Shown here one piece after another: positions 1 to 26,760 of a DNA stretch of 26,760 nucleotides. Origin of the DNA: a virus. The translations under genes were made by a program, and so were the position numbers. Positions within the stretch are counted from its first letter, which is position 1; each line of letters starts with the position of its first letter. The stretch lies in IMG/VR virus record IMGVR_UViG_3300025674_000311, positions 1 through 26,760 of that record. One strand, given 5' to 3'. Below the pieces are notes generated by a model that did no database searches, was not told the origin of the DNA, and was given only the letters and a program-made list of their open reading frames with translations.

Positions 1-131
1 GTAGGAAACTCAATCGGTTTTGGAGAGTCACCAGTAACCCATTCTCCAGAGTCATCCTTTGCCAAGATTTGTTCGGGGTAATCAGGCACCAACCAATTCG
101 TTTCTGTAATAAATTTCTTGAAAGATTTCAT
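1..131 (-). CDS. Partial protein with T4 internal-protein-like N-terminus
   Basis: Reading leftwards from an ATG at 131-129, 43 codons are open to the window edge, so the C-terminus is missing. A GGAGG ribosome site lies at 144-140, eight bases before the start. The protein begins MKSFKKFITE, which resembles the capsid-targeting leader of T4 internal protein I (MKTYQEFIAE), where the prohead protease cuts after a (I/L)-x-E motif; here that would be I-T-E at residues 8-10. The visible remainder is acidic and Pro-rich with no recognised domain. It is transcribed away from the rest of the window from a divergent late promoter. The function is unknown; capsid packaging is an inference from the leader. 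Confidence 0.6.
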   Translation of the reverse strand, partial: MKSFKKFITETNWLVPDYPEQILAKDDSGEWVTGDSPKPIEFP

Positions 132-148
132 TCTATATACCTCCGCAT

Positions 149-162
149 ATATTTATAAATAT
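149..162. promoter_or_regulatory. Divergent T4-type late promoter (overlapping TATAAATA boxes)
   Basis: The palindrome ATATTTATAAATAT holds an exact TATAAATA on the + strand (154-161) and another on the - strand (157-150). T4 late promoters use this box at about -13 to -6, recognised by gp55 with gp33 and the sliding clamp. With that spacing the leftward transcript would start near 144, exactly at the GGAGG of the leftward gene, and the rightward one near 167. The rightward leader contains a 7 bp inverted repeat (TGAAATG 173-179 with CATTTCA 206-212). Confidence 0.7.
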
Positions 163-227
163 TTGAAAACCATGAAATGTAATTATTCCTAAATAATATT
201 ATAGTCATTTCAAAGGAGTATCAAAGG

Positions 228-713
228 ATGAAGTTTTCAAGAGGTAGGGTAAATGCTTTTTATGGAGCTGACCCGCTAACAAAAGATTCGATTCGAGAAG
301 ACGTTCTGAAGGAGCGATATGTCGATCTCTTGGATGAAAAAGAAAACCTTGAGAATATACTCAACATCCCCGAGAGTGAACATATAAATATGCTTTATGA
401 CATCAATATAAAGTTATTTGATATTTTAGAGACATTGGTTCCAGAAGCATTTGCTGAAACAGAAGAACTCGTAGAGGAAGAATCTCGTGTGAATGTTGTG
501 GCGCAGAATATGAAAGCACGGGAAATGAAAGCGAGGCAAATGAGAAACCAGAAGGAAAAAATGCTGGTTGCCAAGAACAACATTCAAACAGCTCAACTCA
601 GATTCAAGAACGCTCAGACGCCAAAGGATAAAGCTCGCGAAATGGACAATATCCGAAAGGCTAGAAAAGCACTTTCACAAACTACAGTTCAAGGCAAAGA
701 CGCCGAGAAATAA
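228..713 (+). CDS. Unknown coiled-coil-rich virion-region protein
   Basis: A 161-residue protein starting at an ATG preceded by AAAGGAG. I do not recognise the family. The first half is acidic (many Glu and Asp), and the second half from about residue 85 is a long Lys/Arg/Gln/Glu-rich stretch with no Pro until about 130, typical of an extended helix or coiled coil. There is no signal peptide or membrane segment. It is the first gene to the right of the divergent late promoter and is followed after 15 bases by a spike-base-like gene, so a structural or assembly role is plausible but is inferred from position only. Confidence 0.75.
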   Translation: MKFSRGRVNAFYGADPLTKDSIREDVLKERYVDLLDEKENLENILNIPESEHINMLYDINIKLFDILETLVPEAFAETEELVEEESRVNVVAQNMKAREMKARQMRNQKEKMLVAKNNIQTAQLRFKNAQTPKDKAREMDNIRKARKALSQTTVQGKDAEK

Positions 714-728
714 TAGAAGAGGTAAATC

Positions 729-1070
729 ATGGCAGACGTAAATGCGACATATCCCCCCACGATTACAAATAAGGATGCCTTTGCTCAAAAGGGTCAAGGT
801 GATCTCGACTCACCCGCGTTCAAGGCATTTCCTATTACTCCTGCAAATGAATATCTTCCTGCTGCGACAAGAGGATTGTATATTGGTTCTGATGGGAATG
901 TGTTCTGTAGCATGGTAGGCGGAAACGTCACACACTCCACAGCAAATGTTTTCTTTTATCAAGTGAAAGCAGGAACAGTTCTTCCCATTCGCACGAATGG
1001 TGTGTTCGTTGTAAATACAGAAGATGCCTCACAAGGAACAACAGCAACATATCTGGTTGGTCTTTACTAA
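729..1070 (+). CDS. Spike-base-like structural protein
   Basis: A 113-residue protein. The layout DSPAFKAFPITP (27-38), ATRGLYIGSDGNVFCSMVGG (46-65), a TVLPIR segment (83-88) and a C-terminal TTATYLVGLY (104-113) matches small phage and prophage proteins annotated as spike base protein of the RCAP_Rcc01079 family, named from the head spikes of the Rhodobacter capsulatus gene transfer agent. These proteins are all-beta and about 100-120 residues, as here. The start follows AGAGGT at 718-723. The assignment rests on recalled family pattern rather than a search. The family is frequent in alphaproteobacterial phages, which gives a weak host clue. Confidence 0.6.
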   Translation: MADVNATYPPTITNKDAFAQKGQGDLDSPAFKAFPITPANEYLPAATRGLYIGSDGNVFCSMVGGNVTHSTANVFFYQVKAGTVLPIRTNGVFVVNTEDASQGTTATYLVGLY

Positions 1071-1084
1071 AGAGTGTATTTGTA

Positions 1085-1531
1085 ATGGCAGTATCAAAAG
1101 CACTATTTAATAATAAATCACTTGCAATTTTAAATATGTTAGAGGCTGGAGAAACTTTGGAATATGATTGGTCTGTGAATGAAGATTATTCTATTGTTTT
1201 ATTTCAAGGTGATATTGATGTCAACGGAACGCTTGTTTCGGGTGTAGCCGAACATAGAGTTCAACCCAACGAAAATCTTCAGGTCAGATGCTTGAGTGAA
1301 GGTCGAGCCTACTTCATTTCATTATTTAAAGTTGAAAGAGAAGAGCTTGCCGATCAGATATTGAATCAAGATAGTAAGAATCGAATATATACATTTGTCC
1401 CTGATTGGTATGATACAACAGGTTATCCTGCTTCCGCAAAACAGACATGGGAAGATGACTTCATTTCTGGCGACTATATATACACGAAGACTATATTGAA
1501 CGAGCAAATACAAACATCAGATTGGAACTAA
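1085..1531 (+). CDS. Unknown beta-rich protein, virion region
   Basis: A 148-residue protein. Residues about 15-80 have short alternating hydrophobic strands with turns (YSIVLFQGDIDVNG, GVAEHRVQPNENLQVRCLSEG), reminiscent of a small beta-sandwich or cupin-like fold. The C-terminal third is aromatic and acidic. The Shine-Dalgarno is weak (only AAAGAG about ten bases upstream). It sits between the spike-base-like gene and the HNH-like gene, which starts one base after its stop, so it is probably co-expressed with late structural genes. No family is recognised; a minor structural or appendage protein is possible. Confidence 0.65.
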   Translation: MAVSKALFNNKSLAILNMLEAGETLEYDWSVNEDYSIVLFQGDIDVNGTLVSGVAEHRVQPNENLQVRCLSEGRAYFISLFKVEREELADQILNQDSKNRIYTFVPDWYDTTGYPASAKQTWEDDFISGDYIYTKTILNEQIQTSDWN

Positions 1532-1532
1532 A

Positions 1533-1820
1533 ATGAAGACTTATCAAGAAATGATCGACAGCATCAATGAGAGAGACTACGCAAAAGAGTATAAGAGGTA
1601 TCATTCAAAGCCTGAACAGATTGCGCGAAGGTCTGCTCGAAACTCTGCTCGACGAATCATTCGTAAAACCATGACCGATGAAGATATTGAAGGAAAGGAT
1701 GTTCACCATAAGGACAATAATCCATTGAACAATGATAAATCAAATCTCTCTGTTGTGACACAGCACTACAATCGTAGGGAACCGAGATTGAGAGAACCAG
1801 AAGAAAACACGGGAGAGTGA
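1533..1820 (+). CDS. Small HNH-like protein with T4 IPI-like leader
   Basis: A 95-residue basic protein. Residues 57-81 carry the pattern DVHHKDNNPLNNDKSNLSVV followed by QHYNRR, that is the H-H...N-P-L-N-N...N-L core of HNH endonucleases in which the first His coordinates metal and the later Asn/His complete the motif. The N-terminus reads MKTYQEMIDSINE; its first six residues equal those of T4 internal protein I, and an I-x-E site occurs at 11-13. The gene follows the previous stop by one base. Small HNH proteins of this kind are common in phages and their substrate is usually unknown. Nuclease activity is likely but unproven; packaging is inference. Confidence 0.65.
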   Translation: MKTYQEMIDSINERDYAKEYKRYHSKPEQIARRSARNSARRIIRKTMTDEDIEGKDVHHKDNNPLNNDKSNLSVVTQHYNRREPRLREPEENTGE

Positions 1821-1825
1821 TAATT

Positions 1826-1966
1826 ATGGGTAAAGAAATCATACAAGAAATCTATGGAGAAGACTCGGGCATTCGTTTTGATGATGAGATTAGTGATGCC
1901 ATCAAGAAGCTCAAGGAGAAGTATGGCGATGACTGGGTTGACCATGTAAACGAGTTGGAGGATTAG
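1826..1966 (+). CDS. Small acidic protein, unknown
   Basis: A 46-residue ORF starting at ATG 1826, five bases after the stop of the HNH-like gene, with GGGAGAG at 1811-1817 as ribosome site. It ends two bases before the next ATG, so it is embedded in a tight gene run, which supports its being real. It is rich in Glu, Asp, Lys and Ile, with no Cys, signal or membrane segment; the last 25 residues look like one amphipathic helix. No function can be assigned. Confidence 0.55.
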   Translation: MGKEIIQEIYGEDSGIRFDDEISDAIKKLKEKYGDDWVDHVNELED

Positions 1967-1968
1967 CA

Positions 1969-2370
1969 ATGGCATCCCTAGAAGATACATTCCGAATGAT
2001 GAAAGGTGAAGAACCCATCAACACAAACCGACTGACTGCTGAAGATAAAAACTTCAACGAGACGAGACAGAAGTATCGCGATGCTAATGGTCAACCAGCA
2101 GGTAAGGTTACTCGCAATTTCATGGAGTGTGTCAAAGGTACACTAATCGAGAATCGAGGTGGTGTACGACCACAACCAAAAAATATCAAAGAGACACATG
2201 CGGAGCTTGTTGAGAATGCAAAGGTTCTGACTGCTCTGCTAAATTCAATCAAAGATGATCGGTTGGATGAAAGAATTCTATTGAACATTTCAAAGGACAT
2301 CCGAAGTCTCACTGAGCATCTTTCCGTTTATCCAGAATTTACTAAAATCATTGAGAATAGAATAAAGTAG
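1969..2370 (+). CDS. Unknown helical protein
   Basis: A 133-residue, mixed-charge, mainly helical protein. The ATG at 1969 follows the previous TAG by two bases, and the ribosome site (GGAG in the upstream gene) overlaps that gene. There are no catalytic motifs. Residues 72-133 form a long predicted helical region containing ETHAELVENAKVLTALLNSI and LDERILLNISKDIRSLTEHL. It ends the first late gene run; a new late promoter begins 19 bases downstream. It may be a small assembly or structural accessory protein, but this is a guess from location. Confidence 0.65.
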   Translation: MASLEDTFRMMKGEEPINTNRLTAEDKNFNETRQKYRDANGQPAGKVTRNFMECVKGTLIENRGGVRPQPKNIKETHAELVENAKVLTALLNSIKDDRLDERILLNISKDIRSLTEHLSVYPEFTKIIENRIK

Positions 2371-2389
2371 GGTTTTACCTTAGTGCCTT

Positions 2390-2397
2390 TATAAATA
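2390..2397 (+). promoter_or_regulatory. T4-type late promoter TATAAATA
   Basis: An exact TATAAATA box in the gap between two genes, with a predicted start near 2403 and a 28-base leader to the ATG at 2431. It matches the T4 late consensus without mismatch and lies in one of the few real intergenic gaps of this end of the window. Confidence 0.7.
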
Positions 2398-2430
2398 TGA
2401 TTAGATCAATCGTAGGAGATAAGGGGTCTA

Positions 2431-2793
2431 ATGGACAATACCAACAGCAAGTTTCTATCTGTAACTGATAGAGAGTTTGGTGCTTTGGAACAGGATCTTA
2501 GAGAATTAAAACATAAATTTCGCAATATACAAACTATAATGAACATATCTGGCGCAGTCGCATTGACAAAAGAAGAGGTGTATGAACTGAAACTGTTTCT
2601 GGCTACAAGCAATAAGATGTTCAAGAGTAATTCAGAGATGATCGAAGAACTCAACAAAAAAATGTCTTATATGAATGATGAAGTCAACAGATTGAAGGTC
2701 AAAATATATACAGCGTTTTCTGTTATCGGAATATTGTTTACCGTAGTGGTATGGTTGGTTGACCTTGCCTTTATGGTCAAAGGAAATATTTGA
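2431..2793 (+). CDS. Coiled-coil protein with C-terminal membrane anchor (XhlA-like architecture)
   Basis: A 120-residue protein preceded by AAGGGG. Residues about 10-88 are helical and heptad-like (EELNKKMSYMNDEVNRLKVK is clear). Residues 91-115 form one hydrophobic transmembrane helix ending in a short positively charged tail. This coiled coil plus C-terminal anchor layout is seen in XhlA-type holin partners and in some other phage membrane proteins. It has its own late promoter, consistent with a lysis-stage or membrane function. The XhlA comparison is architectural only; no sequence signature proves it. Confidence 0.65.
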   Translation: MDNTNSKFLSVTDREFGALEQDLRELKHKFRNIQTIMNISGAVALTKEEVYELKLFLATSNKMFKSNSEMIEELNKKMSYMNDEVNRLKVKIYTAFSVIGILFTVVVWLVDLAFMVKGNI

Positions 2794-2918
2794 AACGCAA
2801 CCAAATGTTCACACAAATAATTTGATTTTTCTCCTATATACAGATGTAGTGATCGAGTGATGCTACACATGTTAGTTCGCAAGATGCGTGATAGTGAGCG
2901 CAGAACAGGAGAACATAA

Positions 2919-3017
2919 ATGAGAAGAGATAGACGGAGACGTTATCGTGGTTTATCGAAACGTACTTCAACAAAACGAAAGCCGATTAGGATAGCATTTG
3001 GTAAAATTAGTTTCTAA
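2919..3017 (+). CDS. 32-residue Arg-rich peptide
   Basis: A short ORF too small for most gene callers. AGGAG at 2907-2911 is seven bases before the ATG, which is good support for translation. The peptide begins MRRDRRRRYRGL and continues with many Lys/Arg and Ser/Thr residues. Roughly 40 percent of it is basic, so nucleic-acid binding or a packaged DNA-condensing peptide is plausible. It ends directly before a pair of hairpins that look like a terminator, so it is probably the last gene of the transcript started at 2390. The function is inferred from charge only. Confidence 0.5.
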   Translation: MRRDRRRRYRGLSKRTSTKRKPIRIAFGKISF

Positions 3018-3020
3018 TGA

Positions 3021-3066
3021 ATCGTCCTTCGGACGATGTTGATCCTTCGGATCAACAATTTTATTA
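3021..3066 (+). terminator. Two back-to-back hairpins, probable terminator
   Basis: Hairpin 1 is ATCGTCC-TTC-GGACGAT (3021-3037). Hairpin 2 is GTTGATCC-TTC-GGATCAAC (3038-3056). They abut with no base between them and share the same CC-TTC-GG apex. The second is followed by AATTTTATTA, a T-rich exit. They would end transcripts from the late gene run before the non-coding control region. Confidence 0.75.
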
Positions 3067-3206
3067 TAGGTTCAAATAAAATATTTTTTTGATTATAATG
3101 ACTGTCTTTATAATTTCTTTTTGAAGTCTCTATGATATGTATATGCGATTTTTCAAAATTGTATTTTTTTCTTGGGCCTTGACACAAAAACTATGTGCTT
3201 AGATTT

Positions 3207-3239
3207 ACTGGGTCGTCGGGAGATTCTCGGCGACCCAGT
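3207..3239 (+). other. Long GC-rich hairpin
   Basis: The arms ACTGGGTCG and CGACCCAGT pair over nine bases. Pairing continues inward with two G-T wobbles to about 15 pairs closed by a short GAT loop. It starts 22 bases after a TTGACA box. Only TTTC follows, so it is a weak terminator candidate; it could be the 5' hairpin of a small RNA or of an early-mRNA leader. Confidence 0.6.
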
Positions 3240-3393
3240 TTCGTATTCCCCTCGGGTGATGGGGAACCCCTACGATTTTCCAGAATCGAGCCCGCTGAGA
3301 ACGAATATAAGGCACCTAGAAAAAAAAGTCTAAAAACCCTTTGTTTTCAACCACTTACAAACCAACTATTTTTACCCCCCTCGGGGAAACCTA

Positions 3394-3422
3394 TTGACTA
3401 TACCCTTGCGGGGGAGTATCTT
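3394..3422 (+). promoter_or_regulatory. Sigma70-type early promoter
   Basis: TTGACT (3394-3399), a 17-base spacer and TATCTT (3417-3422) give good -35 and -10 boxes with optimal spacing. The start would be near 3429, giving a leader of about 20 bases with AGAGGAG (3436-3442) before the ATG at 3449. The box type differs from the late TATAAATA promoters, so the unit at 3449-7706 is probably read early by host RNA polymerase. Confidence 0.65.
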
Positions 3423-3448
3423 TAGGGGGCTTTCCAGAGGAGTGTCAA

Positions 3449-3925
3449 ATGTCTGAATTTTCCGAGCTTTCTTCTCTTTCCTCGATTCTGCTTGCGATTG
3501 GGGGCGAAGCTCCGATCGACGTTGCCGAGTCGATCCTTCTTCTTCCTATTCATCGGCGACCCGCTGCGATTGCTTCCTTTATTCGCAAGCGCGCCGCTGC
3601 CGCTGCTCGATCTGCTACGCTTCGGGTCAAGGCAGCTCGTCGCGAGTTTGCTTCGATCGTTATTCCGAAGCCGACTCCTCGCATCACTCGCGCTGCTGCC
3701 GATCATACGCTTCGGCTTTCTTCCGGTTTCACCGATTCTCCGGCGATGAAGGCATTCCTCGCGAACGGTGGTTCGATCGAGGTTCTTCCGACGCGGAACT
3801 CCGTCGGTTTCAAGCGAAACAAGATTCGCGCTGGTTCCGGTTCGACGGTCACTGCGCTCCATAAGTCTCGCGCTGCTCACTCTCGCGTCGCTCGCGAGAT
3901 TCGTTCTTCTCGGTCTTCTTTCTAA
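3449..3925 (+). CDS. Basic Ala/Ser/Arg-rich protein, unknown
   Basis: A 158-residue protein with a strong ribosome site. Residues 35-75 are extremely Ala/Arg-rich (SFIRKRAAAAARSATLRVKAARRE) and probably a long basic helix; the C-terminus (118-158) is again Arg/Ser/Lys-rich. No catalytic motif is visible. It is the first gene after the early promoter, 26 bases before the VWA gene, and shares that gene's unusual GC-rich codon use. A nucleic-acid-binding or host-takeover role is possible. I do not recognise a family. Confidence 0.7.
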   Translation: MSEFSELSSLSSILLAIGGEAPIDVAESILLLPIHRRPAAIASFIRKRAAAAARSATLRVKAARREFASIVIPKPTPRITRAAADHTLRLSSGFTDSPAMKAFLANGGSIEVLPTRNSVGFKRNKIRAGSGSTVTALHKSRAAHSRVAREIRSSRSSF

Positions 3926-3951
3926 TCTAGCCTAACGAGGTCTTCAATATA

Positions 3952-6411
3952 ATGTCCGTTTCTTTCAATACCGATTCCCTGCTCGATGATCGCGAACGTC
4001 GCGAAGTTCGGTTTGGTCGCAGCATCGTCAATCTTGAGTCGATCAATCAGCTTGCGAAGTTGCTTGCTCGCGAGGATCTTTCGATCGTTCACGATCCTGC
4101 TGCGAAGACTGCTTCGTTCACTCCTTCGACGCGCGTTCTGACTCTTCCTGCTTGGAACAATATTCCGAAGATTGTTTATCTTCTGTTTGCGGGTCACGAG
4201 ATCGGTCATGCTCTGTTTACTCCGGCTGATGGTTTCGATCATCCGTTGGTTCGCAAGGAGCTTCTCAATACTCCCTATATGGGACTCCTCAACATTGCCG
4301 AGGATGTTCGCATTGAGAAGCGTGTCAAGCGCAAGTACCCCGGTCTTCGCGCCGACTTTGCTGCTGGCTATGATCGGCTGTTTTCTGCTGGTTTCTTCGG
4401 TGTCGCTGCTGCCGATATTCCTGAACAGAATCTTGCCGATCGCCTGAACCTTCGGTTCAAGATGGGTTCTGCTGGTGCTGACATTATTCATTTCGCCGAT
4501 GGTGTCGAGACTGACTTCCTCAATCGAGGGTTCAATCTCGAATCGTTCGAGGATGCTGTTGTCTATGCCAACGATCTTTACGACTATCTTGTAGATCAGG
4601 AACAGCAAGAGAAGGAACAACAGCAGCAGAGTTCGCAGAGTGACGATGACTCCAACACTAGCGATGGCGACGAGTCCAACGATTCCGTTTCCAGCGCGAC
4701 TGATGAGTCTGGTGATGAGTCTGGTGAAAGTGCGGAGGCTTCTTCTGATTCTTCCGATGCTTCGTCTTCGGATAGTGACGATGCTTCGGGCGATGCCGAC
4801 GCTAATGCTGACGCTGACGCTGACGCTAATGCTGACGCTGACGCTGACGCTGACGCTGATGCCGACGCTGATGCCGACGCTAATGCTGATGCCGACGCTG
4901 ATGCCGAGTCGGATGCCGATGGTGAGGGTACTGCTTCCGGTGATGCTGGTAGCAGTAACGATGACGATTCGCCGTCGTTCGTCACTATCACCGACAATGC
5001 TTCGCGCGATGCGATGGATTCGTTGATTGATCGTAATGCCAAGGTTTCTCGTAATCTCAACATTCCTTTCGAGCGTGTCGATTGGAAGTCGATGATCGAC
5101 GATACTCTGGTCATTCTCGATCAGTTTGATGCTCACGTTGCCACTTCTCTTCATGACGCTGCCGCTTCACAGTTCTTTGCTGATCTTCGCGAGCAAACTA
5201 GTCGGTTCCTTTCGGCTTCCAAGCCGATCGTTTCTCAGCTTGCCAAAGAGTTTGAGATGCGTAAGGCTGCGGATCAGCATCGCCGATCGTCGGTGTCTCG
5301 GACTGGTTCTATCAATGTCGGTAAGCTCCATGCTTACCAGTACGAGGAGGATATTTTTCTTCGCAAGACGATGATGCCCGATGGCAAGAATCATGGCATG
5401 GTTATGTACCTCGATCTTTCGGGTTCGATGGTTCGTAATATGTCTGGTACGATTGACCAGTTGATTAACTTGGTCATGTTCTGTAAGCGAGTCCAGATTC
5501 CTTTCGAGGTTTACGGATTCAATGACGAGTTTCGTGTTGCGAATCGTGATGTCAATCATCCCTATGCTCTCAATGATGTTGTTGTTGATCCCGGTGCGTA
5601 TCTTCGCAAGTTTATTTCTTCGGAGTTGAAGCCGAAAGACTTCAAGCGCGCATTGGAATATCTCTTCTTCATGCGAGAGTATTGGCGAGTCTATACCTCA
5701 CGAGGCACAGATTCGACTGATTGGATGAGTAAGTATACTTACCTTCTTCGACCGATCAAGTCTGACTACCTCTGTTCGACACCTTTGGATGATACTCTGA
5801 TTTATGCCTATGGCATTCTTGATGATTTCAAGCGTCGAACTCGTGTTCAGATTTGTAACTTCATCATTCTTTCCGACGGCGGTTCCAATGCCATTCGACA
5901 ATGGAAGAACAGTCCTGATCGCGGCAGTCGCGAGTCTGTTGGTTATAATGGTTGCAATACGGAGGATCATTACTTCTACGACGAACACACCCGAACTCGT
6001 TTCAAGTCTGAGGGTCGCATGGATCACTCGACCGGCTTTCTCCTTGATTGCATCAAGGCGCGACTCGGTGGTATTCGCACGATCGGTTTCTATTTGATTC
6101 CGTTCTCTGGTGCCAAGACTCGTAGGATTGTTGCTAATGCTTATACTGACAATCGCGTCAGCGAAAATCTGACTGATGCTCAGTACGAAACCTTCAAGAA
6201 GGATGGTGTTATCGTTTCGTACAATGCTGGATACGATGCTCGCTTTCTTATCAAGGCTGGCAAGTCACTCGACTTTGATGACGGTGACATTCTCGATGGC
6301 GTCGCGGATAATGCTTCTTTGAGCAAGATTCGTACTGCCTTCAAGACTGGTTCCAAGAAGAAGGTTTCTTCTCGGGTCTTCATCAACAAGTTTGCGGAAA
6401 CTATTTCGTAA
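3952..6411 (+). CDS. HExxH-containing VWA-domain protein (CobT-like layout)
   Basis: An 819-residue protein in three parts. (1) N-terminal domain with HEIGH at 82-86 and NIAEDVRIEK at 114-123, the arrangement of a zinc metallopeptidase-like site (HExxH plus a downstream acidic ligand). (2) A Glu/Asp/Ser linker, about residues 205-325, including an (Asp-Ala)n tract. (3) A C-terminal VWA domain with the MIDAS motif DLSGS at 488-492 and a later acidic SDGGS at 641-645. VWA plus acidic linker recalls the CobT subunit of cobaltochelatase, and its neighbour is a CobS/MoxR-like ATPase. Such pairs act as AAA+ remodelling machines in which the VWA subunit recruits substrate through a metal ion. Cobalamin synthesis itself is unlikely, since no other pathway gene is present. 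The substrate is unknown. Confidence 0.8.
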   Translation: MSVSFNTDSLLDDRERREVRFGRSIVNLESINQLAKLLAREDLSIVHDPAAKTASFTPSTRVLTLPAWNNIPKIVYLLFAGHEIGHALFTPADGFDHPLVRKELLNTPYMGLLNIAEDVRIEKRVKRKYPGLRADFAAGYDRLFSAGFFGVAAADIPEQNLADRLNLRFKMGSAGADIIHFADGVETDFLNRGFNLESFEDAVVYANDLYDYLVDQEQQEKEQQQQSSQSDDDSNTSDGDESNDSVSSATDESGDESGESAEASSDSSDASSSDSDDASGDADANADADADANADADADADADADADADANADADADAESDADGEGTASGDAGSSNDDDSPSFVTITDNASRDAMDSLIDRNAKVSRNLNIPFERVDWKSMIDDTLVILDQFDAHVATSLHDAAASQFFADLREQTSRFLSASKPIVSQLAKEFEMRKAADQHRRSSVSRTGSINVGKLHAYQYEEDIFLRKTMMPDGKNHGMVMYLDLSGSMVRNMSGTIDQLINLVMFCKRVQIPFEVYGFNDEFRVANRDVNHPYALNDVVVDPGAYLRKFISSELKPKDFKRALEYLFFMREYWRVYTSRGTDSTDWMSKYTYLLRPIKSDYLCSTPLDDTLIYAYGILDDFKRRTRVQICNFIILSDGGSNAIRQWKNSPDRGSRESVGYNGCNTEDHYFYDEHTRTRFKSEGRMDHSTGFLLDCIKARLGGIRTIGFYLIPFSGAKTRRIVANAYTDNRVSENLTDAQYETFKKDGVIVSYNAGYDARFLIKAGKSLDFDDGDILDGVADNASLSKIRTAFKTGSKKKVSSRVFINKFAETIS
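4792..4914 (+). repeat. Six-base repeat encoding (Asp-Ala)n
   Basis: About 120 bases made of GCTGAC-like hexamers with GCTGAT, GCCGAC and GCTAAT variants, inside the acidic linker of the VWA gene. It encodes alternating Asp/Asn and Ala. Six is a multiple of three, so slippage would change linker length without a frameshift. The same repeat produces long open frames on the other strand that are not genes. Confidence 0.9.
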
Positions 6412-6458
6412 ACTTTTCACTTTCGATTTTCAATAAAAAACAAGGGGTTCATTTCATT

Positions 6459-7706
6459 ATGTCTAATCGTCAGTCTCGTGCTACTGTTGCCGACAAGAAC
6501 AAGTTCATCGAGCTTGCTCGCAATGAGTTTGGTGACACCATTTCTCGTAAGGATGTTCTGCATCTTTGCGAGAAGCACGACCTTCCCACTCCGACTTGGT
6601 TGATGGGCGGCAAGTTTGCTGCTGGTCGCGGACTGTATGCTGTTCCTGCTGCGTTCGAGTCTGGTACTTCTGCTGCTGCTCCGAAGAAGAAGAAGGTTGC
6701 TCGCAAGAGCAAGAAGGCTGCTGCTCCGAAGGTTGCTGCTCCCGTTGTTGCCGATGCTCCGGCGTCTGCTTCTGCTGGTTCGGTTCGCTCTGGTCTGCTT
6801 GACAGTCTGGTTCCGAGCAAGTCGTCGAACTTTGTTCCGTTCGGTTCGTTCAACGACATTCACCAGATCATCGCTTCGGAGATGTTCTATCCGGTCTTCA
6901 TCACTGGTCTTTCTGGTAACGGCAAGACCTTCGGTGTCGAGCAGGCATGTGCCAAGGCTGATCGCGAGTGCGTTCGAGTCAATCTCACTATCGAGACTGA
7001 CGAGGACGATCTGATCGGCGGCTTCCGACTGGTCAACGGCGAGACTGTTTTCCAGAAGGGTCCGGTTGTCGAAGCGATGGAACGTGGTGCTGTTCTGCTC
7101 CTCGACGAGATTGATCTTGCTTCCAACAAGATCATGTGCCTTCAGCCGGTGCTTGAAGGCAAGCCGCTCTTCCTCAAGAAGATCGGTGAACTCGTCGAAC
7201 CTGCTGCTGGGTTCAACATCGTTGCTACTGCCAACACCAAGGGTAAGGGTGATGATGCTGGTCGCTTCATCGGAACGAATGTTCTGAACGAGGCGTTCCT
7301 TGAGCGGTTCCCGATCACGTTCGAGCAGGCTTATCCTTCGGTCACGATCGAGAAGAAGATCGTTGCCAAGGAACTCAAGCTCCTCGGTTCCGAGGACGAC
7401 GAGTTTGCTGCCAACCTTGTCAACTGGGCAGACACGATTCGCAAGACTTTCTTCGACGGTGGTGTCGATGAGATCATTGCTACTCGGCGTCTGATTCACA
7501 TTGCCAAGGCGTACTCGATCTTCGGTGATCGACTCAAGGCAGTCGAGCTTTGTGTCGCTCGCTTCGACGACGAGACGAAGGAGTCCTTCATCGACCTTTA
7601 CAAGAAGCTCGATGCGGAAGCCAACGCCACTACTGTCGAGGCTGCTGCTTCTGAAGCTGGATCGTCGGAAACGGTTTCCGATGGTGACACTCTCGCTCCG
7701 TTCTAA
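6459..7706 (+). CDS. MoxR/CobS-like AAA+ ATPase
   Basis: A 415-residue protein. Residues 1-50 contain a small helical domain (SRKDVLHLCEKHDLPTPTWL). Residues about 75-115 are an Ala/Lys/Pro-rich linker. The AAA+ core has Walker A GLSGNGKT at 150-157 and Walker B VLLLDEID at 212-219, and ATANTKGKG fits the sensor-1 region. The family resembles the phage gene often annotated cobS in T4-like cyanophages. MoxR-family ATPases work with VWA partners, and here the VWA gene is immediately upstream (47 bases), so the two probably form one complex. All Lys codons I could read are AAG, unlike most of the window. It is the last gene of its transcript before the tRNA cluster. Confidence 0.85.
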   Translation: MSNRQSRATVADKNKFIELARNEFGDTISRKDVLHLCEKHDLPTPTWLMGGKFAAGRGLYAVPAAFESGTSAAAPKKKKVARKSKKAAAPKVAAPVVADAPASASAGSVRSGLLDSLVPSKSSNFVPFGSFNDIHQIIASEMFYPVFITGLSGNGKTFGVEQACAKADRECVRVNLTIETDEDDLIGGFRLVNGETVFQKGPVVEAMERGAVLLLDEIDLASNKIMCLQPVLEGKPLFLKKIGELVEPAAGFNIVATANTKGKGDDAGRFIGTNVLNEAFLERFPITFEQAYPSVTIEKKIVAKELKLLGSEDDEFAANLVNWADTIRKTFFDGGVDEIIATRRLIHIAKAYSIFGDRLKAVELCVARFDDETKESFIDLYKKLDAEANATTVEAAASEAGSSETVSDGDTLAPF

Positions 7707-7728
7707 TACGGAACCTAAATGAATGTAT

Positions 7729-7805
7729 GCTCCCGTAACTCAGTCGGTTAGAGTGCCGTTCTTATAAAGCGGTGGTCGCGGGTTCGAGTCCCGCCGGGAG
7801 TACCA
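7729..7805 (+). tRNA. tRNA-Ile (anticodon UAU)
   Basis: A full cloverleaf of 77 bases: acceptor GCTCCCG with CGGGAGT (first pair G-U), D arm ACTC/GAGT, anticodon arm CCGTT-CTTATAA-AGCGG, T arm GCGGG-TTCGAGT-CCCGC, and encoded CCA. The loop gives anticodon TAT, reading AUA. Most bacteria read AUA with a CAU tRNA modified to lysidine, so a UAU tRNA is noteworthy. Confidence 0.93.
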
Positions 7806-7818
7806 TTCATTTTTTTGT

Positions 7819-7841
7819 CGCTACTATCACGCGCCTAACAT
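7819..7841 (+). repeat. Leader element, copy 1
   Basis: CGCTACTATCAC-GCGCCTAACAT lies 19 bases before the ATG at 7860. A second copy at 12070-12090 is identical except for lacking two bases (GC) in the middle. Both lie just upstream of short genes, which suggests a shared regulatory or binding sequence. Confidence 0.6.
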
Positions 7842-7859
7842 CTTCGGAGTTTTGATTAT

Positions 7860-8225
7860 ATGCCCGGTTCTTTTATTGAAACTAAATATGATGGAATCGA
7901 CGTTTCTCGTCCGGTAGGCAAAACGAATCTTCCCTCAAAGCACATGTATTTTGTGGGTGATCGTCGCGCTTTGTTTCTTCGATTTGAATCCTCTCGACCA
8001 ACGCGAAATTCTTACAGCGTATTCAAGTTTGTCGATGAGGATGGTAATTTGTTTATTTGTTTCTCAGACCACATTGAGTTCAACAAAGATCCGATCGAGC
8101 CGGGAAACTGTTATATTTTGAATGCTACCATCAAGCGTCATTCTCATAATGCTTATGAGAATATTGAGGAAACTCATATCAATCGAATCAAGGTTCTGAA
8201 GTGCCTTGGCAAAAAGGATAAGTAG
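7860..8225 (+). CDS. Unknown small beta-rich protein
   Basis: A 121-residue protein with GGAG at 7846-7849 before its ATG. Residues 28-95 alternate short hydrophobic strands and turns (YSVFKFVDEDGNLFICFS, NCYILNATIKRH), compatible with an OB-like or other small beta barrel, followed by a basic C-terminus. It heads a run of four small genes between tRNA-Ile and tRNA-Thr. It could bind nucleic acid, but no diagnostic residues are visible and I do not recognise the family. Confidence 0.7.
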   Translation: MPGSFIETKYDGIDVSRPVGKTNLPSKHMYFVGDRRALFLRFESSRPTRNSYSVFKFVDEDGNLFICFSDHIEFNKDPIEPGNCYILNATIKRHSHNAYENIEETHINRIKVLKCLGKKDK

Positions 8226-8227
8226 TA

Positions 8228-8410
8228 ATGGAATCGCATATTAAATACATTGTTGAGAAAACGATCAATCGTATTGATTCTGAATTTAGTGTTTTGTCTG
8301 ATGAAGTTGTTGACGAAAAAACGAGTCAACTGATTGGTCACATTCACCTTTTGATTTCTTGTCTTTTGGAAGACATGGATCGGGAGCTTGAAATTGTTGG
8401 AGGGTATTGA
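8228..8410 (+). CDS. Small acidic helical protein, unknown
   Basis: A 60-residue ORF beginning two bases after the previous stop, with AAAGGA upstream. It is Glu/Asp-rich and almost entirely helical by composition. The next gene's GTG start lies one base after its stop, and that gene's ribosome site sits inside its last codons, so the two are translationally coupled. No function can be assigned. Confidence 0.6.
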   Translation: MESHIKYIVEKTINRIDSEFSVLSDEVVDEKTSQLIGHIHLLISCLLEDMDRELEIVGGY

Positions 8411-8411
8411 A

Positions 8412-8615
8412 GTGAAGAATGAGATTATTGTTGAGTTACTTTCTCCGGTAGATGATATTTTGTCGGAGCTTTCTCTTGATAAGAATAGTAAGGTCAAGTT
8501 GGAGTTGGCATTGAACAAGGTTCGATCGAACCTGAATGACCTTTTCAGTGATATGTTCGACGCAGACGATCCGTATGCTTTCATGGTAGGAGAAGATGAC
8601 TACGATGATTTCTGA
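8412..8615 (+). CDS. Small acidic protein, GTG start
   Basis: A 67-residue protein. The same frame is open further upstream from a TTG at 8388, but GGAGGG at 8399-8404 is seven bases before GTG 8412, so I chose the GTG. Residues 1-50 look helical with a heptad-like pattern; the C-terminus is very acidic with aromatic residues (MVGEDDYDDF), a tail type seen in single-stranded-DNA-binding proteins and DNA mimics. Its last 20 bases overlap the next gene in another frame. The function is unknown. Confidence 0.6.
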   Translation: MKNEIIVELLSPVDDILSELSLDKNSKVKLELALNKVRSNLNDLFSDMFDADDPYAFMVGEDDYDDF

Positions 8616-8922
8616 CGAAAACGAACTCGATGATATTTACATGGCAGCGCATGGTCGTTTCCTTGATGACATTGGGTTGACGTTTCGTGATTCAGTTATA
8701 TTGGAATCATCGAGTTACGGTTACTCTTCTGATGATGTTGCTGCGATTGCCAACACACTCGAACTTCAATATGATCGCGAGAGATTTCAATACCTTCACG
8801 AGAATGTTCTTTGTGAATCTTTGGATGAAGATGTTTTGAATGAGTTTTTGAATAGTTCGCCACTCGATAGATTGCTTCGCATCAGCGAGTTGGTTGAACG
8901 TATTCAAGACATGGACCCCTAG
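8596..8922 (+). CDS. Acidic helical protein, unknown
   Basis: A 108-residue protein overlapping the previous gene by 20 bases. Start choice is uncertain: AGGAG at 8588-8592 is three bases before ATG 8596 (short) and twelve before ATG 8605 (long). The protein is acidic, mostly helical and lacks Cys clusters or a signal. It ends ten bases before tRNA-Thr. No family is recognised; co-location suggests a role shared with the three small genes before it. Confidence 0.65.
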   Translation: MTTMISDENELDDIYMAAHGRFLDDIGLTFRDSVILESSSYGYSSDDVAAIANTLELQYDRERFQYLHENVLCESLDEDVLNEFLNSSPLDRLLRISELVERIQDMDP

Positions 8923-8932
8923 CTCAATTTAA

Positions 8933-9008
8933 GCCGACTTAGCTCAGATGGAAGAGCGCGATACTTGTAATATCGAAGTCGTCGGTTCGATTCCGACAGT
9001 CGGCTCCA
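8933..9008 (+). tRNA. tRNA-Thr (anticodon UGU)
   Basis: A 76-base cloverleaf: acceptor GCCGACT with AGTCGGC, anticodon arm CGATA-CTTGTAA-TATCG giving TGT, T arm GTCGG-TTCGATT-CCGAC, discriminator T and encoded CCA. It reads ACA and by wobble other ACN codons. Confidence 0.95.
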
Positions 9009-9159
9009 TTTTGATTATCTGTAACCACTGTGCGGAAACCGCTGGTCTGCGCCAGTCCCGGACGCTCGTCACGGCGGAGCCGGTTAGGGCGAGGTAGCAG
9101 TAAGGACCGCCAACAGAAGATGCCGCCTCTGTGACGAGAGGCGGGGACTTCGTTTTTAC
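9009..9159 (+). other. Structured GC-rich spacer between tRNA-Thr and tRNA-Arg
   Basis: A 150-base gap with no ORF, clearly GC-richer than its neighbours. CTCGTCAC (9065-9072) can pair over eight bases with GTGACGAG (9131-9138). Alternatively CCGCCTCT (9123-9130) pairs with AGAGGCGG (9137-9144), with five T bases a few bases further on. The two pairings compete for the same bases. It begins with a 34-base repeat also found at 10496. It may be a small RNA, a processing spacer or the remains of lost tRNA genes. Confidence 0.5.
9027..9060 (+). repeat. 34-base direct repeat, copy 1 (tRNA-Leu 3' half-like)
   Basis: Identical over 34 bases to 10496-10529. It contains GCGG-AAA-CCGC and CTGG...CCAG inverted repeats. 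It resembles the variable arm and T arm of the tRNA-Leu at 9638-9724 with a deletion, and lacks the acceptor end here. Confidence 0.8.
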
Positions 9160-9236
9160 GCACTCGTAGCTCAGTTGGATAGAGCGGTTGCCTTCTAAGC
9201 AACGGGTCGCAGGTTCGAGTCCTGCCGGGTGCGCCA
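9160..9236 (+). tRNA. tRNA-Arg (anticodon UCU)
   Basis: A 77-base cloverleaf: acceptor GCACTCG with CGGGTGC, anticodon arm GTTGC-CTTCTAA-GCAAC giving TCT, T arm GCAGG-TTCGAGT-CCTGC, discriminator G and encoded CCA. It reads AGA and AGG, codons usually rare in GC-rich hosts. Confidence 0.95.
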
Positions 9237-9267
9237 TTTCTTAAAAAAGGAAAAAGGAAATTTGAAT

Positions 9268-9435
9268 ATGACGATGGGATTAGTTCCGAGGAAAACTTCA
9301 CAAATCGGATCTTTGAATTTTGACGTTGAAAAGATCAACAATGGCTACTTATGTCATCACGAATCAGACACATGGTTTTTTCCAAACAAGGAAGACCTAG
9401 TAAAGTATATCACTGATTTGATCGAAGAGATTTGA
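9268..9435 (+). CDS. Small protein, unknown
   Basis: A 55-residue ORF. AAAAAGGAAA upstream supports ATG 9268 (an in-frame ATG at 9274 is also possible). The sequence has a WFF aromatic cluster and ends with an acidic helix (DLVKYITDLIEEI). Its TGA is directly followed by the ATG of the next small gene, so both probably form a coupled pair between tRNA-Arg and tRNA-Lys. The function is unknown. Confidence 0.55.
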   Translation: MTMGLVPRKTSQIGSLNFDVEKINNGYLCHHESDTWFFPNKEDLVKYITDLIEEI

Positions 9436-9540
9436 ATGACAACTTTAGAGAAAATGTTTTGGGGTCTGATAACCGCAGTGATCGTAACAGCATGGTCGCT
9501 GCGTCTTGTTGGGGTGTTTCCGATATTCACAGTTTGGTAG
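9436..9540 (+). CDS. 34-residue single-span membrane peptide
   Basis: A short ORF starting at the base after the previous stop, with GAAGAGA upstream. Residues about 8-32 are one continuous hydrophobic helix with aromatic ends (MFWGLITAVIV...VGVFPIFTVW), so it is a small inner-membrane peptide. Phages use such peptides as holin-like or host-inhibiting factors, but nothing here specifies which. Confidence 0.5.
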   Translation: MTTLEKMFWGLITAVIVTAWSLRLVGVFPIFTVW

Positions 9541-9552
9541 CAGATATTTGAT

Positions 9553-9629
9553 GGGCTCGTAGCTCAATTGGTTAGAGCAAGAGGCTTTTAACCTCTAGGT
9601 TCTCGGTTCGATTCCGAGCGGGCTCTCCA
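9553..9629 (+). tRNA. tRNA-Lys (anticodon UUU)
   Basis: A 77-base cloverleaf: acceptor GGGCTCG with CGGGCTC (two G-U pairs), anticodon arm AGAGG-CTTTTAA-CCTCT giving TTT, T arm CTCGG-TTCGATT-CCGAG, discriminator T and encoded CCA. It reads AAA and AAG. Confidence 0.94.
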
Positions 9630-9637
9630 TTTCATTT

Positions 9638-9724
9638 GCCGGGTTGGTGGAATTGGTATACACAGAAGACTTAAAATCTTCCGACCGCAAGGTCTTGCGG
9701 GTTCGAGTCCCGCACCCGGCACCA
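9638..9724 (+). tRNA. tRNA-Leu (anticodon UAA)
   Basis: An 87-base type II tRNA with acceptor GCCGGGT/ACCCGGC, anticodon arm GAAGA-CTTAAAA-TCTTC giving TAA, a long variable arm (CCGACCGCAAGGTCTT region), T arm GCGGG-TTCGAGT-CCCGC and encoded CCA. It reads UUA. It lies eight bases after tRNA-Lys, and fragments like its 3' half recur at 9027 and 10496. Confidence 0.95.
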
Positions 9725-9760
9725 TTATTTTGATAGTAAATAGTGAAAGGAATAATAATA

Positions 9761-10309
9761 ATGAAGACTTATAGTCGCGATGAACTGGAAGAAATTCTCA
9801 GGCTGCACGAACTCTGGGTCAATCGAAAGAAAGGCGGCAAACGCGCGGACCTGATCGGCGCGAACCTGACTGGCGCGTACCTGCGCGGAGCGTACCTGCG
9901 CGGAGCGAAGCTGACCGGCGCGAACCTGCGCTGGGCGGACCTGAACTGCGCGTTCCTGCCCGGCGCGAACCTGACCGGCGCGGACCTTATCGACGCGAGC
10001 ATGACTAGCGCAAACCTGTTTTGCGCGTCTCTGGTCGGCGCGACGTTGCGCCGCGCAAAACTGACCGACGCGAACCTGCGCTGGGCGAACCTGACCGACG
10101 CGAACCTGCGCTGGGCGAACCTGACCGACGCGGACCTGAGCAACGCGAACCTTCGCGGCGCGTATCTGGACGGCGCGGAACTGTTCGGCGCGGAACTGTT
10201 CGGCGCGGACCTGTTCGGCGCGGATCTTCGCAGCGCGGATCTTCGCAGCGCGGATTTGTCTGACGCAAACCTGACCGACGCTCTACTCGACGAGCGCACT
10301 AAGTTTTAG
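9761..10309 (+). CDS. Pentapeptide-repeat protein
   Basis: A 182-residue protein. I use ATG 9761 because AAAGGA at 9746-9751 is correctly spaced; a GTG at 9743 would include the ribosome site. Residues 1-32 are a helical N-terminus with a basic patch (NRKKGGKR). From about 35 to 175 the protein is made of A(D/N/Y)LxG-type pentapeptides, roughly 28 of them, which fold as a right-handed quadrilateral beta-helix. Some family members mimic DNA and protect topoisomerase, but most have no known role. The DNA is much richer in GC than its neighbours and uses GCG and CTG almost exclusively. Exact tandem copies (30 bases near 10069-10128, 15 bases near 10224-10253) indicate growth by duplication and recent transfer. 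Confidence 0.85.
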   Translation: MKTYSRDELEEILRLHELWVNRKKGGKRADLIGANLTGAYLRGAYLRGAKLTGANLRWADLNCAFLPGANLTGADLIDASMTSANLFCASLVGATLRRAKLTDANLRWANLTDANLRWANLTDADLSNANLRGAYLDGAELFGAELFGADLFGADLRSADLRSADLSDANLTDALLDERTKF

Positions 10310-10311
10310 AA

Positions 10312-10491
10312 ATGGCAAAAAGAAATAAGTATCTTCTTCGTCACGCTTGTTCTGCATGTAAAGCATCTGTCTACTTCTGCGAAGACCCAGCGTGCAGATG
10401 CTTCCATCACGCATTCGACACGTTCGATGAGTACGAACACGAGCGAACGAGCTGCAAAATCGAAGATGTGGTAGAGATTTTTACTAAGTGA
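10312..10491 (+). CDS. Small Cys/His-rich protein, possible zinc-binding
   Basis: A 59-residue ORF starting two bases after the pentapeptide gene stop, so translation may be coupled. It holds CSAC (13-16), then CEDPACRCFHH, giving six or more Cys and several His in the first 40 residues, as in small zinc-binding proteins, although the spacing does not match a named finger. The C-terminus is acidic. It ends just before the repeat with tRNA-Leu remnants. The function is unknown. Confidence 0.5.
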   Translation: MAKRNKYLLRHACSACKASVYFCEDPACRCFHHAFDTFDEYEHERTSCKIEDVVEIFTK

Positions 10492-10495
10492 AACT

Positions 10496-10541
10496 ACTGT
10501 GCGGAAACCGCTGGTCTGCGCCAGTCCCGCACCCGGCACCA
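10496..10541 (+). pseudogene. 34-base repeat copy 2 joined to a tRNA-Leu 3' end (tRNA remnant)
   Basis: 10496-10529 equals 9027-9060. The run from 10523 (GTCCCGCACCCGGCACCA) continues exactly as the T-arm and acceptor end of the tRNA-Leu at 9638-9724, including CCA. Upstream, ACCGC-TGGTC-TGCG aligns with the tRNA-Leu variable arm ACCGC-AAGGTCTTGCG. No 5' half is present, so it cannot be a working tRNA. It is best explained as a decayed or recombined tRNA-Leu copy. Confidence 0.65.
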
Positions 10542-10561
10542 TTTTTAACCGTTGTCATTAG

Positions 10562-10684
10562 GGGGCTCCTCTTGACCCAAATGAGTGGTAGCATTTGGCT
10601 GATGGGAAAAGATGAATAATGATGAGCCCCGCGTTGTCTCCTCCGGGTTAGCGTTTGCCTATCATTAATCTTTTCCACTACCAC
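10562..10684 (+). ncRNA. Putative pseudoknotted structured RNA in the tRNA cluster
   Basis: No ORF or tRNA is present, but several helices are evident. P1 is GGGGCTC (10562-10568) with GAGCCCC (10624-10630). P2 is the hairpin CCAAATG (10577-10583) with CATTTGG (10592-10598). P3 is GGAAAAGAT (10605-10613) with ATCTTTTCC (10668-10676), stacked on P4, AATGAT (10618-10623) with ATCATT (10661-10666). P1 crosses P3/P4, an H-type pseudoknot. The P2 loop GTGGTAG (10585-10591) is complementary to CTACCAC (10678-10684), a second crossing contact. Six T bases follow, then tRNA-Pro. T4 also keeps small stable RNAs (species 1 and 2) in its tRNA cluster. No known class was matched; the topology differs from HDV-like and tmRNA folds. 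Confidence 0.6.
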
Positions 10685-10694
10685 ATTTTTTATA

Positions 10695-10771
10695 CGGGGA
10701 TTAGCTCAGTCTGGTAGAGTGTTCGCTTTGGGAGCGAAAGGTCGTAGGTTCAACTCCTACATCCCCGACCA
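10695..10771 (+). tRNA. tRNA-Pro (anticodon UGG)
   Basis: A 77-base cloverleaf: acceptor CGGGGAT with ATCCCCG, starting with C1 as bacterial tRNA-Pro does, anticodon arm TTCGC-TTTGGGA-GCGAA giving TGG, T arm GTAGG-TTCAACT-CCTAC and encoded CCA. It reads CCA and by wobble CCG. Confidence 0.95.
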
Positions 10772-10789
10772 TTTTTTATAGGAGTCTTT

Positions 10790-11197
10790 ATGTCTTTGAG
10801 TAAAGAGAACAAAGCTACTCGAAAACTGCTTCGTGATCTTGTTCAACACGCAGAGTGGTTAGGGCATGTTCCTTATTTTCCGATCAAGGTAGTCTTCAAG
10901 CCTGAAAAGCAAATGGATGATTGCTACGCGACAACGGAGTTGAAAGGCAAGGGATCTAAAAGATATATTGAAATTGCTTTCGATGAAGAATATTTGAAAA
11001 CATCGCATGGGCGAGATTTGTGTAAAGTCAATATGATACACGAACTTGCCCATGCTCTTACATGGTCAAACAACACCAGAGTAGAAGAAGCTCGCACGAT
11101 GAAGTATGGTACACATGGTCCCGAGTTTGGTATTGTGTATGCTCAACTCTGGGAAGATTTGATCGAAGGTCGCCCGGAGGAACACGAAGATTCTTGA
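10790..11197 (+). CDS. SprT-like zinc metalloprotease
   Basis: A 135-residue protein starting after TAGGAG. It carries HELAH at 84-88 (two zinc His and catalytic Glu) and a third potential ligand in HGPEF at 109-113, the H-G-x-x-F signature of SprT/SprTN-type proteases and phage relatives. The size equals the compact catalytic domain. SprT-like enzymes cleave DNA-bound or crosslinked proteins in eukaryotes; the phage role is unknown. It begins 18 bases after tRNA-Pro and precedes phoH. It is confident as a metallopeptidase-like protein and less so as SprT sensu stricto. Confidence 0.75.
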   Translation: MSLSKENKATRKLLRDLVQHAEWLGHVPYFPIKVVFKPEKQMDDCYATTELKGKGSKRYIEIAFDEEYLKTSHGRDLCKVNMIHELAHALTWSNNTRVEEARTMKYGTHGPEFGIVYAQLWEDLIEGRPEEHEDS

Positions 11198-11244
11198 ACA
11201 TTCTCATCTGCTAAATACTTTTGTGAGGCTGCGGGAGGTTTTGT

Positions 11245-11979
11245 TTGGGACGTAAAAACAGAAGACTCAAGATTAAGGAAGCCGAGTATTTACAGCTAGT
11301 GGAAGAGGAGACAAATTCTCTCATAAGAAGAAAGCAAAAAGAGGTGATTATAACACCTCGAAATCTGAAGCAAAGATATTTAATCAGTCTTTTGGAGAAT
11401 CCAAATAAACATATTAATTTTGCTATAGGACCGGCAGGTACGGGAAAGACTCTTATCGCCACACTATACGCAATCAAAAGTCTTAGAGAAGGTTTAGTAA
11501 GAAAGATTGTAATCACAAGACCGGCAGTAAGTGTTGACGAGCAGCATGGATTTTTGCCGGGAACTTTAGTAGAAAAGATGGGTCCGTGGACGCGACCCAT
11601 GTTTGATATTTTCGAGGAGTATTATTCAACAGGTCAGATTGAAAAAATGGTCAAGGACAATGTAATCGAAATTGCTCCGTTGGCATACATGCGAGGACGA
11701 ACATTCAAGGATGCCATCATCATCGCAGACGAAATGCAAAATGCCACGGACAGTCAGATGAAAATGTTGTTGACAAGAATCGGTGACAATAGTAAAATAG
11801 TAGTCACCGGAGATTTGGAACAGTTTGATCGAGGATACCAACAAAATGGATTGAAGATGTTTATTGATCGGTTGGCTATTCGACATTCCAATATGATAGG
11901 AACCGTCGAGTTTACACCGGATGAAGTAGAACGCCATCCAGTTGTTTCCGAGGTCTTGGATATTTACTTGAACGCATAA
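11245..11979 (+). CDS. phoH: PhoH-like P-loop ATPase
   Basis: A 244-residue protein. No ATG fits; GGGAGG at 11233-11238 is six bases before TTG 11245, so I take a TTG start. Walker A is GPAGTGKT at 62-69 and Walker B is IIIADEMQNAT at 158-168, where the DEMQN form is typical of PhoH; VVTGDLEQFD is the following sensor-like segment. PhoH proteins form a P-loop ATPase family fused in some bacteria to RNA-binding or nuclease domains and are very common in marine and T4-like phages. A role in RNA metabolism or phosphate stress is suggested but not settled. A CTAAATA box lies upstream at 11211. Confidence 0.9.
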   Translation: MGRKNRRLKIKEAEYLQLVEEETNSLIRRKQKEVIITPRNLKQRYLISLLENPNKHINFAIGPAGTGKTLIATLYAIKSLREGLVRKIVITRPAVSVDEQHGFLPGTLVEKMGPWTRPMFDIFEEYYSTGQIEKMVKDNVIEIAPLAYMRGRTFKDAIIIADEMQNATDSQMKMLLTRIGDNSKIVVTGDLEQFDRGYQQNGLKMFIDRLAIRHSNMIGTVEFTPDEVERHPVVSEVLDIYLNA

Positions 11980-12028
11980 AGGATTTATTTGTAATGTATA
12001 TTTGTGATGATAACTTGACAAACTACGA

Positions 12029-12056
12029 GCCGCGAGGGGATTATTCTTCTCGCGGC
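12029..12056 (+). terminator. Hairpin after phoH, possible terminator
   Basis: GCCGCGAG (12029-12036) pairs with CTCGCGGC (12049-12056) around a 12-base loop, followed by ATTTCTG. The T run is short, so termination may be weak. A TTGACA box at 12015-12020 lies just before it with a partial -10 (GATTAT) in the loop, so the same stretch may also hold a promoter. Confidence 0.5.
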
Positions 12057-12069
12057 ATTTCTGTATCGC

Positions 12070-12090
12070 CGCTACTATCACGCCTAACAT
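12070..12090 (+). repeat. Leader element, copy 2
   Basis: CGCTACTATCACGC-CTAACAT, matching 7819-7841 except for two bases missing after CACGC. It lies 12 bases before the ATG of the small membrane protein gene at 12103. Confidence 0.6.
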
Positions 12091-12102
12091 GCGGTGCTTC
12101 TC

Positions 12103-12288
12103 ATGGTTGATTCGGTTACACACTTTTTCATTGACTCGCCTGCTCCTCTTATCATGGCATCGGTATTATATTTACTACAGACTGCCGCATATTTGAGACA
12201 TGGTGAAGTTGGTTTGGCACTCGCATTTGGTTCATACGCTGTTGCGAATGTTGGTTTTGTTATTGATATTTTGAGGAGGCATTGGTAA
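12103..12288 (+). CDS. Small two-span membrane protein
   Basis: A 61-residue protein from ATG 12103; a GTG at 12094 is an alternative and neither has a clear ribosome site. Two hydrophobic segments (about 15-30 and 36-55) are separated by a short polar turn (LRHGEVG), with basic residues at the end (LRRHW). It overlaps the dUTPase start by one base (TAATG). The leader carries the repeated element at 12070. It may be a holin-like or host-membrane factor; no family is recognised. Confidence 0.55.
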   Translation: MVDSVTHFFIDSPAPLIMASVLYLLQTAAYLRHGEVGLALAFGSYAVANVGFVIDILRRHW

Positions 12289-12803
12289 TGGGTCTTGGTC
12301 TTTTGAATTTTTACAAGTTGGATGAGAACGCAAGTATTCCTCAGTTCGCAACACAGGATTCCGCATGTTTTGATTTTCATGCGTGTCTGACACCGGGAAA
12401 TAAAATCTCGTATCGAGATGAGTTCAACAACTTCTATCAAAACCATGAAGTGAAGGATGATTCTTCTTTCACAATCAATCCGCATCATCGTGCGTTGATT
12501 CCAACTGGATTGATTGCGGATATTCATTCGGGATATTCCGTTCGAGTTCATCCTCGATCTGGTTTGTCATTCAAGAGTGGCGTCGCACTTTGTAATCAAG
12601 AAGGTGTGATCGACGCTGATTATAAGGAAGAGATTTTTATTTCTGTGTATAATTTTTCTGGTATGCCGAAAACGATTATACATAATGAAAGGATTGCACA
12701 AGGCGAGCTTGTCGCAGTCGAAACATATTTGATTCGAGAAATTAATGTTCGACCGGAGAAAACCACAGAACGATCTTCTGGGTTCGGTTCGACAGGTTCG
12801 TAA
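12288..12803 (+). CDS. dut: dUTP diphosphatase (trimeric dUTPase)
   Basis: A 171-residue protein. It hydrolyses dUTP to dUMP and pyrophosphate, keeping uracil out of phage DNA and feeding dTMP synthesis. The five motifs of trimeric dUTPases are visible: QDSACFDF (23-30), PRSGLSF (89-95), GVIDADYKEE (106-115, Asp for water activation), RIAQGEL (135-141) and the C-terminal RSSGFGSTG (162-170). An insertion at about 40-65, longer than in short bacterial enzymes, resembles phage versions. GAGGAGG at 12273-12279 fixes the ATG at 12288. Confidence 0.93.
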   Translation: MGLGLLNFYKLDENASIPQFATQDSACFDFHACLTPGNKISYRDEFNNFYQNHEVKDDSSFTINPHHRALIPTGLIADIHSGYSVRVHPRSGLSFKSGVALCNQEGVIDADYKEEIFISVYNFSGMPKTIIHNERIAQGELVAVETYLIREINVRPEKTTERSSGFGSTGS

Positions 12804-12817
12804 ATGGAGGTTTTGAA

Positions 12818-13843
12818 GTGAAACTTGAAGTAACTATGGAGGAGATGCGAAAGAAGAAAATCTTTGTCGGCACTCCAATGTATGGTGGGCAATGTCATGG
12901 TATGTACGCAAAGTCATGTAATGATCTTTCTGCGATGTGTGCCAGCATGGGAATCGAGCTTCGATTCTTTTATCTTTTCAATGAGAGTCTAATCACGCGA
13001 GCAAGGAATTATATTTGTGATGAGTTTCTTCGATCTGGATTTAGCCACTTGGTTTTTCTGGATAGTGATATTGGTTTCAACCCACACGATGTTCTTGCGA
13101 TGGTAGCATTGGCAGCAGACGATTCTGATAAGGATATTGTCTGCGGTCCCTATCCGAAGAAGTGTATCGCATGGGAGCGAATCGCTGCTGCTGTTGAATA
13201 TGGTATTCCGCCCGATGGAAACCCTGCTTCACTCGAACAGTATGTTGGTGACTTTGTGTTCAATCCAGTTGGCGGCGCTCAACGCATGGCAATCGGTGAA
13301 CCCGTTGAAGTGCTAGAGGGTGGTACTGGATTCATGTGTATTCAGCGCAAGGTTCTTGAGAAGTATGCGACTGAGTACGAAGACATTGCTGCGTATCTTC
13401 CCGATCATAATCGTTCGGAACACTTCGATGGATCGCGTGAGATTACTGCGTTCTTTGATACCATCATTGATCCACAGTCTAAGCGTTATCTATCCGAAGA
13501 CTACATGTTCTGTCAGTGGTCGCGAAAGATTGGTTTCAAGGTTTGGATGTGCCCGTGGATGCAGCTACAGCATATTGGATCTTATGTGTTTGCCGGAAAT
13601 CTTCCAGCAATCGCACAGCTTCCAAATGCTTCGCACGGTGGCGTGATTGATCGTCCTGTTGCGAAGATGGCTGGATCTGGAAAGCCATTCCAAATCAAAC
13701 CTCCGCAAGTAGAACCGCCGCAGCCGGTGATTCCGTTTCCGAAGGTAAGCGAAGAGCAGCTTGCGACTCGCGCCGAACGCAGACGAAAGGAAGCAGAGGA
13801 GCGTCGCAAGAAGAGAAAGGAAAAGAAACAGAGTAAAGCATAA
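12818..13843 (+). CDS. Glycosyltransferase-like protein (GT-A type, DxD motif)
   Basis: A 341-residue protein. GGAGG upstream is properly spaced for GTG 12818, although ATG 12836 is an in-frame alternative. Residues 14-90 show a Rossmann-like start (KKIFVGTPMYGG), FNESLITRARN at 54-64 and the DxD nucleotide-sugar motif in HLVFLDSDIGF (77-87), with a later cytoplasmic-type catalytic region. There is no membrane segment. The last 60 residues are Pro-rich and then strongly Lys/Arg/Glu, a probable flexible or nucleic-acid-contacting tail. Phages use such enzymes to modify DNA bases or host surface sugars; the acceptor cannot be told from sequence. It is followed by a DUF3310 gene overlapping by one base. 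Confidence 0.75.
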   Translation: MKLEVTMEEMRKKKIFVGTPMYGGQCHGMYAKSCNDLSAMCASMGIELRFFYLFNESLITRARNYICDEFLRSGFSHLVFLDSDIGFNPHDVLAMVALAADDSDKDIVCGPYPKKCIAWERIAAAVEYGIPPDGNPASLEQYVGDFVFNPVGGAQRMAIGEPVEVLEGGTGFMCIQRKVLEKYATEYEDIAAYLPDHNRSEHFDGSREITAFFDTIIDPQSKRYLSEDYMFCQWSRKIGFKVWMCPWMQLQHIGSYVFAGNLPAIAQLPNASHGGVIDRPVAKMAGSGKPFQIKPPQVEPPQPVIPFPKVSEEQLATRAERRRKEAEERRKKRKEKKQSKA

Positions 13844-14133
13844 TGTGGAAATATGATGAAATAGATAATCTGAAAAAGGTCAAAGATTATATTGAAACAA
13901 CATACTCATCTCATTATGTCGGAGGAAGCAATGACGGTATTCAAATACAAGATTTGTTGAACTCGATTGGCGTAGCAGAAAAATTCTGCCAAGGTAATGC
14001 GATGAAATATATTGCGAGGTACGGAAGAAAAAAAGGAAAAAACCCTATTGACTTATTGAAAGCAATCCATTATATTCTGTTACTAATGCATTTCAGCGAA
14101 AACAATTCTGGAGATAAACATAATGAAGATTAG
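13843..14133 (+). CDS. DUF3310-type protein (T7 gp1.7-related nucleotide kinase domain)
   Basis: A 96-residue protein. SSHYVGGSNDGIQIQDLL and the GNAMKYIARYGRKKGKNPIDLLKAIHYI block (about 51-78) match the DUF3310 pattern (HY...E...G-N-A-x-K-Y-x-x-R-x-x-x-K...DL-x-K-A). This domain occurs in T7 gp1.7, a nucleotide kinase that phosphorylates dTMP and dGMP. The enzymatic role here is inferred from that single studied relative. It overlaps its neighbours (TAATG at its start, 11 bases with the clamp gene). Confidence 0.75.
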   Translation: MWKYDEIDNLKKVKDYIETTYSSHYVGGSNDGIQIQDLLNSIGVAEKFCQGNAMKYIARYGRKKGKNPIDLLKAIHYILLLMHFSENNSGDKHNED

Positions 14134-14815
14134 TGAAGACACTCTTTCAATTCTTGGAAACTTCTCGACCATTCAAGGTTCGATCGTCGTTGACGCCGGA
14201 TCGGTCATTTCCTCTGTTTCAGAGGATCGTTGTATTCTGGTCAAGGCAGTTGTTGACGAGACATTCCCAAAGAAGTTTGGGATTTATGATTTGAATGAGT
14301 TTTTGAACGCAAGCTCTCTTGTCGGAGACAGTCCTGTCTTTGAATTTGAGGATGATTTCGTATTCATTCTTTCGTCGGATTCGAGTAGGAGTATTCGTTA
14401 CACTTATTCTGATCCAAGTCTTCTGTCGAGTTGTATTGCTCCAAAGGAGATGAATCTTCCTACCGAAGACTTTGTTAGATTCGATCTTTCTGGAGACAAT
14501 ATCAAGTCGATTAAGAAGTCGTCGGGAGTTTTGAATCTTCCTCACGTTGCGTTCAATACGAAGAGCGGTGGCATCTTTGCTTCCGTTTGTGACAAGTCGA
14601 GTAAGAGTAAGAACGAGTTTGATATTAGTATTCCTACGGAAGACTTTGACTCAAGCACGAACTTTACTTGTACGTTTGATGCAGACGTGTTGAAGTTGTA
14701 TCCCGGTGATTATATTGTGACGGTATACAAAGCTGGCATCTGCCACTTTACTCACAAGACGATCGAGCTGGAATACTTCATCGCTCCTCAGAAAAACTAC
14801 TCGTCTTTTAACTGA
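14123..14815 (+). CDS. 45: Sliding clamp, T4 gp45-like
   Basis: A 230-residue protein, close to T4 gp45 (228). MKISEDTLSILGNFSTIQGSI aligns with the T4 N-terminus (MKLSKDTTALLKNFATI), and FGIYDLNEFLNASSLVGD aligns with T4 VAIYDLNGFLGILSLVND. The trimeric ring tethers the polymerase to DNA and in T4 also activates late promoters with gp33 and gp55, relevant to the TATAAATA boxes in this window. GGAG at 14110-14113 precedes the ATG. It is first in the 45-44-62-regA order known from T4. Confidence 0.92.
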   Translation: MKISEDTLSILGNFSTIQGSIVVDAGSVISSVSEDRCILVKAVVDETFPKKFGIYDLNEFLNASSLVGDSPVFEFEDDFVFILSSDSSRSIRYTYSDPSLLSSCIAPKEMNLPTEDFVRFDLSGDNIKSIKKSSGVLNLPHVAFNTKSGGIFASVCDKSSKSKNEFDISIPTEDFDSSTNFTCTFDADVLKLYPGDYIVTVYKAGICHFTHKTIELEYFIAPQKNYSSFN

Positions 14816-14831
14816 CTAAATAGAACTGTTA

Positions 14832-14890
14832 GACGCTGAACCCCCAGACACCCTTCACGATCTTTATGGTCGTGGGGGGTGTTCTGCGTC
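14832..14890 (+). promoter_or_regulatory. Large hairpin between clamp and clamp-loader genes
   Basis: An interrupted stem: GACGC (14832-14836) with GCGTC (14886-14890), ACACCC (14848-14853) with GGGTGT (14877-14882), and CACGA (14856-14860) with TCGTG (14870-14874) around TCTTTATGG. No T run follows, so it is not a normal terminator. It may set mRNA processing or the clamp to clamp-loader expression ratio. A CTAAATA box lies just upstream at 14816-14822. Confidence 0.6.
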
Positions 14891-14907
14891 GGAAATGGAA
14901 ATGAAAA

Positions 14908-15858
14908 ATGAATATGAATGATGATTTTGTTTGGTGTCAAAAGTATCGCCCGCGAACGATTGATGATTGTATTCTTCCTAAAGAACTGAAGAACACATTC
15001 AAAGAGTTTGTCAAGAACGGCGACACTCCCAATCTTCTTTTGTCTGGAACTTCTGGAACGGGGAAGACGACTGTTGCTCGCGCACTTTGTGAAGAACTTG
15101 GTGTTGATTATGTCATCATCAATGGTTCTGAGAGTGGAAACATTGATACACTTCGTAATGACATTCGCAACTTTGCTTCCGGTATTTCTTTCACGAGTAC
15201 GGGAAAGCGAAAGATGGTCATTCTGGATGAGGCAGATTATTTGAATCCGTCTTCTACTCAACCTGCGCTTCGTGGGTTCATCGAAGAGTTTTCAAAGAAT
15301 TGTGGATTTATTCTGACTTGTAATTTCAAGAATCGAATCATTGAACCGATTCATAGTCGGTGTAGTGTGATTGATTTTCGTTTTTCCAAGAAGGATAGCC
15401 CGAAGCTCGCTCTTCAGTTTTTGAAGCGTGTTGTCGATATTCTCAAGAAGGAAGATATTGAGTATAATGAGAAGGTTTTGGTTGAGCTTATCACCAAGCA
15501 CTTTCCCGATTTTCGACGAGTCCTGAATGAGCTTCAGCGATATTCTGTTTCCGGTGTAATTGATGCTGGCATTCTTACCAGCATCAGTGAAAAGTCAATC
15601 AAGGATTTGATGGGATTTCTCAAATCGAAGAACTGGAAAGATATGAGGAAGTGGGTTGTTCAGAATCTTGATTCTGATCCTACTCGTATCTTTCGTTTGA
15701 TCTATGATGGTTTGTTTGATTCGTTGAAGTCACAGAGTATTCCTCGTGCGGTTATTCTGCTTGCGGATTATCAACACAAGGGAGCCTATGTTGCCGATGC
15801 TGAAATTAACATGGTTGCTTTTTTGACTGAACTTATGGTGGAGGGTGAATTCAAGTAA
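14908..15858 (+). CDS. 44: Clamp loader large subunit, T4 gp44-like
   Basis: A 316-residue protein (T4 gp44 is 319). It is an AAA+ ATPase that with gp62 opens and loads the sliding clamp at primer ends. N-terminal WCQKYRPRTIDD, Walker A GTSGTGKT at 47-54, Walker B ILDEAD at 105-110 and the SRC motif with the arginine finger at 150-152 (HSRCSVIDF) are all present. ATG 14914 is an alternative start; no strong ribosome site is seen, and the hairpin upstream may matter. It ends in a TAATG overlap with the next small gene. Confidence 0.95.
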   Translation: MNMNDDFVWCQKYRPRTIDDCILPKELKNTFKEFVKNGDTPNLLLSGTSGTGKTTVARALCEELGVDYVIINGSESGNIDTLRNDIRNFASGISFTSTGKRKMVILDEADYLNPSSTQPALRGFIEEFSKNCGFILTCNFKNRIIEPIHSRCSVIDFRFSKKDSPKLALQFLKRVVDILKKEDIEYNEKVLVELITKHFPDFRRVLNELQRYSVSGVIDAGILTSISEKSIKDLMGFLKSKNWKDMRKWVVQNLDSDPTRIFRLIYDGLFDSLKSQSIPRAVILLADYQHKGAYVADAEINMVAFLTELMVEGEFK

Positions 15859-16058
15859 TGAAGGAATATTTTAACATCGTTAAAAGGGATGAAGGATTCT
15901 ACATTATTGATTTTGAAGGTGTGGTAGAATACTTGAAGCCTGTAGCCAATATTTTCGGTCCATTCAAGAAAAAGGATGGAGCCGAAAAGTTTATGAAACA
16001 GTTTCTTGAAGATGGCTATGAAGGTGAGGGTCTTTTGTTTCTTGGGAGTGATAATTAA
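15858..16058 (+). CDS. Small protein in the clamp-loader operon, unknown
   Basis: A 66-residue protein starting in the stop of gene 44 (TAATG) and ending in the same way with the next ORF, so translation is coupled along the operon. It has short beta-like segments (EYFNIVKRDEGFYIIDFEG) and a helical AEKFMKQFLEDG. No known motif is seen. It lies where T4 has gene 62 directly, so it is an insertion relative to T4; whether it acts on the loader is unknown. Confidence 0.65.
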   Translation: MKEYFNIVKRDEGFYIIDFEGVVEYLKPVANIFGPFKKKDGAEKFMKQFLEDGYEGEGLLFLGSDN

Positions 16059-16219
16059 TGTATATTGTTCTTGGTATCGTTTGTTGGTTTGTTCTTTCTC
16101 TTGTCGTCGGCGCATACGTTGGTGGTCTTCTGAAAAACAATTCAGAGTATTACGAACCCGTTGATGACACGGAAGAGAGTGAAGAGGATTTGTTTAGCAG
16201 AGAAAAAAAGGGATACTGA
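16058..16219 (+). CDS. Small single-span membrane protein
   Basis: A 53-residue ORF beginning at the TAATG overlap with the previous gene. Residues 2-24 form one transmembrane helix (MYIVLGIVCWFVLSLVVGAY), then a strongly acidic cytoplasmic-type tail (VDDTEESEEDLF) and a basic end. It stops two bases before the gene 62 start. The membrane topology is clear and the function unknown. It is unusual to find such a protein between the two clamp-loader genes. Confidence 0.65.
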   Translation: MYIVLGIVCWFVLSLVVGAYVGGLLKNNSEYYEPVDDTEESEEDLFSREKKGY

Positions 16220-16221
16220 CA

Positions 16222-16626
16222 ATGGCTAAACTTGGTGACTTTCTGACAGCAATCAATCTAAGTAAAAAGAACCTTATGGAAGATGATCCGCTCGCAGAAA
16301 AGGAATATCCTCCGTTTATTATCAATCGTACTTTGTCTTATTTTCAAGATACGGTGCTTTATGCTAACGAGATGAACCTTCGCAGTCAGCTTGATAACCG
16401 TCTACAAAACGACTATTTCCTAAATAGTGTTAGGAAAAAGAAACGATTTTCGAGATGGTTGAAGCCTGATAAAGATGAAGACATTGATGCAATCAAGGAG
16501 TATTATTCTTGCAGTAATGTAAAAGCACATGAGATTATAAAGGTTTTGACAGGTGAACAGCTATCTCTTATTCATAAAAAATTGGAAAGAGGTGGGATAA
16601 AAAATGGAAAGCGAGCAAAGAAGTGA
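16222..16626 (+). CDS. 62: Clamp loader small subunit, T4 gp62-like
   Basis: A 134-residue protein, shorter than T4 gp62 (187) but with the pattern of T4-like cyanophage versions: YPPFIINRTLSYFQDTVLYANEMN (32-55), NDYFLNSVRKKKRFSRWLK (64-82) and IKEYYSCSNVKAHEIIKVLT (93-112). One copy joins four gp44 subunits in the loader. Position directly before regA supports the call. It overlaps regA by 23 bases. Confidence 0.85.
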   Translation: MAKLGDFLTAINLSKKNLMEDDPLAEKEYPPFIINRTLSYFQDTVLYANEMNLRSQLDNRLQNDYFLNSVRKKKRFSRWLKPDKDEDIDAIKEYYSCSNVKAHEIIKVLTGEQLSLIHKKLERGGIKNGKRAKK

Positions 16627-17038
16627 AGATTTAATTTTACCAGTAGACCTAAACTCGTTGGTAGAGATTGACCTAAATGACGATGAAGACTTCCTGAAGA
16701 TACGAGAAACACTTACTCGTATTGGAATCGCAAGTAGAAAAGAAAGAACTCTCTTTCAATCTTGTCACATTTTACACAAGCGCGGCAAATATTATATCGT
16801 TCATTTCAAAGAACTTTTCGCTTTGGATGGAAAGGTATCTACATTCAATGAAACGGATTTGGGTAGAAGAAATACCATTGTCAATCTTTTGGCAGAGTGG
16901 GGTTTGTTGAGTTTGGTAGATCCAAAGAAGAGTGTTGAACCTACAGTCTCACTAAGCCAAATCAAAATCATTTCACACAAAGATAAATCAAATTGGAATC
17001 TCGTTGCTAAATATAATATAGGTAACAAGTCGAAGTAG
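16604..17038 (+). CDS. regA: RegA translational repressor
   Basis: A 144-residue protein. VEIDLNDDEDFLKIRETLTRIGIA (20-43) and LFQSCHILHKRGKYYIVHFKELF (50-72) align closely with T4 RegA (EITLKKPEDFLKVKETLTRMGIA; YQSCHILQKKGLYYIVHFKEM). RegA binds AU-rich sequence around start codons of many early phage mRNAs and blocks translation. This protein has about 19 extra N-terminal residues relative to T4; no better internal start with a ribosome site was found. Its position after gene 62 is the same as in T4. Confidence 0.92.
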   Translation: MESEQRSEDLILPVDLNSLVEIDLNDDEDFLKIRETLTRIGIASRKERTLFQSCHILHKRGKYYIVHFKELFALDGKVSTFNETDLGRRNTIVNLLAEWGLLSLVDPKKSVEPTVSLSQIKIISHKDKSNWNLVAKYNIGNKSK

Positions 17039-17048
17039 GAGAGTTGTT

Positions 17049-17636
17049 TTGAATTTAGTAGAAGCAAGTTTAAATAGAATTTACGAAAAGACAAAGAATT
17101 ATGCTGTTGGTGCCGTAACCGCATATCGAGGTGACAAAGGCAAGCAGCTAAACAAGGCAGACAATAAGAAACTTCTCGCATATCTTTTGACCAGAGGATA
17201 TTCTGTTATCAAGGTCAAGGGTAGCTATTGGGAAAATTTCCAAACACCTACTCAAAGAGAAGTGGGTGAAGAGTCTTTCTTTGTTGCCAATCATAATGTC
17301 GAGGGTGATGATGGTGGTCAGCTCGAAAAGGATTTAATCAAGCTGGGTCGCCTATACGATCAAGATAGTATTTTGAGTGTTCAATACAATCAACCCGGTG
17401 TGTTGATCGGAACCTCGAAAAGAGAAGATGCCTTTCCAGACTACAATCAAAAACATGTAGTTGGAAAGCCTATCTTTGGAGACGCCAAGGGACAATTCTT
17501 TTCTCGCGTCAGGGGAAGAAAGTTTGCCTTTGAGTCTGCGAACGATGCTGAACGACCGATGACCTATAATGGTAAGTGGGCAATGGCATTATTCGCAAAA
17601 GAAGTGAAAGAAAAAATTGATGAAATAGAAGATTAG
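17049..17636 (+). CDS. Conserved-looking phage protein, unknown
   Basis: A 195-residue protein with TTG start: AGGAG at 17037-17041 is seven bases upstream and no ATG fits. The arrangement NKADNKKLLAYLLTRGYSVIKVKGSY (35-60), REVGEESFFVAN (70-81) and a later LGRLYDQDSIL (97-107) resembles small phage proteins in which a single-domain fold reacts to a GY-x-x-x-x-V-x-G-x-[YW] pattern, loosely like DUF3293. I would not name a function. It sits between regA and hsp20, where T4 has gene 43. Confidence 0.7.
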   Translation: MNLVEASLNRIYEKTKNYAVGAVTAYRGDKGKQLNKADNKKLLAYLLTRGYSVIKVKGSYWENFQTPTQREVGEESFFVANHNVEGDDGGQLEKDLIKLGRLYDQDSILSVQYNQPGVLIGTSKREDAFPDYNQKHVVGKPIFGDAKGQFFSRVRGRKFAFESANDAERPMTYNGKWAMALFAKEVKEKIDEIED

Positions 17637-17639
17637 GGG

Positions 17640-17668
17640 TTGACAAGTTTCAAACTTGTGCTTACCTT
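17640..17668 (+). promoter_or_regulatory. Sigma70-type promoter with overlapping palindrome, before hsp20
   Basis: TTGACA (17640-17645), a 17-base spacer and TACCTT (17663-17668). The palindrome ACAAGTTT-C-AAACTTGT (17643-17659) overlaps the -35 box and spacer, which is where a repressor would sit. The start would be near 17675, at the beginning of the first leader hairpin. Confidence 0.6.
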
Positions 17669-17673
17669 TAGGT

Positions 17674-17736
17674 TTCAACAAATGCCAAAGTTGGGTTTGT
17701 TGAATATAACTTGCTTATTATAAGGAGAAAAAGCAA
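17674..17736 (+). promoter_or_regulatory. hsp20 leader: two hairpins, possible RNA thermometer
   Basis: Hairpin 1: TTCAACAAA (17674-17682) with TTTGTTGAA (17696-17704), with an inner CCA/TGG. Hairpin 2: TTGCTT (17711-17716) with AAGCAA (17731-17736), whose loop holds the ribosome site AAGGAG (17722-17727) and whose stem includes the A of the start codon. Alphaproteobacterial hsp20 genes are known for ROSE-type RNA thermometers that mask the ribosome site, with a conserved UUGCU. TTGCT is present here, but the base pairing differs from classical ROSE. Confidence 0.5.
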
Positions 17737-18200
17737 TGAATAAAATCACAACGTCATATAGAATGCCCAATGTTTTCAACGAACTTCGCAACGATCCGTT
17801 TCTTTTAGGATTCGATCAAATCTTTGATCGCCTTCTATCTACGGGAGTCGGAGCTTCGCAAGGGGCATCTTATCCTCCCTACAACATCGTAAAGGTTTCT
17901 GATAATCAGTTTCGTATTGAACTTGCGATTGCGGGATTTACTGAGGATGAAGTTTCGGTAACTGTTCTGGATGATAAGCTGACTGTCGAGTCCGACAAGA
18001 AGAATGATGTGGTTGCCGAGAATGAAGTTAGACTTCATCAAGGAATTGCGGAGCGTAACTTCAAGCGAGTATGGACATTGAGTCCTACTGTTGTTGTTAC
18101 TGGAGCGGATCTGGTCAATGGTCTTTTGACGATTACGTTGGAGAATGTTGTACCGGAAAAGGATTCTCCGAAAAAGATTCCGATCAACAAAACTTTGTAA
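17736..18200 (+). CDS. Small heat shock protein Hsp20
   Basis: A 154-residue protein with the three parts of IbpA/Hsp20 chaperones: a hydrophobic N-terminal arm (1-45, PNVFNELRNDPFLLGFDQIFDRLL), an alpha-crystallin domain (about 48-138; YNIVKVSDNQFRIELAIAGF, RNFKRVWTLSPTVVV, NGLLTITLENV) and a C-terminal I-x-I anchor IPI at 148-150. Such proteins hold unfolding proteins and form oligomers. hsp20 is a frequent auxiliary gene of T4-like cyanophages. It has its own promoter, structured leader and strong terminator, so it is an independent transcription unit. Confidence 0.95.
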   Translation: MNKITTSYRMPNVFNELRNDPFLLGFDQIFDRLLSTGVGASQGASYPPYNIVKVSDNQFRIELAIAGFTEDEVSVTVLDDKLTVESDKKNDVVAENEVRLHQGIAERNFKRVWTLSPTVVVTGADLVNGLLTITLENVVPEKDSPKKIPINKTL

Positions 18201-18210
18201 TATATAAACA

Positions 18211-18235
18211 AGAGGGGGAGCATTGCTCCCCCTCT
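18211..18235 (+). terminator. Strong intrinsic terminator after hsp20
   Basis: AGAGGGGGAGC (18211-18221), loop ATT, GCTCCCCCTCT (18225-18235): 11 GC-rich pairs followed by TTCATT. It isolates hsp20 from the amidase and polymerase genes, at least partly. Confidence 0.85.
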
Positions 18236-18254
18236 TTCATTAGGAGACTTTATT

Positions 18255-18833
18255 ATGGAATTGATTTTCAATCGACCGAAGCGTGAAATTGATCGAGTAT
18301 TCTTACACTGTTCCGCTTCTAGTTTACCTGCTCACGATGATGTTTCAGTTATTCGATCTTGGCATCTGAAGAATGGTTGGAGTGACATTGGATACCATTA
18401 CTTCATCAAGTTTGATGGGATGATTCAAGTTGGCAGAAACCTTGAACAGACACCTGCTGCACAAAAGGGTCACAACGTAGGAACGATTGCGATTTGTCTT
18501 GCGGGAAACACTATTTCCGATTTCACTGATGAGCAGTTTGAAAGTCTACAATCTTTATGTAAACAAATCAATAAACAAATTCCTGACGTGACTTTTCATG
18601 GTCATTGTGAGGTGGCACAAAAACTATGTCCGGTGTTTGATTATCAAGAAGTCCTCGATTTGGATGAGCTTGGTAAAATGCTTGACGAGAATGCGGAATC
18701 TAACAGGCATAAGAAAGTTGAAGCTCAAGCCAAGTTCATCGAAGTGTTTGAGGAGTTGATGGACATTTCGCGAAGGCTTGAAGATTTAATGCGTGTCTCT
18801 CAAGAGTTGGGAGATATGATTGACGAACTCTGA
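18255..18833 (+). CDS. N-acetylmuramoyl-L-alanine amidase, T7-lysozyme-like
   Basis: A 192-residue protein. It cleaves the amide bond between MurNAc and L-Ala in peptidoglycan. Zinc ligands correspond to H18 (FLHCSAS), H117 and C125 (HGHCEVAQKLCPVFD), and the catalytic residues to Y47 (GYHYF) and K123. The H-to-K-to-C spacing (6 and 2) equals T7 lysozyme H122/K128/C130. After the domain (about 1-130) there is a 60-residue coiled-coil-like tail not found in T7 lysozyme. There is no signal peptide, so a holin would be needed for lysis. GAGA-type ribosome site AGGAGA lies at 18242-18247. Its place beside replication genes, not late genes, is unusual; T7 lysozyme also inhibits RNA polymerase, but nothing here proves that. 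Confidence 0.9.
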   Translation: MELIFNRPKREIDRVFLHCSASSLPAHDDVSVIRSWHLKNGWSDIGYHYFIKFDGMIQVGRNLEQTPAAQKGHNVGTIAICLAGNTISDFTDEQFESLQSLCKQINKQIPDVTFHGHCEVAQKLCPVFDYQEVLDLDELGKMLDENAESNRHKKVEAQAKFIEVFEELMDISRRLEDLMRVSQELGDMIDEL

Positions 18834-18844
18834 TTGAGGTGAAT

Positions 18845-21412
18845 GTGAGTTTTTATACGAACGTCAAAGTTGTTGGTGATTATATCTTCCTTCGTGGTGT
18901 GAATGGTGAAGGTAAGCGATACGATAAGAAGCTGAAGTATAGCCCGGTACGCTTTGTTCCTACGAAAGATAAAACAAAGTATACTACACTTGATGGTAGG
19001 CATGTTGCTCCCGTGAAGTTTGAAACAATAAAGGAAGCTCGTAACTTCATCGAACAATATAAGGATGTAGACAATTTTCCGATTTATGGTTACGATAGGT
19101 ACGACACGACTTTCATTGGGGATGAATATCCCGGTGAGATTGATTATGATTTTTCTAAACTGGTAGTTGCCAATATTGATATTGAGGTTGCGTCTGACGA
19201 AGGGTTTCCTGATCCGAAGTTCGCGTCATCTCCTATCATTTCGATCGCAGTCAAGTTCAACAACAAGTTTCTTGTTTTTGGATATGGAGAACCTGATGGA
19301 TGTAATATCGCAGATACTCTCGCAGCTCGGGGTATTGATTATATTTCTTGTGAAGACGAGCTTGATCTATTGGATCGTTTTATTCGTGCTTGGTCTAGTG
19401 TATACCCTGATATTGTTACGGGATGGAACGTAAACGGATTTGATATTCCGTACATCATCAATCGAATCACTCGCGTCAAGTCTGAAAAAGAAGCTCGTAA
19501 AATCTCTCCTTGGAAACACTATGACTCGCGAACCTTCACAGGTAAGTATGGAGCCGAAGTTACGAACTACTTGATCTCTGGGATTTCTGTTCTTGATTAC
19601 ATCGAGCTTTATCAAAAGTTCACTTATGTAAATCGGGAAAGTTATCGACTTGATTATATTGCCAATGTTGAGCTTGGTGAACGAAAGCTATCTTACTCTG
19701 AGTTTGGTAGTCTTCATACTCTTTACAAAAGAGATTATCATAAGTTCATTGAATATAACGTCAAGGATGTTGAGCTTGTAGAAAGACTTGAAGACAAGAT
19801 GAAGTTGATTGAGATGGTTGCCGCGATGACTTATTCATCGAAGGTAAACTTCGGTGATGTTTTCTCACAGGTTAGAATGTGGGAAAATCTTTGCTATCAT
19901 CATCTCAAGAAAACCAATCGTGTATTTCCTGAAAGAAAGGATGGAGAAAAGACTGCGAAGTTTGAAGGTGCTTATGTAAAAGAACCTCAAGTCGGGTTTC
20001 ATCGTTGGGTAGTTTCTTTTGATTTGAACTCACTCTATCCACATTTGATGATGCAGTATAATCTTTCCCCAGAGAAGTTGCTCACAGAAAATCAGGTGGA
20101 GTCTGATTTGGTTTCTTCTTTCAAGGAAGACGCATGGCGCACTTCTTTGGAGTACGATAAGATTATTGACAAGGAGTTTGATACTTCACTTCTCAAGATA
20201 TATAATCTTACGATCGCACCGAATCTTATGTTCTTCAAAAGAGATTCGCAAGGATTTCTTCCCGAGATTCTTCAAGACCTTTATGACAAAAGAAAAATGT
20301 CAAAGAAGAAGATGATTGAGTGCGAACAAAAAGCACAGACTGTTACAGGTGAAGAAAAACGAAAATATGTAAATCTAATCTCTAAACATAATAACGATCA
20401 GCTTGCCAGAAAGGTTCAGTTGAATAGTGCTTATGGTGCATTGGGAAATGAATACTTTCGTTTCTATGATCTCCGTATTGCCGAGGCTGTAACCAAGGCT
20501 GGTCAACTTTCTATTCGATGGATTGAAAAGAGGATCAATGAGTATTTGAATGAACTATTGAAGACGAGTGATGTTGATTATGTTCTCGCTTCTGATACAG
20601 ACAGCATTTATGTTGTTCTCGATAAACTTGTCGAGTCTGTATTTGAAAATGAAAAAGATAATCACAAGATCGTTCGTTTTCTTGATAAGGTTTGTAACAA
20701 AACTATTGAACCTTACATCGAAGAGTGCTACAATGATCTGGCAGAATATATGAATGCCTATGACCAAAAGATGGTTATGAAGAGAGAAGCAATTGCTTCT
20801 ACTGGTTTGTGGACTGCCAAGAAAAGATACGTTCTCAACGTATATGACAATGAAGGAGTTTCTTATAATGAACCTAAGCTGAAGGTGATGGGTCTTGAAT
20901 CCGTCAAGTCTTCTACGCCGGAAGTTTGTCGAGACAAAATCAAAGACGTTCTTGGAATTATTATGAATGGAACTGAGAAACAGGTTCAGGAATATATTTC
21001 AAACTTCAAGAAAGAGTTTCACAATCTTGCCGCAGAGGATATTGCTTTCCCTCGTGGAGTCAATGGTATCGAACGGTACACCGAAGGCAGAACCTATATA
21101 AAAGGTACACCGATTCATGTGAAGGGATGTATCAACTACAATCGTCTAATTCAAAAACATAATTTGAATTTGACGTATCCGATTATTAAAGATGGAGACA
21201 AAATAAAGTTCATGTACCTAATAGAACCAAATCCAATTGGTGAATCTGTGATCTCTACACAGAATGCTTTGCCTGAAGAGTTTGGTTTGAATGATTATGT
21301 TGATTATGATAAACAGTTTGAGAAGACATTTCTCGATCCTGTAAAAGTATTGTTGAATTGTATTGGATGGAAATCTGAACAAGTCAACACACTAGAAAGG
21401 TTTTTTGGATGA
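18845..21412 (+). CDS. 43: DNA polymerase family B, T4 gp43-like
   Basis: An 855-residue protein (T4 gp43 is 898). GAGGTG at 18836-18841 favours GTG 18845 over the in-frame GTG 18839. The exonuclease domain has NIDIEV with D112 and E114, TGWNVNGFDIPYI and YNVKDVELV. Polymerase motif A is FDLNSLYP with D393, motif B is KVQLNSAYGALGN from 523, and motif C is ASDTDSIYV with D584 and D586. The C-terminus LERFFG resembles the T4 clamp-binding end LDFLFG. It is the replicative polymerase with proofreading, and no key residue is missing. The gene overlaps the ClpP-like gene by four bases. Confidence 0.97.
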   Translation: MSFYTNVKVVGDYIFLRGVNGEGKRYDKKLKYSPVRFVPTKDKTKYTTLDGRHVAPVKFETIKEARNFIEQYKDVDNFPIYGYDRYDTTFIGDEYPGEIDYDFSKLVVANIDIEVASDEGFPDPKFASSPIISIAVKFNNKFLVFGYGEPDGCNIADTLAARGIDYISCEDELDLLDRFIRAWSSVYPDIVTGWNVNGFDIPYIINRITRVKSEKEARKISPWKHYDSRTFTGKYGAEVTNYLISGISVLDYIELYQKFTYVNRESYRLDYIANVELGERKLSYSEFGSLHTLYKRDYHKFIEYNVKDVELVERLEDKMKLIEMVAAMTYSSKVNFGDVFSQVRMWENLCYHHLKKTNRVFPERKDGEKTAKFEGAYVKEPQVGFHRWVVSFDLNSLYPHLMMQYNLSPEKLLTENQVESDLVSSFKEDAWRTSLEYDKIIDKEFDTSLLKIYNLTIAPNLMFFKRDSQGFLPEILQDLYDKRKMSKKKMIECEQKAQTVTGEEKRKYVNLISKHNNDQLARKVQLNSAYGALGNEYFRFYDLRIAEAVTKAGQLSIRWIEKRINEYLNELLKTSDVDYVLASDTDSIYVVLDKLVESVFENEKDNHKIVRFLDKVCNKTIEPYIEECYNDLAEYMNAYDQKMVMKREAIASTGLWTAKKRYVLNVYDNEGVSYNEPKLKVMGLESVKSSTPEVCRDKIKDVLGIIMNGTEKQVQEYISNFKKEFHNLAAEDIAFPRGVNGIERYTEGRTYIKGTPIHVKGCINYNRLIQKHNLNLTYPIIKDGDKIKFMYLIEPNPIGESVISTQNALPEEFGLNDYVDYDKQFEKTFLDPVKVLLNCIGWKSEQVNTLERFFG

Positions 21413-22035
21413 TGATGGAAAACAATAATGAAGAAGTGGTTGAAGTAACGCTCGATGCGTCGAGTTCTGCCAGCGAGGTACTGGGTGCTTTGTTTGGCGG
21501 AGATGGTGACACACTAGATAAGGCTGGCGTGTTCATGTTGATGGATGATATTAAAAATGATTCCGTTCGACCCGCGATTGAGTGGATCTTTCGCCACAAC
21601 TTCTCAAATAACCAACCTGAAAGTTTGACGATGATTATCAATTCGAGTGGTGGATCTGTTACCGATGCGTTTGCTCTTATTGATACAATGCGTGGATCGG
21701 GTATTCCGATTCGCACGATTGGGTTGGGCGAGGTGTCGAGTGCTGCTTTGATGATCTTCATGGCAGGTCAAAAGGGTCATCGTTTACTCACTCCAAATAC
21801 TGCCATTCTATCTCATCAGTATTCTTGGGGAAAGTGGGGTAAGGAACATGAACTTCTTACTGCCAAGAAGGCATTTGATTTGACGGCAAAGATGATTCTG
21901 GATCATTATAAGAAGTGTACCGGAATGAATGAAAAGAAGATTCGTGAGGTTTTGCTTCCTGCTCACGACGTTTGGTTGAGTGCGAAGGAAGCAAAGGCTT
22001 TTGGTATTTGTGACGAGATTAGGGAGCTTCGATAA
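21409..22035 (+). CDS. ClpP-like serine protease
   Basis: A 208-residue protein starting inside the polymerase stop (ATGATGATG; three possible starts). [19 protein letters not shown] (77-95) is the ClpP oxyanion region. The catalytic triad would be S111 (GEVSSAA, matching ClpP GQAASMG), H136 (AILSHQ, matching MIHQ) and D187 ([10 protein letters not shown], matching RDRFLSAPEA). Length and spacing equal bacterial ClpP. Phage ClpP-like proteases often mature capsids, but this one lies between gene 43 and uvsX, suggesting an early or middle role or use of a host Clp ATPase. The 40 N-terminal residues are acidic and not ClpP-like. Confidence 0.88.
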
Positions 22036-23066
22036 TGAGTGGAACTTTTGATTTTCTAGGTGACTTGAGTAAAATCAATCCTTTCGTAGATCAATACGCA
22101 GACGTTTCATCGTATACTGATACGGGATCGTATATTTTAAATGCTTTGCTTTCTGGTTCCATCTACAAGGGATTGCCGGGAAATAAAATCACTGCGCTTG
22201 CTGGAGAGTCTGCCACAGGAAAGACGTTTTTTCTTATGGGTATGATTCGTCAGTTTCTCACAGACAATCCAAAAGGGGGTGTCATCTTTTTTGAGAGTGA
22301 GTCTGCCATCACGAGTGCGATGTTTGAAGAGCGAGGTATTGATGCTCGTCGAGTCACGATGCTTCCAGTATCCACAGTAGAAGAGTTTCGCACACAAGCC
22401 ATGAACATTCTAAAGAGGATTGGTGATGTTCCTGAAAGTGAACGTCACCCTCTTTTGTTTTGTCTTGATAGTTTGGGTCAGCTCTCTACTTCAAAGGAAG
22501 TTTCTGATGTTACTGAAGGTAATGACAAGAGAGATATGACACGCGCTCCGATGATAAAGGGTGCGTTTCGTGTGTTGACGATTGCCTTGGGTAAGTTGGG
22601 TATTCCTATGATCGTAACCAATCACACTTACGACAGTATTGGTAGCATGTTTCCAACAAAGGAACTTGCTGGTGGTAGTGGTCTAAAGTATTCTGCGGAT
22701 TCGATTGTATTTCTATCCAAGCGAAAGGAAAAGGATGGAACCGAAGTCATTGGTAATGTGGTTCATTGTAGGAATTATAAGTCTCGTCTTACTAAAGAGA
22801 ATAAGATGGTGGATGTTCTTCTTCGCTATGATACTGGTTTGGATCGTTACTACGGTTTGATTGATGTGGCAGTCGATCATGGTATCTTCAAGAAGGTTTC
22901 TACACGCATTGAACTCCCTGATGGGTCAAAGCAATATGCCAAGACGATTATGGAGAATCCTGATAAATACTTCACTAAGGACATTCTCGATCAGATTGAC
23001 GAGGCATGTCAGAAGGAATTTCTTTATGGTTCGGCAATGAAGGAGGTTGAAGATGTGGGAGAGTGA
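22035..23066 (+). CDS. uvsX: RecA-like recombinase, T4 UvsX-like
   Basis: A 343-residue protein with Walker A GESATGKT at 57-64, [19 protein letters not shown] following, a Walker-B-like LLFCLDSLG and a [29 protein letters not shown] block that matches the UvsX DNA-binding region. UvsX forms filaments on single-stranded DNA and drives recombination-dependent replication in T4 with UvsY. T4 UvsX is 391 residues, so this is slightly shorter, like many cyanophage forms. It starts in the previous stop (TAATG) and overlaps the next gene by 14 bases. Confidence 0.93.
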
Positions 23067-23463
23067 AGGAATCAATATCAAAGAGTATTATAGTTTGGTT
23101 GGGCATCCAGATGATCCAACACAAGGCGCAGTTGAAATTACATGCGGTCCTTTTGAGGGGATGATTTATAAATATGCCGACTTCCGTATTGTGAAACCTG
23201 AGACAGAAGATGAGCAACCAAAGGTTGAGTATTCATTCGAGGTCATTCACATTCCAGAAGAGATTCGTGATGTTCAGTATCCCGATGAGATGAAAGAGAG
23301 TTTTGATAAACTTCTGGTAACTATTCTCATGGATTTAGTTCAAGAAGACGTAAGTAAAAGTATGAGGGTTGAGCATGACAACACGGACGGAGACAGTGAT
23401 ATTGGCGAGTCTTTTGAAAGACGAGTCGTTTATAAAAACAGCGGTTCCCTTTCTTCGCAGTGA
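23053..23463 (+). CDS. Unknown protein between uvsX and helicase
   Basis: A 136-residue protein from ATG 23053, chosen because AGGAGG at 23041-23046 is six bases upstream; a TTG at 23047 is in the same frame. It is acidic, with beta-like segments ([35 protein letters not shown]) and a helical end. Its last 89 bases overlap gene 41 in a different frame. T4 has gene 40 at this place, but I see no resemblance to gp40. The function is unknown; position suggests a replication or recombination accessory. Confidence 0.7.
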
Positions 23464-24742
23464 GTATTTTCACGATCAGGTCGATCGTATTGTATTCGAT
23501 ACGATCATAGATTACATAAACAAATACAATACAAATCCAACAAAAGATTCTTTGCTTATCGAGGTTGAAGAGAAAAAGAACCTTGGTAATTCTTATGAAT
23601 CTGTTGTTGATAAAATCGTTGAGATAGATAAGACTGACACCAACAATGACGAGAAGTGGCTAAACGATACGACCGAAAAGTTTTGTCAAGACAAAGCCAT
23701 CTATAACTCGATCATGGAATCTATTCAGATTCTTAATGGGGAGACAAAGAAAGATAAGGGTGCCATTCCTGCTCTGTTGACAGAAGCACTTTCTGTATCT
23801 TTCGACTCTCATATCGGTCACGATTATATTGAGGACTCCGAAGATCGGTTTGCTTATTACAATCGAAAAGAGGAACACATTCCTTTTGATATTACTTTGT
23901 TGAATGAGATTACAGAAGGCGGATTGATAAACAAAACTCTGAATGTTCTTATGGCATCTCCGGGTGCTGGTAAAACATTGGCAATGTGTCATATGGCAGC
24001 AAGCGCAATGACAGATGGTCACAATGTTTTGTATATTACGCTTGAGATGGCAGAGGAAAAGATTTCTGAGAGAATAGATGCGAACCTGATGAATGTCTCT
24101 ATGGCTGATCTGAAGAATCTTCCGAAACAGCTTTACGATAAGAAGATTGAGTCTTTACGAAAAAAGACGATTGGTAAACTTATCGTAAAGGAGTATCCTA
24201 CCGTTCAAGCTGGAGCAGGACACTTTCGACACTTGGTCAAAGAGCTTTCGATGAAGAAGAAGTTTGTTCCCGATTTGATTTTCATCGACTATATCAATTT
24301 GTGTCAATCTATGGTTTATCGAGGTGCCAATGTAAATAGCTATGAAAAGATCAAAAGCATCGCAGAAGAACTTCGTGGTTTGGCAGTAGAACTTGTCGTT
24401 CCGATCGTTACTGCGACACAGATCAATCGTTCTGGGTCTGCCAGTAGTGATGTTTCGATGGAAGATGTGGCAGAAAGTTTTGGTCTTCCTGCCACGGCAG
24501 ATTTGTTTCTTGCGCTGATTCGTACAGATGAACTGGACGAGATGAATCAGATCATGGTGAAACAGCTCAAGAATCGTTACTCAGATATGACTGCCAAGCG
24601 CAGATTTGTGATTGGAGTTGATCGAAAGAAGATGCGCCTCTTTGATTGTGAGGAGGATGCACAAGATGGTTTGATGAAGGATAGTGACATTTCTTCATCT
24701 ACCAAAAATCGGAATGCGTTTTCCGATTTTATTATTAACTAA
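23375..24742 (+). CDS. 41: Replicative DNA helicase, T4 gp41-like (DnaB family)
   Basis: A 455-residue protein (T4 gp41 is 475). GAGG at 23364-23367 supports ATG 23375. Walker A is ASPGAGKT at 194-201. GHNVLYITLEMAEEKISERIDANLM, VPDLIFIDYINLC and KSIAEELRGLAVE align with T4 gp41 (GHNVLYISMEMAEEVCAKRIDANML; VPTIIIVDYLGIC; KAIAEELRALAVE). It is the hexameric helicase that unwinds the lagging-strand side and works with primase. The start lies inside the preceding gene, so the 5' end overlaps by 89 bases. It closes the replication block. Confidence 0.95.
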   Translation: MTTRTETVILASLLKDESFIKTAVPFLRSEYFHDQVDRIVFDTIIDYINKYNTNPTKDSLLIEVEEKKNLGNSYESVVDKIVEIDKTDTNNDEKWLNDTTEKFCQDKAIYNSIMESIQILNGETKKDKGAIPALLTEALSVSFDSHIGHDYIEDSEDRFAYYNRKEEHIPFDITLLNEITEGGLINKTLNVLMASPGAGKTLAMCHMAASAMTDGHNVLYITLEMAEEKISERIDANLMNVSMADLKNLPKQLYDKKIESLRKKTIGKLIVKEYPTVQAGAGHFRHLVKELSMKKKFVPDLIFIDYINLCQSMVYRGANVNSYEKIKSIAEELRGLAVELVVPIVTATQINRSGSASSDVSMEDVAESFGLPATADLFLALIRTDELDEMNQIMVKQLKNRYSDMTAKRRFVIGVDRKKMRLFDCEEDAQDGLMKDSDISSSTKNRNAFSDFIIN

Positions 24743-24781
24743 ATAAAAGGACAGATTTTTGTCAATCAAAGGAGAATCATT

Positions 24782-24961
24782 ATGTCTGTTGAACTATTAA
24801 AGAGTGTTTTCGATATTATCGTTCACGTTGTTGGAGTTGCAGCTATTGTAGCTACGCTTACTCCTAACGAGAGTGACAATAAGATCGTCAAGTTTATTCT
24901 CGACACCGTGAATGTTCTTGGCGCAAACTTCGGCAAGGCGTCGAACGACACCAATGCGTAG
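24782..24961 (+). CDS. Small hydrophobic phage protein
   Basis: A 59-residue protein with AAAGGAG upstream and a CTAAATA box at 24739. Residues 8-27 are hydrophobic (VFDIIVHVVGVAAIVATLTP), a probable membrane or amphipathic helix, followed by NESDNKIVKFILDTVNVLGANFGKA. This pattern (hydrophobic segment, LTPxxxD, then xxDxLGxNxGxA) is shared by many very small phage proteins of unknown role. It is followed directly by a strong terminator. It may be membrane-associated; the role is unknown. Confidence 0.7.
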   Translation: MSVELLKSVFDIIVHVVGVAAIVATLTPNESDNKIVKFILDTVNVLGANFGKASNDTNA

Positions 24962-24969
24962 GTTTGACC

Positions 24970-25020
24970 AATAACCCAGAGTTTGGGTCACGCAACCTAG
25001 ACTCTGGGTTATTGCTTTTT
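24970..25020 (+). terminator. Very strong intrinsic terminator
   Basis: AATAACCCAGAGT (24970-24982) pairs perfectly with ACTCTGGGTTATT (25001-25013), 13 pairs, then GC and five T bases (25016-25020). It ends the replication-side transcript. The next ATG is only four bases past the T run, so the deaminase gene must be expressed from read-through or an unseen promoter. Confidence 0.9.
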
Positions 25021-25023
25021 ATT

Positions 25024-25446
25024 ATGGAAAACGCGAAAGTATTAGAGATACTTGCTGACATTGCTCGTGACCTTGATCGAGACATGAATCGTACTGGTGC
25101 GAGACATGCTGCGGCAATCGTATATAAAAATCAAATCATATCCTACGGGGTAAATCAGAAGAAGTCACACCCGTTTCATTCTCGTTTTTCGGAGCATGAT
25201 GATGCCATCTTTCTACACGCAGAGACAGATGCCATCAAGAATGCTTTGAGACAGATTTCCGAGGATGATATGGAAAAGGCAACTCTGTATGTTTGCCGTG
25301 TAAAGTATGATTCTAATGGACCGGGAAAGAAACTGACATGGGGTAACTCGAAACCTTGTATCGGCTGTCAGCGCGCCATTGCTAACTTTGGTATAAAGGA
25401 CGTTATTTATTCAAATGATGGCGACGGAAACCACTCTCTCTTATAA
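25024..25446 (+). CDS. CMP/dCMP-deaminase-family protein
   Basis: A 140-residue protein from ATG 25024. The zinc deaminase signature is HAE at 65-67 and PCxxC at 111-115 (PCIGC), with GARHAAAIVYKNQIISYGVN as the opening strands. Enzymes of this fold deaminate dCMP, cytidine or related bases; T4-type dCMP deaminase supplies dUMP for dTMP, which would fit the dUTPase here. The protein is shorter than T4 Cd (193) and the substrate cannot be fixed. No ribosome site precedes the ATG, which lies directly after a terminator. The frame is open upstream from a TTG at 24964, but that would run through the terminator stem. Confidence 0.85.
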   Translation: MENAKVLEILADIARDLDRDMNRTGARHAAAIVYKNQIISYGVNQKKSHPFHSRFSEHDDAIFLHAETDAIKNALRQISEDDMEKATLYVCRVKYDSNGPGKKLTWGNSKPCIGCQRAIANFGIKDVIYSNDGDGNHSLL

Positions 25447-25449
25447 ATA
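25442..25449 (+). promoter_or_regulatory. T4-type late promoter TATAAATA
   Basis: An exact late box overlapping the last codons of the deaminase-like gene (25442-25449). The predicted start is near 25455, giving a 27-base leader with GGGGGGAG before ATG 25482. It marks the return to late genes. Confidence 0.7.
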
Positions 25450-25481
25450 ATATTGTATTGTTTTAAGGGGGGAGACGGGCA

Positions 25482-26519
25482 ATGGCAACGCTGTCTATAA
25501 ATGAATTAAGAAAGCGTGATAATTTTGTAAAGTTTCGTACAAAAATCGTAAATAAGGAAGATTTTTGTATGCCGGGAGATGGAACTTGTTATAAGATTGG
25601 TTATAAAAAAACAACCGAACATAACAAATTTATTAAATCTCTTTTTGGTAGTTCTTCTGGGGGGACATTGGCTAAGCTGGAAAAATGGTATGCAAATGCT
25701 AAAGGGTTTCCTGCCTATTACGGAAGTAAACAAATATCTGTAACGTGGTCAAATATACATAAAGATTCATCTTTTGGTGGAAGGCAAACAACAGGAACCG
25801 AAAAAGAGGATATACAATTAGCTAGATTAATTAAACTCATAAATGAAGCCAAAGATGAAATTGGTGAGGACAGTATTAGTATTAAATTCAAAACAAAAAC
25901 TTGGCGAGGTATAGCTGGAGCAGAGTCCACGCCGGGAACTCCAAAATCTGATTTTCATTTAACTGATGTTAATGGAAATGCTAAGGTTTTTATTTCACAT
26001 AAAGATGGTAAGGGTGTCAAAGCATTTGGGCAATGGGGTGGTATTACTAAACAAGCCGATGGAAAGAATCCAGCAGATCGAGGTGTTATAAGTGAGGATA
26101 AAGAAGTTTTGGATTTTGTTGAGGCAATTAAGGCTAGATTTCCTGTAGGTAGTCAATTTCCAAAGGGTGTTACACTTGCCCGAAAGATTAAATCAAGAAA
26201 CTTAAAAAATCGTGCTGTTTATGGTCCTTCTTATAAGTCCGGCGCAAAAGGAAGTATAGATAATTGTGATATGCTTCTACAAGGAACTATTGATTTAAAA
26301 AGGGTTGGAAATACTAAAACTTTTGTAATTTCAGCAGATGGTTCTGAGCATTTAAATGGAGACGCTATGACAGGTCAAGCAGCTCCGACATTGATGGTGA
26401 TGTTTAAGGGAGTTAATAGAAAAGATTTTGGTATTATCGGGGCAAGGTTTAGTATTTATCCACTTGGTGGTAGAGCAAATATATTAGAACCCTGGCCAGA
26501 TGATATGAGGGCAAAGTAA
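25482..26519 (+). CDS. Putative PD-(D/E)XK-like nuclease-fold protein
   Basis: A 345-residue protein. TPGTPKSDFHLTDVNG followed by KVFISHKDGK (about 150-176) has the spacing of a PD-(D/E)XK core: P-K-S-D, a turn, then a beta strand ending in S-H-K in place of E-x-K. AFGQWGGI follows. An N-terminal region (1-125) and a C-terminal region rich in glycine and aromatic residues have no known motif. DNA here is clearly more AT-rich in third positions (AAA, GTT, ATT) than the replication genes, suggesting a different origin. It is driven by a late promoter. Nuclease function is a hypothesis from one motif; a structural protein is the main alternative. Confidence 0.6.
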   Translation: MATLSINELRKRDNFVKFRTKIVNKEDFCMPGDGTCYKIGYKKTTEHNKFIKSLFGSSSGGTLAKLEKWYANAKGFPAYYGSKQISVTWSNIHKDSSFGGRQTTGTEKEDIQLARLIKLINEAKDEIGEDSISIKFKTKTWRGIAGAESTPGTPKSDFHLTDVNGNAKVFISHKDGKGVKAFGQWGGITKQADGKNPADRGVISEDKEVLDFVEAIKARFPVGSQFPKGVTLARKIKSRNLKNRAVYGPSYKSGAKGSIDNCDMLLQGTIDLKRVGNTKTFVISADGSEHLNGDAMTGQAAPTLMVMFKGVNRKDFGIIGARFSIYPLGGRANILEPWPDDMRAK

Positions 26520-26525
26520 TAAATC

Positions 26526-26760
26526 ATGCAAACATTCATACAATACTTGACAGAAGACGCGAATAAAAATCTACATCTTGAACATCTTGAAGACTTGATG
26601 TTTCTGTACGGTATTGATGGTATGCGTTCTGGTATCAACTTCGTTCGTTCTATTCGAGACATGCTTGTCGGAAAATCCAAGAAGAAAGTTGATCTACATG
26701 TAAAATGGGATGGTGCCCCTGCTATATTTGCCGGAACCGATCCTGAAGATGGAAAGTTTT
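26526..26760 (+). CDS. Partial protein with IPI-like leader and ligase-like KxDG motif
   Basis: 78 codons are visible; the gene runs off the right edge. It starts MQTFIQYLTE, again like the T4 internal-protein leader with an L-x-E site at 8-10. At 60-63 it has KWDG in HVKWDGAPAIFAG, matching motif I (K-x-D-G) of covalent nucleotidyltransferases such as DNA and RNA ligases, where Lys takes the AMP. A family of T4-like phage proteins with KWDGAPA exists (annotated DUF6267 as I recall). No ribosome site stronger than GAGGG is visible. Ligase activity is unproven. Confidence 0.65.
   Translation, partial: MQTFIQYLTEDANKNLHLEHLEDLMFLYGIDGMRSGINFVRSIRDMLVGKSKKKVDLHVKWDGAPAIFAGTDPEDGKF

Follow-up and report, generated by a model that had tools for sequence, protein, structure and literature searches.

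Capsid-targeting leaders predict enzyme-like head cargo in a T4-like phage fragment

Which proteins does a T4-like phage carry inside its head, and can they be recognized from their N-termini? The question is raised by a 26.8-kb viral fragment (IMGVR_UViG_3300025674_000311, positions 1-26,760; hereafter the window, meaning the whole stretch of 26,760 nucleotides that was analyzed), in which three proteins begin with a short leader resembling the capsid-targeting sequence (CTS) of T4. As described in PMC9026906, the T4 internal proteins IPII and IPIII are located in the interior of the head and their leader binds the scaffold core. Residues 4 and 7 of the CTS matter for targeting, and residues 8 and 10 for its removal by gp21 (PMC9026906; also PMC3012670). 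Foreign proteins, a nuclease included, are packaged and ejected when they carry just the first 10 residues of IPIII, and the idea that T4-like phages may use the CTS for varied proteins is already found in the same source (PMC9026906). The leader class itself is known from T4, and the interesting part is the breadth of the enzyme cargo.

The window comes from a T4-like phage, with clamp loader, RegA, DNA polymerase and dCMP deaminase-like genes (open reading frames identified by inspection). Its leader proteins, called (a), (b) and (c), and their surroundings are listed here.

1-131, minus strand: N-terminal 43 residues of leader protein (a), whose gene runs off the window edge
102-131, minus strand: leader codons of (a), MKSFKKFITE, predicted cut after E10 (between E and T); matches T4 CTS positions 4, 7, 8 and 10 as given in PMC9026906
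150-157, minus strand: T4-type late promoter TATAAATA, 19 bases ahead of gene (a)
154-161, plus strand: T4-type late promoter TATAAATA before the gene run 228-1820, which ends in (b)
1533-1820, plus strand: HNH nuclease-like leader protein (b), 95 residues; Pfam HNH_3, phrog_4590; weak best match of the HNH core to I-HmuI (1u3e)
1533-1571, plus strand: leader codons of (b), MKTYQEMIDSINE, predicted cut between E13 and R14; podophage homologues begin at R14, and variants with their own start end in E there, except L017
1689-1778, plus strand: HNH core of (b), residues 53-82 (Pfam)
25442-25449, plus strand: T4-type late promoter TATAAATA before the gene pair 25482-26526
25482-26519, plus strand: 345-residue neighbour upstream of (c), phrog_13937, without leader, homologue of AAY80_065 of phage DLP6
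26526-26760, plus strand: N-terminal 78 residues of the DUF6267 ligase-like leader protein (c), whose gene is cut by the window end
26526-26555, plus strand: leader codons of (c), MQTFIQYLTE, predicted cut after E10 (between E and D)
26703-26714, plus strand: KWDG, putative nucleotidyltransferase motif I of (c), residues 60-63, with invariant K, D and G

An earlier note on this DNA had likened the N-termini at 131-1 (minus strand), 1533 and 26526 (both plus strand) to T4 internal protein I. The three N-termini do resemble the T4 CTS, but the sequence quoted for comparison, MKTYQEFIAE, is the start of IPII and IPIII, while IPI begins with MKTFKEFTSTTTPVSTITE. The I/L-x-E site that the note placed at the end of each leader stands, with cuts predicted after E10, E13 and E10. 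The key residues are F4, F7, I8 and E10 in (a), Y4, M7, I11 and E13 in (b), and F4, Y7, L8 and E10 in (c). All three leaders thus follow a rule of about 10-19 residues in which positions 4 and 7 are aromatic or hydrophobic, P3 is hydrophobic and P1 is Glu, (b) having Met at position 7; the strict form of the leader is matched by only two of the three. Because of this Met and of its longer spacing, the leader of (b) is the weakest. For protein (a), a tblastn search with the 43-residue fragment gave only matches with E of 0.1 or more. One relative nevertheless shares its body (PDYPxQ...GDxxxGDSPK) and starts with MVISFKKYLNE (G007:46807-47112), and L191, with MKSFKEFLKEEFPPFSLPDYPMQ, is more distantly related.

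In AT-rich phages, short charged or aromatic N-termini are frequent, and one might thus attribute the likeness of the leaders to chance or low complexity, with no shared function. The motif is indeed short, and its strict form is absent from one of the window leaders. To quantify this, we used a leader regular expression on 1,566 called genes of eleven T4-like sequences (T4, Melnitz, eight IMG/VR contigs and the window). The search for the leader among phage proteins, which the earlier note had suggested, returned 12 matching N-termini of 1,566, against an expectation of 0.18 when residues 2-13 are shuffled (mean; maximum of 3 in 2,000 shufflings) or 0.47 when internal methionines are used. 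The expression was generalized from T4 and other sequences that had been inspected beforehand, and HNH or DUF6267 homologues led to the genomes; leaving out T4 IPII and IPIII, the window hit and a single DUF6267 hit, 8 of the 12 matches remain. The probability of two strict matches within one 47-gene window is 1e-5 to 1e-4. A homology-blind scan of IMG/VR DNA for MK[ST]FKxFhxE, which ignores downstream sequence, gave at least 83 matches. Among the matches listed, 44 are clean N-termini, i.e., a first ATG with a ribosome-binding-like site and an open frame. For comparison, a permuted control pattern gave 1 clean N-terminus in 34 across the whole IMG/VR collection, a control that is cruder than these numbers suggest because its hits are largely one repeated stretch. 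We also considered an effect of A-rich codons on translation initiation as the cause of the motif, and rejected it because the conserved features are at the protein level and the spacing is variable. The excess of matches, the near absence of the permuted pattern from real N-termini and the evidence from domain boundaries and proteomes given below make a chance resemblance barely credible.

If the leader is an address, it should be separable from the protein that carries it. Protein (b) is informative in this respect. The HNH core pointed out in the earlier note is backed at the level of family and motif by a Pfam HNH_3 match (PF13392) with E=3e-6, above cut-off, and the block DVHHKD..NPLNND, in keeping with the conserved metal-site residues expected of an HNH core, is invariant or nearly so among its relatives. 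Among solved structures I-HmuI comes closest to the core, though weakly (not significant by Foldseek alone), and the mature body is basic, with a pI of 9.6. Six marine podophages, five of them annotated as Autographiviridae, have an HNH homologue without leader that starts with M(x)R[DN]Y, which corresponds to residue 14 of (b). Hence, the start of the podophage proteins coincides in 6 of 6 cases with the predicted cut between E13 and R14. The S77 protease was absent from the one genome of this group that was tested, HTVC025P. Conversely, T4-like relatives with their own start have the leaders MKTYQELAAGLKE, MKTFRKLSKELEE, MKKFKDLYSQLKE, MKGFKTFLE and MQTFIE, each with a final Glu ahead of R[DN]Y, except for L017, which lacks a leader. 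In other relatives the HNH domain is the C-terminal part of larger proteins with leader-like N-termini. Together with the cyanophage DUF6267 proteins that start after the leader (see below), these boundaries indicate that the leader is a separable module, which HNH lineages gain or lose exactly at the domain boundary.

A different reading accepts the leader on DUF6267 and on (a), and takes the HNH protein for a selfish or packaging-related nuclease whose N-terminus is merely leader-like. Leader (b) breaks the 10-residue rule, with Met7 and a predicted cut after residue 13; T4-like phages often carry HNH homing endonucleases as free-standing genes (T4 has five mob genes); and the podophage homologues adjoin scaffolding and capsid genes, a position that would suit a factor for packaging or assembly, the HNH gene following the scaffolding gene in 4 of 6. 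However, the T4 IPI leader is even longer and a length of 10-19 residues is accepted for propeptides, the relatives with their own start retain MK[TS][FY]...[LI]-x-E up to R14, the larger proteins with a C-terminal HNH also have leader-like N-termini, and Pfam and PHROG searches found no homing-type DNA-binding domain in (b). We therefore regard this exception for the HNH protein as unlikely. In the marine T7-like phages HTVC025P, HTVC011P, Gjalp and KM23-C739 (L169, L373-L375), the small HNH gene lies between a scaffolding gene (before) and a capsid gene (after).

Proteins of the T4 capsid-targeting class are expected to go with T4-type capsid machinery. An S77 protease, a gp20 portal or gp23 was found on 10 of 23 contigs with the leader and on 0 of 8 contigs with the control pattern (Fisher p=0.03). 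The window is a fragment without that region, but the relatives with close homologues of (b) (G003, G006 and G007) have S77, gp22 and gp23. By inspection, an L-x-E followed by Ser, Ala or Thr lies close to the T4 cut position in the propeptides of the major capsid protein (MCP) of these three relatives, of Melnitz and of others. The leaders, their modularity, the pattern at the cut sites and the T4-type capsid genes of the relatives can all be read directly from the sequences. Independently of this, the small leader proteins of L170, L218 and L228 continue with xPTNSV, like the mature gp23 of Melnitz just past its predicted cut.

Internal head proteins are expected to be transcribed late. The T4-type late promoter TATAAATA occurs 6 times against 0.6 expected (consensus match only), and three of the sites, at 150-157 (minus strand), 154-161 (plus strand) and 25442-25449 (plus strand), would provide such transcription. 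The claim that all three leader genes lie in late-promoter regions holds directly for (a), which has the promoter immediately ahead, and less so for (b) and (c), which are downstream of late promoters but not directly behind them, since they are reached through upstream genes. Elsewhere in the window, an Asp-Ala repeat tract (4800-4920) is found within an 819-residue open reading frame (3952-6411) that adjoins one for a CobS-like ATPase (6459-7706). Six tRNA genes (Ile, Thr, Arg, Lys, Leu, Pro) are packed in 3 kb (7729-10771), a stretch that also holds a pentapeptide-repeat-like open reading frame (9743-10309).

Protein (c) belongs to DUF6267 (PF19782; E=5e-20, match from residue 15), a family of unknown function, and its near-identical relatives are 414 residues long. 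In the phage collection, the Methylophilales phages Melnitz (Kyanoviridae) have the nearest DUF6267. Most relatives have leaders of varied length that end in [hydrophobic]-x-E ahead of the family domain, whereas those of the cyanophages S-SM1 and S-CRM01 lack one (orthologues checked), so that packaging of this family would be lineage-specific. The ligase-like KxDG seen earlier is the KWDG at residues 60-63, and is sustained at the level of motif and family, the fold match being weak. Across 19 DUF6267 sequences, K60-x-D62-G63, Q129-G-D131, E381-G-x-V384 and K394..D397-R398 are invariant, in the motif order of the ligase superfamily. The QGD, EGxV and KxxDR blocks we take to be ligase motifs III-V, an equation that is not a residue-by-residue alignment. 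The AlphaFold model (pLDDT 83, low in the leader region) aligns to RNA and DNA ligases with Z of 5-6.2 over 160-190 residues, where Z under 8 is weak and non-ligase helical hits reach 7. Foldseek gave E above 0.03 with low probabilities, which is not significant, and a DUF6267 profile searched against PDB sequences gave no ligase match, only spurious hits. Given the weak Z among helical hits and the Foldseek result, the ligase fold is only suggestive and the motif evidence is stronger. T4 Rnl2 and Naegleria RNA ligase share KxDG, QGD, EGxV and KxxDR with DUF6267, and the model aligns to their nucleotidyltransferase domain; the differences are an identity of about 10%, the lack of a sequence-profile match and a long helical insertion (residues 227-361). 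Hence, the motifs and the weak fold match suggest that (c) is a ligase-type nucleotidyltransferase. A DUF6267 candidate among virion proteins, S-SCSM1_90, was rejected, as it has no Pfam match.

Are proteins with such leaders found in virions? In S-CREM2, 52 proteins were detected in CsCl-purified virions (PMC10665884, Table 3). The motif M[KRQ]x[FYLW]xx[FYLMW][ILVMF]xE, whose K/R/Q form was fixed after inspecting the sequences, is found in 5 of these 52 and in 0 of the 167 undetected proteins (p=6e-4). The five are the SAM hydrolase gp6 (SAM lyase family), gp13, the kinase gp14, gp136 and the cytidylyltransferase gp154. Dropping the K/R/Q condition gives 5/52 versus 1/167 (p=0.003), and a much looser leader expression gives 5/52 versus 7/167, which is not significant (p=0.16); the result therefore depends on a motif that specifies residues 4, 7, 8 and 10. 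The cytidylyltransferase of S-SM1, detected in virions (PMC3037559), starts with MKKFSAFLNE, and the NMNAT of S-SCSM1, also detected (PMC9602691), with MKSFLQFLKE. The latter phage gives weak support, since the virion flag is given to only one of its two annotated leader proteins and not to SSCSM1_30. The authors of the S-CREM2 (PMC10665884) and S-SCSM1 (PMC9602691) studies name carry-over as a possible source of such enzymes, and cargo versus contamination is left unsettled in these papers. The leader offers a simple sequence test and a mechanism, and its presence on enzymes detected in cyanophage virions argues for real cargo over carry-over. In the cyanophage papers searched, no capsid-targeting sequence was mentioned.

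The published virion lists of S-CREM2 and S-SCSM1 do not tell head from tail, and the motif might accordingly be an assembly signal for the neck, baseplate or tail. Against this, the closest characterized proteins, T4 IPII and IPIII, are in the head interior and their leader binds the scaffold core, the cut site of the leader is that of the MCP propeptide in the relatives, and the cargo families are enzymes rather than tail parts. We consider a destination outside the head interior highly improbable.

Packaging in the head is the reading that we prefer, and we are fairly confident that all three window proteins are leader-tagged head cargo of a T4-like phage, cut by the prohead protease and ejected with the DNA. 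We infer their targeting, cleavage, injection and enzymatic activity as follows. The three proteins would be made late, each with an N-terminal T4-type CTS, which would bind a scaffolding core of the gp22 type so that the protein is enclosed in the prohead. An S77 prohead protease of the gp21 type would then remove the leader after Glu10 in (a), Glu13 in (b) and Glu10 in (c), freeing the small basic HNH nuclease-like protein, a 45-kDa ligase-type nucleotidyltransferase (pI 9.6) and the third protein. These would stay with the packaged DNA and be ejected along with it; nicking or sealing of nucleic acid, counter-defence and breakdown of host DNA are candidate roles in the host. The head loading predicted in the earlier note agrees with the tests made here on sequences and published proteomes, i.e., the enrichment at true N-termini, the gain and loss at domain boundaries, the T4 capsid genes, the L-x-E site of the MCP and the virion-detected enzymes with leaders.

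As a prediction, it is well supported that the window proteins join the T4 capsid-targeting class as new members. They share with IPII and IPIII, as described in PMC9026906 and PMC3012670, the N-terminal rule (aromatic residues 4 and 7, a hydrophobic residue 8 and Glu10), together with a late expression signal, basic mature proteins and, in the window's relatives, a T4-type scaffold and S77 protease. They differ in their bodies: the T4 internal proteins are small and IPI inhibits a restriction enzyme, whereas the window bodies are HNH-like and 45-kDa ligase-like, and we saw no resemblance to the T4 proteins. The ADP-ribosyltransferase Alt of T4 is also a head-carried enzyme with an N-terminus trimmed by gp21 and is ejected into the host, but it is an unrelated enzyme with a very short leader, MELITE, and its C-terminus is trimmed too, as described in PMC9026906. 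The enzymes reported in virions of Kyanoviridae (S-CREM2, S-SM1, S-SCSM1 and S-CRM01: cytidylyltransferase/NMNAT, kinase, SAM hydrolase) have the leader in common with the window proteins, and differ in belonging to enzyme families other than HNH and DUF6267; the leader is not mentioned in the consulted text of their papers.

How broad is the cargo? Among the matches listed from the homology-blind scan, there are 49 non-redundant leader proteins. The Pfam family that occurs most often in them is DUF6267 (4 proteins); DUF6321, SAM lyase and cytidylyltransferase have 2 each, and HD, HicA toxin, lytic transglycosylase and methyltransferase 1 each. In G003:1644-7604 and G006:10645-22697, inspection revealed apparent cargo islands of about seven consecutive or near-consecutive leader-like genes, including one for an HNH protein, most of them of unknown function. 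The relatives and the published proteomes of particles point to enzyme loading via such leaders in many T4-like phages. We lean towards a general address tag that unrelated genes acquire and lose, so that each T4-like phage has a changing set of head-packaged enzymes delivered with the DNA, in other words an effector-delivery system that can be read from sequence. With similarly modest confidence, we would place in this set HNH nucleases, DUF6267 proteins, SAM lyases, cytidylyltransferases, kinases, HD hydrolases and HicA-type toxins. If true, genomes and metagenomes could serve to draw up lists of the proteins that T4-like phages inject, and the window's nuclease-like and ligase-like proteins would be concrete candidates for takeover in the first minute or for counter-defence.

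Some individual proteins deserve mention. The leader proteins at L208:12007-12630 and L224:1226-1783 have bodies like a HicA mRNA-interferase toxin and a RelA/SpoT-type HD hydrolase, by reading of the sequence; the Pfam tally holds one HicA and one HD_4 member, and their link to these two loci was likewise made by reading. In S-SCSM1, the 69-residue protein S-SCSM1_93 (L369:6547-6756), flagged as virion, has a leader-like KRTFKEFLEYIE at its C-terminus. Finally, T4 itself has a 54-residue hypothetical protein, gp61.1 (NC_000866, 18966-19130; locus L162), that starts with MKTFKEFIKE, a full capsid-targeting motif. This makes it a candidate for a further internal protein, absent, as far as shown, from the table of head proteins in PMC9026906.

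Follow-up and report, generated by a model that had tools for sequence, protein, structure and literature searches.

The 25 core genes of cyanophages include the one annotated as cobS (PMC3037559), which occurs in almost all marine T4-like cyanophages and has been counted as a B12 gene and community marker (PMC9983427, PMC2984593). Its product has been said to catalyze the final step of cobalamin synthesis (PMC2984593) or has been termed a "cobalamin synthetase" (PMC9983427). In a 2021 study, the gene and its neighbor were together called cobST, the latter being described as "mistakenly annotated as a peptidase", and the viral pair was proposed to hijack host CobN (PMC8651126). The cellular CobST proteins take part in metal-cofactor assembly, with cobalt as the metal (PMC7689651). 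From group 2.2 jumbo phages, a MoxR-vWA pair carrying an N-terminal metallopeptidase is also known, for which a helper role in virion assembly was proposed (PMC7824862).

Here, we present an analysis of a three-gene phage unit in which genes 2 and 3 are the known core pair of T4-like cyanophages and pelagiphages, not a new one. We propose that their products form an ATP-driven remodelling machine with a metallopeptidase-like adaptor, and that the B12 label of the pair is probably wrong.

Phage type and gene layout

The stretch of DNA analyzed, referred to as the window, is a 26,760-base IMG/VR virus record and represents only a fragment. Since its DNA polymerase is approximately 50% identical to the counterpart from Prochlorococcus phage P-HM2, and homologues of gp45, gp44, gp62, and RegA are present, the source is, as judged from these homologies, a Kyanoviridae-type, T4-like phage. 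The features discussed below, all on the + strand, are as follows.

3394..3422, +, candidate sigma70-like promoter TTGACT-17-TATCTT (9/12 match; weak)
3449..3925, +, gene 1, orphan basic protein of 158 aa (intact ORF; codon regime as in genes 2 and 3)
3952..6411, +, gene 2, 819-aa protein with a zincin-like HExxH domain, an acidic linker, and a VWA domain with MIDAS (PHROG 459, E 4.5e-161)
4021..4617, +, predicted N-terminal zincin-like domain of gene 2, aa 24-222, with HEIGH and NIAED (AlphaFold pLDDT 91.9, pTM 0.86)
4594..4986, +, acidic linker of gene 2 with a (DA)n repeat, aa 215-345 (35% D/E)
5221..6408, +, region of gene 2 with the VWA domain, aa 424-819; MIDAS D488, S490, S492, T610, D642 (AlphaFold pLDDT 84)
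6459..7706, +, gene 3, 415-aa AAA+ ATPase of the CobS/NorQ/CbbQ clade (PHROG 249, E 1.3e-122)
7729..10771, +, six tRNA genes, Ile-TAT, Thr-TGT, Arg-TCT, Lys-TTT, Leu-TAA, and Pro-TGG (ARAGORN, Rfam)

The PHROG labels are "peptidase" for 459 and "CobS/porphyrin biosynthesis" for 249. Several other genes of the window were recorded. An SprT-like metallopeptidase (10790-11197; Pfam PF10263, E 6e-7), the second HExxH-type protein family of the window, is also encoded by Pelagibacter phage HTVC008M. A ClpP-like protease gene (21409-22035), whose PHROG relatives comprise head maturation and ATP-dependent proteases, is flanked by the DNA polymerase gene on one side and a UvsX/RecA-like gene on the other. 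Directly 5' of a phage hsp20 gene (17736-18200) lies a match to the Rfam ROSE_3 RNA thermometer (17676-17741; 48.3 bits, gathering threshold 43), making heat control of this chaperone possible and hinting at a proteobacterial host; Rfam found no ROSE_3 element in six related loci, some of which carry an hsp20 gene. A library of anti-phage defence systems gave zero matches.

Domain organization of the VWA protein and the ATPase

The initial annotation had described gene 2 as joining a HEIGH...NIAED domain, an acidic repeat linker, and a DLSGS MIDAS, all of which are present (residues 82-86, 114-118, and 488-492 for the three motifs). The linker contains less than 1% K/R, with the DA repeat at residues 282-317, and the phage, mobile-element, and CobT sequences inspected likewise show an acidic linker. 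Across 123 aligned sequences, all below 72% identity and some of them fetched by motif, H82, E83, H86, N114, E117, D118, R120, D488, S490, S492, T610, and D642 are 100% conserved. Because of this partial selection by motif, the unbiased evidence comes from 12 reference phages and from 77 IMG/VR loci, the latter unselected for HExxH since they were fetched through the ATPase alignment alone. All 48 VWA proteins from these loci that are complete at the 5' end contain HExxH, NxxEDxR, and DWSGSM; in the motif NxxED, Vibrio phage MJW has another residue in place of the glutamate (NMVVD). When the window VWA gene alone was used as query, IMG/VR yielded no close relatives, and an alignment profile was required.

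In the AlphaFold model of the N-terminal domain (aa 24-222, built from 112 aligned sequences with the reference-phage rows left out), HExxH is placed inside a helix formed by aa 73-89 and NIAED inside a helix formed by aa 110-128. This predicted arrangement, HExxH with a conserved acidic residue on the following helix, is that of gluzincin-like proteins, and the residues concerned are present in 100% of the 123 sequences. A Foldseek search of the PDB leans toward zincins, which account for 17 of 35 matches, all weak and none reaching E 0.001; selecase ranks first among them (probability 0.75-0.84), followed by ArdC, M1 aminopeptidases, and others. The best matches of the C-terminal region are the VWA domains of NorD in NorQ-NorD complexes (E 2e-6), and the complete MIDAS (DxSxS, T, D) within a predicted VWA fold places gene 2 among VWA co-chaperones.

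Gene 3 encodes, as had been claimed, an intact AAA+ ATPase of the MoxR/CobS type. It contains the conserved Walker A and Walker B motifs (GLSGNGKT and LLLDEID), the conserved N and R residues, and a CbbQ_C-type C-terminus (Pfam AAA_5, E 6.8e-19; CbbQ_C, E 9e-6). The ATPase alignment profile matched CobS (206 bits) in the PDB better than CbbQ (102 bits) or NorQ (92 bits), the larger midasin totals being sums over five or six matched stretches. The nearest solved single-domain relatives of gene 3 are thus CobS proteins, which are active in metal insertion.

Pairing and distribution among phages

A VWA gene lies upstream of the ATPase gene on the same strand in 69 of the 77 ATPase-fetched loci, and the other 8 have less than 2 kb of upstream DNA. 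The pairing is therefore obligate; had related phages mostly carried the ATPase without the VWA gene, the initial reading would have failed, but the only unpaired loci are truncated upstream. Genes 2 and 3 have the layout of phage MoxR-vWA-metallopeptidase pairs, being adjacent on the same strand with the peptidase domain fused N-terminally to the vWA domain. Phage records with a tblastn match number 463 for gene 2 and 514 for gene 3, approximately 450 of each being cyanophages. The gene order gp47-gp46-peptidase-CobS is seen in S-PM2, S-CREM1, S-SSM7, P-RSM6, and others, with gp45 coming next in most.

Replication genes neighbor the pair in four lineages. Klebsiella phage pJN2-26 and E. coli phage PhiR41_1 carry the HExxH pair directly upstream of the gene encoding DNA polymerase III alpha; in Rhizobium phage RHph_Y2_17_1 it adjoins sigma factor and Pol III alpha genes, and in Vibrio phage MJW it lies near primase and polymerase genes. 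Pseudoalteromonas phage XG4 (L010:5941-9475) encodes the VWA half and the HExxH half in different ORFs, then the ATPase apparently in two ORFs, and its VWA protein carries an altered MIDAS (DFSWS).

Codon composition and tRNA genes

The unusual composition shared by the three genes, pointed out in the initial annotation, is borne out by third-position A, which amounts to 0.04-0.05 in genes 1-3 compared with 0.11-0.36 in the other window genes, and by leave-one-out codon likelihood, which groups the three genes together. The six phage tRNAs read ATA, ACA, AGA, AAA, TTA, and CCA. These codons account for 4 of 470 relevant codons in the unit, compared with 386 of 1761 in the later genes (Fisher p 6e-38) and 106 of 287 in the genes at 228-2793. 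They are rarer than other A-ending codons (mean log2 odds -4.5 vs -2.8; Mann-Whitney p 0.017), and the depletion of A-ending codons in genes 1-3 is a general one extending beyond these six. As the codons read by the phage's own tRNAs are almost excluded, the codon regime points to selection for high output with host tRNAs, that is, to heavy translation of the unit.

Third-position A is also lower than in neighboring genes for the VWA gene in 160 of 189 loci and for the ATPase gene in 152 of 165, the neighbors having been picked automatically and some possibly being spurious ORFs. In HTVC008M, the ATPase ranks 2nd and the VWA protein 6th of 55 genes in codon optimization, beside capsid, sheath, and tube genes, whereas in phage OC the two rank 2nd and 3rd of 30 genes, above the capsid gene. 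The pair is thus among the most codon-optimized genes in three phages, including that of the window. Recent gene transfer was rejected as the cause of this composition, since the codons, while poor in A, are rich in T, as is typical of highly expressed genes, and the same lean recurs in relatives. Codon bias was likewise rejected as proof of early timing, given that the HTVC008M capsid, sheath, and tube genes share it. The early deployment initially proposed is not visible in the sequence; the codon data indicate high output, and gene position suggests early or middle expression. Among the papers searched, no published infection time course names the VWA-ATPase pair.

Upstream region and gene 1

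The three-gene unit is preceded by a non-coding gap of approximately 650 bp, in which a strong 15-bp hairpin (ACTGGGTCGTCGGGA/TCTCGGCGACCCAGT; 3207-3239) with no T run was observed. The candidate promoter had been called good, which overstates it: 9 sites in the region score as well, compared with 4.6 +/- 2.1 expected from shuffling, rendering the candidate unremarkable.

Gene 1 is translated, as indicated by the codon regime common to genes 1-3. Its product contains 26 K+R and 10 D+E residues, and no relatives were found by tblastn (50,697 phages; IMG/VR) or by phmmer against 7,123 ORFs of the fetched loci. The segment MKAFLANGGSIEVL at residues 100-113 resembles the RNAP-binding segment of SutA, for which the interface positions have been described (PMC9300723). 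A visual comparison shows gene 1 to have the same or a similar residue at SutA M71, F74, L75, G78, G79, V81, and I84, but to differ at L67; the motif turned up in 4 of 200000 shuffles, and the match to the SutA-type RNAP-binding family (SutA-RBD, Pfam PF20661; 16.6 bits, E 0.0049) falls below the cut-off of 29.3 bits. The likeness is a lead rather than an assignment. Among 1.1 million residues of pair loci, the pattern occurs in only one family of small proteins near the pair. Small lysine-rich proteins containing MKEFLEKGGKIQKL or a close variant, which share the short pattern of gene 1, are encoded near the pair at L179:2803-3168, L181:1111-1407, L150:9224-9547, and L022:8881-9234.

A conserved third gene 5' of the pair was considered and rejected, as the upstream genes differ from phage to phage. 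Gene 1 is part of the unit of this phage and lies outside the conserved machine; the nucleic-acid adaptor role first suggested for it finds no support, as it has no detected relatives and is absent from the conserved unit.

Proposed function and alternative explanations

We consider it probable, with reservations, that the products of genes 2 and 3 make up a two-part, ATP-driven remodelling machine whose adaptor bears an intact zincin-like metallopeptidase domain, and that this machine does not serve B12 synthesis. By analogy with NorQD, CbbQO, and CobST, a hexameric AAA+ ring formed by the gene 3 product would act via the MIDAS of the VWA adaptor. The VWA domain and linker would engage a protein complex, ATP hydrolysis would remodel it, and the zinc domain may clip an exposed segment, zinc binding and proteolysis being suggested by the motif. 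The machine would be made in quantity and, given its high output and its place in the replication block of relatives, would most likely have a host or phage protein complex as its target during the replication phase. The model combines the observed pairing, conserved motifs, and codon regime with predicted domain folds. The initial annotation was accordingly right in kind regarding the HExxH-VWA plus AAA+ architecture, remodelling, possible proteolysis, and the exclusion of B12 synthesis; its "early" timing and its target, a host or phage complex, are proposals.

A virion-assembly chaperone, the role suggested for group 2.2 jumbo phages, would fold or assemble structural proteins, with the peptidase processing them; such a role of the pair appears unlikely to us. 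In its favor, it has been published for a MoxR-vWA pair that bears a metallopeptidase N-terminally, on the model of the tail-assembly pair known from Acidianus two-tailed virus (PMC7824862), and the codon optimization of the HTVC008M pair is comparable to that of the major capsid, sheath, and tube genes. However, the T4-like pair genes are located in the replication/recombination block rather than the structural block, unrelated phages have the pair beside DNA polymerase III alpha or primase/polymerase genes, and both HTVC008M and OC encode a separate gp21 prohead protease.

The HExxH motif could serve metal delivery instead of peptide cleavage. The pair would then be a metal-insertion chaperone that loads metal into a phage or host metalloenzyme, with HExxH/NxxED as the delivery site rather than a protease site. 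The closest relatives of both subunits, NorQ/NorD and CobS/CobT, serve metal-cofactor assembly, which in the case of NorQD involves iron, and HTVC008M encodes several Fe(II) oxygenases and a class Ia RNR. Nevertheless, the perfectly conserved, catalytic-type E83 fits hydrolysis better than mere ligation, and genuine CobT works without HExxH, leaving this explanation rather improbable in our estimation.

The remodelling machine could also be a host-takeover protease that both remodels and cleaves a host complex, with gene 1, in this phage, directing either the machine itself or the transcription complex on which it acts through SutA-like docking on the beta protrusion of the host RNA polymerase. 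We regard this version as very unlikely; if true, it would be a kind of ATP-driven phage metalloprotease that still awaits biochemical characterization.

The cobaltochelatase label

The published proposal for haloarchaeal viruses, extended to cyanophages (PMC8651126), would make the pair an auxiliary cobaltochelatase that joins host CobN and boosts cobalamin synthesis, and the better fit of the ATPase profile to CobS than to CbbQ or NorQ in the PDB agrees with it. However, gene 3 scores 76.9 bits with the CobS equivalog model (NCBIfam TIGR01650) against a cut-off of 558.55, and the CobT models (TIGR01651, Pfam CobT, and CobT_C) have no match in the window, whereas a genuine CobT (L222) reaches 786 bits against the TIGR01651 cut-off of 759. 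Genuine CobT proteins encoded beside CobS (L222, L223) can be aligned along the N-domain and contain ADAYALR or ADALALR where phages keep HExxH. The 26.8-kb window fragment contains no CobN, the remaining component of a class I cobaltochelatase. In addition, the pair is carried by PhiR41_1, whose listed host is E. coli K-12 MG1655, a strain that to our knowledge has no CobN, and by HTVC008M, which has no obvious B12 need for nucleotide reduction because it encodes a B12-independent class Ia ribonucleotide reductase. We consider a part in B12 synthesis highly improbable.

The B12 (cobS/cobT) label of the phage pair is therefore probably wrong, in agreement with the initial view that it misleads. 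The wording "final step" or "cobalamin synthetase" appears to mix two unrelated proteins named CobS. While the peptidase label of the partner has been called a mistake (PMC8651126), our data say the reverse, because every intact phage partner examined keeps the metallopeptidase site that genuine CobT has lost. The pair is also found in phages for which a part in B12 synthesis is hard to justify. Ecological conclusions on phage-driven B12 metabolism drawn from this gene are then unsafe, and the core function that it serves in some of the most abundant viruses of the ocean turns into a concrete question for biochemistry.

Comparison with known systems

The remodelling-machine reading was largely anticipated in print (PMC7824862). 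New here are the invariance across phages, shown without selection bias, of both the metallopeptidase site and the pairing; the negative outcome of the cobaltochelatase tests; the placement of the pair among replication genes in unrelated lineages; and the complementarity of codons and tRNAs. The closest system is the PHROG 459 and 249 pair of cyanophages and pelagiphages, which has the same genes, order, domains, and conserved residues, with 55-70% identity for the ATPase and 30-35% over most of the length of the VWA protein. The window differs from the other loci of this pair in having the 158-aa orphan before it and six tRNAs after it, and its third-position A bias is more extreme than at any compared locus. 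The pair of group 2.2 jumbo phages, likened here by the description given in the paper (PMC7824862), also consists of an AAA+ gene next to one for a vWA protein whose N-terminal domain is a metallopeptidase, but the gene positions in the present case do not favor the virion-assembly role proposed for it.

NorQ-NorD and CbbQ-CbbO share the AAA+ clade (CbbQ_C domain) and the VWA fold with the phage pair, whose adaptor includes an intact HExxH zincin-like domain. Cellular CobS-CobT has a homologous ATPase, an alignable CobT N-domain, an acidic linker, and a MIDAS, but CobT has lost the HExxH kept in phages, and the phage proteins fall below the CobS/CobT equivalog cut-offs. A further group comprises pairs of HExxH-containing CobT-like and CobS-like proteins from Geobacter-type bacteria and methylotrophs (L045-L063). 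These mobile-element-like cellular pairs match the phage profile, so the homology is real, and Pfam CobT scores above its cut-off in three of the four such proteins with searched genomes (L224-L226; L227 is below). Most have the CobS-like ATPase within a few kb and are possibly located on integrative elements. They contain HExxH...NILEDIRIE, an acidic linker, and a MIDAS, as in phages, but the proteins are shorter and the ATPase is usually upstream rather than downstream; they probably constitute a system separate from the phage pair. CobT may have derived from this wider HExxH family by loss of the zincin site, a direction that we infer.

Follow-up and report, generated by a model that had tools for sequence, protein, structure and literature searches.

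The window analysed here is a stretch of 26,760 nucleotides from a virus (IMG/VR record IMGVR_UViG_3300025674_000311) that contains a cluster of tRNA genes. Within this cluster lies the subject of this study, a candidate structured RNA at positions 10562-10684 (hereafter the element), which runs in the direction of the tRNA genes between the 3' end of a tRNA-Leu and tRNA-Pro. From position 10312 onwards the order is an ORF (10312-10488, 59 aa), a truncated copy of another structured RNA, the tRNA-Leu 3' end, the element and tRNA-Pro (Table 1). The cluster also contains a gene for a pentapeptide-repeat protein at 9761-10306 (PF00805, E 2e-47); in the contigs L158 and L159 a similar gene is found after tRNA-Arg instead. 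Further downstream, positions 17676-17741 match the ROSE_3 RNA thermometer with 48.3 bits, above the Rfam gathering score, which in a phage hints at an alphaproteobacterial host or at a gene acquired from one. A first reading of the locus, made from the sequence only, had noted that the element holds neither an ORF nor a tRNA. This agrees with the present analysis, in which no supported ORF was found in the element and ARAGORN, RF00005 and the tmRNA models left it unmatched, so that a tRNA-like or tmRNA-like identity is rejected.

Table 1. Features of the element and its surroundings (positions in the window; helices are written as 5' strand/3' strand).
Feature	Position	Strand	Remarks
Second structured RNA	9023-9152	+	intact; upstream of tRNA-Arg, 1.4 kb upstream of the element
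Second, truncated copy of this RNA family (5' part)	10477-10532	+	88% identical to 9008-9063
Duplicated tRNA-Leu 3' end	10523-10546	+	96% identical to 9706-9729
Helix P1 (5' head and loop strand)	10562-10568/10624-10630	+	GGGGCUC/GAGCCCC, 7 exact Watson-Crick pairs
P1 3' strand	10624-10630	+	inside the P2 apical loop, abuts P2 at 0 nt; P1 x P2 pseudoknot
Hairpin H	10577-10598; stem 10577-10583/10592-10598	+	CCAAAUG/CAUUUGG, 7 exact Watson-Crick pairs
Hairpin H loop	10584-10591	+	8 nt
Helix LT (H loop and 3' tail)	10585-10591/10678-10684	+	GUGGUAG/CUACCAC, 7 exact Watson-Crick pairs
3' tail (LT 3' strand)	10678-10684	+	
Hairpin P2, overall	10605-10676	+	3-nt bulge 10614-10616
Hairpin P2, outer part P2a	10605-10613/10668-10676	+	GGAAAAGAU/AUCUUUUCC, 9 exact Watson-Crick pairs
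Hairpin P2, inner part P2b	10617-10623/10661-10667	+	UAAUGAU/AUCAUUA, 7 exact Watson-Crick pairs
Possible small hairpin P3	10631-10654; 10631-10636/10649-10654 and 10638-10640/10645-10647	+	weak sixth helix, within the 30-nt loop 10631-10660
Spacer to tRNA-Pro	10685-10694	+	ATTTTTTATA; similar spacers after tRNA genes of the same phage
tRNA-Pro (UGG)	10695-10771	+	

The surroundings of the element are a patchwork. The ORF together with the next 44 bases matches the contigs L157, L158 and L159 at 89-93%, and in these contigs the same ORF is followed by the intact structured RNA and then by tRNA-Arg. In the window, the truncated copy of this RNA is fused to the last 19-24 bases of tRNA-Leu at the sequence AGTCCCG. 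As far as can be inferred from such joints, the cluster has evidently been reshuffled through recombination at short sequences common to RNA genes.

The element itself can be described as two hairpins in series, H and then P2, with the P2 loop receiving the 5' head of the molecule (helix P1) and the H loop receiving the 3' tail (helix LT). Its five helices comprise 37 Watson-Crick pairs (7, 7, 7, 9 and 7 bp), so that 74 of the 123 nucleotides are paired. P1 crosses P2, and LT crosses both H and P1, while P2 is enclosed by LT in a nested manner without any crossing between the two. As read from the sequence, the junctions are very tight, with 1 nt (A10584) and 0 nt at LT, 0 nt between P2b and P1 and 1 nt between P2 and LT. 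Taken as H-type pseudoknots, H and LT would form a motif with an L1 of 1 nt and an L2 of 0 nt over 7 bp, and P2b and P1 one with a 0-nt junction. Junctions of these lengths are tolerated by H-type pseudoknots.

The pairings listed in the sequence-only reading are all exact at the coordinates it gave, and a compact pseudoknotted RNA is still the best way to read them, with a topology that differs slightly from the one first described. The inner helix that was counted as six pairs is present and extends to seven, the first helix does cross the third (P1 and P2 in the present nomenclature), and the contact of the loop with the tail, which was thought to cross both of these helices, crosses P1 as claimed but encloses P2.

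Folding energies do not decide between the knotted form and a simpler one. The best nested fold has -40.8 kcal/mol (z -2.1 against shuffled sequences, calculated for a slightly longer stretch) and includes LT and P2 but leaves out P1 and H; P1, a strong helix, is thus missing from the nested state. H, P2 and P3 together amount to -28.8, to which P1 adds a stacking contribution of -17.8 and LT one of -13.2. The penalty for a pseudoknot is about 9.6 each (the value of Dirks and Pierce), and with two such penalties a rough accounting gives about -40.6 for the knotted state. The two folds are therefore equal within error.

The 3' side of the element has to be considered together with tRNA-Pro, which starts 10 nt beyond the end of the element. 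The sequence-only reading had taken the T run at 10686-10691 as the end of the RNA, but the run is not distinctive in this genome: CCATTTTTTATA is the usual flank of tRNA-Pro, similar runs follow other tRNAs, and the reported end of the element, ACCACATTTTTTATA, resembles the usual flank of a tRNA gene here (GACCATTTTTTATA for tRNA-Pro). As the terminator scan is also empty at this site, a terminator is rejected as an explanation of the run. A flank of tRNA type may mean that maturation of the element's 3' end proceeds as it does for tRNAs. A promoter scan found no sigma-70-like promoter nearby.

These properties bear on the possibility that no separate RNA is made and that the structure acts in cis in the tRNA precursor, serving the transcript with tRNA-Pro and the SprT-like gene as a barrier, an attenuator or a processing signal, either as the knot or as a nested stem of LT and P2 followed by the U run. 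The position of the element 10 nt upstream of tRNA-Pro, in the direction of the tRNAs, would fit such a role, as would the nested fold, which closes through LT right before AUUUUUU. Against it speak the scan, which passes no terminator-like site here, and the ordinary nature of the U run; moreover, a barrier has no need of five interlocking helices, and in related phages tRNA-Pro follows tRNA-Leu without any spacer. This explanation is regarded as unlikely.

The element is an orphan of one phage lineage. No Rfam family matches it at the gathering score, and up to E 10 only tRNA-Pro and a chance snoRNA match are reported, in agreement with the sequence-only reading, which had been unable to assign a ribozyme, riboswitch or tmRNA class. 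A blastn search of phage records returned no match to the element, and no copy of it turned up when related records were searched in full at the DNA level. Among relatives sought in viral contigs through PhoH, the SprT-like protein, CobS and the small ORF, the element is present only in a near-identical contig (IMG/VR 3300007539_001965, L002), which is 99.96% identical to the window over 7 kb and differs in the element at a single position, 10640 (C to A), in the loop that may form P3. In the contigs L003-L008, whose PhoH is 75-83% identical, tRNA-Leu abuts tRNA-Pro with neither spacer nor element, while in L010 and L074 other small ORFs occupy this place, and the PhoH neighbourhoods of four large phages contain no tRNA cluster. 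A pattern of the LT helix and the tail gave only chance matches in viral and genome contigs, with the other helices missing. A covariance model of the element (R1) had no match in loci totalling 587 kb or in 48 distinct records taken whole, a search that lacked a positive control and is therefore weak. Since no homologue was found beyond the near-identical contig, there is no covariation for the element, and its absence from relatives implies that it does not serve a core function. One of these relatives shows a different peculiarity of the region: in L010 (3697-4033), tRNA-Leu(UAA) is apparently split by a group I intron (RF00028 at 3718-3937, 49.6 bits where the gathering score is 50, E 7e-12), while the tRNA-Leu of the window has no intron.

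An interval that is missing or different in all relatives could also have arisen at the level of DNA, as inverted repeats left by a rearrangement or as a small non-autonomous mobile element, at a site between tRNA-Leu and tRNA-Pro that would be a hot spot of recombination. The location of the element directly 3' of the fusion between the truncated RNA gene and the duplicated tRNA-Leu 3' end is in line with this. By contrast, terminal repeats and a second copy in the window are both missing, and the arms interleave (P1 with P2, H with LT), unlike the simple palindromes of a DNA cruciform or a transposon end. An origin of this kind is therefore considered rather improbable.

The exact complementarity at 10562-10684 is real and very unlikely to have arisen by chance, as the sequence-only reading had proposed. 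In 100,000 dinucleotide-preserving shuffles of a 135-nt stretch, at least five compatible helices of at least 7 bp were never obtained and four helices were obtained four times; in a single shuffle, helices of at least 6 bp together supplied 37 or more compatible pairs. Allowing for about 200-400 windows of the size of the element in 26.7 kb, the chance of such a find across the whole window is estimated at about 0.4% or less. When 130-nt segments were scanned along the 26.7-kb window and along a further 641 kb of phage loci, five helices were reached only at the element. A descriptor of the layout at full strength found only the element and its near-identical contig in 1.63 Mb (both strands); the few other, weaker matches were AT-rich or showed very long loops and are judged to be due to chance. 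That the element is a non-functional spacer with accidental complementarity is thus held to be improbable, given these counts and the near-perfect tiling of paired segments with zero-length junctions. A small share of probability is still kept for it because the stretch was selected by a reader, perhaps out of many windows scanned, and a single lineage without covariation leaves some room for it.

A second structured RNA in the same cluster can be examined by comparison. It has a long arm with the apical loop CGUCAC (9067-9072) and a second hairpin (9116-9151) with the apical loop GUGACG (9131-9136). Four distinct family sequences align over about 130 nt: the window copy, L157:4038-4166, L158:4175-4304 (identical in L159) and L171:9856-9984. 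Three of the four adjoin a tRNA, while the contig L171 has no tRNA in the 12.3 kb examined. RNAalifold predicts 39 pairs for the alignment, ten of which show compensatory changes. By counting, 99.4% of cells are paired. The covariation score is higher than in any of 500 shuffles or any slid version, figures to be read cautiously as they rest on four sequences, three of them from related phages. The two apical loops are complementary along their whole length of six bases and do not vary among the four members, as expected of a kissing contact, although invariance by itself is not evidence of covariation. In Rfam, neither the window copy nor the L171 copy has a match that reaches a family threshold. 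A covariance model of the family (R3) recovers its members with scores of about 150 bits and has no other significant match; in the window it finds only 9023-9152 and does not match the element. The two RNAs share the cluster, the strand and pairing between distant loops, but the upstream family, GC-rich and built from two arms with complementary apical loops, is unrelated to the element in sequence and layout. With its support from covariation, the upstream RNA is at present a better candidate than the element for a new phage RNA in the window.

A further, independent and strongly knotted stretch lies in a different phage contig (L045, 1164-1289), directly after tRNA-Ala. It contains five compatible helices (1164-1172/1198-1206, 1176-1182/1210-1216, 1184-1189/1260-1265, 1217-1223/1283-1289 and 1227-1233/1268-1274) with several crossings, and none of 20,000 shuffles was as good. 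It matches neither Rfam nor the phage records and is thus another orphan.

The interpretation to which we incline, with confidence only slightly better than even, is that positions 10562-10684 encode a small structured non-coding RNA that is cut from the tRNA transcript, has its ends clasped, is stable and acts in trans. An RNA of about 123-135 nt would be made from the strand of the tRNA genes within the polycistronic tRNA transcript. It would fold into the hairpins H and P2, with the head in the P2 loop forming P1 and the tail in the H loop forming LT. The 3' end would be set by the RNase P cut at tRNA-Pro and by subsequent 3' trimming that is halted at LT. With both termini clasped, the RNA should resist exonucleases and accumulate, and it might then act in trans during infection as a decoy or scaffold for a host RNA-binding protein or nuclease. 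In support of this interpretation stand the excess of five helices, the tight junctions, the co-directional position between tRNAs and the lack of a supported ORF; by analogy, the RNA with covariation in the same cluster and the knotted stretch after tRNA-Ala in L045 also point towards it, as do, more generally, the structured RNAs known from the tRNA regions of other phages. Against it stand the restriction to a single lineage, which leaves no covariation, the nested fold of about equal energy, the failure to find a sigma-70-like promoter nearby and the absence from relatives. A broader proposal is offered more tentatively, and we doubt it more than we believe it: the element could be the first member seen of a new structural class, in which the second hairpin holds the head in its loop and the first hairpin the tail, and phage tRNA clusters could host varied, unrelated and compact RNAs that are locked through their loops and act in trans as stable molecules during infection, such as the element, the 9023-9152 family and L045 1164-1289.

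If the RNA of the element is made, its compact knotted fold is of a size accessible to SHAPE, crystallography or cryo-EM. Together with the neighbouring kissing-loop family and its covariation, it would then recommend tRNA clusters for a systematic search for undescribed phage RNAs, which are missed by searches that depend on sequence homology. Should the RNA not be made, the element is an example of the extent to which exact complementarity can mislead when taken alone.

Among known RNAs, the compactness of the element brings the ribozymes of the hepatitis delta virus (HDV) type to mind. The strand order of HDV-like ribozymes is P1-P2-P3-P1'-P4-P2', and the element resembles them in its compactness, in the crossing of P1 and P2 and in the possible hairpin between the 3' strands of P1 and P2. 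Its own order is P1-H-(LT)-P2-P1'-P2'-LT', with the first hairpin flanking the P2 5' strand from the opposite side, before P2 and not between P2 and P1, and with LT as an extra loop-tail helix. That the element represents an undescribed class of riboswitch or small self-cleaving ribozyme, with a nested pseudoknot of HDV-like compactness, is very improbable in view of this order, of the lack of a match to any Rfam ribozyme or riboswitch model, those of HDV included, up to E 10, and of the presence of only tRNA-Pro, and no regulated gene, directly downstream.

As a putative small RNA cut from a tRNA transcript, the element can be set beside the stable RNAs of phage T4, rnaC and rnaD, which adjoin tRNAs and whose roles are unknown (PMC3014915; PMC9697503). 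With 139 nt (rnaC, species 1) and 119 nt (rnaD, species 2) they are similar in size to the element and, like it, are situated within or next to the tRNA genes of a phage, on the same strand; the T4 RNAs come after the tRNAs, whereas the element sits between them. The analogy with T4 drawn in the sequence-only reading thus holds for the location but not for sequence or for an excess of long helices: there is no sequence match, for which reason the two RNAs are rejected as homologues, and compatible helices of at least 6 bp number three in rnaC and none in rnaD, no more than in shuffles. GOLLD and ROOL are structured RNAs of phages and prophages that are often found near tRNA islands and are likewise without a known function; ROOL contains multiple pseudoknots, many members of GOLLD are longer than 800 nt, and Rfam has profiles for the two families (PMC12286853). 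Their covariance models do not match the element. T4, GOLLD and ROOL all demonstrate that the tRNA regions of phages do host structured RNAs (PMC3014915; PMC9697503; PMC12286853).
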